From positions 1 to 64,000 of the forward strand of contig CANMKE010000004.1 of NCBI GenBank assembly GCA_947498325.1: a stretch of 64,000 bases of DNA, in the 5' to 3' direction. Origin of the DNA: an uncultured Persicobacter sp. GTDB taxonomy: Bacteria > Bacteroidota > Bacteroidia > Cytophagales > Cyclobacteriaceae. The notes below the pieces were generated by a model, which was not told where the DNA came from, made no database searches, and was given only the letters and a program-made list of their open reading frames with translations. The stretch's first letter is position 1; each line of letters opens with the position of its first letter. The position numbers were made by a program, and so were the translations under genes. Below, piece after piece: positions 1-64,000 of the stretch.

Positions 1-13
1 AATTCAAAAAAAG

Positions 14-101
14 ACAAGCCAAGATCGCATCGCTCAACCACTTACCCTTGCTGCCTTCCGGCCCTGGGGGAGTTCAGTAGGAGCTGATCGTCCTGACTTG
101 C
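14..101 (-). ncRNA. ffs: Small SRP RNA (4.5S-type), copy 1
   Basis: Read on the minus strand, this contains the SRP Alu-less domain IV core GGCCGGAAGGCAGCAAGGG, which binds Ffh. The 5' GCAAGUCA pairs with the 3' UGGCUUGU to close the rod, and a run of seven U follows directly, so the closing stem also looks like a terminator. A Bacteroidota promoter lies 5 bp upstream. Copy 1 is identical over 101 bp to copy 2 except for one base (T78 versus C285 on the plus strand). The exact ends are inferred from the fold. Confidence 0.9.
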
Positions 102-106
102 GGGCA

Positions 107-137
107 CAAACATACGAACTCATTATCGATTTCCAAA
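107..137 (-). promoter_or_regulatory. Promoter of SRP RNA copy 1
   Basis: On the minus strand a -7 element TATGTTTG (107-114) is preceded by TTTG (134-137) with a 19-bp spacer. This matches the Bacteroidota sigma-A consensus TTTG/TAnnTTTG. It puts the transcription start at about 101, exactly where the RNA fold begins. Confidence 0.75.
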
Positions 138-174
138 ACATGACATCAAAAAATTCAAACAATTTTTTGGGCAT

Positions 175-200
175 AAAAAAAGCCCTCATATAGAGTGCTT
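175..200 (-). terminator. Terminator between the two SRP RNA copies
   Basis: On the minus strand, AAGC-A-CTC pairs with GAG-G-GCTT around a 5-nt loop (one mismatch), and seven T follow. It would stop read-through from SRP copy 2 before copy 1. Confidence 0.6.
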
Positions 201-220
201 CGCGGATAATTCAAAAAAAG

Positions 221-308
221 ACAAGCCAAGATCGCATCGCTCAACCACTTACCCTTGCTGCCTTCCGGCCCTGGGGGAGTTCAGCAGGAGCTGATCGTCC
301 TGACTTGC
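221..308 (-). ncRNA. ffs: Small SRP RNA (4.5S-type), copy 2
   Basis: This is a second SRP RNA gene in the same orientation, 207 bp from the first. The repeat covers 208-308 with one substitution, which lies outside the GGAAGG/AGCAAG core, so both copies should bind Ffh. The sequence between the copies is not duplicated. Upstream on the minus strand lies a near-consensus -7 element CAACTTTG (313-320) and a TTG at 341-343, so this copy may have its own promoter. Confidence 0.9.
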
Positions 309-534
309 TCTGCAAAGTTGGGGAAAAAGTTCGGATTCTGCAACCTCAGCCCATAAAAAAGCCATTCAGCAGCCCTGAAGGCACACTCAACCCACGAATG
401 ATCAAGCAGTTGACCCTTGATTTTTTTTCTCCCCAACACCAAAACTCCGTACAAATCGCCCTTACCTGTTGCCTTTGGCACTGCATTTTGATTAACTTGA
501 CGCTTCAATTTCAATCTGATCCTATTCCCATTTT

Positions 535-1005
535 ATGAAAAAATTTCTTGCCCTCCTTTTTTCTGTGTGCTGCCTGTCGTCAGTGGCAGTGGCACAATCA
601 AAATCTTCCGCACCAAATACTGAAGGCAAACTTGAGCTTGGTATTCGGATGAGTGTTACACCGGGCGTTACGGGTGTCTATAAACTTGGCGAACAGCAAT
701 CTATCGAGGGGTTACTGAATTTCGATGGTAACGCAGCCATTCTTTCTGGTTTTTACAGGTATAATTTCGGCTTGCTCTCCTCCAATATCCCGGGGCTTAC
801 CTGGTATGGCGGCGCAGGGGCACACCTGCGCATGGACAGCGGCCTGACCCTCGGTGCTGGGGCAATGATTGGCTTGCAGTACACCTTCGACGAAGCTCCG
901 ATCAATATCAGTATTGACTGGAAACCATCTTTCGATATTGTTGGCGTGGACGGTGGCGGTGGCCACTATAACGACGTCGGGCTTTCTGTCAGGTACATGT
1001 TCTAA
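535..1005 (+). CDS. Small secreted beta-barrel-like protein
   Basis: The 156-residue product starts with a signal peptide (MKKFLALLF, ending in SVAVAQ at about residue 21). The rest alternates short Gly/aromatic strands and ends in RYMF, a C-terminal Phe typical of outer membrane barrels. An eight-strand OmpX-like porin is the most likely fold. Function is unknown. It is a single gene with its own terminator at 1025-1065. The barrel call is inference from composition, strand pattern and the terminal Phe. Confidence 0.65.
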   Translation: MKKFLALLFSVCCLSSVAVAQSKSSAPNTEGKLELGIRMSVTPGVTGVYKLGEQQSIEGLLNFDGNAAILSGFYRYNFGLLSSNIPGLTWYGGAGAHLRMDSGLTLGAGAMIGLQYTFDEAPINISIDWKPSFDIVGVDGGGGHYNDVGLSVRYMF

Positions 1006-1024
1006 AATTGAGCTCCCATTAAAG

Positions 1025-1065
1025 AAGCCTCAAAGTTATATTAATTTACTTTGAGGCTTTTTTTT
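1025..1065 (+). terminator. Rho-independent terminator
   Basis: A perfect 12-bp stem (AAGCCTCAAAGT with ACTTTGAGGCTT) around an 11-nt loop is followed by eight T. It ends the barrel protein gene at 1005. Confidence 0.9.
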
Positions 1066-1152
1066 ATTGAAAAATACCGACAATATTGACCCTTCAGCTA
1101 ACCTCTATGATTTTATATAGTTGATTTTTTTAAAGTACATTAAGTAGATATT

Positions 1153-2034
1153 ATGAGTAACAAGATAGACCCTTCAGAACTGATCATTAACGAAAATGGC
1201 AGTATTTTCCATCTGAACCTGATGCCCGAAGACATTGCAGATACCATTATTTTAGTGGGTGACCCCGGCCGTGTGGAGTTGATTTCCTCTTATTTTGACC
1301 ATGTTGAACTGGAGAAAAAAAACCGCGAGTTTGTTACCAGAACGGGTACATACAACGGAAAGCGAATTTCGGTGGTAGCCACAGGTATTGGTACCGATAA
1401 CATCGACATTGTAGTGAATGAACTTGACGCCCTGGCGAATATCGACCTAAAAACTCGCGAGATTAAGGCTGAAAAGAAACAGCTGAATTTCGTGCGTATC
1501 GGTACTTCTGGCGCATTGCAGGAAGACCTCCCAGTGCATTCGTTTCTGCTTTCTGAAAAAGGAATGGGCTTTGATGGCCTGTTGAACTTTTATGCGAACC
1601 GTGCGGCAGTTTCTGACCAGCAACTCGAAGATGCTTTCACAAAACACACCGACTGGGACAGCAAACTTACAGCGCCTTATGTTGTGCCTGCCGCTGAGGA
1701 GCTGATCAGTAAACTCAAAAGCGATGCTACAAGACAGGGGATCACGATCTCGGCACCCGGTTTTTACGGACCACAGGGGCGCATGCTTCGCCTGAAAACG
1801 GCAGACCCTGCACTTAACGACAAAATCAGTGCTTTTGAATTTGAGGGACAGAAGATCACCAACTACGAAATGGAATGTTCTGCCATTTATGGCTTATCGG
1901 CATTGCTTGGGCATCATGCTGCCACGGTATGCCTAATTATTGCCAACAGGCTGCGCGGGGAGTTTGGTGGCGATTATAAACCACACATGAAGCGACTGGT
2001 AAAATATGTGCTCGATGCACTGACCAAGAACTAA
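1153..2034 (+). CDS. Nucleoside phosphorylase (uridine phosphorylase-like)
   Basis: The 293-residue protein belongs to the PNP_UDP_1 family, which splits nucleosides with phosphate into a base and ribose-1-phosphate for salvage. Visible motifs are GDPGR at 36-40 (phosphate loop), RIGTSG at 115-120, and NYEMECSAIYGL near 238-249, where the EME triad binds ribose. It is about 40 residues longer than E. coli Udp because of insertions in the middle, so the substrate (uridine, purine nucleoside or another) is not fixed. It stands alone, with the SDR gene 51 bp downstream. Confidence 0.85.
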   Translation: MSNKIDPSELIINENGSIFHLNLMPEDIADTIILVGDPGRVELISSYFDHVELEKKNREFVTRTGTYNGKRISVVATGIGTDNIDIVVNELDALANIDLKTREIKAEKKQLNFVRIGTSGALQEDLPVHSFLLSEKGMGFDGLLNFYANRAAVSDQQLEDAFTKHTDWDSKLTAPYVVPAAEELISKLKSDATRQGITISAPGFYGPQGRMLRLKTADPALNDKISAFEFEGQKITNYEMECSAIYGLSALLGHHAATVCLIIANRLRGEFGGDYKPHMKRLVKYVLDALTKN

Positions 2035-2085
2035 ACTAATTTCTTCGATATTCGCTTACGATAGTAACTCACTAAACGTACGATC

Positions 2086-2775
2086 ATGAGCAAATATTTG
2101 ATTGTCGGTGCAAGCAGCGGTATAGGGCTTGCATCGGCAAAAAAACTCACCGCCAACGGCCACCAAGTTATCGGCATCAGCCGTAGCGAAAACCTTTTCA
2201 GCCACTCGAATTATGATCACTTTACGGCTGATATTACCGAGAAAAACCCACCCTTCCCACAGCTGGAATCCCTGGATGGTATCATCTATTGCCCGGGCTC
2301 CATCAATCTGAAGCCTTTTCAGAGTTTAAAGCCTCAGCAATTTGAAGAGGATTTTGAACTTAACTTTTTAGGAGCAGTAAAGACCCTTCAACATTATTAT
2401 CCGCTCCTGAGGAAATCACCCGAGGCGGCAGTCATCCTTTTCAGTACTGTTGCTGTGCAACGCGGCATGAAACACCACAGCTCTATTGCAGCGGCCAAAG
2501 GCGCTATCGAAGGGCTTACCCGCTCCCTTGCAGCCGAATGGGCTCCAAAAATCAGGGTCAATGCACTGGCTCCTTCACTGGTCAAAACTTCATTGGCAGA
2601 ATCCCTGATCAATACGGAGGACAAAGAAGAGCAGGCCGCCAACCGCCACCCCATGCAACAAATCGGCGACCCCGATGATCTGGCGGCACTTTGCGCCTAT
2701 TTACTCGGGCCTACTGCCAAATGGATCACCGGACAGGTTATCGGTATCGATGGGGGAATTTCCTCCCTCGGCTAA
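2086..2775 (+). CDS. SDR-family protein lacking the catalytic Tyr
   Basis: The 229-residue Rossmann protein has the nucleotide motif VGASSGIG at 7-14 and the C-terminal SDR signature IRVNALAPS. The YxxxK motif should fall at 134-138, but the sequence is IAAAK: Lys138 is present and Ile134 replaces the catalytic Tyr. Ser120/Thr121 sits at the Ser position. It may be a divergent reductase, an NAD(P)-sensing protein, or use another acid. The gene is followed by a strong terminator. Confidence 0.8.
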   Translation: MSKYLIVGASSGIGLASAKKLTANGHQVIGISRSENLFSHSNYDHFTADITEKNPPFPQLESLDGIIYCPGSINLKPFQSLKPQQFEEDFELNFLGAVKTLQHYYPLLRKSPEAAVILFSTVAVQRGMKHHSSIAAAKGAIEGLTRSLAAEWAPKIRVNALAPSLVKTSLAESLINTEDKEEQAANRHPMQQIGDPDDLAALCAYLLGPTAKWITGQVIGIDGGISSLG

Positions 2776-2857
2776 GCGCACGTTATTTTTGATCCCTTTT
2801 ACAAAACGCCAATTTTTTTCAATATTTTCAAATCACAAATACCCGCAAAAAAATCGC

Positions 2858-2882
2858 AAGGAGCCTTCGGGCTCCTTTTTTT
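2858..2882 (+). terminator. Rho-independent terminator
   Basis: AAGGAGCC and GGCTCCTT pair around a TTCG tetraloop and are followed by T. It ends the SDR gene and insulates the tyrosine operon promoter that starts 58 bp later. Confidence 0.92.
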
Positions 2883-2939
2883 GGCTGAAAAACAAATCGG
2901 GATATTAATGTAATAAAAATGCTTTTTTCCGGACAGCTA

Positions 2940-2970
2940 TTGGATATTTCGTCAAGGTGATTTAAGTTTG
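2940..2970 (+). promoter_or_regulatory. Promoter of the tyrosine leader/operon
   Basis: A -33 TTG (2940-2942), a 20-bp spacer and a perfect -7 TAAGTTTG (2963-2970) match the Bacteroidota consensus. The start of transcription would be near 2976, only about 12 nt before the leader peptide ATG. Confidence 0.75.
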
Positions 2971-2987
2971 TAGCACTCGAAAAAATT

Positions 2988-3053
2988 ATGAAAAACGTAA
3001 GCGTAAATATCATTCCCACCCGATATTATTACTATTATCGCTATCAGGCTTAA
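2988..3053 (+). CDS. Tyrosine-rich leader peptide (putative attenuator)
   Basis: This is a 21-codon ORF, ATG 2988 to TAA 3051. Codons 13-19 read YYYYYRY, so six of seven are Tyr codons. It lies about 12 nt from a consensus promoter and 70 bp upstream of the aminotransferase and prephenate dehydrogenase genes of tyrosine synthesis. This fits classic leader-peptide control, with the ribosome stalling when charged Tyr-tRNA is scarce. The stop codon overlaps a 6-bp hairpin (GGCTTA 3047-3052 with TAAGCC 3061-3066). The 72 nt from the stop codon to the next gene hold about 21 C and only 3 G, so a Rho-type mechanism is as likely as an intrinsic terminator. Confidence 0.7.
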   Translation: MKNVSVNIIPTRYYYYYRYQA

Positions 3054-3122
3054 TCCAACATAAGCCGACCAACCCCACTACATCTACTTTTTTTCGAATT
3101 ATCCCTTTTTAAAAATTTCATC

Positions 3123-4286
3123 ATGATTATTCCAAAAGCCGAGCGGCTAAATAGTGTTAAGGAATACTATTTTTCTGTCAAATTACAGGAAGTTCGCGAA
3201 CTTATTGCCCAAGGAAAAGAGGTCATCAATATTGGTATCGGTAACCCTGACCAACGACCTTCAAGTGCCACTTTAGAAGCATTAACCAATGCTGTCAATC
3301 AAAATGATGCACACGGTTATCAGCCTTATCGCGGTATCGCTCCCTTACGCTCTGCCATGGCCAATTGGTATAAACGCACTTATGATGTAAGCCTGCAGCC
3401 GGACACCGAAATTCTCCCACTGATGGGCTCAAAAGAGGGGATTACACACATTTCTTTGGCTTTCTTAAATCCAGGAGATGAGGTTTTAGTGCCTGAACTC
3501 GGCTACCCTGCTTACCGGTCGGTCACCGAAATGATCGGTGCCAAGAGCGTCAATTTCCCAATGGTGGAATCTACCTGGGAGCCTGATTTTGCCGCATTGG
3601 AGCAAATGGACCTTTCGAAAGTAAAAATCATGTGGGTCAATTACCCCAACATGCCAACAGGCAAGCAAGCTTCCTTGGGATTGTTTGAGCGGTTGGTCGC
3701 TTTTGCCCAAAAGCACCAGATTTTACTTTGCCATGACAACCCCTATTCATTGATTCTTCCGCAGCAAAAACCGATCAGTATTTTGTCGGTGGCAGGAGCC
3801 AAAGAAGTCGCTATTGAGTTGAATTCAATGAGTAAATCACACAATATGGCCGGCTGGCGTATTGGCTGGATCAATGGCGATCAGGCCTATTTGAATGAGA
3901 TCATCAAGGTAAAAAGCAATGTTGATTCCGGTATGTTCCGACCACTTCAGGAGGCGGCCACTGCGGCGCTCAGCAATTCCGAGGCGTGGCATCAAGCACA
4001 AAATGAGGTTTATGCGCAAAGGAAAAAGCTGATGACGCAGGTACTCGACAAGCTACAGTGCACCTACGATAACGAGCAGGTGGGCATGTTTCTTTGGGCA
4101 AAAATCCCCGACCAAATTCAGGAAGTGGAGAAACTCGTCGATCGCCTGCTGTATGATTACAGTATCTTTTTAAGCCCTGGCTTTATTTTCGGAGAGAAAG
4201 GCCAACGGTACATCCGGGTGTCGCTTTGTACGCCTGAAAGCAAAATTCAGGAAGTCATTGACCGCCTTGCGGATTTTAAAATTTAA
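3123..4286 (+). CDS. PLP aminotransferase, class I/II (tyrosine branch)
   Basis: The 387-residue fold-type I aminotransferase has NYPNMPTG at 173-180 and the Schiff-base Lys238 in SMSKSHNMAGWRIGW; the C-terminal RVS holds the carboxylate-binding Arg. The sequence resembles the LL-DAP/aspartate/aromatic group. The next gene is prephenate dehydrogenase, 37 bp downstream, and the leader peptide upstream is rich in Tyr. The best guess is therefore an aromatic or aspartate aminotransferase acting on 4-hydroxyphenylpyruvate or prephenate. Substrate cannot be fixed by eye. Confidence 0.85.
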   Translation: MIIPKAERLNSVKEYYFSVKLQEVRELIAQGKEVINIGIGNPDQRPSSATLEALTNAVNQNDAHGYQPYRGIAPLRSAMANWYKRTYDVSLQPDTEILPLMGSKEGITHISLAFLNPGDEVLVPELGYPAYRSVTEMIGAKSVNFPMVESTWEPDFAALEQMDLSKVKIMWVNYPNMPTGKQASLGLFERLVAFAQKHQILLCHDNPYSLILPQQKPISILSVAGAKEVAIELNSMSKSHNMAGWRIGWINGDQAYLNEIIKVKSNVDSGMFRPLQEAATAALSNSEAWHQAQNEVYAQRKKLMTQVLDKLQCTYDNEQVGMFLWAKIPDQIQEVEKLVDRLLYDYSIFLSPGFIFGEKGQRYIRVSLCTPESKIQEVIDRLADFKI

Positions 4287-4323
4287 TGGTTAAATAAAAT
4301 CACCTTTATACTATTTTTTTGCT

Positions 4324-5184
4324 ATGAAAATATGTGTTATTGGATTGGGGCTTTTAGGAGGTTCCTTTGCACTCGGGGTACGTAACACCCTTGACGATGT
4401 AGAAATTATTGGGGTGGATAAAAACCCTGAGCATTCGCAAAAAGCCCTTGAACTGGGGATTATCGACAAGATCATGACCATGGAAGATGCTGTTCCGCAG
4501 GCTACCATCGCCGTGATCGCCACACCAGTGAATATCATTGAGTATCAGTTACCGTTTGTACTGGATTTGATCTCGCCTATGGGTGTGGTGATTGACCTTG
4601 GTTCTACCAAAGGGAACATCTGTAAAGCGGCCGAAGATCATCCCAAAAGAGCACGATATGTAGCAACACACCCGATCGCCGGTACCGAAAATTCCGGTCC
4701 TGAATCTGCTTTTAAGGGCTTGTTCCGAAACAAAACAATGATTATCTGCGACCGTGAGAAAAGCGACCCGATCGCCTACCAGTTTATCAAGAGCATTTTC
4801 AAGGACCTTGACATGCAGGTATCTTATATGGATTCGGTGGAACACGACAAGCACATTGCCTATGTTTCGCACCTCTCGCACATCAGTTCTTTCGCCCTTG
4901 GTGCGACGGTATTGGACATGGAAAAAAGCGAGAAGAGCATCTTTGCCATGGCAGGATCGGGTTTCAGTTCTACTGTCCGGTTGGCCAAAAGTTCGCCGGC
5001 CATGTGGGCGCCGATCTTTGAGCAAAATGCCGAAAATATCTCCGAAGCGCTGGGAAGTTATATTGAACACCTGAAATCGTTCAAAGAAATTATCGACAAT
5101 AAAGATATGGAAAAAAGCACACAGGTGATGAACCGGGTGAATGACATCCGCCGGGTGCTTAAAGGTATTGATATTAAATCCTAA
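4324..5184 (+). CDS. tyrA: Prephenate dehydrogenase
   Basis: The 286-residue enzyme oxidises prephenate to 4-hydroxyphenylpyruvate with NAD(P)+ in tyrosine synthesis. The N-terminal Rossmann motif is GLGLLGG at 7-13. The THPIAGTE block near 115 carries the catalytic His region, and a helical dimerisation domain makes up the second half. There is no chorismate mutase or C-terminal ACT domain, so allosteric feedback is probably absent and control may lie in the leader. It is the second and last gene of the operon; a terminator follows. Confidence 0.92.
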   Translation: MKICVIGLGLLGGSFALGVRNTLDDVEIIGVDKNPEHSQKALELGIIDKIMTMEDAVPQATIAVIATPVNIIEYQLPFVLDLISPMGVVIDLGSTKGNICKAAEDHPKRARYVATHPIAGTENSGPESAFKGLFRNKTMIICDREKSDPIAYQFIKSIFKDLDMQVSYMDSVEHDKHIAYVSHLSHISSFALGATVLDMEKSEKSIFAMAGSGFSSTVRLAKSSPAMWAPIFEQNAENISEALGSYIEHLKSFKEIIDNKDMEKSTQVMNRVNDIRRVLKGIDIKS

Positions 5185-5211
5185 CGCACTCCCCTTCATA
5201 GCAAAAATTAA

Positions 5212-5248
5212 AAAAGCACTAACTCCCTAAGAATTAGTGCTTTTTTTT
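5212..5248. terminator. Bidirectional terminator
   Basis: GCACTAA (5216-5222) pairs with TTAGTGC (5234-5240); A-runs and T-runs flank both sides. It serves tyrA on plus and the 5290 gene on minus. Confidence 0.88.
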
Positions 5249-5289
5249 ATGGGAAGGATTTCTTCCGCTATTATTAAGTCAGTACCTGA

Positions 5290-5721
5290 TTAAAGGACTT
5301 TCTCTCCGAACCAAACTTCTTTACGCATCACTTTGCCCGACTGAATCATGAATCGTAATGGGTTTGGAATCACGACCAAGCGGCAAATTCTGTCCTCAAG
5401 CTCTTCCACATCGACAATCACACCTTCTTTCATGCCAACATCAAACATCGGCTTGCCGTCGTCATCTTTTCCAACAATGGTGTATTCATGGGCAACATAT
5501 GCAATCGGTGACAATACATCGCTTTCAGGACAATATTGATCATGGATATCACCAATGATGTCCTCCAAATACTCACCATATTCATCAATAAAGTCATCTT
5601 CAAGGTCATGCAATTCCTCTTCAACGTCATCATACTTGTCGTCTGAATAGCTCATTGCAGTTAGCTCATTGCGCTTCAGTGCCAAGGCAATCAAGGCTTC
5701 ATTTAGTTTTTCCTTATCCAT
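5290..5721 (-). CDS. Acidic conserved hypothetical protein
   Basis: The 143-residue soluble protein has a strongly acidic helical N-terminal half (Asp/Glu-rich between about 27 and 60), then a beta-rich C-terminal half that contains VVIPNPLRFMI. No signal peptide or catalytic motif is visible. It is a single gene that converges on tyrA across a shared terminator. I do not recognise the family. Confidence 0.7.
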   Translation of the reverse strand: MDKEKLNEALIALALKRNELTAMSYSDDKYDDVEEELHDLEDDFIDEYGEYLEDIIGDIHDQYCPESDVLSPIAYVAHEYTIVGKDDDGKPMFDVGMKEGVIVDVEELEDRICRLVVIPNPLRFMIQSGKVMRKEVWFGEKVL

Positions 5722-5840
5722 ATCGAGATTAATCCTGTTTCCAGTTTAAAGATAAAGCAATTTTATAAAATCGGCAGTCCTAAAAAAGAAAAATCAGCGG
5801 ATTCTTACTACGATGTAAAAAATATCACCTTTTAATAATA

Positions 5841-5869
5841 TTGACATGCAAATCCTTCACATACTTTTG
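5841..5869 (+). promoter_or_regulatory. Promoter of the thioesterase gene
   Basis: TTG (5841-5843), an 18-bp spacer and TACTTTTG (5862-5869) fit the Bacteroidota consensus. The leader to the ATG at 5921 would be about 45 nt. Confidence 0.6.
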
Positions 5870-5920
5870 ATTCAGCCCACGAACTGTTAGATTACCAAAA
5901 AATTGAATAAGCATTGAATT

Positions 5921-6712
5921 ATGAAAGAGATAGAAGGAATCTGGCAGGAGGCACATCGTATTCAGGCCCACGAATGTGACCCTTTTGGCTTTGTACGCCC
6001 AATTGTTATTGCTGATATTTTACAGGAAGGTGCCAGTAATCATGCCATTTACCGTGGCTTTGGCTTTGATGACATGCTGAAAGAAGGGAAACTATGGGTG
6101 TTGAGTCGCATAGAAATTACTTTTTTAGAGCTCCCAAAATGGCGGGACTGCCTGAAGCTTAAAACCTGGGTAAAAAATTATCAGCGTTCTTTCTCCCATC
6201 GGGATTTTGAAATTTACAATGCCTCAGGCGAGTGCATTATCAAGGCCACTTCTTTATGGGTAATGATTGACCATGCCAATCGCCGACCAACCACTATTGG
6301 TACTGTGGCGGAAAAAATGCCTGCCTTTCCTGAAAAGCACGGTATTGAACGCTCGCCAGTACGGGTAAAGGCGGTCAGTACAGAAAAACCTTATGTTTTC
6401 GGTGTTCGCTATGGTGAAATCGATCTGAATAACCATGTCAACAACACCAAATACCTACAATGGGCCATTGACAGCCTCTCGGAGGAAGTTTGGCAAACCC
6501 ACCGACTTAGTAGCATCACGGCAAACTATCTTACAGAAACACGACTCAAAGACAAGGTTGAAGTGCACACCATTACTGAACAGGAGGGCGAAGGGCTATG
6601 TGTATTTACAAGCCTGACCAACCAGAACCAAGGAAAAAATGCTTGCCAGATCGAGACCCATTGGGTACCTGCCCATAAGGAATATGCATCTAAAAGTGCG
6701 GCGAAGGCTTAA
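5921..6712 (+). CDS. Acyl-ACP thioesterase
   Basis: The 263-residue protein has two hotdog domains, as in the FatA/bacterial acyl-ACP thioesterase family that releases free fatty acids from acyl carrier protein. The second domain holds DLNNHVNNTKY at 168-178 with the Asn/His catalytic region; the first has the KLWVLSRIEI strand at about 57-66. The length is normal for the bacterial family. It has its own promoter and stands alone, so the free fatty acid product and its use cannot be told from context. Confidence 0.85.
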   Translation: MKEIEGIWQEAHRIQAHECDPFGFVRPIVIADILQEGASNHAIYRGFGFDDMLKEGKLWVLSRIEITFLELPKWRDCLKLKTWVKNYQRSFSHRDFEIYNASGECIIKATSLWVMIDHANRRPTTIGTVAEKMPAFPEKHGIERSPVRVKAVSTEKPYVFGVRYGEIDLNNHVNNTKYLQWAIDSLSEEVWQTHRLSSITANYLTETRLKDKVEVHTITEQEGEGLCVFTSLTNQNQGKNACQIETHWVPAHKEYASKSAAKA

Positions 6713-6983
6713 CCTGAAGGAGTTACCGATCAATTTATTTTCAACAATTAAGAAGCTGATTCCATTCCCTGGCCTCATGACGGATACTTCTGTTTTTTCA
6801 GCATAATCAAACATCAGATAAAAGGTGGCTGATTATCGGAAGGACAGAACCCATCCGTCATATTTCAGAACAATTATTGACCGGGTATTTAACTGTCCAT
6901 ACCCCAACCTCCATGGTGTCCCATATTTATTGCTTCTTCTTCCACTTTGCTCATCTGTATTCCCCTAATCCCTGCCCTCAGCT
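6713..6983. other. Intergenic space, nothing recognised
   Basis: This 271-bp space lies between convergent genes. I see no ORF, terminator with a clear T-run, or RNA fold. Confidence 0.5.
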
Positions 6984-8933
6984 CTATTCAAAGAAATTAA
7001 CCTTCGGCTTCCGGATCTGAAAATTATCCCAGTTTACAATAGTTCTGGTGGAGAAATCAATCGATAATGGCGCTATTCCCGAAGGAGGATCTATGTGCAC
7101 CCCAATACGCAACTGCATGGTATTGAAAATCAGGTTTTCATTGCGCAAGCGGATCCCTCCACCGATACTGTTGTAAACATCCCGAGGATCTTCGACATCC
7201 GTTGCACCACGGATATTGGCCACATCAGCAAAGCTGAAAAAAGCCATCTTGAAGCCGACCAACTGCCAAGGGCTAAAAAAGACCGACTCATATTTGAAGA
7301 CTATCTTTCGGTCTCCCAACAACCCAGGGACATTCAGCCCACGGACATCCTGTTCACGATCCAGCCCAAGTGCCAGCAAACCCTGATAACCAAAAAGCTG
7401 TGAGAAACTCGCCTCAAAGAAGTTTCGCCAATGAAAGCCCCCCAGCGGTACCAAAGGAGAAATATATTTATAGTTGGCGCCCACTGCATAATTATTCACC
7501 TCCTGATAATCGGTATTCAAGGAACCGGTTACCGAGGCGTAATGGTACCCCTTGTGGGGTGCATACCAGCTTTTGGAAGCTTCCGCCTGATAGAGTGTCC
7601 CCTGGTCAAATTCCAGCCATTGGTACCCCCTTAACAACGACAGCTTCCAGCCCACCGGAATATCCTCCGTCTGCCCAAATGCCCGAATCAAATTAGACTT
7701 GTAGTAAGATTGCTTGTTCAAGCTCAGGCCACCAAGGAAAACCCGCCCATTAATGAAAATGCGGTTGCTGTCTGGCGCAACAAAAGGGCGCTCAAAGAAG
7801 TGCCGCTCCGCGAAACGCCCCGTCAGGTAAAGCCTGATGGCATCAAGATCATCTCCCTGAATATTGAAGGAATGCCCCGCCCAGGCTTCATTATTCACAA
7901 AATGAATAGGCCCTTCGAGGGTGTCGAGCAGATTGATTACTTGCCCTTTCTGAATCACCTCCTGATGATACACCGCCCCTGCCCATCGCAATCGTGGCGT
8001 CAGGAATTCCCGACGAACTTCAGCACTCTTTTCCAGCCGCACCGCATCGTCCTCAAATCGTAACTCAGCATCCACAAAAGAGCCCAAAATATTTTTTGCC
8101 TGATACCCAATGTTGAAACCAATATTTACAGAATCCTGAAAATTAAAGGGCACTGCCATCGAAAGCTCATGACCATAGCCCAGAAAGTTACGATCTTCAA
8201 GACCAAGCTTACCCGACTGCAAACTGCCAATCTCGGCAAGTGGCCGTATCGGAAACACATCCTGCGTTACCACGAAAAGGCTCACTGATCCATCACTGTT
8301 CTTCCGGACCAAAATGCGGGCATCCTGCACATTGGCCGAGGCACGCAAAAGTCGCTCAGATTCTGCGAGCAGTGTCGGGTCAAGGGCGTCGCCTTCCTGC
8401 TGAAGCAATAGGCGCTTAAGGATAAAGGTACGCGTGGGGATGGTCAGTTTGTTACCAATAAACTGACGCGCCTCTTCGCTGTCCCAGGTGGAGCGATCAA
8501 AAATACTTACCCCAAAAATCTCCAATTTGCGGTAAGTGATCGATTTAATAGGTTTGCCCTCGTAATTGACAAAACTATTGACATTCTCCTCTCCCTGGTA
8601 ATTCTGTTGTCCAGAACTCTGCGAGACAAACAGCAACTTATACAAATGAGAGGTTACCTTTCGTTTTTCACTGTAGGACTTCAGCGAATCAAGCATTTTG
8701 CGGGTTCGCAGAGAATCCACCACATTCGTAGGGGCGATATATCTTTCCTGCCTGACGTTGTCTTTCGTCTGGGCGGTATCATTCCTCAAAATTTCCCTTT
8801 TGATACTTTGCGGAATAACAGGCTTCTGAATGACGGAATCATTTGGCAGTCGAATTTGGGCATAACAAGCACTCCCTTTGTCAATAAAAGAGCACACCAA
8901 TAGGCACCATATCACATACCAACCCCTGACCAT
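6984..8933 (-). CDS. BamA/TamA-like outer membrane protein
   Basis: The 649-residue protein has a signal peptide (about 1-26, ending near CYAQ). A POTRA-like segment lies at about 130-215 (ITYRKLEIFGVSIFD, then an ESERLLRAS helix and a strand). The long C-terminal region has alternating aromatic strands typical of a 16-strand Omp85-like barrel and ends in KVNFFE. It follows rnhB by 2 bp on the same strand, so they are cotranscribed. It is much shorter than BamA (one POTRA-like unit instead of five). Its role in membrane insertion or secretion is inferred from fold only. Confidence 0.7.
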   Translation of the reverse strand: MVRGWYVIWCLLVCSFIDKGSACYAQIRLPNDSVIQKPVIPQSIKREILRNDTAQTKDNVRQERYIAPTNVVDSLRTRKMLDSLKSYSEKRKVTSHLYKLLFVSQSSGQQNYQGEENVNSFVNYEGKPIKSITYRKLEIFGVSIFDRSTWDSEEARQFIGNKLTIPTRTFILKRLLLQQEGDALDPTLLAESERLLRASANVQDARILVRKNSDGSVSLFVVTQDVFPIRPLAEIGSLQSGKLGLEDRNFLGYGHELSMAVPFNFQDSVNIGFNIGYQAKNILGSFVDAELRFEDDAVRLEKSAEVRREFLTPRLRWAGAVYHQEVIQKGQVINLLDTLEGPIHFVNNEAWAGHSFNIQGDDLDAIRLYLTGRFAERHFFERPFVAPDSNRIFINGRVFLGGLSLNKQSYYKSNLIRAFGQTEDIPVGWKLSLLRGYQWLEFDQGTLYQAEASKSWYAPHKGYHYASVTGSLNTDYQEVNNYAVGANYKYISPLVPLGGFHWRNFFEASFSQLFGYQGLLALGLDREQDVRGLNVPGLLGDRKIVFKYESVFFSPWQLVGFKMAFFSFADVANIRGATDVEDPRDVYNSIGGGIRLRNENLIFNTMQLRIGVHIDPPSGIAPLSIDFSTRTIVNWDNFQIRKPKVNFFE

Positions 8934-8935
8934 GG

Positions 8936-9538
8936 TTATTTTTTATCCGCCAATAATTTGAAAGACCTTCGGTGAAGCGGGCTCGGCCCATGTTCTAAAA
9001 TCCCCGCCCTGTGCGCTTTGGTTGGGTAGCCTGCGTTTTTCTCCCAGGCATAAAACGGATATTCCTCCGCCAAAGTGATCATCAGTGCATCACGGTAAGT
9101 TTTCGCTAAAATTGAGGCGGCGGCAATCGACATAAATTTACCATCACCCTTAATCACGCACTCATGCATAATCCCCATATAAGGTGAAAAGCGATTACCG
9201 TCAATCAACAGTAATTCTGGCCGTACTTTTAACTGATCCACCGCCTTGTGCATGGCCAAAAAGGAGGCATTAAGAATATTGATCTCATCAATTTTTTGAT
9301 GATCCACCTCGGCTATTGCCCACGAAAGGGCATCCCTTTTAATAATTTCAGCAAGCTGATCGCGCCTTTTGGCAGTAAGTTTTTTTGAGTCATTCAAATA
9401 TGGCAGTTCATAATTTTTGGGCAAAATTACCGCTGCAGCCACCACAGGCCCTGCCAGGCAACCTCTCCCCACTTCATCGCAACCCGCCTCAATTAAATCG
9501 GGTGTGCGCTGTGCCGCCAATTTTATCGTATCTTCCAT
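8936..9538 (-). CDS. rnhB: Ribonuclease HII
   Basis: The 200-residue enzyme nicks RNA in RNA-DNA hybrids and at single ribonucleotides. The catalytic DEDD residues are visible: Asp21 and Glu22 in CDEVGRGCLAGP, Asp113 in LLIDGNRF and Asp132 in KGDGKF, which is followed by SIAAASILAKTYRD. A TATTTTTG promoter element ends only 4 bp before the ATG, so the mRNA may be leaderless. It is the first gene of a pair with the outer membrane protein. Confidence 0.95.
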   Translation of the reverse strand: MEDTIKLAAQRTPDLIEAGCDEVGRGCLAGPVVAAAVILPKNYELPYLNDSKKLTAKRRDQLAEIIKRDALSWAIAEVDHQKIDEINILNASFLAMHKAVDQLKVRPELLLIDGNRFSPYMGIMHECVIKGDGKFMSIAAASILAKTYRDALMITLAEEYPFYAWEKNAGYPTKAHRAGILEHGPSPLHRRSFKLLADKK

Positions 9539-9542
9539 GTAA

Positions 9543-9550
9543 CAAAAATA
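9543..9550 (-). promoter_or_regulatory. -7 element abutting the rnhB start
   Basis: TATTTTTG on the minus strand is followed by TTAC and then the ATG. Transcription would begin at or within a few bases of the start codon. No clear -33 element is seen. The same arrangement occurs at purC and xerD. Confidence 0.45.
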
Positions 9551-9623
9551 AAGGAATAATTTCTATCTTTCCTACCGAATTGGGAGTTCAAACACATAAG
9601 CCTATTTAAAAAAACATGAGCCG

Positions 9624-10169
9624 ATGAAAGAGATGGAGAACCCTTGGAAAAAACTCAACAGCGATACCGTGCATGAAACTCCGTGGATCAAAATTGAGCA
9701 GGACCAGGTCATTACCCCTTCAGGGAAAAAAGACCAGTACAGTAAAGTTCATTTTCAGCAAAAAGCAGTCGGCGCACTGACCATCGATCAGGAAGGAAAC
9801 ATCTGGCTCGTTGGCCAATACCGGTATGCCATCGATCAGTATTCCTGGGAAATCCCCTTGGGGGGTGCACCTGCTGGCGAACCAGCCCTTGAAGCGGCAC
9901 AACGGGAGCTGAAAGAAGAAACCGGCATTGTGGCAAAATCATGGCACCCTTTCCTGTACCTGCACCCTTCAGTATCCTCCACGGATCAGGAGGCGGAAAT
10001 TTTCCTTGCTCAGGAGGTAACGCATGGCACAACGGCTCCGGATGAAACCGAAGTGCTGGAAGTAAAAAAAGTCAGCCTGAAAACCGCCCTTCAAATGATC
10101 GACAACCACCAGATCACCGAAGCCATTTCCGTGGCGGCCATTTATAAATATGCCCTACTGAAAAGCTAA
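9624..10169 (+). CDS. Nudix hydrolase (ADP-ribose pyrophosphatase type)
   Basis: The 181-residue protein has a complete Nudix box at 80-102: G at the start, E86, and REL-EE-G at 94-101. The preceding WLVGQYRYA and WEIPLGG segments are typical of the ADP-sugar pyrophosphatase branch. It probably hydrolyses ADP-ribose or another nucleotide sugar. Translation may start at the first ATG or at the second one three codons in. Its last 4 bp overlap the end of the convergent permease gene. Confidence 0.87.
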   Translation: MKEMENPWKKLNSDTVHETPWIKIEQDQVITPSGKKDQYSKVHFQQKAVGALTIDQEGNIWLVGQYRYAIDQYSWEIPLGGAPAGEPALEAAQRELKEETGIVAKSWHPFLYLHPSVSSTDQEAEIFLAQEVTHGTTAPDETEVLEVKKVSLKTALQMIDNHQITEAISVAAIYKYALLKS

Positions 10170-11950
10170 AAAAAACAGGAGTGATACAGCACGCAGATCG
10201 CTGTAATCACAACCACCATATAAATGAGGGTCATCGGTAAACCGACCTTTATAAAATCACTGAATGTATAACCACCAGGGGCAAAGACCATCAGGTTGGT
10301 CTGATAGCCAATCGGGGTCAGGAATGCCCCCGAGGCCGCATAGGCAATCGCAAGATAAAGCGGCGTTCCGTCCATCCCCATTTGGTGGGAGATCGACAAA
10401 GCCAAAGGAAAGGCAATGGATACTGCCCCAACATTGGTCACGAAGCTTGTCAGTACAATCGTGATGATAAACAAGCCCACAAGCACGGCCAGTGGCCCTA
10501 TAGGTTGCAGCACCTCCAACAAGCCAGCGGCCAGCAGGTCGCCGGCTTTCGTAACTACCATCGCCCGTCCCAAAACCAGTGAAAAGGCCAAAATAGCAAG
10601 CATATCCAGATCGATGGTGCGTTTTATATCTGTAATTGAAATCAGCTTGGTCGCTGCCATCACTGAAAAGATGACCATCAACGACAAGAACAATGGGTAC
10701 ACGCCCGTAGCCGCAAGCCCGATAGAAATCAAGGCGGTCAGGATAAGTGCCCAGCTGCGTTGCTTACTTGGCTTGGCAAACTCCTCCACCTGATTCACCA
10801 CATGCAAATCACTGAAAAAATTGACATTCTTCGTAAAGTTGGGCCCGGCATACAGCAGTAACAAATCTCCCGAGAGCAGGGTCATATTACCGATTTTCCC
10901 CGAGAGGCGTTCGCCCTGTCGGTGAATTGCCACCACCGCAGCATCATAGCGGTTCCGGAAGCCTGAGGTCTTGACCGTCCGCCCGATGAGTGGGGACGTT
11001 TTGGCAATCACGGTCTCAATCACCCGTACGGCCTCATTTTCTTGCTGATATTTATCTTTCGGCAGGCGCAAACCTTCCATTGATTTCACAAGGTCGTGAA
11101 TAGAGCTCGTATCTCCAGCAAAGAAAAGGCTGTCACCCCCCTGAATAATCTCTTCAGGTTCCACGGGCGAAATCACGCGGTCGCCACGAAGAATCTCCAC
11201 AAGATATACCCCCTTCAAATTACGCAAGCCTGCCTCCAGAATAGTTTTGCCCACCAGTTTCGATCTGTCAGACAGATGAGTTTCGACCACAAACTCCCGA
11301 ATATTTTCACGGAAATCCGCTACTGCTCTTTGGCGGTCAGGCAAAAGGCGATGCCCATAAAGCACAAAAAAAGCAATCCCGACAATCACGACTGTCCCAC
11401 CGATACGGAACAGGTCGAAAGGCTGAATACTCGGCAGATCGGAGGACTCCAAAAAACCCTGCAACACCAATGTTGTCGAGGTACCAATTTGTGTAATCAT
11501 TCCGCCAAGAATTGTGGCAAAAGACAAAGGGATCAATAATTTGGAAGGGCTGATTTTATTACGCTTTCCCCAGCTGATAATATAAGGGGTCATGATCGCC
11601 ACCACAGGCGTATTATTGATGATCGAGGAAAGAATTGCCACTTTGGCCATCATCCGCGCCAAAAAGCCTTTGTAACTCACCTGTGCAGGAAAAAGCTTAT
11701 CGATCATCCCAGCGAGGTTAAAGTTTTTCCGCAAGCCTGCCGTAATCAAAATCAACAAAACCACCGAGGCGATAGAGGAATTCGAGAAGCCGATCAGCAA
11801 ATCTTTACTGTGCAAAATCCCCATCACTGCAAAAAGTAAACCCGTCAGCAAAAAGCCCACCGATGCACGAATCTTGTTCAGGTAGATAAATACGAAAAGC
11901 AAAAAGGTAGCTGCGATGACAAAATAAGGTTGGGCTGCCTCTGAAAGCAT
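10166..11950 (-). CDS. SLC13-family permease with two RCK_C domains
   Basis: The 594-residue inner membrane transporter has two transmembrane halves (about 1-205 and 405-594) that carry the DASS/ArsB-like motif NNTPVVAIMTP and a C-terminal TNVGAVSIAFP. Between them lie two TrkA_C/RCK_C domains (about 222-300 and 310-385). Members take up sulfate, dicarboxylates or other anions with sodium. The regulatory ligand and substrate are unknown. It is a single gene that ends convergently with the Nudix gene. Confidence 0.85.
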   Translation of the reverse strand: MLSEAAQPYFVIAATFLLFVFIYLNKIRASVGFLLTGLLFAVMGILHSKDLLIGFSNSSIASVVLLILITAGLRKNFNLAGMIDKLFPAQVSYKGFLARMMAKVAILSSIINNTPVVAIMTPYIISWGKRNKISPSKLLIPLSFATILGGMITQIGTSTTLVLQGFLESSDLPSIQPFDLFRIGGTVVIVGIAFFVLYGHRLLPDRQRAVADFRENIREFVVETHLSDRSKLVGKTILEAGLRNLKGVYLVEILRGDRVISPVEPEEIIQGGDSLFFAGDTSSIHDLVKSMEGLRLPKDKYQQENEAVRVIETVIAKTSPLIGRTVKTSGFRNRYDAAVVAIHRQGERLSGKIGNMTLLSGDLLLLYAGPNFTKNVNFFSDLHVVNQVEEFAKPSKQRSWALILTALISIGLAATGVYPLFLSLMVIFSVMAATKLISITDIKRTIDLDMLAILAFSLVLGRAMVVTKAGDLLAAGLLEVLQPIGPLAVLVGLFIITIVLTSFVTNVGAVSIAFPLALSISHQMGMDGTPLYLAIAYAASGAFLTPIGYQTNLMVFAPGGYTFSDFIKVGLPMTLIYMVVVITAICVLYHSCFF

Positions 11951-12183
11951 ATATTTTTTTGTTAGAATACCGTAAAATTCAAGGCAGAAATTTAAGTATT
12001 TAGGCCGTCCTATCCTATGACTCCACCCAATAATTAAAAATTAGCCCGCCCCCCTTCCGCCCACTGAAAATTTTCATTTTCCTAACAATCAAAGGGTTCC
12101 AACAATAAAAATCGTAATTTTTACACCCAAATATTTGGGGAATAAAAATTTCCTCCCTAAATTACCTGCATACAAAAATTCAC

Positions 12184-12276
12184 ATGATTTTTATGCTTTC
12201 GACACCAAATAATATGGTCATTAAACAACGCTTAAACTACTCTATGTATCGCATTAGAGAAGGATTATCGTCATGA
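12184..12276 (+). CDS. Possible upstream ORF (30 codons)
   Basis: The ORF runs from ATG 12184 to TGA 12274 in the leader of the 12378 gene, with in-frame ATGs at 12193, 12214 and 12244. Its last codons cover 12256-12264, one arm of a predicted antiterminator, so translating it would affect the fold. Its TGA overlaps the ATG of a second mini-ORF (12273-12299). No amino acid is strongly enriched. It could be chance. Confidence 0.3.
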   Translation: MIFMLSTPNNMVIKQRLNYSMYRIREGLSS

Positions 12277-12345
12277 CCGTGAATTTGTATCGAGCATAAA
12301 CGAAAAGTCCTTCTCTCCGTAAAATGAGTGAAGGACTTTTTTTTA
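12256..12345 (+). promoter_or_regulatory. Terminator/antiterminator (attenuator)
   Basis: The terminator is AAAAGTCCTTC (12303-12313) paired with GAAGGACTTTT (12330-12340) and a T-run to 12344. The upstream AGAGAAGGA (12256-12264) is the exact complement of TCCTTCTCT (12308-12316). It can take the 5' arm of the terminator, so the two folds exclude each other. The gene starts 33 bp after the T-run. Confidence 0.6.
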
Positions 12346-12377
12346 TACCCCCCATTAATATATTAAATGCAATTAAA

Positions 12378-12719
12378 ATGGAAAAGCAATTTTGGATTAC
12401 CTTGTTCGCTGACAGCAGCGATGAAACTTTAGCCCAAATCACCACTGCATTTGTAGGAAAATCAATCAATATTGGTCAGCTCCGAGCGCAGTCAAGCCTT
12501 TTGCCTACTTTAATGCAATATGACATCGAGGTCTCGGTCAAGCCCGAAGCCTTAAAAGACCTGAAAAAAATGCTTAACAACGCTTCTACAGTACACAAAC
12601 TACTGACCTATGAAGCCAAAGACAGAAATGCACCAAAAATTAAAGACAAAATCAAAGACACCCTCAAGACAGTCGCGCGTAGGAAGCAATCCTACCTCAA
12701 CATGAGGGTTGGCGCCTGA
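12378..12719 (+). CDS. Small protein, possibly ACT-like
   Basis: The 113-residue product is taken from ATG 12378 (MEKQFWITLF); a longer reading from 12324 would start inside the terminator. The first 80 residues alternate beta-alpha-beta-beta-alpha-beta as ACT regulatory domains do, and the rest is a basic helical tail rich in Lys/Arg. The fold is inferred from the pattern only. It is followed 40 bp later by the HsdR_N-type gene on the same strand. Expression appears to be controlled by the attenuator just upstream. Confidence 0.6.
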   Translation: MEKQFWITLFADSSDETLAQITTAFVGKSINIGQLRAQSSLLPTLMQYDIEVSVKPEALKDLKKMLNNASTVHKLLTYEAKDRNAPKIKDKIKDTLKTVARRKQSYLNMRVGA

Positions 12720-12759
12720 TTTTTGGGCATTCGCCAAATCTTATGCAACTTGCACCCCG

Positions 12760-13203
12760 ATGATGGAAAAACTAAATTTACCCTCCTTCCCTTTTGAGAT
12801 TCGGGAAGCATCGGGGCGCAAGTTACTTTTTGACCCCCTTCGTAAAAAAGAGGTCGTCCTTACTCCTGAAGAATGGGTAAGGCAACACTTCGTACAATAC
12901 CTTATCCAACAATGCCAATACCCCTCGGCGCTTATTTCAATGGAAAGCGGCCTGAAATACCACGGCATACAAAAACGCTCAGACATCCTGATTTATGACC
13001 GCAATGGCGCTCCGTTTCTGTTGGTAGAATGCAAAGCACCGAAAATCAAGCTCGACGCCAAAGTGGTACAACAAGCCGCAACTTACAACCAAAGCCTGCG
13101 CGCCCCTTACATCGCGATTACCAATGGCTTACAACACGGCTGTATGCACTGCACCCCCGAAGGCAGCAAATGGATCAGCGGCTTTCCTCCCTTTCCAAAA
13201 TAG
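12760..13203 (+). CDS. Solo HsdR_N-type nuclease-fold protein
   Basis: The 147-residue protein matches the HsdR N-terminal (PD-(D/E)xK) fold of type I restriction enzymes but has no helicase. The catalytic pattern is Asp in RSDILIYD followed by VECKAP (E-C-K). I take the ATG pair at 12760/12763; a TTG start at 12709 would overlap the preceding gene. No hsdM or hsdS lies nearby, so it is not a restriction system. A housekeeping nuclease or DNA-binding role next to dnaN is inferred from context. Confidence 0.75.
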   Translation: MMEKLNLPSFPFEIREASGRKLLFDPLRKKEVVLTPEEWVRQHFVQYLIQQCQYPSALISMESGLKYHGIQKRSDILIYDRNGAPFLLVECKAPKIKLDAKVVQQAATYNQSLRAPYIAITNGLQHGCMHCTPEGSKWISGFPPFPK

Positions 13204-13234
13204 CCAAAATTATTGCGCCTAATCGGCAGTCAGA

Positions 13235-13265
13235 TTTCAATTAACGGATTAATTTTTTACCTTTG
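13235..13265 (+). promoter_or_regulatory. Promoter of dnaN
   Basis: A consensus -7 TACCTTTG (13258-13265) is preceded by TTTC (13235-13238) with a 19-bp spacer. The leader to the dnaN ATG is about 70 nt. Confidence 0.55.
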
Positions 13266-13338
13266 AAGTTCCCCAAATACATTGGGAAAGTATCGCCCAT
13301 CCGAGGGCATTATCTTGCAATTTTAACCCTGCACATAT

Positions 13339-14469
13339 ATGAAATTTATTGTTTCTTCTTCTTCATTGTTGAAGCAATTGTCCAAAATTCATGGCGTCGT
13401 TACCACTAATCCCGTGGTGCCAATTTTGGAGAATTTTTTGTTCGAAATTGATGGTGAATCAGGAAAACTGACGGTAACAGCATCTGACTTGCAATCTTCG
13501 ATGATCACGGAGATTGAAGTGAATGCTCAGGAGAGTGGCAGTATTGCTATTCCTGCAAAAATCTTGTTGGATACCCTGAAAAACCTTCCTGAACAGCCTG
13601 TAACTATTTCAGTTGATGAAGAAACATCAGGTATTGAAATCAGTTCTGAAAACGGTCTTTATAAACTTACTGGAGAGAACCCAACGGACTTCCCCCGCAC
13701 CTCAAGTGTAGAGGGTGGTCAGTCTATTGAGCTTTCTGGAGAAGTGATGAGCCGCGCGATCAACAATACGCTTTTCGCTGCTGGAACGGATGACCTTCGC
13801 CCTGCAATGACAGGCGTTTACATGAATCTGAATGCCGAAAACATTACTTTCGTAGCCACTGATGGCCACCGATTGGTACGTTACCGCCGTTCAGACATCG
13901 AGGGGGCTTCAGAGGCATCCATCATTCTTCCTCGTAAGGCATTGAACTTGTTGAAATCGACTTTACCAACTGATGAAACTCCAGTAACGATCGAGTTCAA
14001 CGATGCTAACGCATTCTTTTCTTTCAACAATCTGCGTTTGATCTGCCGATTGATTGATGAGCGTTTCCCTGATTATGAAAACGTGATTCCATTGGATAAC
14101 CACAATGAGATGACCATCAATCGTGCACAATTCCTGAGCACGTTGAAGCGTTTGGCCATTTACGCCAACAAAACCACCAACCAGGTGCGTTTGTCGATCA
14201 AAGGAAATGATCTTGCAGTTCATGCGGAAGATTTGGACTTCTCGAACGAAGCCAACGAAACTTTGGCTTGTCAGCATTCAGGTGAGGACATCGATATTGG
14301 TTTCAATGCAAAATTCTTGATTGAAATGCTGAACAATGTCAATGCCACAGAAGTAACTTTCCAATTCTCTCAGCCTAACCGCGCAGGATTGATCGTCCCA
14401 ACGGATCAGGATGAAAACGAAGACTTACTGATGTTAGTAATGCCAGTAATGCTGAACAATTACTATTGA
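13339..14469 (+). CDS. dnaN: DNA polymerase III beta sliding clamp
   Basis: The 376-residue protein has three beta-clamp domains. It starts MKFIVSSSSLLKQL and includes FVATDGHRLVRYR near 175 and the C-terminal LMLVMPVMLNNYY, which corresponds to the MPMRL hydrophobic pocket that binds polymerase and repair partners. The length is normal. dnaA is not adjacent; the neighbours are the HsdR_N-type protein and a lipoprotein. It has its own promoter and terminator, so it forms a single-gene unit. Confidence 0.97.
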   Translation: MKFIVSSSSLLKQLSKIHGVVTTNPVVPILENFLFEIDGESGKLTVTASDLQSSMITEIEVNAQESGSIAIPAKILLDTLKNLPEQPVTISVDEETSGIEISSENGLYKLTGENPTDFPRTSSVEGGQSIELSGEVMSRAINNTLFAAGTDDLRPAMTGVYMNLNAENITFVATDGHRLVRYRRSDIEGASEASIILPRKALNLLKSTLPTDETPVTIEFNDANAFFSFNNLRLICRLIDERFPDYENVIPLDNHNEMTINRAQFLSTLKRLAIYANKTTNQVRLSIKGNDLAVHAEDLDFSNEANETLACQHSGEDIDIGFNAKFLIEMLNNVNATEVTFQFSQPNRAGLIVPTDQDENEDLLMLVMPVMLNNYY

Positions 14470-14492
14470 TCGGAAATTGAAAAATAAAGAAA

Positions 14493-14527
14493 AAAGGCTG
14501 TTGAATAGATTTCAACAGCCTTTTTTT
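14493..14527 (+). terminator. Terminator of dnaN
   Basis: A 13-bp stem (AAAGGCTGTTGAA with TTCAACAGCCTTT) around a 5-nt loop is followed by T. Confidence 0.93.
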
Positions 14528-14709
14528 GTGGGCAGTGGGGTTCATGTTTTTTTGACCATGATTTACATGACTAAAAGGATTACCGTGATTTTTTTTGTTT
14601 TACATATCTCGAGTTTCTTTGATCCAAACGACACTTTTGAACTAATGACGATAAATTACTTTCCCCACTGACAATATTGTTTGTTGCTTAAAACCAATAT
14701 TGAGCATAG

Positions 14710-15192
14710 TTACTTAATCAACCTCGCATAAATATGAGCATACACGCAGGAATTATCTACCCCACGATCCACTCTAACATCTAAAAACTGATCAGCAGAA
14801 GGCTTCAATTCAGATACAATCCTTAACAGTTCTTCCTTTAAATTTTGCTTTGTGTTGTATTTTCCATGATCCTCATATTTGACATTAGACTGCGCACCAA
14901 GCGGGTTTACGACCAATTCAGAAGGGGTTATTTTAAACTGTATAGGATCGTCAATCATCTCCTCTCCCATAACTTCTCCCTCTTCAAAAAATTCAGCAGC
15001 AAAGACATCAACCACCTCTACTATTGGCATTTCCTCAAGGTCAATATGTGTAGTCATAAACCCTTCGGGTAATTCAAAATTTGCCCAATCAATCCCTGAA
15101 ATCTCGATTTCCTCTTGCACCGTTTGTTTGTCAGCACAAGCACCTACGTTGAACAATATTGAAAACAGACCAATAAATTTAAGTACTTTCAT
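14710..15192 (-). CDS. Hypothetical lipoprotein
   Basis: The 160-residue protein has a lipoprotein signal: a hydrophobic MKVLKFIGLFSILFN stretch, then VGAC with Cys19 as the likely lipidated residue. The mature part is acidic, with EEGEVMGEEM near 70-80, and ends in a beta-rich HIYARLIK. No known domain is recognised. It is a single gene. Directly upstream lies the nested inverted-repeat element. Confidence 0.7.
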   Translation of the reverse strand: MKVLKFIGLFSILFNVGACADKQTVQEEIEISGIDWANFELPEGFMTTHIDLEEMPIVEVVDVFAAEFFEEGEVMGEEMIDDPIQFKITPSELVVNPLGAQSNVKYEDHGKYNTKQNLKEELLRIVSELKPSADQFLDVRVDRGVDNSCVYAHIYARLIK

Positions 15193-15295
15193 CTTGTAGC
15201 TTGTTGGTTATCTACTCAAGATAAGCAAGTTGCACTTCTTACTCGCAACTGAAAACACAAAAACCTTACATATAAAACATCATCCTTTTACCCCA

Positions 15296-15680
15296 GGGGC
15301 TGTCGTAGAACTCTAATCTAAAATCACCTTACAGAATTTTATGCTGTTGGGCACGGGCAAACCCAATGTCATTAAGTTAAGCGCATTATCCTGTAGATAC
15401 GTTATTTTTAACGTCTAATTCAATGGTGATTTTATAGGTTTCCTCTTAGATTTATTCAAATTGTTACGTGAGTCGTTAAGAATAACGCCTCTACGAGCAT
15501 TTCAAATTTAGACCTGTGTCCCTCAAAATCCTTAACTTAATGACATTACGGGCGAACCCACGTGTTCGCCTGAAGTTAGCGTGCAAAATGACTATTTAGG
15601 TCATACTCATGGGGCTGACCCTACCAGATCCGAATATTATTTGATGATATAAATTACAATTCAAGTTATGCAACAGCCCC
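15296..15680. mobile_element. Putative 385-bp MITE-like element (outer)
   Basis: The two ends are 22-bp imperfect inverted repeats: GGGGCTGTCGTAGAACT at 15296 and, on the other strand, GGGGCTGTTGCATAACT at 15680. They differ at four positions in this stretch. Ends that begin GGGGCTGTTGC are common in insertion sequences. There is no transposase ORF, so this would be a non-autonomous derivative. It contains the 183-bp element. No clear target duplication was found. Confidence 0.5.
15365..15547. repeat. 183-bp inverted-repeat element, copy A
   Basis: The element has perfect 17-bp terminal inverted repeats (AATGTCATTAAGTTAAG). Copy B at 59194-59376 has the same length and similar ends. Internal hairpins are CGTTA/TAACG at 15400-15413 and CGTTA/TAACG at 15474-15487. 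The element is flanked by 12-bp near-direct repeats ACGGGC(A/G)AACCC at 15353 and 15548. The right repeat is part of a 7-bp hairpin (GGCGAAC with GTTCGCC, 15551-15570). Confidence 0.75.
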
Positions 15681-15864
15681 CGCTGTATTGGGGTGTAGGC
15701 TCATCAACCATACCCCATTATTTGATTATATCAGACCCGTTGACAAAGAAGGATTGTCAGAATGCCCAAAAAAAGCATTATGAGCTGCTTACTTAGGATT
15801 GATCGGAGTATTTAACTATTTTCGCCCACTAAAATTACACTATCACATCAACCTATTTAAGACC

Positions 15865-17643
15865 ATGAGACATCCAGGGATTATTTTACTCCTGTTGCTT
15901 TTCACCATTAATTCCGCAGTCGCTCAAGAGGCTCCTACTGAATTATATTATCAATTGATCCAAGGCCAATATCCAGTAACTGCAGATGCTTTGGGAAATT
16001 ACGAAGAAACCTCTTTTCATGAGGCTTCGATGGGTTTCAATTTTGCTGAAAGGGAAGTGCCTGCAATCCTATATTCCAGCTCTTATGACTATCCCGTCAA
16101 TCTTAGCATCGAAATCCCTAAAAAGAAAGCACATTTCAAGGACCCTTACCGGAACACCAAGTTCAAGATCAAAACTGATGAAATCGATAGCATTTGGGCG
16201 GGAGAACGTAAGATCGTTACCTCAAAAGAAAAAATCATTTTAGGGAATAGTCAAACGCCAAAAATGTATTTGTTATTTGAGGACGAGAAAGTCGCTGATA
16301 TGCAGCTATACAAAACCTTTAACAACGACCTGATCGCTTGGGGTGGCACTCACTTTTACAATGTTCAAGTTAATAAGGTATGGCATAAGGCTGGCCTTCG
16401 GAAGGTTTTTGGAAATGTCCCCGTGCTTGAGGAAAGCTTGAAGGAAATGAAAAAAATTGAGATTAATAACCTTGCGCATTGGATCAAAGTTTCGGACTAC
16501 CATCATGCTTCGAAAAGCAATGGCTATTTATATTTTGATCAAAAGGGTATCCGTACCACAGACCATAAAAATTACCACCTGAAAGCGAAAGTTAAGGAGG
16601 TTATACCGAATCTTTGGGAGCTTGAATACTATAACCAGCAGGATGTTTTGGTTAAAACTGCCACCTACAGATTTAATGTCAGTGAGCAGGTCAAAACCCT
16701 TTGGGAAAACATCATAACAAGTGATCACCCCTCCAGCCAAAACGCTTTTTCTGATCCACAAATTTCTGACAAAGAACTAAGAGCACTAAAGCAGAAAACA
16801 GAACAAAGCAAATGGCATGAATCTTCAGCCAACCAATACGAAACGCAATTGATTGGTGAGGTCAAATACTTCCGCCCAGATGGCAGTCTCCGAAAGGTGT
16901 TTATTCCTGTACCCTCTACAGCAACAAAAAAAACGTTGAAAAATTACCCTTTCGACAAAGACACCTACATTACTTATTTCCCAAACCATCAACAAGCGCA
17001 TTACACTTACCAAATCAAAAGTGGAAAGGTCAGCTTCATCAGTGTCAAGGATTCTCTCGGAAACGAAAAATTAAACGAAGAAGGCGCGGGAATCGAAACC
17101 CTGTGGGATCCCTTAGCCAAGAGAAAAATCCGACGAGAGTTTAGTCGGAAACATTTAACTAAAAGCTTCTTCATGGGAGATGACAAAAAATACATTTCTC
17201 AAACCTTATGGCCCAAACCGCTAAATCTTGAATTTGACACAAAGAAGGTCGAATTAGATCCTGATTTATATACCCACCTACTAAAATCACCTTCTTTTTT
17301 GGCAAAAGTTACCTTCGGAAAAGACCTTAGGGTGAAGGACCTTCAGTTAGTCGGTGCACCAGAAGCCCCATTTTGGGAAAAACAGCTGACTCCTGCATTA
17401 ATTAAGCAATTCAAGAAAAAGAAAATAAGCATTTATAATAGTAACCCCACTGCTGAAGAGACACGAGTGATTGTGAGGATAAACTTTTATTCCGATGTTT
17501 TCACCATACAACGCTCTTATTGGGATTTACTGATGAACCAATCTCAGGATATGATGATGATGCAACTTCAGCAACAACAATTCCATCAAATGATGCATCA
17601 ACAAACGATGCAGAACATCCAACACAGTATGCCTAAATTTTAA
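15865..17643 (+). CDS. Secreted protein of unknown function
   Basis: The 592-residue protein starts at ATG 15865, where a signal peptide (MRHPGIILLLLLFTINSAVAQ) begins; the frame stays open upstream to a TTG at 15799, which would spoil it. The mature part is beta-rich and lysine-rich without a recognised domain. Segments such as YFRPDGSLRKVFIPV recall MORN-variant strands but I do not assign it. The tail (about 565-585) is Met/Gln-rich, with four Met in a row and four Gln in a row, then HQMMHQQ. It could be a TonB-C-like or envelope protein. Confidence 0.65.
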   Translation: MRHPGIILLLLLFTINSAVAQEAPTELYYQLIQGQYPVTADALGNYEETSFHEASMGFNFAEREVPAILYSSSYDYPVNLSIEIPKKKAHFKDPYRNTKFKIKTDEIDSIWAGERKIVTSKEKIILGNSQTPKMYLLFEDEKVADMQLYKTFNNDLIAWGGTHFYNVQVNKVWHKAGLRKVFGNVPVLEESLKEMKKIEINNLAHWIKVSDYHHASKSNGYLYFDQKGIRTTDHKNYHLKAKVKEVIPNLWELEYYNQQDVLVKTATYRFNVSEQVKTLWENIITSDHPSSQNAFSDPQISDKELRALKQKTEQSKWHESSANQYETQLIGEVKYFRPDGSLRKVFIPVPSTATKKTLKNYPFDKDTYITYFPNHQQAHYTYQIKSGKVSFISVKDSLGNEKLNEEGAGIETLWDPLAKRKIRREFSRKHLTKSFFMGDDKKYISQTLWPKPLNLEFDTKKVELDPDLYTHLLKSPSFLAKVTFGKDLRVKDLQLVGAPEAPFWEKQLTPALIKQFKKKKISIYNSNPTAEETRVIVRINFYSDVFTIQRSYWDLLMNQSQDMMMMQLQQQQFHQMMHQQTMQNIQHSMPKF

Positions 17644-17644
17644 T

Positions 17645-17687
17645 AAAAAAGTCCCCTAAGAAAATGAATCTCAGGGGACTTTTTTTA
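17645..17687. terminator. Bidirectional terminator
   Basis: GTCCCCT pairs with AGGGGAC; an A-run lies before it and a T-run after it. It serves the secreted protein gene on plus and the NYN gene on minus. Confidence 0.88.
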
Positions 17688-18470
17688 CTTCCGACGCTTC
17701 CTGAGCGCCCTGACATAAACATGCTTAACATTCTTATCGTTACTGGAGGCACGCTCATCGACTTCAAAATAATCTGAGAGAAATTTCATCATATTCATCA
17801 GCTTGCGGAAACCATAGTTTCGAGGGTCAAAATCTGGTCTTTGCTTATTGAGCATCGATCCAAATTCTCCGAGATTTGCCCAGCTTGAATCATCGGAAAC
17901 ATCATCAATTGTTTTCCGCAGAAGTGCCAACACTTTCCCATCGATTCGCTTGATTGAGGTCGCTGAATCCTCATTCTTGGACGTAGCCCCCTGATCATTG
18001 TCATTCTCATCCTTCGAGGATTCCTTCTGACGCAACACTTCCAGGTACACAAATTTATCACAAGCGATAATGAACGGCTTGGGTGTTTTCTGTTCCCCAA
18101 CGCCCATCACCCACATGCCAGATTCCCGAAGTCGGGTGGCCAGACGGGTAAAATCACTGTCACTGGAAACAATACAAAAACCATCCACGCTTCCAGAATA
18201 CAGAATATCCATTGCATCGATAATCATGGCGGAGTCTGTCGCATTTTTCCCCTGAGTGTAACCATATTGTTGCACAGGACTGATGGCATTTTCCAAAAGG
18301 ACATTTTTCCATCCCCCCAAATTGGGTTTGGTCCAATCTCCATATATTCTTTTAGTGGTTAAGCGTCCAAAACGAGCGATCTCCGCCATCATCTCCGTCA
18401 CATAGTTAGACGACACATTGTCGGCATCAATCAGGACCGCTAAGTCCCTGTCTTGTTTTTCTTTTTTCAT
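17685..18470 (-). CDS. NYN-domain RNase-like protein with LOTUS/OST-HTH
   Basis: The 261-residue protein has a PIN-like NYN domain (about 8-145) with the acidic motifs LIDADN at 13-18 and SSDSDF near 102-107. A charged linker follows, then an OST-HTH/LOTUS domain (about 172-255; LGEFGSMLNKQRPDF, YGFRKLMNMM). The family binds and probably cuts RNA. It starts 6 bp after the MBOAT fusion gene, so it shares that operon, but a functional link to acyl transfer is not evident. Confidence 0.85.
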   Translation of the reverse strand: MKKEKQDRDLAVLIDADNVSSNYVTEMMAEIARFGRLTTKRIYGDWTKPNLGGWKNVLLENAISPVQQYGYTQGKNATDSAMIIDAMDILYSGSVDGFCIVSSDSDFTRLATRLRESGMWVMGVGEQKTPKPFIIACDKFVYLEVLRQKESSKDENDNDQGATSKNEDSATSIKRIDGKVLALLRKTIDDVSDDSSWANLGEFGSMLNKQRPDFDPRNYGFRKLMNMMKFLSDYFEVDERASSNDKNVKHVYVRALRKRRK

Positions 18471-18476
18471 AAAAAT

Positions 18477-21400
18477 CTAAAACTGAAAATAAATAAAGGG
18501 ATGAACATCTGAAGAAGTCACTTGCCAAACACACCACATCACAAAGGCGAGCGTCAGTGCTCTTCCCCATACGGGAAAAATACTCAGCGTATGCTTAAAT
18601 CTGTTTTCCCAACGGTTGGGAATCAGGTGTGTCAGGTATCCAAGTATAATTAAGCCAAAAACCTCCTTATATCCCATAATTACGACAGGAATTTGCTTCC
18701 AGGTCGTATCTGTAAAAATTCTACTGATCACGGTACTTGCCTGGGCGAAACTTCCTGCACGGAAAAATACCCACGCCAAACATACCCAGTGGAAAGTATA
18801 TAATTGCCCGAGGGAACGGGTAACGGCATTTGATGGCAGCCTCCAATAGGTCTTTACCAGCCTTTCAATAGCCAGCACCACCCCGTGCATTGTTCCCCAC
18901 AACACAAAATTCCATGATGCCCCATGCCACAATCCACCGAGAATCATGGTCAGCATCAGGTTAATATAAGTTCTGACTGTTCCATTTTTATTTCCCCCGA
19001 GCGGAATATACAGGTAATCCCGAAGCCAGGAGGAAAGAGAAATATGCCATCGTCGCCAAAATTCCGTCAGGCTGAAAGCATTATAGGGCGTCCGAAAATT
19101 CTCTGGCAACTGAAAGCCCATCAGCAATGCTATACCAATAGCCATATCCGAATACCCTGAAAAGTCGCAATAAATTTGAATGGCGTAACCATACACGGCC
19201 ATCAGGTTTTCAAAACCAGAGTACAGGGTCGGCTGGGTAAACACCCGATCCACAAAATTTACACTGATATAATCGGAAATAATGGCCTTTTTGATCAGTC
19301 CACCGATAATCAATGTCAGAGCGATGGTCATTTGGCGCTTATTCAGGCTGATCTTCTGTCGGATCTGAGGAATAAAGTCTGCTGCCCGAACGATAGGCCC
19401 CGCCACCAACTGCGGAAAGAAGGTTACGAAAAACATAAAGTCCCCGAAAGACTCCGCAGGTTTCATTGATTTACGATAGAGGTCAATTGAGTAACTCATC
19501 GTCTGAAAGGTATAAAATGAAATACCTATGGGCAGAAAAATGTTGGCATGAGCAATATGGCCTCCCGCAATAGCGTTCACACTATCGATAAAGAAATTGG
19601 TATACTTAAAATAACCCAACAAGCCCAGATTGACAATGACACTGAGCGCGAGGTACAACTTCCGCTGCTTCGGATCGGTGACCTTATAAAGCTTATTCCC
19701 GATATAATAATCCACTATGGAAGAGAATATCAGGAGCACAAAAAAGATCCCGCTCGATTTAAAATAGAAGAAAAGGGAAAAAATCGTTACATATATCACC
19801 CGAAAAGAGTGAATATGCTCCCACTTCAGATAAATGGCATAAAAGAGGATAAACAGGATCAGAAACAAGCCAGAGTTAAACAGTAAAGGGCGTGTTTTCT
19901 GATAGGTAAATACCGATGAAATCGCCGACCAGTTGACCTGATCAAAGTTTGGAAGGCTGAAAAGTGCCGCCTCCCCTTTATCTTCAGCCACCTGTTCTTT
20001 CCTGATTTTCTGAAGGAACTCAGGGGTTAGGTATTGGCCGTCAATCGGCATGACATCCTTCACATCCAGCCCTTTCGGCGGTAACAGCAACTCCCCTCCC
20101 GATTGTTCATAGGCACGAATCATTGCCTGATAAAAGCACCTTGCCTGAATACGGTAGCCTCCAGCAGAAAAATGCACATAATCGCGGCTATAACCAGCTT
20201 TTTTCCATGCGCGAATGCCGTTCTCGCCACCCATCACAGCCCACCAGTCCCAATAAGCCACACGCTGCTCATTTGAAATTTGGAGCATGGCATCGTGTAC
20301 CGCTTTCACGCGAGGGTTGTAGCGCTTTTTACTTCCCCGACCGATATAACTGTCCGCAGGAGTGGTTAAAATAATGGAAGCTTCAGGATGATATTTTCGG
20401 ATCTGCCCAATGAAGTGGCGCATATCATCTTTGTACTCTACCATCGTGTAGGATGGATCAAAACATTCATTGGTGCCCATGGAAAGGACATACAGGTCGG
20501 AAGGCAATTGCCCGAGCTGCTCAAAAAACAATGGATAACGATTGTAATCTCTGAATTGCGCACCATTAGCGCCCAGCATACTGTAAACAATCCCCTTAGC
20601 CTGAGAATCTTCCAGATAGAAGCCCGTAAATACCGACTCCTGCTGTTGGGTGTTTTTCTTAAACCCCTGCAGCAAACACGCCTGCTGAGGACTGTCCCAA
20701 GAAAATACCTGCATTCCAACGCCAAAATGCTGTGCTTTCACCTTCGCCCAGACAACATCATCACTTTTCAGTCTTGACACTGCCGATGGCTGATCGCCAT
20801 TTTTCACCACTAATTTTTGCCCAGCGCGAATCATGGTTTTTCGCCCCATGCCATTCCATTGCTGAAGGTGCGATACCCGCACACCATATTTTTTAGCAAT
20901 AGACGACAGGTTATCCCCTGAGCGCACTTTATGATACACTTTAGTCGGTGCCGCAATATATTTTTTCTCCGTAGCCGCCTGCGCTTTGGCTACTCCAACT
21001 TTAAAATCATAGGCCCGATCACTGGGTTTGGCAAACACCCACAAGCGATCGAAATGCCGAAGGCTGTCCTGTAATTTTAAGTTGATCTGATAGAAGTCAG
21101 AAGTACTTTTAATGCTATGTCCCGAAACTCCCGTTTCCTGCACAGGTTTCCGCAGTGAATTTCTTTTGCCTTTCCAACGGATATTTGAGCTGTACTTTAC
21201 CGCTGAAGGTCCGTTGGTATGCGATAACCGATAGGGAAAACTTGCTCCCCAGCCGCCATCACCAAAAGTCCCCTGCATAAGGTTGCGCACCTCTCCACTG
21301 AAAAAGTCCGCCTGAATATGGCTGTCCCCGATATGAAACACGCGGACTTTATCCCGCTGGTCAGCCTCCAGCCCACTGAGTTTCTTCAGAAACGGACGAA

Positions 21401-21545
21401 TATACTGCGCATTACCTATACTGTCTGCGGCTTCATTCAGTAGGCCTGAGGGCACCTTCACCTCATGATCGGAAGGGTGAGCCACTGTCGAAAAAGACCA
21501 CCCCAACAGACCCATAAAAATTAAAAAAAGCTGTTTAAAAGTCAT
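18477..21545 (-). CDS. SGNH-LysM-MBOAT fusion O-acyltransferase
   Basis: The 1022-residue protein has a signal peptide (1-22), then an SGNH hydrolase-type domain with block I GDSH at 73-76, block III GTNE at 357-360 and catalytic Asp455/His458 in DYVHF. A LysM glycan-binding domain (about 203-248, YHKVRSGDNLSSIAKKYGV) is inserted within the SGNH domain. Residues 555-1022 are a polytopic MBOAT domain with WRRWHISLSSWLRDY and GGLWHGASWN, the second carrying the active His. MBOAT proteins move acyl groups across the membrane to a partner that modifies a glycan; here both steps are in one chain. LysM suggests peptidoglycan or chitin-like target binding. Confidence 0.85.
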   Translation of the reverse strand: MTFKQLFLIFMGLLGWSFSTVAHPSDHEVKVPSGLLNEAADSIGNAQYIRPFLKKLSGLEADQRDKVRVFHIGDSHIQADFFSGEVRNLMQGTFGDGGWGASFPYRLSHTNGPSAVKYSSNIRWKGKRNSLRKPVQETGVSGHSIKSTSDFYQINLKLQDSLRHFDRLWVFAKPSDRAYDFKVGVAKAQAATEKKYIAAPTKVYHKVRSGDNLSSIAKKYGVRVSHLQQWNGMGRKTMIRAGQKLVVKNGDQPSAVSRLKSDDVVWAKVKAQHFGVGMQVFSWDSPQQACLLQGFKKNTQQQESVFTGFYLEDSQAKGIVYSMLGANGAQFRDYNRYPLFFEQLGQLPSDLYVLSMGTNECFDPSYTMVEYKDDMRHFIGQIRKYHPEASIILTTPADSYIGRGSKKRYNPRVKAVHDAMLQISNEQRVAYWDWWAVMGGENGIRAWKKAGYSRDYVHFSAGGYRIQARCFYQAMIRAYEQSGGELLLPPKGLDVKDVMPIDGQYLTPEFLQKIRKEQVAEDKGEAALFSLPNFDQVNWSAISSVFTYQKTRPLLFNSGLFLILFILFYAIYLKWEHIHSFRVIYVTIFSLFFYFKSSGIFFVLLIFSSIVDYYIGNKLYKVTDPKQRKLYLALSVIVNLGLLGYFKYTNFFIDSVNAIAGGHIAHANIFLPIGISFYTFQTMSYSIDLYRKSMKPAESFGDFMFFVTFFPQLVAGPIVRAADFIPQIRQKISLNKRQMTIALTLIIGGLIKKAIISDYISVNFVDRVFTQPTLYSGFENLMAVYGYAIQIYCDFSGYSDMAIGIALLMGFQLPENFRTPYNAFSLTEFWRRWHISLSSWLRDYLYIPLGGNKNGTVRTYINLMLTMILGGLWHGASWNFVLWGTMHGVVLAIERLVKTYWRLPSNAVTRSLGQLYTFHWVCLAWVFFRAGSFAQASTVISRIFTDTTWKQIPVVIMGYKEVFGLIILGYLTHLIPNRWENRFKHTLSIFPVWGRALTLAFVMWCVWQVTSSDVHPFIYFQF

Positions 21546-21546
21546 C

Positions 21547-23127
21547 TTATCGAATGTTTTTTGTTTGGATCGTTTTTACCTCTACGCGTTTCTTTGCGCG
21601 CGCCCGAATTTCCTCCTGACGTACTTTCCAGCCGTCGAGTAAAAAATCATAAAGCAGGTGCCCTACCTTGTTGGCACCCCTGAAATTAAAGTGGGTGTAA
21701 TCTTTATTTGCCTTCGGTTTGGGATCATCAACCCATTGGATCATCGACCCCTCGCCACCCATAGCATTGAACAGGTTAAAAAAGGTGGCGTTGGCTTTTT
21801 TGGCCGCACCCATCTGAGCGGTAATTACACCATGAACTGCGGGGTCTGTCTTTAGCTCCCCATCAATTTTACGGGCTTTATCAGCCATAGATACGATCAG
21901 GCAAGGCGCTTTGAATTCCTCTTGCATAAATCGGATGGTTTTATACAAATTCACCCCATACCAGCCATAATTAAGGTTGGTGGTATCCACCACATTGGCA
22001 CCATATTGCATAATGACCAAATCGTAATCGAGGTATTGGTTGAAAGCCGTAAGAACATCTCCTTTCAGATGCCTCAAATGTGTCCCACTACTGCCTCTCA
22101 ACGACAAATCATCGACAATCACCCCTTTGTCCGACTCCACACTTACGCCATAAAATGGTAAATCTTTGTCTGCCTTTACGTGAAGATCAACCCGCTTTAC
22201 GGCCTTTTCAGAAACCGTAAGCTGATTCACGGCCTTTTGCCCATCAAGCTTGAACTGAACGGAATCCCGTTTATCCAAAACGGCCATCATGCTATAATCT
22301 CGTCGCTTGGCCTGTGACTGACCGTAATATAACTTAATATTTTTCAGGCTGTCCAGTCGTTTGCGGTGAACGCCTTCAAACCGTACCCATAGATCATCAT
22401 AGGTTTCCGCAGGGGTAGCATAACTTACATCGCAGCTGATACCAAAGGCGTAAGGGGTTGTTTTCCGATTGAAAATATAATTGTCATGTTGCCAGTTATC
22501 AGAAAATTTATGGCGTATCGTGCCACGGAAGCCTGCCACGTTGGAGATCATCGGCACAAAACCAACACCAGAACCCCCAAATTTTTGCTGGAACAACGAA
22601 CGTACCGTACTGACGATCAAATCGCCTTCAATCATGGAATCCCCAAAAAAGGCAATCCGTACCTGTTTCTTTTTCCCTGTTTTCAGGGCATCCAATGCGG
22701 CATAAAATTGTTGCAAATTCGGGCTTTGAAAGGCAGGCGATTTAAATTTGGCTTTTGCTGAAGCAGTGGTTTTACTTTTTGCTTCAGGCGCTGCTTTTTT
22801 TGCAGGTTGTTGTACCGTTTTCTGAGGTTTGCTAACGGTCTTTTTAAGAGGAATCACTGGTTTTTTCAGCGCCTGCTTCCCCGCTCGGCGGCTCGAATCT
22901 TCCGAAGCGGCAGCGTCAATTTGCGCCAGAATATCTTCTTCACTGATTTTATTTTCCGCGGGCGCTTCCTTCGACGGCTCTTTGAGGATCAGGTCACTGA
23001 AAAAATGAAAATTTCTAAACCCCTGAAGTGCTTCGATATGTGGTGTTGCCACCTGATATATTAATCCGAAACAAAGCACTAAAATCAGGGTATGCAATGT
23101 CTCTTTAAAGTATTTATTTTCTCTCAC
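21547..23127 (-). CDS. Membrane-anchored SGNH/GDSL protein
   Basis: The 526-residue protein uses a GTG start. It has one N-terminal membrane segment (about 9-28), an Ala/Lys/Pro-rich linker (about 80-130) and an SGNH domain with GDS at 162-164, a QYGAN block III and a C-terminal DYTHF (Asp/His). It resembles AlgX/DltD/PatB-type partners of MBOAT acyltransferases. It lies 1 bp upstream of the fusion gene, so the two are surely cotranscribed and probably O-acylate the same envelope glycan. Confidence 0.82.
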   Translation of the reverse strand: MRENKYFKETLHTLILVLCFGLIYQVATPHIEALQGFRNFHFFSDLILKEPSKEAPAENKISEEDILAQIDAAASEDSSRRAGKQALKKPVIPLKKTVSKPQKTVQQPAKKAAPEAKSKTTASAKAKFKSPAFQSPNLQQFYAALDALKTGKKKQVRIAFFGDSMIEGDLIVSTVRSLFQQKFGGSGVGFVPMISNVAGFRGTIRHKFSDNWQHDNYIFNRKTTPYAFGISCDVSYATPAETYDDLWVRFEGVHRKRLDSLKNIKLYYGQSQAKRRDYSMMAVLDKRDSVQFKLDGQKAVNQLTVSEKAVKRVDLHVKADKDLPFYGVSVESDKGVIVDDLSLRGSSGTHLRHLKGDVLTAFNQYLDYDLVIMQYGANVVDTTNLNYGWYGVNLYKTIRFMQEEFKAPCLIVSMADKARKIDGELKTDPAVHGVITAQMGAAKKANATFFNLFNAMGGEGSMIQWVDDPKPKANKDYTHFNFRGANKVGHLLYDFLLDGWKVRQEEIRARAKKRVEVKTIQTKNIR

Positions 23128-23343
23128 AATTATTCACTCGGTCAACAGGATATTTTTCGCTGTATAGCATTACTAACCTTTTTATAATATCCTTGGTTCT
23201 GCACATTCCTTCTCCAACAAAAATTACTCCACCAAGCAACAAAGTTAAGGTTAAATTACCAATAAGAATGAAGGCTTGCGGTGAGTTATTGCGGTTTTCA
23301 ATGGTTAAGGGCACGAAATTACGCAATTTCTAAATACAGAGGC

Positions 23344-23381
23344 AAAAAAATAGCCTTCAAAACACTGGGTTTAAAAGGCTA
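23344..23381 (-). terminator. Terminator of the DoxX gene
   Basis: On the minus strand AGCCTT and AAGGCT pair around a 17-nt loop, followed by seven T. It separates the DoxX gene from the SGNH operon. The rest of the gap 23128-23425 shows nothing else. Confidence 0.75.
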
Positions 23382-23425
23382 AGCAGGTGAAATTTTCATG
23401 CGCTGTTCTTTAACCGCAAGAAGGA

Positions 23426-23893
23426 TCAGGCGGTGAGTTCTGTGCGCTTTTTGGTAACTGTCCTGACTTTCCGACTTCGGTTGTAAGTTTTTCTGCCAAA
23501 AAAATCCTGAAAACGATGATCGGGAATCATGGCGTATTTTCCATCTCCGAGAATAATGATCGTCACCATACCGATGAAATACACAAAAAGGTTCTCTTCC
23601 AGCGTTACCGTGGCTGAAAAGGCGGAGAGCAGGGCCAAAGTAAAGAGTACAGTAGCTGGAAAGATCGCTACGATTCGACTTCGGATACCGAGCATAATTA
23701 ATAAGGGGCAGATCAGGCAGGCGGTAATACCCAAAAACAATAGGGCTATGGCAGATACGCCCGTTTGAGCTAAAAATGTTGCGTTGGTTCCAGCGGACAT
23801 CAACAGATCCAATTGCTCAATTCCAAAGGGAATCAATAACAAGCTAAAAGAGACCCTCAGAAACAAACGACCAAAATGCGACCACTTTCTCAT
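23426..23893 (-). CDS. DoxX-like membrane protein
   Basis: The 155-residue protein has four hydrophobic segments (about 8-25, 44-65, 73-93 and 98-115) and a basic Arg/Lys-rich tail. The pattern FLRVSFSLLLIPFGIEQL at the first helix is typical of DoxX/DoxD-like proteins. The role is unclear; relatives take part in redox or stress protection. It is a single gene with a terminator. Confidence 0.75.
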   Translation of the reverse strand: MRKWSHFGRLFLRVSFSLLLIPFGIEQLDLLMSAGTNATFLAQTGVSAIALLFLGITACLICPLLIMLGIRSRIVAIFPATVLFTLALLSAFSATVTLEENLFVYFIGMVTIIILGDGKYAMIPDHRFQDFFGRKTYNRSRKVRTVTKKRTELTA

Positions 23894-24010
23894 TAATATA
23901 AATATTCAACGTTTAGATAATTAAATATAATAATAATGATATCTATCGGAAAACAAATAATATTTTTTTATGATCATTTATTCTTGAAGTAATAAATTTA
24001 ATCAAATGAC

Positions 24011-24040
24011 AAAAAAAAGCCACCCGAAAAGGGTGGCTTT
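24011..24040 (-). terminator. Terminator of purH
   Basis: GCCACCC pairs with GGGTGGC around a 5-nt loop and is followed by eight T on the minus strand. Confidence 0.93.
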
Positions 24041-24065
24041 AGTATCATTGAGTGGTATTTGAATC

Positions 24066-25592
24066 TTAGTGTTTGAAATGACGAACACCTGTGAAGACCA
24101 TTGCCATGTCGTTTTCATCGCAATAAGCAACAGAGTCTTTATCGCGAACAGAACCACCTGGCTGAATAACCGTTTTGATTCCCTCTGCACGGGCAATCTC
24201 TACACAGTCGGCAAATGGGAAGAAGGCATCAGAGGCCAGCACCGCTTTCGACAAGTCAAATTTGAACGATTTTGCTTTTTCAATCGCCTGGCGCAATGCA
24301 TCCACGCGGGAAGTTTGGCCAACACCAGTTGCAAACAATTGCCCTTCAGCAGCCAACACAATCGCATTGGATTTGGTATGTTTACAAATTTTCGATGCGA
24401 AGATCAACGCTTTCTTTTCTTCTTCAGAAACCGCTTTTTTGGTCGCCAAAGTTAAATCTTCAATCGCATCTGTTTTCAAATCTCTATCCTGAACGATTAC
24501 ACCATTCAGGCAGTTTTTAAACATTTTTGTAGTGGTTAACGGCTGCTTCTGCACCAAAAGAATACGGTTTTTCTTTGATTTCAAAAGTTCCAAAGCCTCC
24601 TCAGAGTAAGAAGGGGCAATCAATACCTCGCAGAAAAGTTTGTTGATTTCTTCTGCGGCAGCCAAATCTACACTTCCATTGGTACAAAGCACGCCACCAA
24701 AAGCAGAGATTGTATCTGCAGCGAAGGCTTTCAAATAAGCATCTTTAACGGTTTCAGCAATGGCACAACCACAAGCATTGGTATGTTTCAGAATCGCAAA
24801 AGCGGTTTCACCCTTAAATTCTTCTACCAACGATACCGCCGCATCGATATCCACCAAGTTGTTGTAAGAAATCTCCTTGCCATGCAATTGGTCGAACATT
24901 GCATTGAATGCACCGAAAAACTCCCCTTTTTGATGAGGGTTTTCACCATAACGAAGCGTACGGCTTTCGTTTTCGCTTACGCGGAAAGCTGGTAAAGTTT
25001 CGTCCTGGTTGAAATAGTTGAAAATGGCACTGTCATAATGAGAAGATACCGCAAATGCCTGAGCTGCAAAACGACGACGGTCAGCCATTGTTGTACCGCC
25101 CTCGTGGTCTGTCAATACCTGCTCCAATTCACCATATTGCGCTCTTGAAGCCACAATTGTAACATCCTTGAAATTCTTTGCCGCCGCACGGATCAAAGAA
25201 ATACCACCGATGTCAATTTTCTCGATAATTGCCTCTGCCGCAGCACCTGAAGCTACTGTTTCTTCAAAAGGATACAAATCCACGATGACTAAGTCGATCT
25301 CAGGGATCTCGAATTCCGCAATTTGCGACTGGTCGGTATCGTTATCACGACGGTTCAGGATACCTCCAAAAATTTTCGGGTGAAGTGTTTTCACACGACC
25401 ACCCAAAATCGACGGGTAACTTGTCAAGTCTTCCACAGGAATCACTTCAGCGCCTTGCTCTTCAATGAACTTTTGCGTGCCTCCGGTAGAGTAGATCGTA
25501 ACGCCTTGGTCTTTCAACAATTTGATAATTGGTTCTAAATTATCTTTGTAGAAAACAGAGATCAGTGCCGATTTGATTTTTTTTACTGACAT
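24066..25592 (-). CDS. purH: Bifunctional AICAR transformylase / IMP cyclohydrolase
   Basis: The 508-residue enzyme does the last two steps of IMP synthesis. The N-terminal cyclohydrolase domain has STGGTQKFI near 34-42 and GGRVKTLHPKIFGGIL near 65-80. The C-terminal transformylase has RYGENPHQ, the K-H pair in AILKHTNACG and the C-terminal QPGGSVRDKDS. The length is normal. purN lies just upstream on the same strand with a terminator between them. Confidence 0.97.
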   Translation of the reverse strand: MSVKKIKSALISVFYKDNLEPIIKLLKDQGVTIYSTGGTQKFIEEQGAEVIPVEDLTSYPSILGGRVKTLHPKIFGGILNRRDNDTDQSQIAEFEIPEIDLVIVDLYPFEETVASGAAAEAIIEKIDIGGISLIRAAAKNFKDVTIVASRAQYGELEQVLTDHEGGTTMADRRRFAAQAFAVSSHYDSAIFNYFNQDETLPAFRVSENESRTLRYGENPHQKGEFFGAFNAMFDQLHGKEISYNNLVDIDAAVSLVEEFKGETAFAILKHTNACGCAIAETVKDAYLKAFAADTISAFGGVLCTNGSVDLAAAEEINKLFCEVLIAPSYSEEALELLKSKKNRILLVQKQPLTTTKMFKNCLNGVIVQDRDLKTDAIEDLTLATKKAVSEEEKKALIFASKICKHTKSNAIVLAAEGQLFATGVGQTSRVDALRQAIEKAKSFKFDLSKAVLASDAFFPFADCVEIARAEGIKTVIQPGGSVRDKDSVAYCDENDMAMVFTGVRHFKH

Positions 25593-25682
25593 GGAGTTGT
25601 AGTTTACTTATTAAAGAAATCTGGTAATAGAATGATTTTATTGCCTTATTTATGGGCTACACGAAAGTATAGCAACAAAAAA

Positions 25683-25706
25683 AGCCCTCAGAGAAAAGGG
25701 CCCAAT
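25683..25706 (-). terminator. Terminator between purN and purH
   Basis: GCCCT pairs with AGGGC around an 8-nt loop, with seven T on the minus strand. It would make purN and purH largely separate units or leave purH partly on read-through. Confidence 0.75.
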
Positions 25707-25710
25707 AATT

Positions 25711-26280
25711 TTATATTTCTTCCACCACCTGCTGAATCACTGCAGGAAAGTGTGCATATTCTAACGCGTGGATTTTTTCAGCCACCTGCTCAGGGCTATC
25801 CGTAGACTCAACCGCTACAGTAGCCTGGAAAACCGTCGCACCTTCATCGTAGCGTTCGTTCACATAATGAATCGTGATACCGGTTTCCTTTTCCTGCGCT
25901 TCCACAACGGCCTGGTGCACGTTCATGCCGTACATCCCTTTACCGCCAAATTTAGGCAATAGCGCAGGGTGAATATTCAGTATTCTGTTCGGGTAAGCCT
26001 CCACCAGATAAGGCGGAACGAGCCATAAAAAACCCGCTAACACAATAAAGTCGATTTCATTTTCCTGAAGAACGGCCATCATTTTTGAGGCATCCCTGAA
26101 AGTCGGGCGATCGAAAACATAGGAAGGAATCCCCAAGTTTTCTGCGCGCGTCAAGCAGTAAGCTGAAGGATTATTACATAATATCAGGCTTACTGTTATG
26201 CTTGGGTGATCTTGGAAATGCTCCGCGATCTTTTGTGCATTACTTCCGCTTCCGGAAGCAAAAATTGCGATCTTTTTCAT
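25711..26280 (-). CDS. purN: Phosphoribosylglycinamide formyltransferase
   Basis: The 189-residue enzyme transfers formyl from 10-formyl-THF to GAR in purine synthesis. The phosphate-binding motif ASGSGSNAQKI is at 8-18. The catalytic Asn/His in ILNIHPALLPKF and the Asp in VNERYDEGATVFQ are present. The usual HG(R)GMYG motif reads GGKGMYG. The length is normal. Confidence 0.96.
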   Translation of the reverse strand: MKKIAIFASGSGSNAQKIAEHFQDHPSITVSLILCNNPSAYCLTRAENLGIPSYVFDRPTFRDASKMMAVLQENEIDFIVLAGFLWLVPPYLVEAYPNRILNIHPALLPKFGGKGMYGMNVHQAVVEAQEKETGITIHYVNERYDEGATVFQATVAVESTDSPEQVAEKIHALEYAHFPAVIQQVVEEI

Positions 26281-26468
26281 GGATTGCAGGTTATGAACCG
26301 TGTTGAATAAAAAATTCCAAATTTAACAAAACATGCTTTTTTACGGCTTAAACGGCTATTTTGAACCCTTGATCACCGACAACACACTTGCTTTTGACTA
26401 TTTGAAGCGCAAAAATAACCCTTTTTTCCATACAAATGCAAAATAAAGAACAAAGTATATTGCATTAA

Positions 26469-28940
26469 TTAGAACGGGTAACCAATTCCGATATTGAGCA
26501 GCACCTGATTGTTGCCACTGTTCAAAAATTTGAAGTCGCTCCATCGTAAATCAGGCAAAACGAAATAGTGGCCATCAGGGCGGGCAGGGTCAAATGCCCG
26601 GACACCGACATCAAAACGGATCAGCATAAAATCAAAGTCAAGGCGAAGGCCGGCCCCTACCGTTACCCCCAATTGTTGCAGGAATGAATTGAACTGAAAT
26701 TTACCCGCCACATTTCGGTTGTTCTCATCGGGCAGGGTTGTTCCTTCGGAAGGTGTTACCGCACTGCTGCCGCCCTGGTTGAAGCCCAGCGTCCATACGT
26801 TACCGGCATCAACAAACAATGCGCTTTCAAAAAAGCCGAACAGCTTCTGACGATACTCAAAGTTGGTTTCCAGTATCATCTCGCCCGGTTGGTCGTAATT
26901 GGTTCCGGGAACGGGCACAAAATAACCCGGCCCAAGCCTGCGCGGCACCCACCCACGGTTAGAGCTGCTACCACCGGCAAAGAAATACCGCTCGGAAGGT
27001 AATTGCTTGTTGTCTCCGTAGGCCACGGCCATCCCAAACTTCAGCCGATAGGCAAACCTCGCCGTCTTCTGACGGTTGAGGGTAACGTATTTTCTGAAAT
27101 CAAAGGAGTATTTAAAATAGCGGTAAGACTCCAGATTGTTTTGGTCATACAACGGCTTGAGGACGTTTCCAAAAAGCAGTCCGCCACTTTCCAGAAACAC
27201 CTGTAAATATGCCCCCCGATCGGGATTGTTGACATCACGGTTAAAATTGAAAATCGCGGAGAAATTGGTGGTTGTTACCACAGAAGGCAGGTAAGAATTG
27301 ATCAGGTTGTTCCCCTGCTTGGCCAGCTCTTCGAGGTCTTCCCGGAACTTATCACTCAGGGAGGAGTTGATAAATGCCACCTCAAAAGGGGTAAATTTAA
27401 ACTGATTCCCCTTACGGCCTTTCCATACATAATCGAAGGAGGTGTTAATATTACTCTTGAAATAATCCGGACGATCCACCGTACCATAACCGAGGGTCAG
27501 CTTGGTTCTGGGGTTTAAATAACCGAAGCGCAACCTTTGCGACTCTTTCATGGGAAAGAGGAACTGCGGGAAAGTCAACGATAAGTTGGCGCGCCACTGC
27601 TGGCTGATATCAATTTTCGACAAGCCTTCATTATTGATCGTCTGCACCCCTTCCATGGAATACCCTCCGTTAAGCTCCAAAACCTCGAGCCCCCCGAAGG
27701 TATTTCTGTTTTTCACCCCAAGGTTGAATACTGGCCCTGGAATTCCCTGCGTTACGTTCATACCGGCCTCATAACTGGTTTGGTAGAGGTCAAGGGGATT
27801 GGTGAAAATGTGCGCCACCATCTTTCCGCCAAGGGTATCATAATTAACATTGACAAAACGGAACATGTCCATATTGGCAAGTTGCTGCTGTGTTTGCAGG
27901 GTTTTATCTTTACTGTAAGGGTCGCCTGGGCGAATAAATACCCTTCGGGAGAGTACCTTATCAGACATTCGATGATCTTCAGAGCTAAAAACTATGCCGG
28001 AAACCGATCGCTGAATGCGGGCTTTTTCCAGTCCCTGCACCGAAGCATCGGTTGTAAAGGTCACCGAATCGAGGGTATAGACTTTATGTGCCCCGCCATC
28101 GTCAGGGTTACTGATTTGTGTTTCCACAGAGTAAAAGCCAGGCTTTGTGAGGGTGTCCACCTGAAAGCTGACATATTCCTTACTGAATTCAAAATAGCCA
28201 TGATTTTTCAGCAAATCATCAATTCGGGTACGTTCATCGCTCAATTTCGACTGTGCGTAGATGGTGCCTTTCTTCAGCTTGGACTCCGCCCGATGTTCTT
28301 TAAGCAATGCTGTGATATTGGCATCAGTGGTAACGAGCTTTACCGTATCCAACCGGTGTGGAGTGCCTTCAGACACGTTGTAGGTAACACTGGCCAACCG
28401 TTCACGGTACTTGACATTGTAATTCACCTGAGCAGAAAAATAACCCCGCGCATGGTAAAGTGCCTCAATCGCTTCTGCTGAAGCCTCCACTTTACTGCTG
28501 TCGAAAACCGCCAATGGTTCACCATTCCTCATCCAGAAGTTCCCCTCTCGAATCTTCACGTCCTGTTTTTCTACCTTAGCACGCTTTTTATCCAGGGTTT
28601 TGTTGTACTTCCTGCTGTTGGGTTTAAGCTTGGCGAGCTTGGTATCATACTTTGCAATGATGCGCTGCTTTTGTGCTTCATAGGCGGCAGAATCATAGCT
28701 ATGCACTCCCCGTTCGTACATTGTAACGTAATAATTGAACGGCAAAAACAAGGTTTTGCTGTTTGGCTTTGCTTTTGCCCAACGTAAAAGATCGTCTTCT
28801 TTAAAAGAATCATTACCTTTGACCTGATGCCTGTTGAGCACATATTGCCCCTCTGCCAAATAACGAGAGGCGCCACAGGCCGAGAAAACGAGCACCATCA
28901 AGGTGTAGAGTACAAGGGTTATATAAAACTGCTTTCGCAA
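26469..28940 (-). CDS. tamL: TamL, lipoprotein-type TamA homologue
   Basis: The 823-residue outer membrane Omp85 protein has POTRA-like repeats (about 25-330; KVEASAEAIEALYHARGYFSAQVNY) and a C-terminal barrel with FAGGSSSNRGW near the lid-lock motif. The N-terminus is a lipoprotein signal with LVFSAC and Cys22, which is the mark of Bacteroidota TamL. The start is TTG at 28940: no in-frame ATG exists before residue 15, and that one would leave too short a signal. Its usual partner tamB is not in this window. It diverges from the methyltransferase gene by a few bases. Confidence 0.88.
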   Translation of the reverse strand: MRKQFYITLVLYTLMVLVFSACGASRYLAEGQYVLNRHQVKGNDSFKEDDLLRWAKAKPNSKTLFLPFNYYVTMYERGVHSYDSAAYEAQKQRIIAKYDTKLAKLKPNSRKYNKTLDKKRAKVEKQDVKIREGNFWMRNGEPLAVFDSSKVEASAEAIEALYHARGYFSAQVNYNVKYRERLASVTYNVSEGTPHRLDTVKLVTTDANITALLKEHRAESKLKKGTIYAQSKLSDERTRIDDLLKNHGYFEFSKEYVSFQVDTLTKPGFYSVETQISNPDDGGAHKVYTLDSVTFTTDASVQGLEKARIQRSVSGIVFSSEDHRMSDKVLSRRVFIRPGDPYSKDKTLQTQQQLANMDMFRFVNVNYDTLGGKMVAHIFTNPLDLYQTSYEAGMNVTQGIPGPVFNLGVKNRNTFGGLEVLELNGGYSMEGVQTINNEGLSKIDISQQWRANLSLTFPQFLFPMKESQRLRFGYLNPRTKLTLGYGTVDRPDYFKSNINTSFDYVWKGRKGNQFKFTPFEVAFINSSLSDKFREDLEELAKQGNNLINSYLPSVVTTTNFSAIFNFNRDVNNPDRGAYLQVFLESGGLLFGNVLKPLYDQNNLESYRYFKYSFDFRKYVTLNRQKTARFAYRLKFGMAVAYGDNKQLPSERYFFAGGSSSNRGWVPRRLGPGYFVPVPGTNYDQPGEMILETNFEYRQKLFGFFESALFVDAGNVWTLGFNQGGSSAVTPSEGTTLPDENNRNVAGKFQFNSFLQQLGVTVGAGLRLDFDFMLIRFDVGVRAFDPARPDGHYFVLPDLRWSDFKFLNSGNNQVLLNIGIGYPF

Positions 28941-28946
28941 TTGACA

Positions 28947-29711
28947 ATGAGTTATATGATGTATAAGGAACTATCCAAAAGGATCTCAAAATTGATCAAA
29001 TCCCTGCAAATAAAAAAGTACAGGAAACAAGAACATTCATTTTTTGTCGAAGGTGCGAAAAATACAGAAGAAATTCTATCAACAGGCTATAAAGTAACGG
29101 TTTTGGTGGGTACTGCCGATTACCTTGACAGTATTTCGGAACTGATCGCCAAGCACCCGGAAATGGAAGTTTTTGTGGCTGATGAAAAACAGCTCGGGGC
29201 CTTGGGTACATTTGCTACCAACAATGCTGCTATTGCGGTGGCGGAACAGAAAGATTTTGAACAGCCTTCACTCGATGAGCAGGAATTTGCCCTCGTGCTC
29301 GATGATGTCCGTGACCCGGGCAACCTCGGGACCATCATCCGTATTGCGGACTGGTATGGCATCAAAAAAATTATTGCCTCTCCCAATACTGCTGACTTCC
29401 ACAACCCAAAAGTACTGAATGCCTCCATGGGTTCTTTCAGCAGGGTGAGTATACATTACACCGCCCTGCCGGAGTTTCTTGCCGCGCAGCAAGCCCCCAT
29501 TTATGGCGCACTGCTTGAGGGAGACAACATCTACAATGAGCGCTTTGATCAGGGCGGATTTGTGATCATGGGTAACGAGTCTATCGGAATATCAGATGCC
29601 GTGAAACCATTCATCACACATCAAATTCATATCCCCAGAATTGGTGGGGCAGAATCACTGAATGTCGCTATTGCCACGGCGGTGATCTGCGACAACATCC
29701 GAAGACCCTAA
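28947..29711 (+). CDS. TrmH/SpoU-family RNA 2'-O-methyltransferase
   Basis: The 254-residue protein has an N-terminal substrate-binding domain with FFVEGAKNTEEIL and a SPOUT knot with NLGTIIRIADWYGI, IMGNESIGIS and IPRIGGAESLNVAIA, the three SpoU motifs. It methylates rRNA or tRNA ribose. The start is ATG 28947; 28956 or 28959 are equally possible. Its first codon lies 6 bp from the tamL start. Its last 57 bp overlap the end of the convergent transporter gene. Confidence 0.9.
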   Translation: MSYMMYKELSKRISKLIKSLQIKKYRKQEHSFFVEGAKNTEEILSTGYKVTVLVGTADYLDSISELIAKHPEMEVFVADEKQLGALGTFATNNAAIAVAEQKDFEQPSLDEQEFALVLDDVRDPGNLGTIIRIADWYGIKKIIASPNTADFHNPKVLNASMGSFSRVSIHYTALPEFLAAQQAPIYGALLEGDNIYNERFDQGGFVIMGNESIGISDAVKPFITHQIHIPRIGGAESLNVAIATAVICDNIRRP

Positions 29712-30515
29712 AGATTCTTGCTCGCCAAAAAACAAAGAGGTTTTGCTTGCCTCATTGGCCAATTCATCTGCATATTCCTTGCCCAGGTATTGGTCGATGA
29801 GGTAGTGAGCAAAATACAAAACGGGCGTCAGGATAATGGCTACCGTGAATTTATAGATGTAATTGATAATCCCCACCGATAGCACAAGGCTGTACGACCA
29901 GTTGCCAAACACCCAAAAGGCAATCCAGAGCACCACAAAGGAATCTATCAGCTGAGAAACAAGGGTGGAGCCGGTGGCCCTGAGCCATATTTTGCCGGAG
30001 CCGGTTACTCGTCTTAGTTTCTGAAAAATATAAACGTCGAGAAATTGACCGATCAAAAAAGCCACCAGCGAACCGACAATAATCCCCAGCCCCTGCTGAA
30101 AGATGGTTTTGAATGCATAATTGATATCGAAAGCCTGCCCCTGCGCATCCTGCGCATTGACCTCAAGCCAAAAATCTGCGGCAGGCAGCTGCGTAACGCC
30201 ATAAATCACAAAAAACGAATAGGCGATCAACCCGGCGGTCAGGAAGCTGATTTTCCGCACCCCCGCTTTCCCAAAATATTCATTGATGATATCCGTAGTG
30301 ATAAAAACGATAGGCCAGAGAATTGCGCCGGCGGTCAGGTTAAAATCCAGCATCAGCTCTTCAAAAAGCGGAATCCTTGCCGGATCCACACCAAGCGCCT
30401 TTTCAGCGGAAAAAATCTTTACCCCTATCAGCTCCGCAAGAATGGCATTGGTGATAAAAATCCCGCATAAAAATATAAACAGGCTGGTTTTCTTTTTAGT
30501 AAGGTTGGTGGTCAT
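29655..30515 (-). CDS. Queuosine-precursor transporter (VUT/YhhQ family)
   Basis: The 286-residue inner membrane protein has six or more hydrophobic segments. The family motif region is ELMLDFNLTAGAILWPIVFITTDIINEYFG (about 49-79), with the T-D-x-x-N-E-x-x-G core. It takes up queuine precursors such as preQ0 or preQ1 for tRNA queuosine. The C-terminal acidic/His tail is encoded in the overlap with the convergent methyltransferase gene. No preQ1 riboswitch was seen upstream. Confidence 0.88.
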   Translation of the reverse strand: MTTNLTKKKTSLFIFLCGIFITNAILAELIGVKIFSAEKALGVDPARIPLFEELMLDFNLTAGAILWPIVFITTDIINEYFGKAGVRKISFLTAGLIAYSFFVIYGVTQLPAADFWLEVNAQDAQGQAFDINYAFKTIFQQGLGIIVGSLVAFLIGQFLDVYIFQKLRRVTGSGKIWLRATGSTLVSQLIDSFVVLWIAFWVFGNWSYSLVLSVGIINYIYKFTVAIILTPVLYFAHYLIDQYLGKEYADELANEASKTSLFFGEQESLGSSDVVADHRRGNSDIQ

Positions 30516-30763
30516 GGCAGGTAGTGGTTATCGGTATTTTAGGGTGATGAAGGTTGAATTTCGGCAATTTATTGTAATGGGCAGCAAAGTAAGGCTGAAA
30601 TTATGCCTAAAATTTGGCCCTTAAACCAATGGAATTTATAGGGTGAATTTTGAAATCCAATAATTCTCATACCATTGCAAGCGCATATCGCCGCTTATAC
30701 TTGCAGCAAGAACAGAAGTCGCCACTGCGTTTTGCTCAGCAATAACCAAAATCGGCGGTACAA

Positions 30764-31675
30764 TTACTTTCTAAGATAAACTTTCGTTCCTTCTACTCCC
30801 AGAATTGTCTGTTCAAATACTTCCCTGGCCTCTTCCAAAAGTGGCTCGAGCTCATTATATCGAATAGAAAAGTGGCCGATCATGAGCTGCTTCACATTGG
30901 CCATTTTTGCGATAGTCGCAGCCTGCTTGGTGGTGGAATGATGCGTTACTTTCGCTCGGGCTTCCATATCATGCATAAAAGTGGCTTCATGATACAACAA
31001 ATCGACACCTTTGATTTGCTCAATAAATGATTTTGTAAACAGCGTATCTGAGCAATAGGCATAGGAAAAAGACGGCTGAGGAGGCAAGGTGTATTCCTGA
31101 TTGCTCAGAATCCTGTTTTTATATACCGTATCCCTGCCGCTTTTCAGGTCACCAATATTTTCCAGGCTCAAATCGTAAGGCATCTTGGCTTTATTGATTC
31201 TCCGCTGATGGGGCTGTTCCTTGATCAGAAACCCAGTGCAGTGAATCTGATGCGCTAAAGGAATAGAGGTTACCGAAAATTTGCTCGTCTCAAGGATGGT
31301 TTCTGCCACCTCGCCATTGGTCACATGAAACACCAGGCGATAATTCAGAAATGTCATGGAGGCCTTCAGCTGTACGGTAATCACCTCGGCCAGCTCCGGA
31401 GGCCCGTAAAGGTGCAGCTCCCCTTTCTTCTTGAACAGATGCATGGTGGAAAGCAGGCCTATCAGGCCAAAATAATGATCCCCATGCATGTGAGAGATAA
31501 AAATATGGGAGATCTTGGCCAGTTTTGCCCGGTACTTGATCAGTTGCAACTGCGCACCTTCTCCACAATCAATCAAAAGGTGATGATTATCGATGGTGAT
31601 AAGCTGGGATGTGTTAAATTTATTCAGTGCTGGCGCCGCAGCATTGGACCCAAGAACTAAAACTTTAAATGCCAA
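30764..31675 (-). CDS. rnz: Ribonuclease Z
   Basis: The 303-residue metallo-beta-lactamase-fold enzyme trims tRNA 3' ends. The zinc motif HMHGDH is at 62-67, a further Asp is in YCSDTLF, and the C-terminal His is in IGHFSIRY. The start is TTG at 31675, because an in-frame stop lies five codons upstream and no ATG precedes the conserved FKVLVLGS start. It lies 93 bp after the STAS gene, with a terminator between. Confidence 0.94.
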   Translation of the reverse strand: MAFKVLVLGSNAAAPALNKFNTSQLITIDNHHLLIDCGEGAQLQLIKYRAKLAKISHIFISHMHGDHYFGLIGLLSTMHLFKKKGELHLYGPPELAEVITVQLKASMTFLNYRLVFHVTNGEVAETILETSKFSVTSIPLAHQIHCTGFLIKEQPHQRRINKAKMPYDLSLENIGDLKSGRDTVYKNRILSNQEYTLPPQPSFSYAYCSDTLFTKSFIEQIKGVDLLYHEATFMHDMEARAKVTHHSTTKQAATIAKMANVKQLMIGHFSIRYNELEPLLEEAREVFEQTILGVEGTKVYLRK

Positions 31676-31697
31676 TGGTGTAAGGTATTAAAGAAAA

Positions 31698-31718
31698 AGG
31701 AAGCAATAAATTGCTTCC
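31698..31718 (-). terminator. Terminator after the STAS gene
   Basis: On the minus strand GGAAGCAA pairs with TTGCTTCC around a 4-nt loop, followed by a T-rich run. Confidence 0.7.
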
Positions 31719-31768
31719 TCTTCTGTATTATAAATATTTTCTTTTCTGACTTCAATTCAGCATTTCAA

Positions 31769-32134
31769 TCAATTGACGTCGCGTTCAATCTCATTGAAAA
31801 AAACAGCATCAATAGCATCCTGTGTAGAATCTTTGATTTCAAGGACAGAATCCAATTGCGAAATTTTGATCAATTTGCTGACGTGCTCATTAATATTGGC
31901 CAGAATAAACTTGCCTCCTTCGTCTTTAAACAAGCGATTACCTACTAATAAAGCACTCAATCCTGATGAGTCGATGTACTTGACATCGGCAAGGTCCAAA
32001 ATAATATTGGTTACCCCTTCAGCATGCAGGGTGATCACTTCGGTTTTTACGATTGGAGAAAGGGTCGAATCGATTTTCTCTTCATTTAAATGTAGAAGAG
32101 AATATTTTTCTTCTTTGTTAATGGAATATTTCAT
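31769..32134 (-). CDS. STAS-domain anti-sigma factor antagonist
   Basis: The 121-residue protein is a single STAS domain. The phospho-switch motif YIDSSGLSALL is at about 54-64 with Ser57/Ser58. It would bind an anti-sigma/serine kinase, but no such kinase or phosphatase gene lies near. It follows purC by 74 bp on the same strand and may be cotranscribed. Confidence 0.9.
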   Translation of the reverse strand: MKYSINKEEKYSLLHLNEEKIDSTLSPIVKTEVITLHAEGVTNIILDLADVKYIDSSGLSALLVGNRLFKDEGGKFILANINEHVSKLIKISQLDSVLEIKDSTQDAIDAVFFNEIERDVN

Positions 32135-32208
32135 AGCAGTCGCCTGTAAAAAAGGTTATCGGTCTTTAAATATAGGAAAATTAAAGTCCTTGAGAAAATA
32201 TTCAAATC

Positions 32209-33156
32209 TTATTTCAGTGTTTCAAGATGTGCTGAAATATTCTTTTCTATACGGGCAATTACATCATTCATGTCAGATTTTTGGAACTTTTCTCCTGTTA
32301 CCTGTTCAAAAAGCTCAATATATCTTTCAGAAATCCCCTGAATAACCTCTTCCGTCATGGCAGGAACCTGCTGTCCCTCTTTCCCTTGAAAGCCATTTTC
32401 TATCAACCATTGGCGCACAAACTCCTTGGAAAGCTGTTTTTGTTTCTCGCCCTTGTCCTGACGTTCCTGATAACCTTCAGCATAAAAATAGCGAGAAGAA
32501 TCCGGTGTATGAACTTCATCAATTAAGTAGATTTTTTCACCTTGTTTACCAAATTCGTATTTGGTATCGACAAGGATCAAGCCTCTTTCTTTAGCCATTT
32601 CAGTGCCTCTCTCAAACAGCGCCAAGGCATATTGCTCGAGTTGCACATATTCCTCTTCCGCGACAATACCCTGCTTCAGAATTTCTTCACGGGAAATATC
32701 TTCATCGTGGCCCTCATAAGCCTTCGTTGTCGGTGTGATAATGGGGTGCGGTAGGCGATCATTCTCTTTAAGCCCTTCAGGTAATGCAACACCACAAAGG
32801 ATGCGTTTTCCGTCGCGGTACTCGCGCCAGGCATGTCCGGCAAGGTAACCACGAACGACCATTTCCACAGGGTAGGTTTTACAGCCCACACCAAAGGAAA
32901 CACTTGGGTCCGGAACGGCTTCAAGCCAGTTAGGGACGATGTCTTGGGTTGCTTCCAAAAACTTCGACGCAATTTGGTTGAGCACCTGTCCTTTATAAGG
33001 AATTGCCTCCGGTAAGATCACATCGAAAGCTGAAATTCGGTCTGATGCTACAATTGCAAGCTTTTTCCCGAAGTAATACACATCACGCACTTTTCCTCTG
33101 TAAAAGTCCGTCTGTCCTTCAAAATTGAAGTTTGTTTCTTTAATTGCTACTGCCAT
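32209..33156 (-). CDS. purC: SAICAR synthetase
   Basis: The 315-residue ATP-dependent enzyme joins CAIR and aspartate in purine synthesis. The N-terminal [12 protein letters not shown] near 19-30, [18 protein letters not shown] near 39-56, the [18 protein letters not shown] block and [11 protein letters not shown] are all present. The length of about 310 is that of the longer yeast/Bacteroidota type. A TATTTTTG element ends 4 bp before the ATG. The downstream STAS gene may be in the same unit. Confidence 0.96.
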
Positions 33157-33160
33157 GATA

Positions 33161-33168
33161 CAAAAATA
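33161..33168 (-). promoter_or_regulatory. -7 element abutting the purC start
   Basis: TATTTTTG on the minus strand, then TATC, then ATG. It would give a leaderless or near-leaderless mRNA. No clear -33 element is seen. Confidence 0.45.
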
Positions 33169-33255
33169 AACATCCCATCGGCATTGCCCACGTAATGAAG
33201 TATAAATTTTAAAATTTGCTACAATTCGTAATCATCGAGGTGTTTTTCCACCCTA

Positions 33256-34587
33256 TTATTCCTCCACAAGCACCCCTCGCTTGTAGTTTTCGGTGTTTTT
33301 CACCGCACCTCTTCGGTTGTGATATTTCCATTCACCCACCTTCTGATCGCCGACATACTCCCCTTCCCAGGCCACAATTCCATTGCGGTGGTAGGTGAAA
33401 TACTTGCCATTTTTTTTGCCCCGCGCATAGTTGGCCAGGGTTGTTAATTTTCCGGAAGGGCTGTAGTTTTTTACTATGCCCGTCAGGTGCCCAAAATGAT
33501 ATTGCGCCTCCTGCTCAAGCTGTCCATTCGGATAATAAAAAATGCGCATCCCATTAATCCGGCCTTTATTATAAGGGCAACTTTCTTTCAACTTGCCATT
33601 CTGTGCATAATAAAATTGCCAAATACCTATGGCCAGATCATTGGCCCACTTTTTATCCGCGATCAACACGCCATTTTCAGCATAGCTCAGCTCCTGACGG
33701 TGGCGCCCCTTATCCGTGATTTTTATGAGCCGTTTCACCGATTCACCATTAGGGAAATACTCATAATTATCGCCATGCATTTCATTGTTTCGGAAATTGT
33801 TTTTCTGCCACAGCTTACCGCTTTCATAATAGGCCAACACTTGCCCCTCTACTTTGCCCTCTTTATAGGTACCTGATTTTTTCAGTTGCCCAGAAAGGTA
33901 GTACTCTTTAAAAGTTCCTGATTTTTTCCCGGCAAGGTGCTCGTAACTCTTTTGAAGTTGTCCGCTTTCAAAAAAGGTTTTATAAGAGCCATTCATGTAG
34001 CCATTCACAAAAGTCGCTTCGGTAGATTTATGCCCATTGGGGTAATAGGTAATGGTCAGGCCATTGGGTTTGCCATTTTTATAAACCACCGACTTCCTGA
34101 TCTTCCCATTATCATAAAAATCGTTCACCTGCCCATCAGGAGCTCCACCCGCCATGGCTGTCTGGTTCCTGATTCGTCCATCGGCATAGTAGGAAGTTAC
34201 CTCGCCAACGAGCGTATCGGCCTTAAAAGTGGCCTGCTGAATCACCACTCCCTGATCATTATAAACCTCCACCTTTCCGGATTTCAGCCCCTGGTGATAG
34301 GGAATCTCACGCATCAGCTGCCCATCGGGATAATAATCCTTGAAAGTCCCTTCTCGTTTACCTTTCTCAAAAATGCCCTCACTGGATATTTTGCCATTGG
34401 GGTGAAAAGTTTTGAACACTCCTTCTATCATAGAGCTGTCGCTGCCAATAATAAAATAGTGAGCCTTGAGTTGCTTTTGAGCCTGATCGTGGTAAATCGT
34501 TACTTCCCGCAGCGCGGGTCTTCCCTGCCCAAAAGTAGCGGCAGCAATAAAACTGAAGAATAATAAATGGATTAAGCGTTTATTCAT
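33256..34587 (-). CDS. Secreted MORN-variant repeat protein
   Basis: The 443-residue protein has a signal peptide (ending in TFGQ at about 21) followed by about fifteen tandem MORN_2-type units of the form YxPNGxLxxxxxYxxGxxxG, each about 23 residues. These are often annotated as YwqK-family antitoxins, but no toxin is present and the protein is exported. It is probably an envelope or surface beta-sheet scaffold. It is a single gene, 99 bp upstream of purC. Confidence 0.82.
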   Translation of the reverse strand: MNKRLIHLLFFSFIAAATFGQGRPALREVTIYHDQAQKQLKAHYFIIGSDSSMIEGVFKTFHPNGKISSEGIFEKGKREGTFKDYYPDGQLMREIPYHQGLKSGKVEVYNDQGVVIQQATFKADTLVGEVTSYYADGRIRNQTAMAGGAPDGQVNDFYDNGKIRKSVVYKNGKPNGLTITYYPNGHKSTEATFVNGYMNGSYKTFFESGQLQKSYEHLAGKKSGTFKEYYLSGQLKKSGTYKEGKVEGQVLAYYESGKLWQKNNFRNNEMHGDNYEYFPNGESVKRLIKITDKGRHRQELSYAENGVLIADKKWANDLAIGIWQFYYAQNGKLKESCPYNKGRINGMRIFYYPNGQLEQEAQYHFGHLTGIVKNYSPSGKLTTLANYARGKKNGKYFTYHRNGIVAWEGEYVGDQKVGEWKYHNRRGAVKNTENYKRGVLVEE

Positions 34588-34780
34588 AGCTTAAAAATAG
34601 CACAAAATTCAATAGCCTAAATAATTTTTATGCTGATATCATTTTCAAATACAACAATCACCTATTTTACTAACCTTATTTTAATATAGCAGTGATAATA
34701 ATCGACATTTAAATAAAATTTAATGATAACAATCATAAACGAACCTTAAAGGCGTCAATATTACTCTCAGTTCAACCCCC

Positions 34781-34788
34781 TACATTTG
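34781..34788 (+). promoter_or_regulatory. -7 element of RNA unit 1
   Basis: TACATTTG matches TAnnTTTG. The start of transcription is predicted at about 34794, which is exactly where the first hairpin begins (34795). No good -33 element is visible. Confidence 0.55.
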
Positions 34789-34794
34789 TATCAT

Positions 34795-34948
34795 AGTCAG
34801 TGAGCGTGCAACGAAGCACCTCAGCCAAGACTAAGTGGTTATTGTTTGTTTTATGGTTTTGCAATAACAGGAGGTGGGTTCTCCGTTATTGAAAATTTGT
34901 TTGATTGTTGATTAGATTCCCGGTTTCTTCGGAAACCGGGAGTTTTTC
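34795..34948 (+). ncRNA. Putative structured small RNA, unit 1
   Basis: P1 (34795-34832) has AGTC/GACT, TGAG/CTCA and GTGC/GCAC pairs. A conserved linker of about 25 nt (34836-34860, TGGTTATTGTTTGTTTTA...) follows. P2 (34862-34891) is CAATAA/TTATTG with GGAG/CTCC. A second linker GTTTGATTGTTGAT lies at 34899-34912. P3 is the terminator, CCCGGTTT/AAACCGGG. The unit repeats 195 bp downstream with different stems. It could instead carry a tiny ORF (GTG, then VIVCFMVLQ). Confidence 0.6.
34919..34947 (+). terminator. Terminator of RNA unit 1
   Basis: CCCGGTTT (34919-34926) pairs with AAACCGGG (34933-34940) around CTTCGG, then AG and five T. Confidence 0.85.
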
Positions 34949-34971
34949 TAAACAAGCCACGAACTGAAGAG

Positions 34972-35137
34972 TATCTATCCGAGCTTCGGCTCCGGTATTT
35001 ATATTATAGGTTGAATTTCATTTCAACCTATGGTTATTGTTTGTTTTAGGGTTTTAGAAAGGTGTAGAGGTACATCTTTCGGGTTTTAGTTTGATTGTTG
35101 ATAGCCTTTCAATGTTTGCATTGAAAGGCTTTTTTTG
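34972..35137 (+). ncRNA. Putative structured small RNA, unit 2
   Basis: The layout is that of unit 1. P1 is TAGGTTGAA/TTCAACCTA (35007-35030), with an extra GAGC-TTCG-GCTC hairpin before it (34981-34992). Linker 1 (35031-35055) differs from unit 1 at one of 25 positions. P2 is GAAAGGTGTA/TACATCTTTC (35057-35080). Linker 2 GTTTGATTGTTGAT is at 35089-35102. P3 is an 11-bp terminator. No TAnnTTTG promoter was found; it may be read through from unit 1 or use another promoter. Confidence 0.55.
35103..35136 (+). terminator. Terminator of RNA unit 2
   Basis: AGCCTTTCAAT (35103-35113) pairs perfectly with ATTGAAAGGCT (35120-35130) and is followed by T. Confidence 0.92.
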
Positions 35138-35396
35138 CTCCAATCCGAATTATTTTTGTGTAAATAGCAAAAAAATACCCTTATACAAATAGACAATCCT
35201 GTCGCCCAACATCCACTACTAACTTTTACCAAAAACAGCACCCTATTAAACTGAGGGCGCTTTTTATGTCAAACCTACTCTTTTTTGGAAGAGCGACAAT
35301 ATTACGATCATGCTCAAGAATACTAATCACAACGATAATCACTATTATTTATATGGCACGATAATTGGCTTAAAGGATTTTGTAAAAAATATCCCA

Positions 35397-36551
35397 ATGA
35401 AGCAACCAGCCGTTTTCCTCTTTTTTATTTCGCTGTTTTTTTGCGAGCACACCAAGGCACAAGATGCCACCAACGATTACGTTGAGCAAACCCCTAATTC
35501 CTTGCTTTTAGGGCCACAGTTCAAGCAAAAGCACAATGGTTATATTCTGTTGCAAAGCAGCTTCAACTTGATGTCTGGCCCTGAATACCCACAGGGATCA
35601 TCGTTTAGCATTAATCAACTCAGAATTCAGTTTAACGGTGAAATTATCCCCGGTTTGGAGTATGACGTTCGCCAAAGACTTAACGAGCCTTCACCAACTG
35701 AAAACCTCGATAACTCCTCACTGGCAACAGACTGGGCGTACCTGACCTACACCTTTCAGAATAATCTATTTATTACTGTTGGTAAACAATGGGCGGCTTA
35801 CGGAGGGTTTGAGTTTGATGCAACCCCAACAGATATTTACAAATACAGCCAAATGGTATGGTGGAAAGAGGCTTTCCTTACGGGGATTAATTTGGGCTAC
35901 AGATACAAGGAACAGGAAATTAACTTTCAGGTCGCCAATGGGCATACAGCAACCATAGAGTCTTTTTACGGTAACCTTCCGGAAGGCTTTACCCCTGCCG
36001 CCCATCCGCTACATTATGCGGTGAACTGGAATGGCGGACTTTTCAACCATTTAATAGACACCCGTTGGAGTTATGCGGTAACGCAGGAAGGCGAAGAAGA
36101 ATTTACTCAATACCTGGTACTGGGCACCAAGCTGAATCAGCCCTTCTGGCAGCTTTCTGTAGATTATCATTTATCTGCAGAAGACCTTGACAGAACCTGG
36201 TTTGCCTCAGCCCTGATGCCTGAGGATCATGCCGTTTTAAGGGACACTCGGTATCAATCAACTTTGGCTCGATTAGATGTGCAGCCTGCAGAAAGGTGGA
36301 ATTTATTCTATCAGATGGCCTATACAGACACCTATTCCTATGATGCTTCATTAGGAGAAAACAAAGGTTGGATGTACACCTCGCAGGTTCAGCAAATGGG
36401 AGTGGAATTTCAACCTATCAAAGAACAGCCTTTAAAGTTGTTTGCCACTTATATTCATGAAAAAGACCTCAAAAGTGAATTCCTGAATTCCCCAACAGCT
36501 ATCAACAAAAACTTAATGATAGGATTTCTATATAAATGGAACATCTATTAA
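35397..36551 (+). CDS. Porin, OprO/OprP-like
   Basis: The 384-residue protein is taken from ATG 35397, where a signal peptide (MKQPAVFLFFISLFF, ending in TKAQ) begins; the frame stays open to an ATG at 35310, but that would bury the signal. The mature part is a barrel with alternating strands (LLQSSFNLMSG, INQLRIQFNGEI, WAYLTYTFQNNLFITVGKQW) as in phosphate-selective porins O/P. It ends in FLYKWNIY. It may pass phosphate or other anions. It lies downstream of the two RNA-like units. Confidence 0.75.
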   Translation: MKQPAVFLFFISLFFCEHTKAQDATNDYVEQTPNSLLLGPQFKQKHNGYILLQSSFNLMSGPEYPQGSSFSINQLRIQFNGEIIPGLEYDVRQRLNEPSPTENLDNSSLATDWAYLTYTFQNNLFITVGKQWAAYGGFEFDATPTDIYKYSQMVWWKEAFLTGINLGYRYKEQEINFQVANGHTATIESFYGNLPEGFTPAAHPLHYAVNWNGGLFNHLIDTRWSYAVTQEGEEEFTQYLVLGTKLNQPFWQLSVDYHLSAEDLDRTWFASALMPEDHAVLRDTRYQSTLARLDVQPAERWNLFYQMAYTDTYSYDASLGENKGWMYTSQVQQMGVEFQPIKEQPLKLFATYIHEKDLKSEFLNSPTAINKNLMIGFLYKWNIY

Positions 36552-36732
36552 TTAAATTTCATCTTGATTTAGAGATAATTTTACCTATTAATTTTATAAA
36601 TTAATTACCCAACACACTGCCAATCAAGCAAAAAAGGGAATGATTCTCCTCATGCTTTAAAGGAAATTCAATATAATTTATCAACTAAATATTATCCTTC
36701 ATTCCATTCGTCATTTCATAAATTTAGAGTGA

Positions 36733-36763
36733 TTGGATATTGCGAAATTATCCTCTACATTTG
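36733..36763 (+). promoter_or_regulatory. Promoter of aspA
   Basis: TTG (36733-36735), a 20-bp spacer and TACATTTG (36756-36763) fit the Bacteroidota consensus. The leader to the ATG is about 36 nt. Confidence 0.72.
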
Positions 36764-36805
36764 GTCGAAGAATTTTTTTGATGCATTCCAGTAAAGCAAA
36801 ATATC

Positions 36806-38233
36806 ATGGAATATAGAATTGAACACGATCTGCTTGGGGAAAAACAAGTACCCGCAGATGCCTACTACGGTATACAGACCCTCAGAGCCATTGAGAACTT
36901 CCATATCTCAGGCGTAAAAGTAAATATGTTCCCACTTTACATTCGTGCTTTAGCGGCTGTAAAAATGGGTGCAGCAAAGGCGAATCATAACCTTGGATTA
37001 CTCCCGAAGGAAATAAAAAAAGCAATTGTTCAGGCATGTGAAGAAACCATGGATGGTCAGTTGGATGATCACTTCCCGATCGACCTGATTCAGGGCGGAG
37101 CGGGGACTTCTACCAACATGAACATCAATGAAGTAATTGCCAATCGTGCCTTGGAGATTATGGGGCATAAGAAAGGGCAATATGAATTCTGCCACCCGAA
37201 TAACCATGTTAACATGGCGCAATCGACTAACGATGCCTACCCTACGGCCATCAAGATTGCCCTGCAGTGGATGAACGAAGAGCTGGTGAAAGAACTTCAG
37301 TTGCTGATAAAATCCTTCCGCAAGAAAGGGGAAGAGTTCACCAACGTTATCAAGATGGGGCGTACCCAGTTGCAGGATGCCGTACCGATGACCCTTGGGC
37401 AGGAGTTTGAAGCATTTGCCGCAACACTTGAGGAAGAGGTTACCCGCCTGAATACGAACGCCGCACTTTTCAGAGAAATTGCGATGGGAGCAACAGCGAT
37501 TGGTACAGGTATAAATGCCGATCCGGAATATCCTGATAAAGTGGTGAAGCATTTGCGAAAAATCACAGGACTTGAGTTGGTAAAAGCCACCAACTTTATT
37601 GAGGCAACACCAGACACGGGCGCATTCGTCATTTATTCAGGAACAGTAAAACGCCTTGGGGTAAAACTTTCCAAAATCTGTAACGACCTCCGCTTGCTTT
37701 CTTCTGGTCCGCGTACAGGGTTTAACGAGATCAACTTGCCGCCAATGCAGCCGGGCTCCTCGATTATGCCTGGTAAGGTAAACCCGGTTATTCCTGAGGT
37801 GGTGAATCAGATTTGCTTCATTGTATTCGGAAATGACTTGACGGTGACCTTTGCTTCAGAGGCCGGACAATTACAGCTGAATGTGATGGAACCGGTGATT
37901 GTTAGATCATTGTTTGAAAATATTCAGATGTTACGCAGAGGGATGGACTCCTTACGTACCAATTGCGTGGATGGCATTACCGCAAACGTTGAGCACTGCA
38001 AGGAAATGGTGTTAAATTCAATTGGTATTGTTACGGCGCTGAACCCCATTCTCGGTTACGAGATCTCCTCATCGTTAGCAAAAGAAGCACTGAAAACCAA
38101 TGGATCGATCTACAAGCTGGTCCTTGAAAGAGGCTTAATCCCTAAGGACGAACTCGACCAGATCCTATCTCCTGAGAATATGGTAAAACCTCATCACCTT
38201 GACCGGATCGAAGAGGAAAACGACGATAATTAA
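36806..38233 (+). CDS. aspA: Aspartate ammonia-lyase
   Basis: The 475-residue fumarase/aspartase-family enzyme converts aspartate to fumarate and ammonia. GGAGTSTNMNINEVIANRA (about 97-115), HPNNHVNMAQSTNDAYPT and the signature GSSIMPGKVNP (about 318-328, with the catalytic Ser) are present. The N-terminal EHDLLGEKQVP and the length favour aspartase over fumarase C. It has its own promoter and terminator and converges on an aspartokinase gene. Confidence 0.93.
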   Translation: MEYRIEHDLLGEKQVPADAYYGIQTLRAIENFHISGVKVNMFPLYIRALAAVKMGAAKANHNLGLLPKEIKKAIVQACEETMDGQLDDHFPIDLIQGGAGTSTNMNINEVIANRALEIMGHKKGQYEFCHPNNHVNMAQSTNDAYPTAIKIALQWMNEELVKELQLLIKSFRKKGEEFTNVIKMGRTQLQDAVPMTLGQEFEAFAATLEEEVTRLNTNAALFREIAMGATAIGTGINADPEYPDKVVKHLRKITGLELVKATNFIEATPDTGAFVIYSGTVKRLGVKLSKICNDLRLLSSGPRTGFNEINLPPMQPGSSIMPGKVNPVIPEVVNQICFIVFGNDLTVTFASEAGQLQLNVMEPVIVRSLFENIQMLRRGMDSLRTNCVDGITANVEHCKEMVLNSIGIVTALNPILGYEISSSLAKEALKTNGSIYKLVLERGLIPKDELDQILSPENMVKPHHLDRIEEENDDN

Positions 38234-38250
38234 TCATCAAAAGAAATAAA

Positions 38251-38289
38251 AAAAGGTCGTGAATATCATTTATTCACGACCTTTTTTTT
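38251..38289. terminator. Bidirectional terminator (aspA / aspartokinase)
   Basis: AGGTCGTGAATA pairs with TATTCACGACCT around a 5-nt loop, with A and T runs on both sides. Confidence 0.92.
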
Positions 38290-38309
38290 ATATATTAAAT
38301 TACGCTATT

Positions 38310-39563
38310 TTACTTCGTTACCAACTGAAAAGTTGTCGGGGTTCGCTGTTCGGTAACCACCTCCGCTACCGAAAGATACTTCCTTTTTAATTCAGGTGTA
38401 TAATTCCTAAGCGTAATCAATTGTAAATCTTCCTGATAAGCAATTTTAAAATCTCCCTCCAATGCATCGATCAGTTTTTGAACACGATCCAGTCGGTTAT
38501 CAAAACAGATACTCAAACTCAGTGCGGTACTTTGCAGCATATTTATCTTAACACTGTGTTTGTCCAGCAGGTGAAAAATTATCGACAGATTATTCTCATT
38601 CAAAAAGGCTAAATCACGCACACTGAAGGTCATCAGGCATTGGTGATCCTTGAAAATAATATTGGGGATTTTTTTTGTATCTACTCCCCGGCCTATAGTG
38701 GTGCCCGACGCCTGTGGGTCTTCAAAAGAACGTACCAGCAGAGGAATATTTTTGTCCGCCAGTGGCTTGATCGTCTTTGGGTGAATTACCGATGCCCCGT
38801 AAAAAGTCATCTCCGCAGCTTCCTGATAGGAGATTTCTTCAAACTTAATAGTATCCGACACCCGCTTTGGGTCCGCATTCAGAATGCCTGGCACATCTTT
38901 CCAAATCGTTACCGATTCCGCATCAAGAATATTTCCGAAAATCGCCGCAGAAAAATCTGACCCCTCACGGGCAAGTGTCGTGGTTGCACCCATGCCACTT
39001 GAACCAATGAAACCCTGAGTCATCACCACCCCCGCAGCAAGCAACTGCGGAACGTCTGCCAACACCCGCTGCTCGGTCATTCCCCAGGAAATTCGCGCTT
39101 CCTGAAACCGGTCATCAGTCTTGATCACTTTTCGGGCGTCCATCCAGCACGATTTAATCCCTGAAGCCTTCAGGTACTGATTCAGTATCGCTGAACTGAG
39201 CAACTCCCCATAACTGACAACGGCGTCATACATTTGATGCTTATCGCTCCAGTCTTCGGTGAGCAATTGCTCCGCCTGCTCCAATAAGTTTCGAACAATT
39301 CCATAGGCCTGATGTGCTTTATCAGCAAACAAATCGCCCAGCATCTGCTCATGAAACTCGGTACAGACAGCCCATTCAGTCGCCCAGTCGGCTGATTTAT
39401 CCCAAGCAGCAGCCACCACCCGCTCGAGTGCATTGGTCATTTTCCCCATTGCCGACACCACCACCAACAAGTCGCCTTGCTGATGATCAGCAATAATTGC
39501 GGTCATATTTTTTACCGCATGAGCATCTTTAATAGAGGCCCCTCCAAACTTAAAAACCTTCAT
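38310..39563 (-). CDS. lysC: Aspartate kinase
   Basis: The 417-residue monofunctional aspartokinase phosphorylates aspartate for Lys/Thr/Met synthesis. The N-terminal KFGGASI (4-10), the VSAMGKMTNALE block, REGSDFSAAIFG near 207-218 and a C-terminal ACT region (from about 305) are visible. It is not fused to homoserine dehydrogenase. A bulged hairpin lies in the leader just upstream. Which isoform it is (feedback by Lys or Thr) cannot be read. Confidence 0.92.
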   Translation of the reverse strand: MKVFKFGGASIKDAHAVKNMTAIIADHQQGDLLVVVSAMGKMTNALERVVAAAWDKSADWATEWAVCTEFHEQMLGDLFADKAHQAYGIVRNLLEQAEQLLTEDWSDKHQMYDAVVSYGELLSSAILNQYLKASGIKSCWMDARKVIKTDDRFQEARISWGMTEQRVLADVPQLLAAGVVMTQGFIGSSGMGATTTLAREGSDFSAAIFGNILDAESVTIWKDVPGILNADPKRVSDTIKFEEISYQEAAEMTFYGASVIHPKTIKPLADKNIPLLVRSFEDPQASGTTIGRGVDTKKIPNIIFKDHQCLMTFSVRDLAFLNENNLSIIFHLLDKHSVKINMLQSTALSLSICFDNRLDRVQKLIDALEGDFKIAYQEDLQLITLRNYTPELKRKYLSVAEVVTEQRTPTTFQLVTK

Positions 39564-39945
39564 GATAATCTATTAAGCGGCACAGACTTATGTGCGCTTA
39601 AAAATAATAGTTTAACTTGTTAAATAAGTACCTTTTTTGAGAAATTCCGTTAAATTTATATAATCATAATTTTTCAAGATATTAGAACGTGTTCAAAACC
39701 TGACATTCACGATGAAAATCTGGAATACTGCCAAATGATGGAAAAACTTTTAGAATAGTAATGCTATTGCTGAAAGGAGTTCAAAGTCATTTTCAGTCCT
39801 CTGAATTTGCCGCTGGATGCCAATTTTTAACACACGCTTATCTTTAGTGCCATTTTTTCAGCTTAAATCAAACACTTGAAACGAAAAACTATCTTTATCT
39901 ATGTGTAAGGAGTGAAACATTCATTAACCCCCAAACAACCAACGC
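39564..39945. other. Divergent intergenic space with a leader hairpin
   Basis: This 382-bp gap lies between lysC (minus) and fbp (plus). A hairpin AGCG-(G)-CACA / TGTG-CGCT at 39575-39598 sits 12-35 nt before the lysC start and could act in the leader RNA or as an operator. No lysine riboswitch or leader peptide was recognised. The rest is AT-rich without structure that I can name. Confidence 0.5.
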
Positions 39946-40950
39946 ATGTCATTTAAAAAATTTGACTTTGAGGTAGGATTGCCTCTCGACCGTTTCATCA
40001 AGAAAAAACAAGACGATTTCCCCTATGCCACTGGGGAGCTCTCGCAACTCCTCCGCGACATTGCCCTTGCGGGCAAACTCGTTAACCTGGCCATCAGTAA
40101 ATCTGGCCTTTTGGGCATTGAGGGCGCAATGGGCAAAAACAATGTGCAGGGAGAAGCCCAGCAACACCTTGATGTGATTGCCAACGACCGGTTCATCAAT
40201 GCACTGAAGAACGGTGGCGAAGTGGCGGGTATTATTTCTGAAGAAGAAGACAATATCATTAAGGTAAACTGCGATGGCAAGTACATTGTGGCTATTGATC
40301 CTCTTGATGGCTCTTCCAATATTGATGTTAATGTCTCAATTGGCACCATTTTCTCCATTTATCGCCGCAAGTCGGAAATTGGAGGAAAGGTTACGAAAGA
40401 AGATGTGCTGCAGAGCGGGAATCAACAAGTAGCCGCAGGGTATCTGCTTTACGGATCCTCCTCTATGCTGGTATTTACAACAGGTGCGGGAGTGTATGGC
40501 TTCACTTATGAACCATCGATTGGCGAATTCTTCCTTTCCCACAACAACATTCAAATCCCTGAAAAGGAAACTTACTACTCTGTGAATGAGGGCTCGTATT
40601 TCAATTTCGATGACAGCATTCGCCAATATATCGATCAGTGCAAAAAATCGGGAATTTCTGCACGGTACATCGGCTCGTTGGTGGCGGATTTCCACCGTAA
40701 TTTACTCAAAGGCGGAATTTACTTCTACCCAAGAACGAAGAGCTACCCTGAAGGAAAATTAAGACTCTGCTATGAGTGCAACGCACTGGCATTTTTGGTG
40801 GAACAGGCCGGGGGCATGGCCTCCAATGGGCAACAGCGAATTTTGGATATCAAACCTGAGAGCATGCATCAGCGATGCCCTATGTATATCGGAAATAAAA
40901 GCATGGTTGAAGAGGTCATTAGCCTGATAAATGAAGTCGCTACCCCTTAA
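39946..40950 (+). CDS. fbp: Fructose-1,6-bisphosphatase, class I
   Basis: The 334-residue enzyme makes fructose-6-phosphate in gluconeogenesis. Metal and substrate motifs are visible: SEEEDN near 98-103, [14 protein letters not shown] (the signature D-P-L-D-G-S) near 119-132, and [20 protein letters not shown] and [21 protein letters not shown] in the C-terminal half. The length is normal. It is a single gene with a terminator. Confidence 0.96.
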
Positions 40951-40973
40951 AAACATTTAAATTGCATCAAAAA

Positions 40974-41001
40974 AACACCGTTTCCTACGGTGTTTTTTTT
41001 C
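40974..41001 (+). terminator. Terminator of fbp
   Basis: AACACCG (40974-40980) pairs with CGGTGTT (40988-40994) around a 7-nt loop, followed by eight T. Confidence 0.92.
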
Positions 41002-41077
41002 GCTTTTCCCATTTTTTGCAACAAGGTAAAACTTCTTTTTCCCTACCTTTCCTTTGCAAAACCAAGAACGAATTAAA

Positions 41078-42061
41078 ATGGGACATCATCACGGGCATCA
41101 CCATCACAGCAGTCAACTGAATGGCAGAAACCTCTTCCTGACCATCCTGCTTAATATTGGAATTACCGCTGTACAAATTGTTGTGGCAATATTTACCGGC
41201 AGCCTGGCGCTACTCACCGATGCCGCACACAATTTTAGCGACGCACTGTCGATCGTTATCAGCTGGGGAGCCAATCGCATGAGTCAGAAGCAGCCTGATG
41301 GTCATGCCACCTATGGTTATTACCGTGCGGAAATTTTATCAGCCCTGATTAACGGTTTAGCCTTGCTGATTATTGCTGGGGTGCTGCTTTATGAAAGTCT
41401 ACTGCGGCTCATCTCGGGCGCGACTGGAAGCCTCAACAACCCTCTTTGGATACTTGCCGCTGCCGCTTTCAGTGTAGTTGCCAATGGCATCAGTGTTTTA
41501 CTACTTCATCACGACGCCAAAGACAGCCTCAACATCCGGTCGGCTTACCTCCACCTGCTCACCGACCTGATGACCTCCATTGCCGTGATTATCGGTGCGG
41601 CTGCCATGTGGTTTTTTGAAATTTACTGGCTTGATGCCGCCATTGCCACAGGCATTTCCGCCTACCTCGTATATTCAAGTTATCCCCTACTGAAAAATTG
41701 CTACCAGATTATTATGCAGATCAGCCCAATAGAGGTTTCTCCTGCCGATATGATTACGGTTGCACGACAAACCAAGGGAGTCGTTTCGTTGCATGATGTC
41801 CACCTTTGGCAAATGAACGAGCACCAGAATATGATGGAGGCGCATGTTGTTCTGGATGATAATTACGACCTAAAGACCACCAATATCATCATTGATAAAC
41901 TCAAAAAGTCCCTCGACAAAAAGTTTGACCTGGCGCACATCACTTTGCAGCCTGAAGTTCTTCAATGTCCGGCGAGTGTATTTTCAAGGGAGTACTATGA
42001 GGAAGGTGCCATCCGTGAACCACAAAAATGCGATCACAAACATCATCATCATCATCATTAA
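41078..42061 (+). CDS. CDF-family metal cation exporter (ZitB/CzcD type)
   Basis: The 327-residue protein has six membrane segments. The first metal site is in TM2, LLTDAAHNFSDALS, with Asp48, His51 and Asp55; the second is HLLTDLMTS in TM5. A cytoplasmic domain follows (VVSLHDVHLWQM). Both ends are His-rich: MGHHHGHHHH at the N-terminus and a natural hexahistidine at the C-terminus (DHKHHHHHH). I use ATG 41078; a TTG at 41054 is in frame. It probably exports Zn2+, perhaps also Co2+ or Cd2+. Confidence 0.92.
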   Translation: MGHHHGHHHHSSQLNGRNLFLTILLNIGITAVQIVVAIFTGSLALLTDAAHNFSDALSIVISWGANRMSQKQPDGHATYGYYRAEILSALINGLALLIIAGVLLYESLLRLISGATGSLNNPLWILAAAAFSVVANGISVLLLHHDAKDSLNIRSAYLHLLTDLMTSIAVIIGAAAMWFFEIYWLDAAIATGISAYLVYSSYPLLKNCYQIIMQISPIEVSPADMITVARQTKGVVSLHDVHLWQMNEHQNMMEAHVVLDDNYDLKTTNIIIDKLKKSLDKKFDLAHITLQPEVLQCPASVFSREYYEEGAIREPQKCDHKHHHHHH

Positions 42062-42241
42062 GGATAAAAGCATAAATTACCGCCCATTTCACCATGAATA
42101 GGCGGTATTGCTTGAGCCTATACTCATAGTAACCCATAAATGATGCTCCCTTCCATTCTTTGAAGACCTGGCTCAAACTGACGCCTTTGAACGAATTGGG
42201 CGGGTCAAAAACAACCTTTTCAGACAATCAGAATAAGGCGA

Positions 42242-43183
42242 TCAATGTGCCTCATTGGCTGTGGGCAAGCCTCGGGTGAAAGCAATACACTGGTCGAGCC
42301 AGCCCGAGAGCCCTTCCTGTCCGACCGCCAGACCAAACCCATGCGCACCCTGCGGATACAGAAACATTGCAGCATGTACTCCCTTTTGCTGACAAGCCTC
42401 AAAATACACCATGCTGTTCTTGTAATTCACCGCTTGGTCATCTACACCATGAATTAAAATCGCCGGCGGGGTATCCTCCTTCACCTGTAATTCATTGCTG
42501 AAATGGTGCACCAAATCGCTATTGTTCCACTCTTGCCCGAGCAAATTTTTCCGTGAGCCCATATGTGTCAGGGCGTCGGAAAATGAAATAACAGGATAAA
42601 CCAGCCAGCTGAAATCCGGTCGGGAAGAAAACCTGTCCACGGGGTCTTTTGCCTGTGGATTTTCAGCAGAAAAATGCGTACTGAGCGTTGAAGCGAGATG
42701 CCCTCCCGCAGAGAAGCCCATCACCCCAATTCGGTCGGGTTTCAACCCCCATTCTTTCGCTTGTGAGCGCACTATTCGTACTGCCCGTTCTGCATCAAGC
42801 AGAGGGGATTCCCATCTTACCTTACTACTTTCGGCCGCAGGCAATCGGTATTTTAAGACGATGGCGGTAATGCCTTTCGAAACCAGATAACTGGCAATAT
42901 CAGTCCCTTCAAGGTCATAAGCCAGCATATGATAGGCACCTCCAGGGCAAATGATCACGGCCTCGCCTGTGGCATATTTTCTCGATGGAAAGAATACGGC
43001 AATTTCCGGGGACTCCACCTTCCACAGTTTCATCATACCATCTTTTTCCTCCACAATTTCCTCCCGAGGAGCACGGAGTGCATTGGGCACCTGGCCCTGA
43101 TACAGGGGCAATTTCAATTCCTGGGCTTCGGCAAGCGAAAAGCCGGCGACGATAATCAGCAAGACAAAAAATAATTTCTTCAC
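42242..43183 (-). CDS. Secreted alpha/beta-hydrolase esterase
   Basis: The 313-residue protein uses a GTG start and has a signal peptide (ending in AEAQ at about 21). An HGG-like oxyanion segment (CPGGAYHML, near 79-87), the nucleophile elbow GFSAGG (near 154-159), the acid Asp in ILIHGVDDQAV and His in GAHGFGL form the triad. The sequence resembles acetyl-xylan or feruloyl esterases (BD-FAE/Axe-like). A periplasmic carbohydrate esterase is likely; no PUL genes surround it. Confidence 0.85.
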   Translation of the reverse strand: MKKLFFVLLIIVAGFSLAEAQELKLPLYQGQVPNALRAPREEIVEEKDGMMKLWKVESPEIAVFFPSRKYATGEAVIICPGGAYHMLAYDLEGTDIASYLVSKGITAIVLKYRLPAAESSKVRWESPLLDAERAVRIVRSQAKEWGLKPDRIGVMGFSAGGHLASTLSTHFSAENPQAKDPVDRFSSRPDFSWLVYPVISFSDALTHMGSRKNLLGQEWNNSDLVHHFSNELQVKEDTPPAILIHGVDDQAVNYKNSMVYFEACQQKGVHAAMFLYPQGAHGFGLAVGQEGLSGWLDQCIAFTRGLPTANEAH

Positions 43184-43280
43184 AATGATAATGAATAGAT
43201 TGAAAAATAATGCGCTGATAATTTAACCGAAAAGCGGCTGAAAATTATTCTCATTAATAAATGGAGAGAAAAAAACATCA

Positions 43281-43307
43281 AAAAAGCCTTCCCCAAAAGA
43301 GGAAGGC
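43281..43307 (-). terminator. Terminator of xerD
   Basis: On the minus strand GCCTTCC and GGAAGGC pair around an 8-nt loop, followed by six T. Confidence 0.88.
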
Positions 43308-43341
43308 CCTGAAAATTTTATGATCTGCAGTTATCTCACCA

Positions 43342-44241
43342 CTAACTACGAGGGTGATATTCTGTAATAATTTGCTTCAGATAGGTCTGATCAAGGTGTG
43401 TATAAATCTCCGTAGTAGTTACAGACTCATGACCAAGCATCTCCTGAACGGCAATCAGGTCAGCCCCGCCTTCAATCAGGTGTGTGGCAAAACTATGGCG
43501 GAAAGTATGGGGCCCGACGGCCTTCTTCATGCCAATTGCCTGCGCAAGGCGCTTAATAATCGTGAAGATCATTACCCGGGTCAGTTTTGCCCCCCGACGG
43601 TTAAGAAACACATAATCTTCATTGTTTGGCTTTACATTTACCGCAGGACGAATTTCTTCCAAATAAAAATCGATATTCTTCAGTGCAGGTTTTCCGATGG
43701 GCACCAAGCGGTCTTTGTTACCCTTACCGTGAATCCGCAAAAAACCAATATCGCGATGAATATCATTTACCTTGAGGTTAATCAGTTCACTCACACGCAG
43801 GCCTGAACTGTAAAGGGTTTCCAGGATGGCAAGATTTCGGGGTCCCTCTGGAGTACTTAGGTCGATGGCGTCCATCAACTGATTGATTTCATCGATATTC
43901 AAAACCTCTGGAGGGTTCCGCTTCAGCTTGATACTGTCGATTCTTGAACAAGGGTCAATCTCAATTTCATTTTCAAAACGCAAGAAGCGATAAAAAGCTT
44001 TCACCCCCGATAGCATTCTCGCCTGGGTGTAAGTTGACATCCCCAACTCGCCAAGATACTCCAAAAAATCATGCAATTGCACCTCTGACACTTCCGTAGG
44101 GCCAATATTCCAGTTCCGCAAGCGCCCGAATTCCTCCAATTTATAGAGGTCCCGCAGGTAGGCTTCGGTGGTATTGTCTGCCATCCGTCGATCCAGACGG
44201 AGGTAATTTTTAAATGAGTCGATATAATACTGCCAGTTCAT
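43342..44241 (-). CDS. xerD: Tyrosine recombinase XerD
   Basis: The 299-residue site-specific recombinase resolves chromosome dimers at dif. It has an N-terminal SAM-like domain, then catalytic Arg in SSGLRVSELI, Lys in RIHGKGNKDR, HxxR in HTFRHSFATHLIEGG, and LGHESVTTTEIYTH with the nucleophile Tyr. The start is ATG 44241; a TTG five codons upstream is less likely. A TATTTTTG element ends 4 bp before the ATG. Confidence 0.93.
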   Translation of the reverse strand: MNWQYYIDSFKNYLRLDRRMADNTTEAYLRDLYKLEEFGRLRNWNIGPTEVSEVQLHDFLEYLGELGMSTYTQARMLSGVKAFYRFLRFENEIEIDPCSRIDSIKLKRNPPEVLNIDEINQLMDAIDLSTPEGPRNLAILETLYSSGLRVSELINLKVNDIHRDIGFLRIHGKGNKDRLVPIGKPALKNIDFYLEEIRPAVNVKPNNEDYVFLNRRGAKLTRVMIFTIIKRLAQAIGMKKAVGPHTFRHSFATHLIEGGADLIAVQEMLGHESVTTTEIYTHLDQTYLKQIITEYHPRS

Positions 44242-44245
44242 GCTA

Positions 44246-44253
44246 CAAAAATA
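44246..44253 (-). promoter_or_regulatory. -7 element abutting the xerD start
   Basis: TATTTTTG on the minus strand, then TAGC, then ATG. The mRNA may be leaderless, as at rnhB and purC. Confidence 0.45.
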
Positions 44254-44335
44254 CAAAATCCATTAGTAAATTGATGCCCTTTGGGCATTTTAAGGTGCTT
44301 GATTATCTTTACATGTGAAAAAACACAGACAACCC

Positions 44336-44752
44336 ATGAACATCCTCATACTTAACGGCCCGAACCTGAACCTTTTGGGCGTCCGAGAAAAAACCATTTA
44401 TGGTGATCAGAGCTTCGAAGACTATTTTAAAGAATTAAAATCAAAATTTGAAGAAATTGAACTGGAATACTTTCAATCTAACCACGAAGGGGCTATCATT
44501 GACAAAATTCACGAAGTTGGCTTCTCTTTTGATGGTATCATTCTGAATGCCGGCGCCTACACCCATACTTCCGTCGCCATCGCTGATGCCATTAGTGCGG
44601 TCAATACCCCAGTGATTGAGGTACACCTATCGAATGTGCACAAGCGAGAGCCTTTCCGCCACAAAAGCTATCTTTCCCCTGTTTGCAAAGGGGTCATTGC
44701 AGGATTTGGAATGGACAGTTACCGTTTGGCACTGGCACACTTCATCAAGTAA
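44336..44752 (+). CDS. aroQ: 3-dehydroquinate dehydratase, type II
   Basis: The 138-residue enzyme dehydrates 3-dehydroquinate in the shikimate pathway. It starts MNILILNGPNLNLLG; the flexible loop Arg and Tyr22 region (VREKTIYG), the QSNHEGAIIDKIH block, NAGAYTHTSVAIADAI and EVHLSNVHKREPFRHKS are all present. I use ATG 44336; the GTG at 44315 is in frame. It opens a four-gene operon. Confidence 0.96.
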   Translation: MNILILNGPNLNLLGVREKTIYGDQSFEDYFKELKSKFEEIELEYFQSNHEGAIIDKIHEVGFSFDGIILNAGAYTHTSVAIADAISAVNTPVIEVHLSNVHKREPFRHKSYLSPVCKGVIAGFGMDSYRLALAHFIK

Positions 44753-44775
44753 AAAAAAAATTATTCCGTTCTAAT

Positions 44776-45825
44776 ATGTACACTTTTTCACCAGGTCCTT
44801 CAGCGGTGCACGCGCAGCTGCCCCAATACTTTCAGGAGGCTTTCGATACTGGTATTTTAAGCATGAACCACCGCAGCCCGGAGTTTATTGCCATGAATAA
44901 AGAGCTTCAGGAGGTGATTCGTTGTAAGCTTGAAATCCCTGCGGATTATGTGGTGATGTTCTCCTCCTCGGCAACGGAATGCTGGGAAAATATTGCGCAG
45001 AGTATTCAGCCCCAACTGAGCCTGCACTTTTACAATGGTGCTTTTGGTGAAAAATGGGCCAGCTACCATGAGCAGATTTGTGGGGAAGAGCGCACGCTAA
45101 AAGCGCCTTATGAGGTAGAAGAGATGCCCGATTTTGAGGCTTTTAAAAGTGAAAAACCCGATTTGGTTTGCCTGACACACAATGAAACGAGCAATGCAAC
45201 ACAACTGCCGGAAAACAGCCTGCATTTGGTTCGTCGCCATTACCCTGAAGCACTGATCGCCCTGGATGCCACAAGCTCCATGGCTGGTTTGCGCCTGCCA
45301 TTTAATCAGGCAGATATCTGGTATGCTTCTGTACAAAAATGCTTTGGTTTGCCGGCAGGGATGAGCGTGATTATTCTTTCTCCCAAAGCGCAGGAGCGTG
45401 CAATGGCCACTGCTAACAGTCACTATAATGCCCTGGGGAGCATGATTAAACAAGCGGAAAAATTTCAGACAACCCACACGCCGAATGTCAGTAACATTTA
45501 TCTGTTGTTGCGTACGCTGCAGGACAGTGAGCATATTGCCGTTACTGATGACCGACTGCATGCGCAATGGTTACAATGGAAAAATTTCCTGAGTGAAAAT
45601 GGTTATGAGTTGCTGGTCAAAAATGAACTGATACAATCTAAAACAGTGCTTGCCATTAAAGGGCAGCCGGAAGAAATTCGCGAGATCAAAGCCAAAGCCA
45701 AAGCCGCAGGTATTTTGCTGGGCAATGGCTATGGCGCCTGGAAAGACAGCAGCTTTCGCATCGCCAATTTCCCTGCCATTCCTCTCACAGGAATCCAGGC
45801 TTTACAGCAGTTTTTGTCGAAATAA
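44776..45825 (+). CDS. Class V aminotransferase (SerC-like)
   Basis: The 349-residue PLP enzyme begins MYTFSPGPSAVHAQLPQYF, like phosphoserine aminotransferases, and has HNETSNAT near 132-139, LDATSSMAG near 166 and the Schiff-base Lys in WYASVQKCFGLPAGM. It may be a phosphoserine, serine-glyoxylate or alanine-glyoxylate aminotransferase; the QKCFGLPAG motif supports SerC relatives. The start is ATG 44776. It lies 23 bp after aroQ and 28 bp before marC. Confidence 0.85.
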   Translation: MYTFSPGPSAVHAQLPQYFQEAFDTGILSMNHRSPEFIAMNKELQEVIRCKLEIPADYVVMFSSSATECWENIAQSIQPQLSLHFYNGAFGEKWASYHEQICGEERTLKAPYEVEEMPDFEAFKSEKPDLVCLTHNETSNATQLPENSLHLVRRHYPEALIALDATSSMAGLRLPFNQADIWYASVQKCFGLPAGMSVIILSPKAQERAMATANSHYNALGSMIKQAEKFQTTHTPNVSNIYLLLRTLQDSEHIAVTDDRLHAQWLQWKNFLSENGYELLVKNELIQSKTVLAIKGQPEEIREIKAKAKAAGILLGNGYGAWKDSSFRIANFPAIPLTGIQALQQFLSK

Positions 45826-45853
45826 ATTAAACCACCTACACCACAATTTATCC

Positions 45854-46447
45854 ATGTCTTTTAACTTTGCACTGGAGCACTTTTCTCTCAAAGAGATCAT
45901 CTCCGTTAGTTTGATTCTTTTCTCGATTATCGATATTGTCGGTTCTATTCCGATTGTTATTGACCTTAGACAAAAAATCGGTCATGTGCAATCAGGGAAA
46001 GCAACCCTCGTGGCTGGGGGGATTATGATTCTGTTCTTGTTTTTGGGAGAGAACTTACTGGGGCTCTTCGGGGTAGATGTCGCCTCTTTTGCCGTTGCGG
46101 GGGCCATTATTTTGTTTCTTATGGGGCTTGAGATGATTATGGGCATAGAGCTTTTCAAAACGGAACCTTCGGATACCGGAGCTTCTGCCATTGTACCGAT
46201 CGCTTTTCCTCTTTTGGCAGGTGCCGGAACCATGACCACCATTATTTCATTGAAAACCACCTACCTGACGGAAAACATCCTGACTGGGATCCTGGTCAAC
46301 TTACTGGTGGTGTATGTCGTTCTGAAATCCTGTGGATGGCTACAAAAAAAGATAGGCACTGGAGGGCTGACGATTTTGCGGAAAGTGTTTGGTATTATTC
46401 TACTTGCCATCGCCATTAAACTATTCAAATCCAACTTAATGTTATGA
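45854..46447 (+). CDS. MarC-family membrane protein
   Basis: The 197-residue integral membrane protein has six hydrophobic segments and family features (LFSIIDIVGSIPIVIDL near 22-38, PIAFPLLAGAGTMTTII near 116-132). Despite its name, the family has no proven role in antibiotic resistance. The start is ATG 45854; the frame is open upstream but inside the previous gene. Its stop overlaps the rnhA start (ATGA). Confidence 0.85.
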   Translation: MSFNFALEHFSLKEIISVSLILFSIIDIVGSIPIVIDLRQKIGHVQSGKATLVAGGIMILFLFLGENLLGLFGVDVASFAVAGAIILFLMGLEMIMGIELFKTEPSDTGASAIVPIAFPLLAGAGTMTTIISLKTTYLTENILTGILVNLLVVYVVLKSCGWLQKKIGTGGLTILRKVFGIILLAIAIKLFKSNLML

Positions 46448-46917
46448 GTCAAATAACAGTTTACACTGATGGATCATCGAGAGGAAACCCGGGCCCAGGA
46501 GGCTACGGTGTCGTCTTAATGTTTGGTCAGCACAGAAAAGAACTCAGCCAAGGCTATCGAAAAACCACCAATAACCGAATGGAACTTTTGGCGGTAATTG
46601 TTGCTTTGGAGTCTATAAAAAGACCTGAACTACCTGTTGTTATTCACTCCGACTCTCAGTATGTGATTAATTCCATAGAAAAAGGATGGCTCTGGGGATG
46701 GGTAAAAAAAGGCTTTAAGGGCAAGAAAAATGCCGACCTTTGGCAACGCTTCATTCCCGCGTACAAGCGGGTAAATGACGTTAAACTGAAGTGGGTGAAA
46801 GGGCACGCAGGTATTCCTGAAAACGAACGTGCAGATGAATTGGCAACCCTTGCGGCAGACCATCCACCACACCTGATCGACGCTGGCTTTGAGCAAGAAG
46901 CCAACACCTTATTATAA
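46444..46917 (+). CDS. rnhA: Ribonuclease HI
   Basis: The 157-residue enzyme cuts RNA in RNA-DNA hybrids. The DEDD residues are Asp8 in YTDGSSRGNPGPGGYG, Glu48 in NNRMELLAV, Asp70 in IHSDSQYVI and the final Asp in NERADELA. The basic handle region (WVKKGFKGKKNADLW) is present. The window therefore codes for both RNase HI and RNase HII. Translation is coupled to marC by a 4-bp overlap. Confidence 0.96.
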   Translation: MSQITVYTDGSSRGNPGPGGYGVVLMFGQHRKELSQGYRKTTNNRMELLAVIVALESIKRPELPVVIHSDSQYVINSIEKGWLWGWVKKGFKGKKNADLWQRFIPAYKRVNDVKLKWVKGHAGIPENERADELATLAADHPPHLIDAGFEQEANTLL

Positions 46918-46934
46918 ATTATTGTATAAAATTG

Positions 46935-46968
46935 CCTTAGTGAGCCGATTCACTAAGGTATTTTTTTT
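46935..46968 (+). terminator. Terminator of the aroQ-rnhA operon
   Basis: CCTTAGTGA (46935-46943) pairs with TCACTAAGG (46950-46958) around 6 nt, followed by T. Confidence 0.9.
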
Positions 46969-46991
46969 GAGGATCACATCTTTCATATTCA

Positions 46992-47699
46992 ATGGCTTTT
47001 CATTTTAAACAATTCTCTGTTGCCCAGGACCAATGTGGCATGAAGGTAACCACCGACGCCTGCATTTTAGGTGCCTTTGCACACCACCAAAACCCTATAA
47101 AAATTCTTGACATTGGCACAGGCACAGGGCTACTGAGCCTGATGCTCGCCCAGCGCTACCCCGAGGCGGAAGTTCATGCCATTGAAGTAGACCTCAAGGC
47201 TTTTCAGCAGGCAAAGGAGAATTTCAGCAACTCCCCTTTCAGCGATCGGCTCCATATACACCATGGTACCATTCAGGATTTCGCCATCAACGCCTCACAT
47301 ACCTTCGACCTGATTGCGGTAAATCCGCCATTTTTCCCTGACCACCTCAAAAGTACCGACGAAGCCCGCCGCAAAGCTTTCCATAATGATCTGTTGCCCT
47401 TCAACGAACTTGCAGCATCCATTCGCTTATTACTGGCTCCTCAGGGGCTGTGTCATATTTTACTTCCCAAAACCCAATGCGACTGGATTGAGCTCGATAT
47501 GATCGTGGAGCAACTCTTCATTCAGGAAACCTTGGTCATCTACCCCAAGGAAGGGGCGCACAACCCCAGACAGATCAACGTTTTTGGAAAAAATGCAGGC
47601 TTCCACTATCGTCGCCATTCGTTAACCATCAAACAACCCAACGATCAGTACACCTCAGAAATGGTAAACTTAATGCGGCCATTCTATAAAAATATTTAA
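46992..47699 (+). CDS. tRNA1(Val) A37 N6-methyltransferase (TrmN6/YfiC family)
   Basis: The 235-residue class I methyltransferase has the SAM motif ILDIGTGTGLLSLMLAQR near 37-54 and the N6-adenine catalytic motif NPPFF near 112-116. The N-terminal FHFKQFSVAQDQCGMKVTTDACILGA is typical of TrmN6. It would methylate A37 in tRNA-Val. It is a single gene behind the rnhA terminator. Confidence 0.9.
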   Translation: MAFHFKQFSVAQDQCGMKVTTDACILGAFAHHQNPIKILDIGTGTGLLSLMLAQRYPEAEVHAIEVDLKAFQQAKENFSNSPFSDRLHIHHGTIQDFAINASHTFDLIAVNPPFFPDHLKSTDEARRKAFHNDLLPFNELAASIRLLLAPQGLCHILLPKTQCDWIELDMIVEQLFIQETLVIYPKEGAHNPRQINVFGKNAGFHYRRHSLTIKQPNDQYTSEMVNLMRPFYKNI

Positions 47700-47958
47700 A
47701 CACCGATCATAAAAAAAAGTAGAAACCGAAAACCGAAAACGAATATTAGTTTCCTCCTTGCTTATATTAAATCACTTTTTTTTGTATATTTAAGCGTAAA
47801 ATTCAAGACAATATCTCAATTAAACATCGCGCAGGTGGAAACGTACCAATATCAGTTTCTTGTTTTTGGCTGACTTCACAAAGCTCACAAAAAGGAAACC
47901 GAGCATTTAGAAAACGCTCCTTCGCCCAAAGCACCCGATGTACAAACCATAGATTTCA

Positions 47959-48591
47959 ATGGATAAGCAAGCTGCTAATAAAAAGAAAATTCAGGATACA
48001 GCTAAACAACTTTTTTTAACTCAGGGCTATACGAAGGTTACCATGGATGACATCGCCCTACAATTAGGAATGAGTAAAAAAACACTTTACAAGCACTTTA
48101 AGGGCAAGTATGAACTGCTTTCGAAAGTGATTGAGGAGTTCAAAAGAAAAACAGGCGATGGTGTCAATAAAATACTGAATGACACAGAGTTGGAATACGC
48201 TACAAAACTCAAAACCATGCTGAAGTTTATCGCTGTTGAACTTAGTGATATCAGTCCCGTGTTAATTGAGGATTTACAGCGCAATGTCCCTGAACTTTGG
48301 CGCGAGATCAATGCCTATAAAAAGGAAGCGGCCTTCAATCGCTTCAGCCGCCTGATTGAGGAAGGTGTGAAAAAAGGGCATATCAACCCAGAAATCAACC
48401 AGCCGTTGGTGGTAGCGCTTTACGCTTCGGGTATCAGTAACCTGATCAATGCAGAGTTTTACAGCTCGATGCCCGAAGAGATGGTGGAGCAGATTCCTTC
48501 TTCGCCATCAGAGATTTTCGACCATATGATCAACATCATTTATGAAGGGATCCTTACGGAGGAAACTAAAAAATGTCTGCATAGCTCATAA
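47959..48591 (+). CDS. TetR/AcrR-family regulator
   Basis: The 210-residue protein has an N-terminal helix-turn-helix (about 8-55; FLTQGYTKVTMDDIALQLGMSKKTLYKHFKGK) and an all-helical ligand domain. No efflux or target gene is adjacent: the neighbours are trmN6 and a convergent peptidase. The ligand and targets are unknown. The 259-bp upstream gap shows no clear palindromic operator. Confidence 0.92.
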   Translation: MDKQAANKKKIQDTAKQLFLTQGYTKVTMDDIALQLGMSKKTLYKHFKGKYELLSKVIEEFKRKTGDGVNKILNDTELEYATKLKTMLKFIAVELSDISPVLIEDLQRNVPELWREINAYKKEAAFNRFSRLIEEGVKKGHINPEINQPLVVALYASGISNLINAEFYSSMPEEMVEQIPSSPSEIFDHMINIIYEGILTEETKKCLHSS

Positions 48592-48617
48592 AAATAATCA
48601 AGAAATAACAATGAATA

Positions 48618-48653
48618 AAAAAGCGAGTCCTTTAGAAGAACTCGCTTTTTTTA
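48618..48653. terminator. Bidirectional terminator (TetR / M61)
   Basis: AAGCGAGT pairs with ACTCGCTT around an 11-nt loop, with A and T runs on both sides. Confidence 0.88.
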
Positions 48654-48682
48654 TGCAATTCAATTATGGTATCTGAAAAAAA

Positions 48683-50494
48683 TTAATCATTTTTTGCCAG
48701 CCAAACCGCTTTAAGTTTCTCTTGTTGCTTAGTCGATTTATCCATTTCACTGAACTTGTATTGGTGCGTCTGCATTGGCTGAGGCGTCACCTTGATTGTT
48801 TGAAGTAAACCATCTCTGTTAATCAATACATCGATCGCTTTGCCTGATTCCATTCGGCTCAGCACCGACTTGTAATTGTCCATCGTCATTCGGACACCAT
48901 CAACCGCCAGAATTTCATCATGAACATTCAGCCCATCGTTCCATCCGGCACCGCCACGCACCACTGTACGAACCACAACATCATTTCCTGAATTGCTGAA
49001 ATATACCCCAAGAGATGGCGATTTTTTGGCCTGAAGACCTGCATCTGTCAAATTCATTCCAACCGCAGCAAAATATTTCTTGTAATCAATGGTTTTCGTA
49101 CCATGGATAACATCAGCAAAAAACTGATCCAGGTTTTGCTTGGCGTACTTTTCAACCGTCGATTTCACCAAAGCTTCATCATAGCCCTTCCCTGTTTTCA
49201 GATAATGCTGATACAATGACTTCATCACGTCGTCGAGTTTATACTTCCCTTTTGAGCCATCAATAATAATGGCATCCAGCAAGGCCGCCACAACGACTCC
49301 TTTAGTATAATAAGAGATGGTGGAGTTGTAAGAGTTTTCATCTGTGCGGTAACCCTTGATCCAGGCATCAAAAGATGAACTTGCCAAGGATTGTACCCGT
49401 GAGCCTGGCTGATTTTCCACCCTTGTGATTGTGGCCGCCAACTTACTCAAATATTGCTCTTGCGTATAAGCACCAGAACGAAGCAGCAGCAGGTCGTCAT
49501 AATAAGTGGTTACTCCTTCGGCCACCCATAATAAGGAGGTGTAATTTTCATGCTGATAATCAAATGGCCCCAAAGCTTCTGGGCGAATACGCTTAACATT
49601 CCAAAGGTGGAAATATTCGTGCGCTACCAGCGATAGAAATCGTTTGTAGCCACTGTCAGTGCCGTATTGCCAGCGTTCAGCCTGCAAGGTGGTCGATTTT
49701 TTATGCTCAAGCCCTCCTCCAGGGTTCTCAATATTGTGAACAATAAAAAGGTAATGGCTACCCTCGTTCGGATTACCACCGAAAACGGCCGTTTCCTGCT
49801 CCACAATTTTTTTCATATCTGCCTGAAGCGAAGGAATATCGTAATTCGATTGCCCGTACATCGCAACGGTGTGCTTCACCCCTGAGGCCGTAAAATCAAA
49901 TACCGTTTGGTTGCCTATTTCAATAGGGCTATCTGCCAACTCATCGTAATCTTTGGCCGTGAAAGTGTTTTTTTCTTTCCCTGCATCCATCGCCGTAGAT
50001 ATCGTTGACCAACCCTCAGCAGGAGTAATCGCCAACTTGATCGGCAAATCTTTATGCCCTTTCAGGTACATAAAAACGGAAGTCCCATTGATATATGCAT
50101 GGGAGGCATCGATAAAGGAGGTACGCACCGAAAGTTCGTAAGCGTAAACCTTATAAGAGAAAGTAAAACTGTGATTTCCTTTGGTATTGACCACCCAGGT
50201 GGCTTTGTCTTTTTTCCTGAAGGTCAGCTCCTGCCCATTTTGCGCAGTAACTTTTACCCCTTCCACATGGCCAGCAAATTCCCGAACAAGGTAGCTTCCT
50301 GGTGCCCAGACCGGCATCTGCACTTCCGCCTGCTGGCCTCTGAAATTATCTACTTTAAAGGCCACCTCAAAATAATGCGTTTGAGGCATCGGCATACTCA
50401 ACTGGTAGTGTACATTAGGTTTGGCAACTGCTATAGAAGACAGGGCGACAAGCAGCAGCACTAAAAAAGAATGGAGTCTTAAATTTTTAGACAT
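48683..50494 (-). CDS. M61-family (glycyl aminopeptidase-like) metallopeptidase
   Basis: The 603-residue protein has a signal peptide (1-24, ending in AVAK). An N-terminal beta domain is followed by a thermolysin-like domain with the zinc motif HEYFH in SLVAHEYFHLWNVKRIRP and a downstream Glu in WVAEGVTTYYDD. A PDZ domain is near 500-580 (SLGVYFSNSGNDVVVRTVVRGGAGWNDGL). It is a periplasmic or secreted peptidase. Single gene. Confidence 0.92.
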   Translation of the reverse strand: MSKNLRLHSFLVLLLVALSSIAVAKPNVHYQLSMPMPQTHYFEVAFKVDNFRGQQAEVQMPVWAPGSYLVREFAGHVEGVKVTAQNGQELTFRKKDKATWVVNTKGNHSFTFSYKVYAYELSVRTSFIDASHAYINGTSVFMYLKGHKDLPIKLAITPAEGWSTISTAMDAGKEKNTFTAKDYDELADSPIEIGNQTVFDFTASGVKHTVAMYGQSNYDIPSLQADMKKIVEQETAVFGGNPNEGSHYLFIVHNIENPGGGLEHKKSTTLQAERWQYGTDSGYKRFLSLVAHEYFHLWNVKRIRPEALGPFDYQHENYTSLLWVAEGVTTYYDDLLLLRSGAYTQEQYLSKLAATITRVENQPGSRVQSLASSSFDAWIKGYRTDENSYNSTISYYTKGVVVAALLDAIIIDGSKGKYKLDDVMKSLYQHYLKTGKGYDEALVKSTVEKYAKQNLDQFFADVIHGTKTIDYKKYFAAVGMNLTDAGLQAKKSPSLGVYFSNSGNDVVVRTVVRGGAGWNDGLNVHDEILAVDGVRMTMDNYKSVLSRMESGKAIDVLINRDGLLQTIKVTPQPMQTHQYKFSEMDKSTKQQEKLKAVWLAKND

Positions 50495-50691
50495 TCGAGC
50501 GTATTTTTCGAAAAGAAAAGCCCATTCAGAATGGCTTCAACTTTTCATGAAATGATTTGATTTCTATAATCCCGAAGATCAATAAATACATGCTCATTTC
50601 AAACCCAAAAACGATTGAAGCCCGATTTTTTTATATGAAGTAATATGGTTAGTGTTTAGATGGTCATGCATCTACGGCTACCATGCCCAGG

Positions 50692-51261
50692 TCAGGCAAT
50701 GGGCAAACCTTTAATCATGTTCCAAAGTGCCAGCTTGGCGTCACGGTCATTGTGCATTAAAGACAGGCTGTTGGTTGGGCAAACAGTGAGTGTTTTTCCC
50801 TTACGGGCGACATTCCACTGCAAGCCTCGCAACTCTGGAATATCGGCTTCAGAGAGCCCGAAAGTCAGGATGAAAGTGGCTGGAAGGTGCTCGCGAAGCA
50901 TCGCAAAGCCGAAACCTTCCGCTTCGCTCATGTTGACCAAAGCCACGTCCTCGATGTTAAAATCTTTTGCTTTCAGGATATTGGACAGCAGCGTTCGGTC
51001 ATTATCAGGCAGGCCAGCAGGGTATTTTACAATCACCAGCACCTGAGCTTCCGCATTGCCATATACAGGAAATGGAGTAGCTGCTTCAGCATCTTCAGTG
51101 GTAGCCTCTTCAGCCACATACACATCGGCAAGCAGGTGTTCAGCCACTTCGGCCACCTGTTTTTCGTCGTGCGTTTCATTGACTACAAACAGCAGATCGT
51201 GATCTAAAAATGATACTGCGGAAAAATCCGTCATCTGTGCTTTATCCATTCCTTCCTCCAT
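50692..51261 (-). CDS. Hypothetical protein downstream of pcm
   Basis: The 189-residue soluble protein is read from ATG 51261 (MEEGMDKAQM); a TTG at 51273 would overlap pcm by 7 bp. A middle Ala/Glu-rich segment and the C-terminal QWNVARKGKTLTVCPTNSLSLM-D-KLALWNMIKGL stretch suggest a conserved single domain, perhaps with the fold of uracil-glycosylase-like or polymerase accessory proteins. I do not recognise it. It is third in the PAP2-pcm operon. Confidence 0.6.
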   Translation of the reverse strand: MEEGMDKAQMTDFSAVSFLDHDLLFVVNETHDEKQVAEVAEHLLADVYVAEEATTEDAEAATPFPVYGNAEAQVLVIVKYPAGLPDNDRTLLSNILKAKDFNIEDVALVNMSEAEGFGFAMLREHLPATFILTFGLSEADIPELRGLQWNVARKGKTLTVCPTNSLSLMHNDRDAKLALWNMIKGLPIA

Positions 51262-51266
51262 AATAT

Positions 51267-51920
51267 CTACCAACCAAAGGTTCCTTTCAAAGGTACAAAA
51301 CTAAAATCATTAAATATCTCCTGTTCGAATTTGGTTTCCGAAACACGGGTATATCGATACATTTTTTGTCGCTCATGGTCACCAACAGGAATAACCAACC
51401 GACCACCAACCACAAGTTGCTCTAACAAAACCTGTGGTAAATTTGGTGCTCCCGCCGTTACGATTATCCCTTGATAAGGCGCATGTACAGGCAAACCCTT
51501 GGAGCCATCGCCCCAAAATAAAGTGGGTGAGAAACCGAACTCATTAAGCTGTTCTGCGGCTTTCAAATGTAAATTCTTGACATACTCTACAGAATACACC
51601 GCAGCACCCAAATGGCATAACACCGATGCCTGATAGCCTGATCCTGTACCAATTTCAAGAATTTTATCTCCCGCTTTCACGCCTAAAAGTTGCGTCATGA
51701 ACGCGACCGTATATGGCTGAGAGATCGTTTGCCCATCGCCTATCGGAAAAGCCTTGTCCTCATAGGCATGAAACAAAAAAGCCTCATCAAAAAAGTAATG
51801 TCGGGGGATTTTACTCATCACGGCCAAAACATTTTTATCGGTAATGCCTTTTTTTTGCAGCTCAAGAATCAGTTGCCGGCGCAATCCCTGGTGTTGATAA
51901 CTATCCGTTTTTTTCTTCAT
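51267..51920 (-). CDS. pcm: Protein-L-isoaspartate O-methyltransferase
   Basis: The 217-residue enzyme methylates isoaspartyl residues to start their repair. It has QPYTVAFMTQLL, the SAM motif ILEIGTGSGYQASVL near 82-96, and VTAGAPNLPQVLLEQL near 153. It overlaps the PAP2 gene by 20 bp on the same strand and lies 5 bp from the next gene, so the three form an operon. Confidence 0.94.
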   Translation of the reverse strand: MKKKTDSYQHQGLRRQLILELQKKGITDKNVLAVMSKIPRHYFFDEAFLFHAYEDKAFPIGDGQTISQPYTVAFMTQLLGVKAGDKILEIGTGSGYQASVLCHLGAAVYSVEYVKNLHLKAAEQLNEFGFSPTLFWGDGSKGLPVHAPYQGIIVTAGAPNLPQVLLEQLVVGGRLVIPVGDHERQKMYRYTRVSETKFEQEIFNDFSFVPLKGTFGW

Positions 51921-52485
51921 CTTTCTTTAAAAATAAATGCGTCAGCAAATTCCCAAAGTTCACGGCTACCCAACCAGAGAACAAACCGACCAGCGCGCCG
52001 CCAATCACATCAAGGGGATAATGTACCCCCACATAAATTCGGGAATAAGCCACAACCACCGCCCAAAAAAATAACCATTTGATCCATGGGTATCGCGGCT
52101 TCATGATTTTATATAATAATAAGGATAATCCGAAAGTATTCGAAGCATGTGAGGAAACAAATCCGAATTTTCCTCCACGGGTACCGACCACATGCACCAA
52201 ACCTTCAAGCAGCGGCTCATGGCTTGGCCTCGGTCGCATAAAAAGAGGTTTGATCAGGCCGCTCGCCAGTTGATCGGCGCAAACAATACAAACGACAATG
52301 GCTAAAATCCATACCCATACCTCCTTTTTGTATTGTTTAACCAAAAAATACAACAGCACAGCATAAAAGGGAATCCAAGTAAATTTATAGGTAATAGCAT
52401 ACATGATCGGATCAAGAAAATCCCAATGCCATTGATTAAGTGCCAAAAACCACCCCTGATCGAGCTGAAAAATTTGCTGAAGCAT
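51901..52485 (-). CDS. PAP2-family membrane phosphatase
   Basis: The 194-residue integral membrane protein has the three phosphatase motifs: KPLFMRPRP (KxxxxxxRP), SSHASN (in place of PSGH) and SRIYVGVHYPLDV (SRxxxxxHxxxD). Members act on undecaprenyl diphosphate or phosphatidic acid lipids. The start is ATG 52485; a TTG at 52506 is in frame. It overlaps pcm. Confidence 0.9.
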   Translation of the reverse strand: MLQQIFQLDQGWFLALNQWHWDFLDPIMYAITYKFTWIPFYAVLLYFLVKQYKKEVWVWILAIVVCIVCADQLASGLIKPLFMRPRPSHEPLLEGLVHVVGTRGGKFGFVSSHASNTFGLSLLLYKIMKPRYPWIKWLFFWAVVVAYSRIYVGVHYPLDVIGGALVGLFSGWVAVNFGNLLTHLFLKKDEEKNG

Positions 52486-53099
52486 ATTATTTGTATAGAA
52501 AGCCAATTACTGAAACACATTGGCAGCAGGCTCACTTAAACCAACTGCCAGGGTAAATATTGAGGGTGTAAATGTAGAGAAAAGTACTGAGATTTTTTCT
52601 GACAGAAATAAAAAGGCGCTTTTTCAGCTGAAAAAATTTTTATCGCAAACAATTCTATACTAAAAAACAGGTAACCTCAACGAGAAACTTACATCACGGA
52701 AAAATGACACAAATATTAATGGGCAAGCATGGTTTAAGCATAAACTACATCAATACCTACACCTCAAAACCTGCCACTAAAATCCACGCAATCACAGTAC
52801 AACATTGCAAAACATTTGAAATTGGTTGAAAAATCAACATAAAAATAATGCATCTCGAAAGTGGTTTTCTGTCATCAATTGCACTATTAATAGTGTGTAC
52901 CTTAATAAGGCGATCGAATTGCCAATTTTTAATGTGCTGTTTTGGGGAAAAACAAGCTTGATTACTTGAGATGTTTGTCTTCAAACAAATAAGGTACGCA
53001 GATTATTTACGCAAAGGAGAACAATTTCAGCATAAAGAACTGAAATAGAGTTTATTCCAATGCAATGCCTGATTTTTTTAAAAATTAAAATTGTAACAA
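52486..53099. other. Gene-free stretch with a palindrome
   Basis: This 614-bp gap lies between divergent genes. It holds a perfect 14-bp palindrome CACTATTAATAGTG at 52882-52895 and a small hairpin (TTTCAG/CTGAAA) near 53026-53046. No ORF is convincing and no terminator T-run is clear. Confidence 0.5.
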
Positions 53100-53663
53100 A
53101 TGCCAAATGTTGTTCTATATCACGAAGCTCAATTCGAAGCAAGCCTGCAAAATTTCATCGATCAGATGCAAAATAACAGGCATCGTCTGTCTTCTACAGG
53201 AAAACGGGCACTAACCGTTATGCAGCAACAATTCGAGAAGTGGCAAAATCTTCCTGAGGACGATTATTTTATTCAAAAAATCAGGAATCTCAACATCATC
53301 AAGTGCAATCTTGAGGTGGAGATTCGGGAATTACACAAAATGGAATTTCCTGCACTTGCCCATGAACTGAGAGGTTTGAGCGGCATCCCGATGGTCGATT
53401 TTTTACAGACTGAAGGAATGCACTGTGCCACCAATGCCATTATCTGGAAAAAACTCAGCCAATTGATGGAAGAGCTCAAAATCGCTTCCATTATGAAGGA
53501 TGAATACCTTGCCACACGGGAATCGATTGGCAATACCCGCAAGCACCTTCAGAATGAACTTTGGAGAACAAAGGTGAACTATGAAACGAGCAATATTTTT
53601 TCCTTCAGAGGCGCCTTACAAGTGTTTAGAAACACGGCACTTTTAGGCAAGGCCAAAGCATAG
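53100..53663 (+). CDS. Helical hypothetical protein
   Basis: The 187-residue soluble protein is mostly amphipathic helix, with Gln-rich segments near 15-50 and possible coiled coil at about 60-90 and 130-165. No domain is recognised. The ATG lies directly after an AT-rich, gene-free region. It converges on the small 53677 gene with 13 bp between stops. Confidence 0.6.
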   Translation: MPNVVLYHEAQFEASLQNFIDQMQNNRHRLSSTGKRALTVMQQQFEKWQNLPEDDYFIQKIRNLNIIKCNLEVEIRELHKMEFPALAHELRGLSGIPMVDFLQTEGMHCATNAIIWKKLSQLMEELKIASIMKDEYLATRESIGNTRKHLQNELWRTKVNYETSNIFSFRGALQVFRNTALLGKAKA

Positions 53664-53676
53664 CCCGTGTTCCGCG

Positions 53677-53880
53677 TTAATACATCAACCTACGCACTAC
53701 CAAATACACTACCCCTATCAGAAACATCAGGATAGAGATTTTATTGACTCCGTGCATCATTTTCAGGCTGAAGGAGGTCGGACGATTAGGGTTTTTCTTT
53801 CTGAAAAAGTAGCCTAAAACTTCAGAGAACTGAAAATAGGCTTTCCAGCCCTTTGGTTTTTCATCGGTAGATTCTTTCAT
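53677..53880 (-). CDS. Small single-pass membrane protein (DUF6728-like)
   Basis: The 67-residue product has a soluble N-terminal half with YFQFSEVLGYFFRKKNPNRP and one C-terminal membrane helix (about 46-64, ISILMFLIGVVYLVV). It resembles a small Bacteroidota family I know as DUF6728. The ispG gene follows 68 bp downstream on the same strand. Function unknown. Confidence 0.75.
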   Translation of the reverse strand: MKESTDEKPKGWKAYFQFSEVLGYFFRKKNPNRPTSFSLKMMHGVNKISILMFLIGVVYLVVRRLMY

Positions 53881-53948
53881 AGTATAAGTGTTGATATTGG
53901 GAAAACCCGATGATCGACCACAAAGTTAGCCGATCACCACGTTTTTTA

Positions 53949-55931
53949 TTATGATTGTGGATCGAACCAATTATCGTCCTCTTTGATAATTTCAATCAGC
54001 TCATTCACCGCATTTTCAGAAGGCACATTTCGCTTTACTACTTCCTGCCCACGGTACAAGGTGATTTTCCCGACGCCAGATCCTACGTAGCCATAATCTG
54101 CATCAGCCATCTCTCCTGGCCCGTTAACAATACAGCCCATAATACCGATTTTCACCCCTTTGAGGTGATCCGTCCGCTGGCGAATCATGGCGGTGGTTTC
54201 CTGCAAATCAAACAACGTTCTTCCGCAGGAAGGGCAAGAAATATATTCCGTTTTGGTCATTCTCGTTCTTGCTGCCTGCAAAATACCAAAACTCACCTGG
54301 TTGTACATTTTTATCCTGGTCATCATGGCATCAGCATCCTGATCCACAAATTTCGGGCTCAGCATTACGCCATCCCCCAGGCCATCAATCAGCAGGCCTC
54401 CAACATCTGTTGAAGCATGCACCTGAAAATCTTCCTCTTCCAGCTCGGCATATCGTTTCCATGCGACCACAGGAACGTTCACATTTTCCATCATCAGCTG
54501 AAAAATCAAACGACGGGTGGCCACCATGGCGTGATCATTTTCAGTCTCAAGTAAAAATACCACTGGATGAGCTTTCAAAGACGCCTTCAACGCTTCCGAC
54601 CAATCGGCCATAGACAGGCGGATGAAGTTCAGCGCCTCGTGCTGACGTGCTGTTGCCAGCCATTCTTGCGCAGTAAAAACAGGGTATTGATGTTCGTCGG
54701 CTTCCTGCTGTTGCCATAGCGAAGCATCCACCAACGCTTTCAGTCCATTGGGTAACATGAAAGGCAAAGGATGCTTGCCCACATAAACCATATCAGCCCC
54801 AAGGTCGCCCATTTTCCACTTGTCCAGTTCAGGCAAATAATGGTGACCAATTACTTTAAGGTCTTTATACTGCACCTCGCCACGGGCGGTCAGGGCAGAA
54901 ATATCTGCAATTACCCGGGGCACTTGCGCACCACCAAAAACACTTACTTCCTGTGTTTTTCTGCGCTCATAAGTGTAAGGGTTTACAGGCGATTGTTTCA
55001 GTGCGGGGATTTCAGCATGTTCAGCACGTCCCACATATCGGTCAATCAATTTTTTTGCTACTGGTGCTTCGGCTTCTGGTGCTTCGGTCAATGATACCCG
55101 CACAGTATCGCCAATACCATCTTCCAGCAGGGTCCCAATTCCAACGGCAGATTTAATCCTGCCATCTTCACCATCACCTGCTTCGGTAACGCCGAGGTGC
55201 AACGGGTATGGACGCATACCGTCCTGCTCCATACGCTCTACCAGCATTCGGTAAGCCTGCACCATAATACGCGTATTGGAAGCTTTCATCGATAACACCA
55301 CTTCGTGATAGTCGAGGTCCTCACAGATCCGCAGAAACTCCAAAGCAGATTCTACCATCCCCAGCGGGGTATCACCATAACGGCTCATGATACGATCAGA
55401 AAGCGACCCATGGTTGGTACCGATACGCATCGCCGTACCGTGCGCTTTACAAATTTCAACCAACGGGGCAAATCTGCCGCGGATACGATCCAGCTCCGCC
55501 TGATATTCCTCATCAGTGTATTCTATCTGCTCAAAGCGTTTTTTATCAGCATAATTCCCTGGGTTAATCCGTACCTTCTCGATAATGCGTGCAGCCACTT
55601 CCGCCGCATTGGGGGTAAAGTGAATATCAGCAACCAAAGGGACATCGTAGCCCCTTTTGAGTAATTCCGCCTTGATATTGGCTAAATTCTCCGCTTCCTT
55701 TTTGGAGGGTGCGGTAATGCGGACATACTCACAGCCAGCATCTACCATACGGATGGTTTCTTCTACCACCGCCTGAGTATCCATGGTATCCACCGTGGTC
55801 ATGGATTGTACCCGTATCGGAAAATCTCCGCCCATCGGCACTTTCCCTATATGAACTACAGACGCCTTTCGACGCTGATAGCGGGTAAGGCTCGGACAAT
55901 ATTTACCTTCTAAATTATTATTCTCTGACAT
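53949..55931 (-). CDS. ispG: 4-hydroxy-3-methylbut-2-enyl diphosphate synthase, long form
   Basis: The 660-residue [4Fe-4S] enzyme converts MEcPP to HMBPP in the MEP isoprenoid pathway. The TIM-barrel half starts SVVHIGKVPMGGDFPIRVQSMTT. The iron-sulfur Cys are in SCPSCGRTLFDLQE and GIMGCIVNGPGE. About 250 residues are inserted between the halves, as in the Bacteroidota/Chlamydia/plant form (E. coli IspG has about 370). The start is ATG 55931; the frame extends upstream without an ATG. Confidence 0.95.
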   Translation of the reverse strand: MSENNNLEGKYCPSLTRYQRRKASVVHIGKVPMGGDFPIRVQSMTTVDTMDTQAVVEETIRMVDAGCEYVRITAPSKKEAENLANIKAELLKRGYDVPLVADIHFTPNAAEVAARIIEKVRINPGNYADKKRFEQIEYTDEEYQAELDRIRGRFAPLVEICKAHGTAMRIGTNHGSLSDRIMSRYGDTPLGMVESALEFLRICEDLDYHEVVLSMKASNTRIMVQAYRMLVERMEQDGMRPYPLHLGVTEAGDGEDGRIKSAVGIGTLLEDGIGDTVRVSLTEAPEAEAPVAKKLIDRYVGRAEHAEIPALKQSPVNPYTYERRKTQEVSVFGGAQVPRVIADISALTARGEVQYKDLKVIGHHYLPELDKWKMGDLGADMVYVGKHPLPFMLPNGLKALVDASLWQQQEADEHQYPVFTAQEWLATARQHEALNFIRLSMADWSEALKASLKAHPVVFLLETENDHAMVATRRLIFQLMMENVNVPVVAWKRYAELEEEDFQVHASTDVGGLLIDGLGDGVMLSPKFVDQDADAMMTRIKMYNQVSFGILQAARTRMTKTEYISCPSCGRTLFDLQETTAMIRQRTDHLKGVKIGIMGCIVNGPGEMADADYGYVGSGVGKITLYRGQEVVKRNVPSENAVNELIEIIKEDDNWFDPQS

Positions 55932-56092
55932 CAGATTATTTCTATCAAAAACATAGCTGAAGCTATGAAAAATATGCTTACCAAAAACTATAGGCGTGGA
56001 AAAACCGATTTGAAAACCACCTTTTTCTTCTGACCACCTACGCAAAAATACCAATTTAACGGCTCATCACCGAAAAACCACCCATAAATCTG

Positions 56093-56803
56093 CTACCCCA
56101 AATCACCGAGCTGTGGACGGATCACGATTTCTTCCACCACGGCCGAAGGACTCATCTGGTAGGCACTCCATACACTTTCGGCAACATCCTCCGCTTTCAT
56201 AAAGCGCTCTTCGGGTAAATCTACCCCATCCCAGGAGGCGGTCAGGGTTGCCCCGGGCATAATCGCGGTAACCTTCACCCCATGCTCCTTCATTTCTTCC
56301 CGCAATACACGGGTCAGGCCGAGTTGAGCATGTTTGGAAATGGCATAAGAGCCACCGTTGGTGTAGGCGGTAATACTTGCCGTTGAACAAATATTGAAAA
56401 CATGGCCCGCTTTCCGCTCCTTCATCTCTGGAACTATCGAACGGCACAGGTGGTAGGTGCTGTACAAGTTGGTTTCGATCATTTCCTCCAAAACACCCTC
56501 TTCTTCCTCATGAATAAAGCCTGGAATAAACCGCCCTGCATTATTGATCAACACTTCCACTGCCTGCGGCAGGCTGTTCACCAACTCGCCAAAGCTTTTC
56601 ACCTCCTCTTTTTTCGACATATCCACAGTGGCCACATAGCACTTTGTTTCAGGAAATTGCTTCAGCAGCTCTTCCCTAAGGTGCAGTAGATCTGCTTCAT
56701 TTCTGGCGCAGGTAACAATATCAAAACCTGCCTGGGCAAAGCGGTGGATAATGGCTTTACCGATACCTTTGGTACCTCCCGTAACGACGATTAATGGATT
56801 CAT
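56093..56803 (-). CDS. SDR-family oxidoreductase
   Basis: The 236-residue classical SDR has TGGTKGIG at 8-15, NNAG near 87-90, the catalytic Ser in ICSTASIT and the intact YAISK motif. The substrate is unknown. It is a single gene upstream of ispG on the same strand, 161 bp away. Unlike the SDR at 2086, all catalytic residues are present. Confidence 0.88.
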   Translation of the reverse strand: MNPLIVVTGGTKGIGKAIIHRFAQAGFDIVTCARNEADLLHLREELLKQFPETKCYVATVDMSKKEEVKSFGELVNSLPQAVEVLINNAGRFIPGFIHEEEEGVLEEMIETNLYSTYHLCRSIVPEMKERKAGHVFNICSTASITAYTNGGSYAISKHAQLGLTRVLREEMKEHGVKVTAIMPGATLTASWDGVDLPEERFMKAEDVAESVWSAYQMSPSAVVEEIVIRPQLGDLG

Positions 56804-56932
56804 TTAAAAAGGATTAAATTTTTGTTTTCCTATAAATTAATGCCTTGCAACACCAAAAAAACGTGATGTATAGCGACATGATTCAGCAAAAAAACGCTAA
56901 TTATATTAAGTTCCGCAAAAAAACACGTTGAA

Positions 56933-56965
56933 TTGATTCATTTTTATAAATCTGTGGCATCTTTG
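56933..56965 (+). promoter_or_regulatory. Promoter of the mlaE operon
   Basis: TTG (56933-56935), a 22-bp spacer and CATCTTTG (56958-56965, one base off TAnnTTTG) lie 26 bp before the mlaE ATG. Confidence 0.5.
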
Positions 56966-56990
56966 CAGTAAAACCACTTTAAGATAATTC

Positions 56991-57722
56991 ATGATTTCGA
57001 ATTTAGGAAAGTATTGTTTATTCATTAAATCCCTTTTCGTCAATAGAGAAAGATTTAGTCTTTACGTTAGATTGACGTTTGAGGAAGCGGTGGAGATCGG
57101 TTACAACTCCATCATCATTGTTGCACTGATATCGACTTTTATTGGTGGTGTTACGGCTATTCAAACTGCCTACAACATGACCAACCCACTGATCCCCAAT
57201 ACCGTGATTGGCTTTATTGTTAGAGAAATGACCTTTCTTGAGCTTGCCCCAACCATTACAGCCCTGGTATTTGCCGGAAAAGTAGGGTCGAGCATTGCTG
57301 GGCAAATCGGCACCATGCGAATCACCGAGCAGATTTCTGCCCTGGAGGTGATGGGTATCAACTCCTCGAGCTATTTGGTCCTTCCGAAAATCACCGCGAC
57401 CATGATCACCTACCCTTTGTTGGTCATTCTCGCTATTGCACTCGGCCTGACGGGCGGTTACTTATCGACTACCCTTACAGGAGCACTTACGCCAGTTGAA
57501 TATATTCAGGGAATTCGCACAGAATTTATCCCATGGAATGTGGCATTTGCACTGATCAAGTCCATTGTTTTTGCTTTTATCATTTCGAGTGTTTCAGCCT
57601 ACGAGGGCTTCTTCACCACAGGAGGTGCTTTGGAGGTTGGTAAATCATCGACAAGAGCGGTAACGAACAGCTGTTTGATTATTTTGGTGGCTGATTTCTT
57701 CCTTGCTGAATTGTTATTATAA
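56991..57722 (+). CDS. mlaE: MlaE-family lipid ABC transporter permease
   Basis: The 243-residue inner membrane protein has five or so membrane helices and the family signature EMTFLELAPTITALVFAGKVGSSIAGQIGTMRITEQISALEVMG. With MlaF it moves phospholipids between the membranes to keep outer-membrane asymmetry. MlaF follows by 10 bp. No MlaD (MCE) gene is found downstream; the HAD gene follows instead. Confidence 0.93.
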   Translation: MISNLGKYCLFIKSLFVNRERFSLYVRLTFEEAVEIGYNSIIIVALISTFIGGVTAIQTAYNMTNPLIPNTVIGFIVREMTFLELAPTITALVFAGKVGSSIAGQIGTMRITEQISALEVMGINSSSYLVLPKITATMITYPLLVILAIALGLTGGYLSTTLTGALTPVEYIQGIRTEFIPWNVAFALIKSIVFAFIISSVSAYEGFFTTGGALEVGKSSTRAVTNSCLIILVADFFLAELLL

Positions 57723-57732
57723 TTTTATTGAC

Positions 57733-58497
57733 ATGATTGAAGTAAAAAATCTTAGCAAATCTTTCATGGGGAAATCGATCCTCAGGAATATCAATGGGAC
57801 CTTCGAGCAGGGAAAAGTCAATATGATTATTGGCGCATCTGGTACAGGAAAAAGCGTGTTGCTGAAATCAATTGTGGGGCTTTACCCTCCTGAGGAAGGG
57901 GAAGTGCTTTTCAATGGGCGCAGTTTTTATGATTGTGAGCTGAAAATGCAAAAAGAAATCCGGCAGGAAATCGGCATGCTGTTTCAGGGGTCTGCACTTT
58001 TTGACTCCAAGACAGTGGCTCAAAATGTGAAATTCCCCCTTGATATGCTGACCGATTACAGTGAAAGTGAGAAAGAGGACCGCGTAGCCGATATCCTGAA
58101 ACGGGTAGGCCTCGAGCACGCACATCACAAAATGCCCTCGGAAATTTCGGGCGGTATGCAAAAGCGGGTGGGCATTGCCCGAGCCATTATCAATAACAGC
58201 AAATACCTGTTTTGCGATGAGCCCAATTCAGGCCTTGACCCACAGACGTCCATTCTTATTGATGGACTGATTAGGGAAATTACCCTCGAATATAACACCA
58301 CCACGGTAGTTGTAAGTCATGATATGAATTCCGTACTCGAAATTGGCGATCACATTATTTTCCTCTACAAAGGCGATAAAATATGGGAGGGCCCCAATAC
58401 AGAAATCACCAAGGCGGAACCTGAATCTTTACAACAATTTATCTCGGCCAACAAGCTTCTCAGGGCGATGGTCGCTGAAGAAAATAAGAAACGATGA
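57733..58497 (+). CDS. mlaF: MlaF-family ABC transporter ATPase
   Basis: The 254-residue ATPase has Walker A GASGTGKS, the Q-loop in MLFQGSALF, the signature SGGMQKRV, Walker B YLFCDEPNSGLDP and the switch His in VVSHDM. The SGGMQKR variant is typical of MlaF. The start is ATG 57733. Its stop overlaps the HAD gene by 4 bp (ATGA), so translation is coupled. Confidence 0.94.
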   Translation: MIEVKNLSKSFMGKSILRNINGTFEQGKVNMIIGASGTGKSVLLKSIVGLYPPEEGEVLFNGRSFYDCELKMQKEIRQEIGMLFQGSALFDSKTVAQNVKFPLDMLTDYSESEKEDRVADILKRVGLEHAHHKMPSEISGGMQKRVGIARAIINNSKYLFCDEPNSGLDPQTSILIDGLIREITLEYNTTTVVVSHDMNSVLEIGDHIIFLYKGDKIWEGPNTEITKAEPESLQQFISANKLLRAMVAEENKKR

Positions 58498-59084
58498 AAA
58501 AGCAGATTATTATCCCTGCGCACATCAAAGGGTTGATCTTTGATGTAGATGGAACTTTGGCTGACACCATGCCAACGCACTATTTAGCCTGGAAAGCCAT
58601 TGCTGACCGCTATGGATTTGAGTTCCCAGAATCGCTGTTTTATGAATGGGCAGGAAAACCAACGACTGAAGTAACGGCATTGCTTAATCAGCGCCACGGC
58701 CTTTCATTAGACATTGAGCGGGTTTCTGCAGAGAAAGAAGAGGCTTACCTCGCGCTCGCCGATCAGGTTCAGCCGATTTCCATCACGGTAGATGTGGCCA
58801 AAGCTTACCACGGAAAACTACCGATGTCCGCCGGAACGGGAAACATTCCTCACCTGACCACACATAGCTTGAAAGCCATCGGTTTGGAGGAAATCATCAC
58901 GACCATCGTAACGATCGAAGATGTTGCCAAACCCAAACCTGACCCTGAGACTTTCGCCCGCTGTGCCGAATTAATGGGTGTTGCTCCTGAAGATTGTGCT
59001 GTATTTGAAGACGGTGACCACGGAATTGCTGCTGGCAAGGCACTTGGAATGACCATCTTTGACGTTCGGGATTATCTGGATTAA
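58494..59084 (+). CDS. HAD-superfamily phosphatase/phosphomutase
   Basis: The 196-residue protein has the motif I nucleophile in FDVDGTLADTMP, Lys in KPKPDPETF (motif III) and the acidic motif IV FEDGDHG, with an alpha-helical cap. It resembles YqaB (fructose-1-phosphate phosphatase) and beta-phosphoglucomutases. It is translationally coupled to mlaF, but a functional link to lipid transport is not known. The substrate is a sugar phosphate by family inference. Confidence 0.85.
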   Translation: MKKQIIIPAHIKGLIFDVDGTLADTMPTHYLAWKAIADRYGFEFPESLFYEWAGKPTTEVTALLNQRHGLSLDIERVSAEKEEAYLALADQVQPISITVDVAKAYHGKLPMSAGTGNIPHLTTHSLKAIGLEEIITTIVTIEDVAKPKPDPETFARCAELMGVAPEDCAVFEDGDHGIAAGKALGMTIFDVRDYLD

Positions 59085-59500
59085 TCCTTTAAGTTTAGTG
59101 CCCACAAATTACAAAAGTTCACCCCGTTTACTTCTCGTGATTTGATTGGTAACTGTATTTTATGGCTTATCGTACACATGAAGTTGCATCCTCAATATCA
59201 TTAAGTTAAGTGCATCACCCTGTAGAAACGCAATTATTTGCGCCTAACACCACGGCGATATTATTGGTTTCTCTCCTTGAATTATTCAATGGTTAGGTGG
59301 GTGGTAAGAACAACCACACTACTGGCATTTCAAATTCAGGCGAGTGCCATATTGAACCCCTTAACTTAATGGCATTGGGACATCCATACCCTTCACGAGG
59401 AAATCATTTACATTAGATTTAAAGAAGGCTTTAGCGTAGATCAGGTAAATAAAGTCATCGACCCATCATCAGTATCCTCAGATCGCCTTTTCAGGGTCGA
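59085..59500. other. Gene-free stretch holding repeat copy B
   Basis: This 416-bp gap lies between convergent genes. It contains the 183-bp inverted-repeat element (59194-59376). From 59370 a plus-strand frame stays open across the histidine kinase 3' end with a protein-like start but no start codon (see findings). Confidence 0.5.
59194..59376. repeat. 183-bp inverted-repeat element, copy B
   Basis: The ends are AATATCATTAAGTTAAG and, inverted, AATGCCATTAAGTTAAG. Length and ends match copy A (15365-15547). Shared blocks are CCTGTAGA near the left end and GCATTTCAAATT. The stem CGCAA/TTGCG (59229-59242) occupies the same positions as CGTTA/TAACG in copy A, and a GTGGT/ACCAC stem (59301-59317) lies at the place of the second hairpin of A. 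Confidence 0.75.
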
Positions 59501-62500
59501 TCACACCGTTATTTGCTTTGGCAACTGCACAAAGAAAGTGGTGCCCTTCCCTTCTTCAGAATCAAACCAGATTTTTCCTCCCGCATGCTCTATCCCTCGT
59601 CTGGCAATGGCCAGGCCAATGCCTGATCCTGAAAATTTAGTACTGAAGTTCGGCAAAAAAACCTTCGACTGAATGTCCTCAGCGATCCCCACACCATTGT
59701 CTTTAATGGCCACTTCGATCACCTCGCCACGATCGGCAAGCTGAAGTTCTATCAGCGGTTCAACATCAGAAGACACCGCCTGAAAGCCATTGATAATCAA
59801 ATTTGACAATGTTCTACCGATCAGTTGCTGATCTCCTTCCACCATCATTTGATCAGGGATTTCTGGATACACTAATTGCCCACGTTCGGGGGTTCGATGC
59901 AATTCAATCACTCGGCGCAATTCGGTCGAGAAATTAAAAGTTTCCTTGATGGGCATCGGCATTTTTGCAAACTCACTGAAAGAGGTAGCAATTTCCGAGA
60001 GGGTATCCACCTGCCCCAGCAGCATATCAATCGCACCACGAATCCGCTCCACTTCCTCTGCTTCACTATTCGACATCACCATTTGCATATATTGCAGACG
60101 CAGCTTCATCGGTGTCAGCGGATTTTTAATTTCATGCGCTACCTGTTGAGCCATCTCCCGCCAGGCAGATTGCTTTTCCGTTTGTGCCATCTGCAATTTA
60201 TTGTCGGAAAGCTTCCGCAACATCCGATTGTATTCCTTCACCAGCGCACCAATTTCATCATCAGAACGCCAATGCAGGGGCTGATCGAGCGACGTCAGGT
60301 TTGTTTGTCGGATCCGTTGCGCCAAAAGGGTCATTGGATAGGTCAGCCACCTCGATGCAAAGAAAGCCACCGAAAGGAAGATGATGAAAATCACGGTAAA
60401 CAGATTGATAATACTGTTCACGCCCTCGTTCAGCAAAGGGTCTGAAATTGGATTTACAGGAAAGAAAGGTACCCCGATAATCCCCATCAGTGTGCCATCC
60501 AAGGCGGAGCGTAAGGCGACATACACTTGTTTGTATTCATAATCACCAGCATATTCATCAAAAACCACTTTTTGCTCACCTTCAAAAACCAAGGCCCGCA
60601 ATGCTTTCGGGTTAATGTGATTCGAGAGTAACTGCCGCTGAAAGATCATCGGCTGATTGGAAGTAATGAGTTTTCCGCGCACATCATAAAGCGCAATATC
60701 AAGCGAGGAAATATTCGCCACCTTGGCAATTTCTGCCACAATATCTTTTTTGTCAAAAATGCGGTCATGATAACGCACCATCACCTCGTTGAGGTTATTG
60801 GCAAGCCCTTCCGCCTTGGAGCTGTAGGAGCTGATCACCGATCGCTTGGAAGTGTTGACCATCATACTCAGTGTGGTAACCGAAAGCGCCAACAACGGCA
60901 CCAAAAAGGCCGAGTTCAGGTAGATCTGAATCTTGGCAACGAAGTTCAGTTTTACATTCTGCGAAAGCATCAGGAAACCAAAGCTTACCACCACCAGGGA
61001 GGCCAGCAAAATCATGATCAGGAAAATATAAGCAAAATCCGTGTACAGGTCATAAAGCCCATAAACGGCGTGTGTAACCACCCGAACACGGTTTTCCTTC
61101 TCTCGGATGCCAATATGCCGATAGCCATTCACCACAACGCCACTTTCGTAAAGTGCAGGATTCTGCAATAAATCCTGATTGAAAAATTTGGCGTAATTGT
61201 AAGCGCCACTCTGAAATTGCAGTTCATCAAAAGCAAAGTCCGCGTAGCTGAACTTCGACTCATCATAACTGTTATTTTTCTTCTTCTCGTGCATTAACAG
61301 CAACGGAAAAACACTGTTCTGATTCAAATCCTGATGCACCAGTTTGATCACCACATACCCTTCAGCACCTCCCTGATCCCGAACGGTAAACACACAGGAG
61401 TAGGTCAAGTTTGCGCCAAAGGAGGCATCCTTCAGTTGATATACCGAAGGGTAATCTGTCTCCGTCATCGTTTTCCGAAACTCCACCCGAATCCGATCCA
61501 GCGTTTCGGTATTGTTTACCGAAATCGGTAAGCCATCACGGTCAAAGAAATAAAACTGCGCGGTATATTTATCGAAATAGTCATTGAGAAAACGTCGCTG
61601 AAAATACTCATCATCGAACTTCACCAACTGCTTCGGGTGGGTAATTAAGCGACTCACCCAGGCATCCTCGCTCATGGTTTGCCCGACGCGCTGCAACAGA
61701 TATTCCCCGATAATGTCGTTTTCAACATTCAGGTTATTGATGAATCGCTCTCGGCTTGCCCCCAAATTATAACTCTGGTATTTCTGTACGGAGATCGTTC
61801 CCAGCACCGAAACGATGATCGTCCCCAAAAACAGGTATAAAACCGTTGCATAGCTGATACTTCCTTTTTTGCGGAAATTGCGCCATCGCCAGGAAAGCAA
61901 AACCAATACCCCGACAGTGCAAACGACCGCCAGGCCTGTAAAATCAAAATGGTTATTGTTCAGTAATGCCAGCACCATTCCCCCAAGCCAGATCAGGCTA
62001 GTAGAAAGGATATTCTGACGGTAAAAAAACTTGGAAAGCAACTTCAATAAAACCGACTCGCCGAGCATAAATGCCATGGCGGAAAGTGCCACACACAAAT
62101 AACTGAAAACCATGAAATTATCCCACAGCAAATTGACGCCAATGGAAAAACTGGACTGCGAATGGTAATTGATCGACTCAAAAATATTGAACACGAAAAA
62201 ACCGAGCTCAAAAACAAAAAAGGTGAAAATCAGCCCGTAAAAATGCAGCTTTCGCGAAGATTGACGAAACAGATAACGCACCAAACCTGAACGGTAATAA
62301 TGGCTGAAAATATAATTGACCACAATACACAGGAAAAACAGATTCAGGATCAGGTCTCCGAGTGAGGGGTTCAGAAAAGACGAAGCAAAAATCTTCGGGT
62401 CAAAGATCTTGATCTCATTGAAGGCGAATGTTTCCCGGGAAAACAGCAAAGGCAATCGCCCACCGACCAGGGCTGTCACTAAGAACAACAAGCCGAAATC

Positions 62501-63244
62501 GAAATGCCCTGCCTGTGCAAGGTATTGCGCATTGATCCATACAAAACGGATAAAGCAGGCAATAGAAAGAAAAATCACCAGCCAAATGAGGTAATAGACG
62601 TCTGCCATCTCCCGTCGATAGCCCATCTCGTACTGAATGCCACAGAGGAAATTGCCGTTGGGAGCGAAAATCCGGAATTTGGAACTTTGGTATTGCGCCT
62701 TCAGGTGGAGTAACTTATTGGTGAAAATTTTCTCATTGTAAGTTTTCCCCTGATACGTAATGTGGGTCTTTGCTTTGACCTTTAGCGGAATGACCTCTAC
62801 AATTTCATAAATGATCGAGCCTTTTTCCAATGTCCGCCGCGAAAGGATCGATTCCCTGCGTGCCACTTCCCGAAAATGGTAGCGGTAATTCCCTGCCACT
62901 TCTTTATAGGAAGGCACAAAGGTTTGGTCTGACCAATAGATCAGCTTTCCATTCAGGTATATGGTCGTTGGGTAAGTGGGCGTAAAATCCCCGAGGTGCT
63001 CGGCATTAAAATAGCCATCCTCCTGAATCTGATCCCGAAGCAGGTTCATTTCAGCATTCACTTTTTTGAGCTCGGCATTGAGCTTGGTCTGAATCTGCTC
63101 CGTATAGGCCTTAGGGTATTGAAACTGCCCCACGGCACCTTTTTCTAAAAAAATAGCCAATAGGAGGCCTATTCCCGAGATCAGGAGCCACCTAAGATGA
63201 TAAATCTTTATCTGTTTTGAAAAAAGTTGAAATGTACTTACCAA
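59501..63244 (-). CDS. Giant NtrY-like membrane sensor histidine kinase
   Basis: The 1247-residue protein has a first membrane helix (about 17-37), an extracytoplasmic domain (about 40-215), a bundle of about seven membrane helices (about 217-485), a second sensor domain (about 490-735), two more helices (about 736-795), a third sensor-like domain (about 800-940), a helix (about 945-965) and HAMP (about 965-1020). HisKA has the phosphorylated His at about 1037 in VAHEIKNPLTPMKL. The ATPase has NLIINGFQA, DNGVGI and GSGIGLAI. The start is TTG 63244; no early in-frame ATG exists. No response regulator gene lies in the window. Confidence 0.88.
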   Translation of the reverse strand: MVSTFQLFSKQIKIYHLRWLLISGIGLLLAIFLEKGAVGQFQYPKAYTEQIQTKLNAELKKVNAEMNLLRDQIQEDGYFNAEHLGDFTPTYPTTIYLNGKLIYWSDQTFVPSYKEVAGNYRYHFREVARRESILSRRTLEKGSIIYEIVEVIPLKVKAKTHITYQGKTYNEKIFTNKLLHLKAQYQSSKFRIFAPNGNFLCGIQYEMGYRREMADVYYLIWLVIFLSIACFIRFVWINAQYLAQAGHFDFGLLFLVTALVGGRLPLLFSRETFAFNEIKIFDPKIFASSFLNPSLGDLILNLFFLCIVVNYIFSHYYRSGLVRYLFRQSSRKLHFYGLIFTFFVFELGFFVFNIFESINYHSQSSFSIGVNLLWDNFMVFSYLCVALSAMAFMLGESVLLKLLSKFFYRQNILSTSLIWLGGMVLALLNNNHFDFTGLAVVCTVGVLVLLSWRWRNFRKKGSISYATVLYLFLGTIIVSVLGTISVQKYQSYNLGASRERFINNLNVENDIIGEYLLQRVGQTMSEDAWVSRLITHPKQLVKFDDEYFQRRFLNDYFDKYTAQFYFFDRDGLPISVNNTETLDRIRVEFRKTMTETDYPSVYQLKDASFGANLTYSCVFTVRDQGGAEGYVVIKLVHQDLNQNSVFPLLLMHEKKKNNSYDESKFSYADFAFDELQFQSGAYNYAKFFNQDLLQNPALYESGVVVNGYRHIGIREKENRVRVVTHAVYGLYDLYTDFAYIFLIMILLASLVVVSFGFLMLSQNVKLNFVAKIQIYLNSAFLVPLLALSVTTLSMMVNTSKRSVISSYSSKAEGLANNLNEVMVRYHDRIFDKKDIVAEIAKVANISSLDIALYDVRGKLITSNQPMIFQRQLLSNHINPKALRALVFEGEQKVVFDEYAGDYEYKQVYVALRSALDGTLMGIIGVPFFPVNPISDPLLNEGVNSIINLFTVIFIIFLSVAFFASRWLTYPMTLLAQRIRQTNLTSLDQPLHWRSDDEIGALVKEYNRMLRKLSDNKLQMAQTEKQSAWREMAQQVAHEIKNPLTPMKLRLQYMQMVMSNSEAEEVERIRGAIDMLLGQVDTLSEIATSFSEFAKMPMPIKETFNFSTELRRVIELHRTPERGQLVYPEIPDQMMVEGDQQLIGRTLSNLIINGFQAVSSDVEPLIELQLADRGEVIEVAIKDNGVGIAEDIQSKVFLPNFSTKFSGSGIGLAIARRGIEHAGGKIWFDSEEGKGTTFFVQLPKQITV

Positions 63245-63389
63245 AAGAAATTTCTAATTGTCATTTAATGTAGGAACCTCACACAAAAGAAGTACCAAAT
63301 TTTATTTATTCATCAATATAATTCAAAAAAACACCCTGAAGCATTTATTTATTCTTGCAGGCCTCCAAAAATACCATCTATTTGATACA

Positions 63390-63414
63390 AAAAAAGCCCT
63401 TACGGGCATTTTTT
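63390..63414. terminator. Bidirectional terminator upstream of the kinase
   Basis: GCCC (63396-63399) pairs with GGGC (63404-63407) around TTAC; A and T runs flank both sides. It ends the DUF420/CAMC unit on minus. Confidence 0.72.
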
Positions 63415-63712
63415 AATTTGTTCGCTGAGCAGCGTTCTGTATGATATGTTGATTTTTGAGCAAGCGTTCTTTCTCTCTTTTGGAGCTTCTGTACCAAAAG
63501 AATCCAATGGTAGAAATGACCACATAGGGCAGGATAAAAAGGTAGAGAATTCCTGTATTTAGCCCTGCACCAATACCAATATCTCCTTCAGAGACATTGT
63601 TTTCCACCGTGGCACGACACATGGCACACTGTGCCAACACGGGCATTTTAACAAATACCAGTATTCCGATCAATGTAAAAATTCGCGAGCACCATTTCAT
63701 AGCATCAGACAT
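63413..63712 (-). CDS. Small membrane protein with CAMC motif
   Basis: The 99-residue protein has a signal or membrane helix (about 9-27), then AQCAMCRATVENN with a Cys-x-x-Cys pair, then a second membrane helix (about 57-74) and a basic tail. Cys-pair and position next to a DUF420 protein suggest a role in cytochrome c oxidase assembly or heme/copper delivery, as in Bacteroidota oxidase clusters. The start could also be the internal Met5. Confidence 0.7.
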   Translation of the reverse strand: MSDAMKWCSRIFTLIGILVFVKMPVLAQCAMCRATVENNVSEGDIGIGAGLNTGILYLFILPYVVISTIGFFWYRSSKREKERLLKNQHIIQNAAQRTN

Positions 63713-63723
63713 CCTTTTCAGTT

Positions 63724-64000
63724 TTATTGGTAATAAGGAAGAATCATCAGGTAAACGATCACTCCAGAGACAGACACAAAAAGCCAGATAGGAAATGAAA
63801 GTTTAACAATTTTGCGATGCTTTTCCAGCTTATTAGAAAGTGCATAAAGATAAGACAATAACACCAACGGAAGCACCACCATTGCCAAGCCAATATGTAA
63901 TAAAAGCAATCCAAGATATAATGTTCGTAAAATCCCCAGGGAATTTTGTTCGGCCGTATCGAGCACTCCATTATGGTTGGCATCGCCGAAAATAGTGGCT
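63724..64000 (-). CDS. DUF420-family membrane protein (partial)
   Basis: The frame is open to the window edge, so the N-terminal part is missing; 92 residues are visible. They contain a hydrophilic loop with GDANHNGVLD, then membrane helices with LLLHIGLAMVVLPLVLLSYLYAL and FPIWLFVSVSGVIVYLMI, typical of the DUF420 (CtaM-like) family tied to cytochrome oxidase assembly. An internal GTG at 63966 is not needed as a start. The CAMC gene follows 11 bp later on the same strand. Confidence 0.8.
   Translation of the reverse strand, partial: ATIFGDANHNGVLDTAEQNSLGILRTLYLGLLLLHIGLAMVVLPLVLLSYLYALSNKLEKHRKIVKLSFPIWLFVSVSGVIVYLMILPYYQ

Follow-up and report, generated by a model that had tools for sequence, protein, structure and literature searches.

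A tandem pair of paralogous small RNAs with a Crp/Fnr-type promoter layout in Persicobacter and related marine Bacteroidota

Introduction

The small RNA GcvB carries a G/U-rich single-stranded element that binds C/A-rich sites in mRNAs. In enterobacteria, the small RNA (sRNA) FnrS is controlled by the Crp/Fnr family and base-pairs with mRNAs of oxidative metabolism, as described in PMC10993149. TCA genes, sucCD among them, are repressed by RoxS/RsaE of the Bacillota, which covers their start region, and the RoxS promoter holds a conserved redox-regulator site near -65 (both as described in PMC4409812). Closer to the organism considered here, GibS and FopS of Bacteroides are paralogous sRNAs, of which GibS has two seeds, R1 and R2, and binds translation initiation regions (TIRs; PMC11697453). 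Rfp18 of Flavobacterium is described as a conserved structured sRNA with predicted mRNA pairing through a stem-loop and an effect on proteases (PMC9723704). Our impression from the literature accessible to us is that few sRNAs assigned to a circuit have been described in Bacteroidota outside Bacteroides; in that literature we found no paper on the small RNAs of Persicobacter and none describing the RNA reported below.

Here, we analyze a stretch of 64,000 nucleotides from an uncultured Persicobacter sp. (the window), in which two tandem RNA-like units had been predicted from the sequence. The units are a real pair of paralogous, terminator-ended, non-coding small RNAs, previously uncatalogued, from marine Bacteroidota. 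The RNA family and its promoter layout are well supported, and we infer the expression, the pairing, and the targets of both sRNAs. Throughout, G000 is the genome of the window, G426 belongs to the same species, G001 is a second Persicobacter species (CCB-QB2), and G011 and G030 represent two other genera within the family.

Results

The two units share constant linkers joined to hairpins that differ in sequence (Table 1). Both repeats described in the original prediction were confirmed. Linker 1 recurs over 25 nt with a single mismatch (34836-34860 and 35031-35055; offset, 195), and the 14-nt linker 2 is identical in both units (offset, 190); neither linker contains a C. The original prediction had also placed hairpins P1, P2, and P3 at matching positions in each unit, with stems of unrelated sequence. 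All six fold in isolation, with z scores of -4.2 to -5.7 against shuffled sequences, while a 15-nt partial piece of the unit 2 P1 gave no fold alone. As larger segments, unit 1 (34795-34960) and unit 2 (34975-35140) reached z scores of -4.65 and -5.11, respectively, values attained by none of 200 shuffles in either case. When copies were folded over their whole length, P3 was kept throughout, and P1 was retained in some copies and rearranged in others (both unit 1 copies, including that of the window, and G030b). The fraction predicted to be unpaired in these folds was 0.49-0.73 for linker 1 and 0.23-0.62 for linker 2, a moderate degree of openness.

Table 1. Positions of the sRNA units, their parts, and associated features in the window
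Feature	Position	Strand	Remarks
MORN-repeat gene (PF07661)	33256-34587	-	Pfam; transcribed away from the sRNA; marker of the conserved locus
Crp/Fnr-type inverted repeat ATGATAACAATCAT, TGA-N6-TCA core	34723-34736	+	45 nt before the -7 box
-7 promoter box TACATTTG (Bacteroidota)	34781-34788	+	sequence; kept in G426, G001, G011, G030
sRNA unit 1	34794-34949	+	5' end placed from the box and P1
P1 hairpin, unit 1	34794-34833	+	z -4.20 folded in isolation
Linker 1, unit 1	34835-34860	+	G/U-rich; candidate seed 1; near invariant in seven copies
P2 hairpin, unit 1	34862-34891	+	isolated fold and covariation
Linker 2 GTTTGATTGTTGAT, unit 1	34899-34912	+	candidate seed 2; no change at any of 14 nt across the seven copies
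P3 terminator hairpin with U tract, unit 1	34915-34947	+	sequence, isolated fold, covariation
sRNA unit 2	35006-35136	+	no recognized promoter of its own
P1 hairpin, unit 2	35006-35031	+	z -5.51; retained in whole-length MFE
Linker 1, unit 2	35032-35055	+	
P2 hairpin, unit 2	35057-35080	+	z -5.65; covariation
Linker 2, unit 2	35089-35102	+	identical to that of unit 1
P3 terminator hairpin with U tract, unit 2	35103-35136	+	z -5.43; sequence, covariation
Predicted linker-1 site	30523-30546	-	before the 286-aa transporter gene 29655-30515; -27.3 kcal/mol

Comparison with Rfam 15 assigned the units to no family: between 34600 and 35310, seven matches were obtained at E≤10, all far under gathering. 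Over the whole window there were just two hits, both outside the units; these are small SRP RNAs (RF04183) in two tandem copies on the minus strand, at 8-108 and 215-317 (66.5 and 68.7 bits).

Homologs were found within the family. A BLAST search of 59 relatives recovered the region in G001 (79%) and a 26-nt piece of it in G011; a match in G055 was spurious and lacked linker 1. The exact linker-1 pattern, in a scan of genome contigs that may omit records near the window, returned the record of Persicobacter sp. CCB-QB2 only. We then used a covariance model (R1) built from five sequences, which were brought into register manually and padded with N, on 148 genomes of the family. Twelve matched at E≤0.1, and the linkers were present in five (G000, G426, G001, G011, and G030), with G030 carrying the RNA at two separate loci. 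The window units scored 124.4 bits (unit 1, 34835-34950) and 83.7 bits (unit 2, 35030-35136), both being training sequences of the model. A refitted model (R2) revealed no further real member among 295 genomes of the class and 241 of the order, although divergent members may have been missed because filters were strict and few candidates were scored.

Most weaker candidates were rejected. Linkers were missing from the R1 matches in seven further genomes of the family and from one weak match in G001. A general Bacteroidota motif of "GTTTGATTGTTG before terminators" rested on weak model matches in 11 other class genomes and three order genomes, all without linker 1; such matches are chance pick-up by a terminator-bearing model. 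Pattern matches in eight other genomes of 390 had no adjoining linker 2. A locus of G011 (L040, C3:113909-113966; L044 about 6910-6967; E 0.07) has a TAnnTTTG box (TAGTTTTG), P1, linker 1, and a terminator, with neither linker 2 nor an inverted repeat at 45 or 23 nt, and is a possible single-linker relative.

In all, seven distinct copies are available: two in each of the two Persicobacter species, one in G011 (without P2), and two in G030. The covariance-model search proposed with the original prediction thus returned homologs with covarying stems, bearing out the view that the units are paralogous small RNAs. Among the 24 base pairs of P2 and P3, 20 change on both sides in the seven-copy alignment (A7) and 16 in a five-sequence alignment (A5), with 94.7% and 98.1% of cells pairing, respectively. 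None of 500 shuffles reached the covariation score in either alignment, and sliding the partners destroyed it in both. These alignments lean toward structure, since they were structure-guided; when G000 and G001 were aligned with plain MAFFT, the same pattern of compensating changes in the stems and unchanged linkers appeared. Because both units are present in G001 with their linkers intact and with stem changes that compensate, the units are not a product of chance. Across the seven copies, linker 2 is invariant at every position, and linker 1 has 14 consecutive invariant positions (TGGTTATTGTTTGT) with little variation after them.

The RNA lies in a conserved setting on one side only. The MORN-repeat proteins encoded beside it are 60% (G001), 36% (G011), and 34% (G030) identical to that of the window, and purC, on the far side, is 84, 72, and 72% identical in the same genomes. 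Downstream of the RNA, G000 and G001 have a porin gene; in G011 and G030 the neighbor is convergent, of the Epimerase and ABC_tran families, respectively. That the RNA diverges from this MORN-repeat gene in all four genomes, while the downstream gene varies, indicates a free-standing RNA gene; together with its intrinsic terminator and the lack of a conserved open reading frame, this is what is expected of a trans-acting sRNA. The second copy in G030 (L043, C58:29089-29196) is flanked by a MORN-related gene (28%) on one side and by a gene for methionine sulfoxide reductase on the other, so that an association with MORN-repeat genes recurs at both G030 loci. An 18-nt repeat, 83% identical, is found on the plus strand before unit 1 (34752-34769) and before the porin gene (35293-35310).

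Two simpler accounts of the locus can be weighed against these observations. The original prediction had raised the option of a tandem leader acting in cis on the Porin_O_P gene at 35310, which does follow the RNA in both Persicobacter species. Each unit has its own terminator, however, so that two terminators precede the gene, and the RNA and its promoter persist in G011 and G030, where the neighbors are unrelated and convergent; a porin leader is very improbable. It had also named a tiny translated frame in linker 1 (VIVCF...) as the main alternative. Every one of the seven copies can encode VIVCF, but frames, lengths, and stops vary around it while the linker nucleotides stay constant: the frame continues to differing residues and stops, the start is GTG in six copies and ATG in one, third positions show the same constancy as the first and second, and linker 2 falls in different frames. 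We attach almost no probability to a translated mini-ORF spanning linker 1.

The promoter of unit 1 has a fixed architecture. The predicted TAnnTTTG box, which we take to be the Bacteroidota -7 consensus, stands just 5' of P1. The Crp/Fnr-type inverted repeat ends 45 nt before this box in G000, G426, G001, and G011 and 23 nt before it in both copies of G030, where it is shifted toward the box by 22 nt, roughly two helical turns. All six boxed promoters that were compared carry the repeat at exactly one of these two distances. Unit 2 has neither the box nor the repeat, with no TAnnTTTG box in the stretch between the units, and may be transcribed by read-through or from an unrecognized promoter.

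The same layout precedes genes of central metabolism. A sample of 1.80 Mb drawn from four genomes held 64 occurrences of the 14-nt repeat on both strands. In 11 combinations the repeat stood within 90 nt before a box, four times at 45 nt and three times at 23 nt; four of these seven were the RNAs themselves. Genome-wide (G000, G001, G011, and G030), the 45-nt layout was found 10 times versus once for the reversed pattern, and the 23-nt layout 23 times versus twice. The 33 layouts (reversed control, 3) comprised five for this RNA, 16 for central-metabolism genes, one for coxB (G000), and 11 for other genes or sites inside a gene. Assigned by NCBIfam or Pfam, the 16 were gapA (four, one per genome), pfkA (three), tpiA, gpmI, pckA, and pta (two each), and pyk (one). 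The spacing was learned from the RNAs, but the metabolic coherence of the genes that share it was not. The layout genes (L244-L276) form a candidate glycolysis regulon. HTH_Crp_2 matches numbered four to six per genome (19 over the four genomes, 18 above cut-off), and a receiver-cNMP-binding-HTH_Crp_2 fusion, present in all four (L198, L199, L200, and L201), is a candidate regulator.

The suggestion that the linkers are mRNA-binding sites gains support from their predicted complementarity to the starts of acs, coxB, sucD, and accC. With at most one mismatch, the linker-2 complement occurs 44 times in the four genomes, seven of these being the RNAs themselves, versus three times for the reversed pattern, a soft control in that it holds rare words. 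Among 28 such places inspected, several sit just before an ATG. These include, in G001, the gene for a 190-aa unknown (0 nt from the ATG, with a 15-nt match over it), accC (1 nt), and queD (17 nt); in G030, acs (10 nt) and coxB (13 nt); and in G000, metZ (15 nt). Linker-1 sites precede the ATG of sucD (10 nt) and paaE (15 nt) in G001. The linker-1 complement was not commoner than its reversed pattern (16 versus 25 non-self matches, rough counts in that sRNA genes were only roughly excluded and the listed places include the self-like L082 of G011 and L069 of G030). Between -27 and -7, acs of G030 has a 21-nt stretch that is fully complementary to the genome's own sRNA. In a sample of 1373 starts, perfect matches reached at most 14 nt (three cases, named candidates included) and, with reversed linkers, 12 nt.

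These discovery targets had been selected visually among pattern matches near ATGs, and their orthologs provided a test of replication. Orthologs were tested for six of the eight genes (acs, coxB, sucD, accC, metZ, and paaE), queD and the 190-aa unknown being the other two. G426, of the same species as G000, and the biotin carboxylase paralogs L132, L135, and L136 were left out before testing; neither acs in G001 nor an accC ortholog in G011 had been reported. Relative to 331, 635, 307, and 100 sampled start regions and with correction for two linkers, six of 15 tests gave p≤0.05: acs in G000 and G011, coxB in G000, G001, and G011, and sucD in G000. The associated p values (binomial, 5e-5; Fisher, 1e-5) are both optimistic, as the tests are not independent given the close relationship of G000 and G001. 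The nine failures included every test of accC, metZ, and paaE, along with sucD in G011 and G030.

On a wider scale, the pairing signal was weak. At 966 starts from G000 and G001, linker 1 reached -20 kcal/mol or lower 12 times (15 shuffles: mean 4.2, highest 10) and linker 2 reached -16 or lower four times (mean 0.2, highest 1). In coding windows, linker 2 gave three sites (mean 0.4, highest 2), and part of its excess is therefore not specific to starts. Across 112 ortholog pairs, conserved pairing was no better than in shuffles, with the exception of coxB, and linker 2 yielded nothing; coxB is the one pair with both members at -19 or lower, the strictest cut-off, which 3 of 60 shuffles equaled. 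The lowest linker-1 energy of the 966 starts belongs to the site before the transporter gene, which was not replicated in its G001 ortholog (just -15.1). For coxB, the best-pairing linker is linker 1 in G000, G001, and G011 and linker 2 in G030; for acs, the switch between G011 and G030 runs in the opposite direction.

Discussion

Our preferred explanation, which we regard as probable, is that the twin RNAs are Crp/Fnr-controlled, trans-acting, base-pairing sRNAs that would lower respiration and acetate use during fermentation. We infer from sequence that a Crp/Fnr-family regulator would activate unit 1 from the site 45 nt upstream of the -7 box, and the same regulator probably drives the glycolysis and acetate-forming genes. 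In the resulting RNA, with the order P1, linker 1, P2, linker 2, and terminator, the G/U-rich linkers would serve as seeds, each an alternative to the other, pairing with A/C-rich sequence just ahead of the start codon and blocking translation. Predicted targets for repression belong to oxidative metabolism and acetate assimilation, namely coxB, acs, sucD, and perhaps accC. The circuit would be a feed-forward switch: with glycolysis and fermentation on, cytochrome oxidase, acetyl-CoA synthetase, and succinyl-CoA synthetase would go down. The stems would act as spacers, stabilizers, and terminators, which could account for their preserving pairing alone. Since coxB of G000 itself has an activator-type site, the loop could be incoherent, and in that genome the RNA may trim coxB rather than switch it off. 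More tentatively, and with slightly less than even confidence, the system may be a switch specific to Bacteroidota and of independent evolutionary origin, in which one Crp/Fnr regulator would turn on glycolysis and acetate formation and, by way of the shared promoter layout, twin sRNAs with interchangeable seeds. These would shut down targets that persist while the seed changes, namely cytochrome oxidase, acetate re-use, and the succinyl-CoA step of the TCA pathway.

Other functions can be imagined for RNAs under the same control. Frozen single-stranded G/U linkers, up to two per RNA with two RNAs per genome, might bind a protein, of RRM type or other, such that the RNAs would be a sponge or a protein-guided regulator. 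RbpB of Bacteroides is described as binding single-stranded regions of paralogous sRNAs (PMC11697453), and a weak genome-wide pairing signal would fit as well. Yet neither the 21-nt perfect match at the acs start in the same genome (G030), nor linker-2 complements just before ATGs, nor the replication of coxB, acs, and sucD would be expected from protein binding, which we consider unlikely. We also think it improbable that the RNAs pair with mRNAs as part of this regulon while their main targets lie elsewhere and coxB, acs, and sucD are mostly due to chance. The limited statistics behind these three genes, the A/C-richness of many TIRs, and the near-background result for the 112 pairs speak in favor of such a view, under which queD, the 190-aa unknown, metZ, and the transporter at 29655-30515 would be candidates; the six replications in 15 tests and the metabolic coherence of the targets with the promoter regulon speak against it.

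If the base-pairing switch is true, it would supply a ready regulon (gapA, pfkA, tpiA, gpmI, pyk, pckA, pta, and the RNA) with testable targets, and it would be a case of seed swapping with constant targets. More generally, the layout of TGA-N6-TCA, 45 or 23 nt, and TAnnTTTG offers a practical signature with which to map a regulator of central metabolism.

Comparison with the described systems brings out likenesses and differences. Like GcvB, it has a G/U-rich element, with no Rfam sequence match at E≤10; the regulator and targets of GcvB differ from those proposed here. It resembles Rfp18 as a conserved structured sRNA of the same phylum with predicted mRNA pairing, whereas Rfp18, by its description, pairs through a stem-loop and has a protease effect. 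With GibS and FopS it shares the phylum, paralogy, and, by prediction, seeds that act at start regions, but architecture and targets are different, and no Rfam match was obtained at E≤10 (a comparison by Rfam models, not by the letters of R1). RoxS/RsaE has sucD as a target in common, predicted here. RoxS, however, combines C-rich motifs with ResD, whereas this RNA has G/U-rich seeds and a Crp/Fnr-type site; C-rich seed motifs are absent from its C-free linkers, and no Rfam match to RoxS/RsaE appeared at E≤10. FnrS homology is likewise missing among the Rfam matches at E≤10 (34600-35310), and FnrS differs from the tandem pair with two frozen G/U linkers, the company of glycolysis promoters, and a Bacteroidota box. 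The likeness to FnrS lies in a Crp/Fnr-type promoter site, here at fixed spacing, and in predicted targets that are oxidative. On our best reading, the RNA would work like FnrS and RoxS/RsaE, and, if so, it would represent a Bacteroidota counterpart of FnrS and RoxS.
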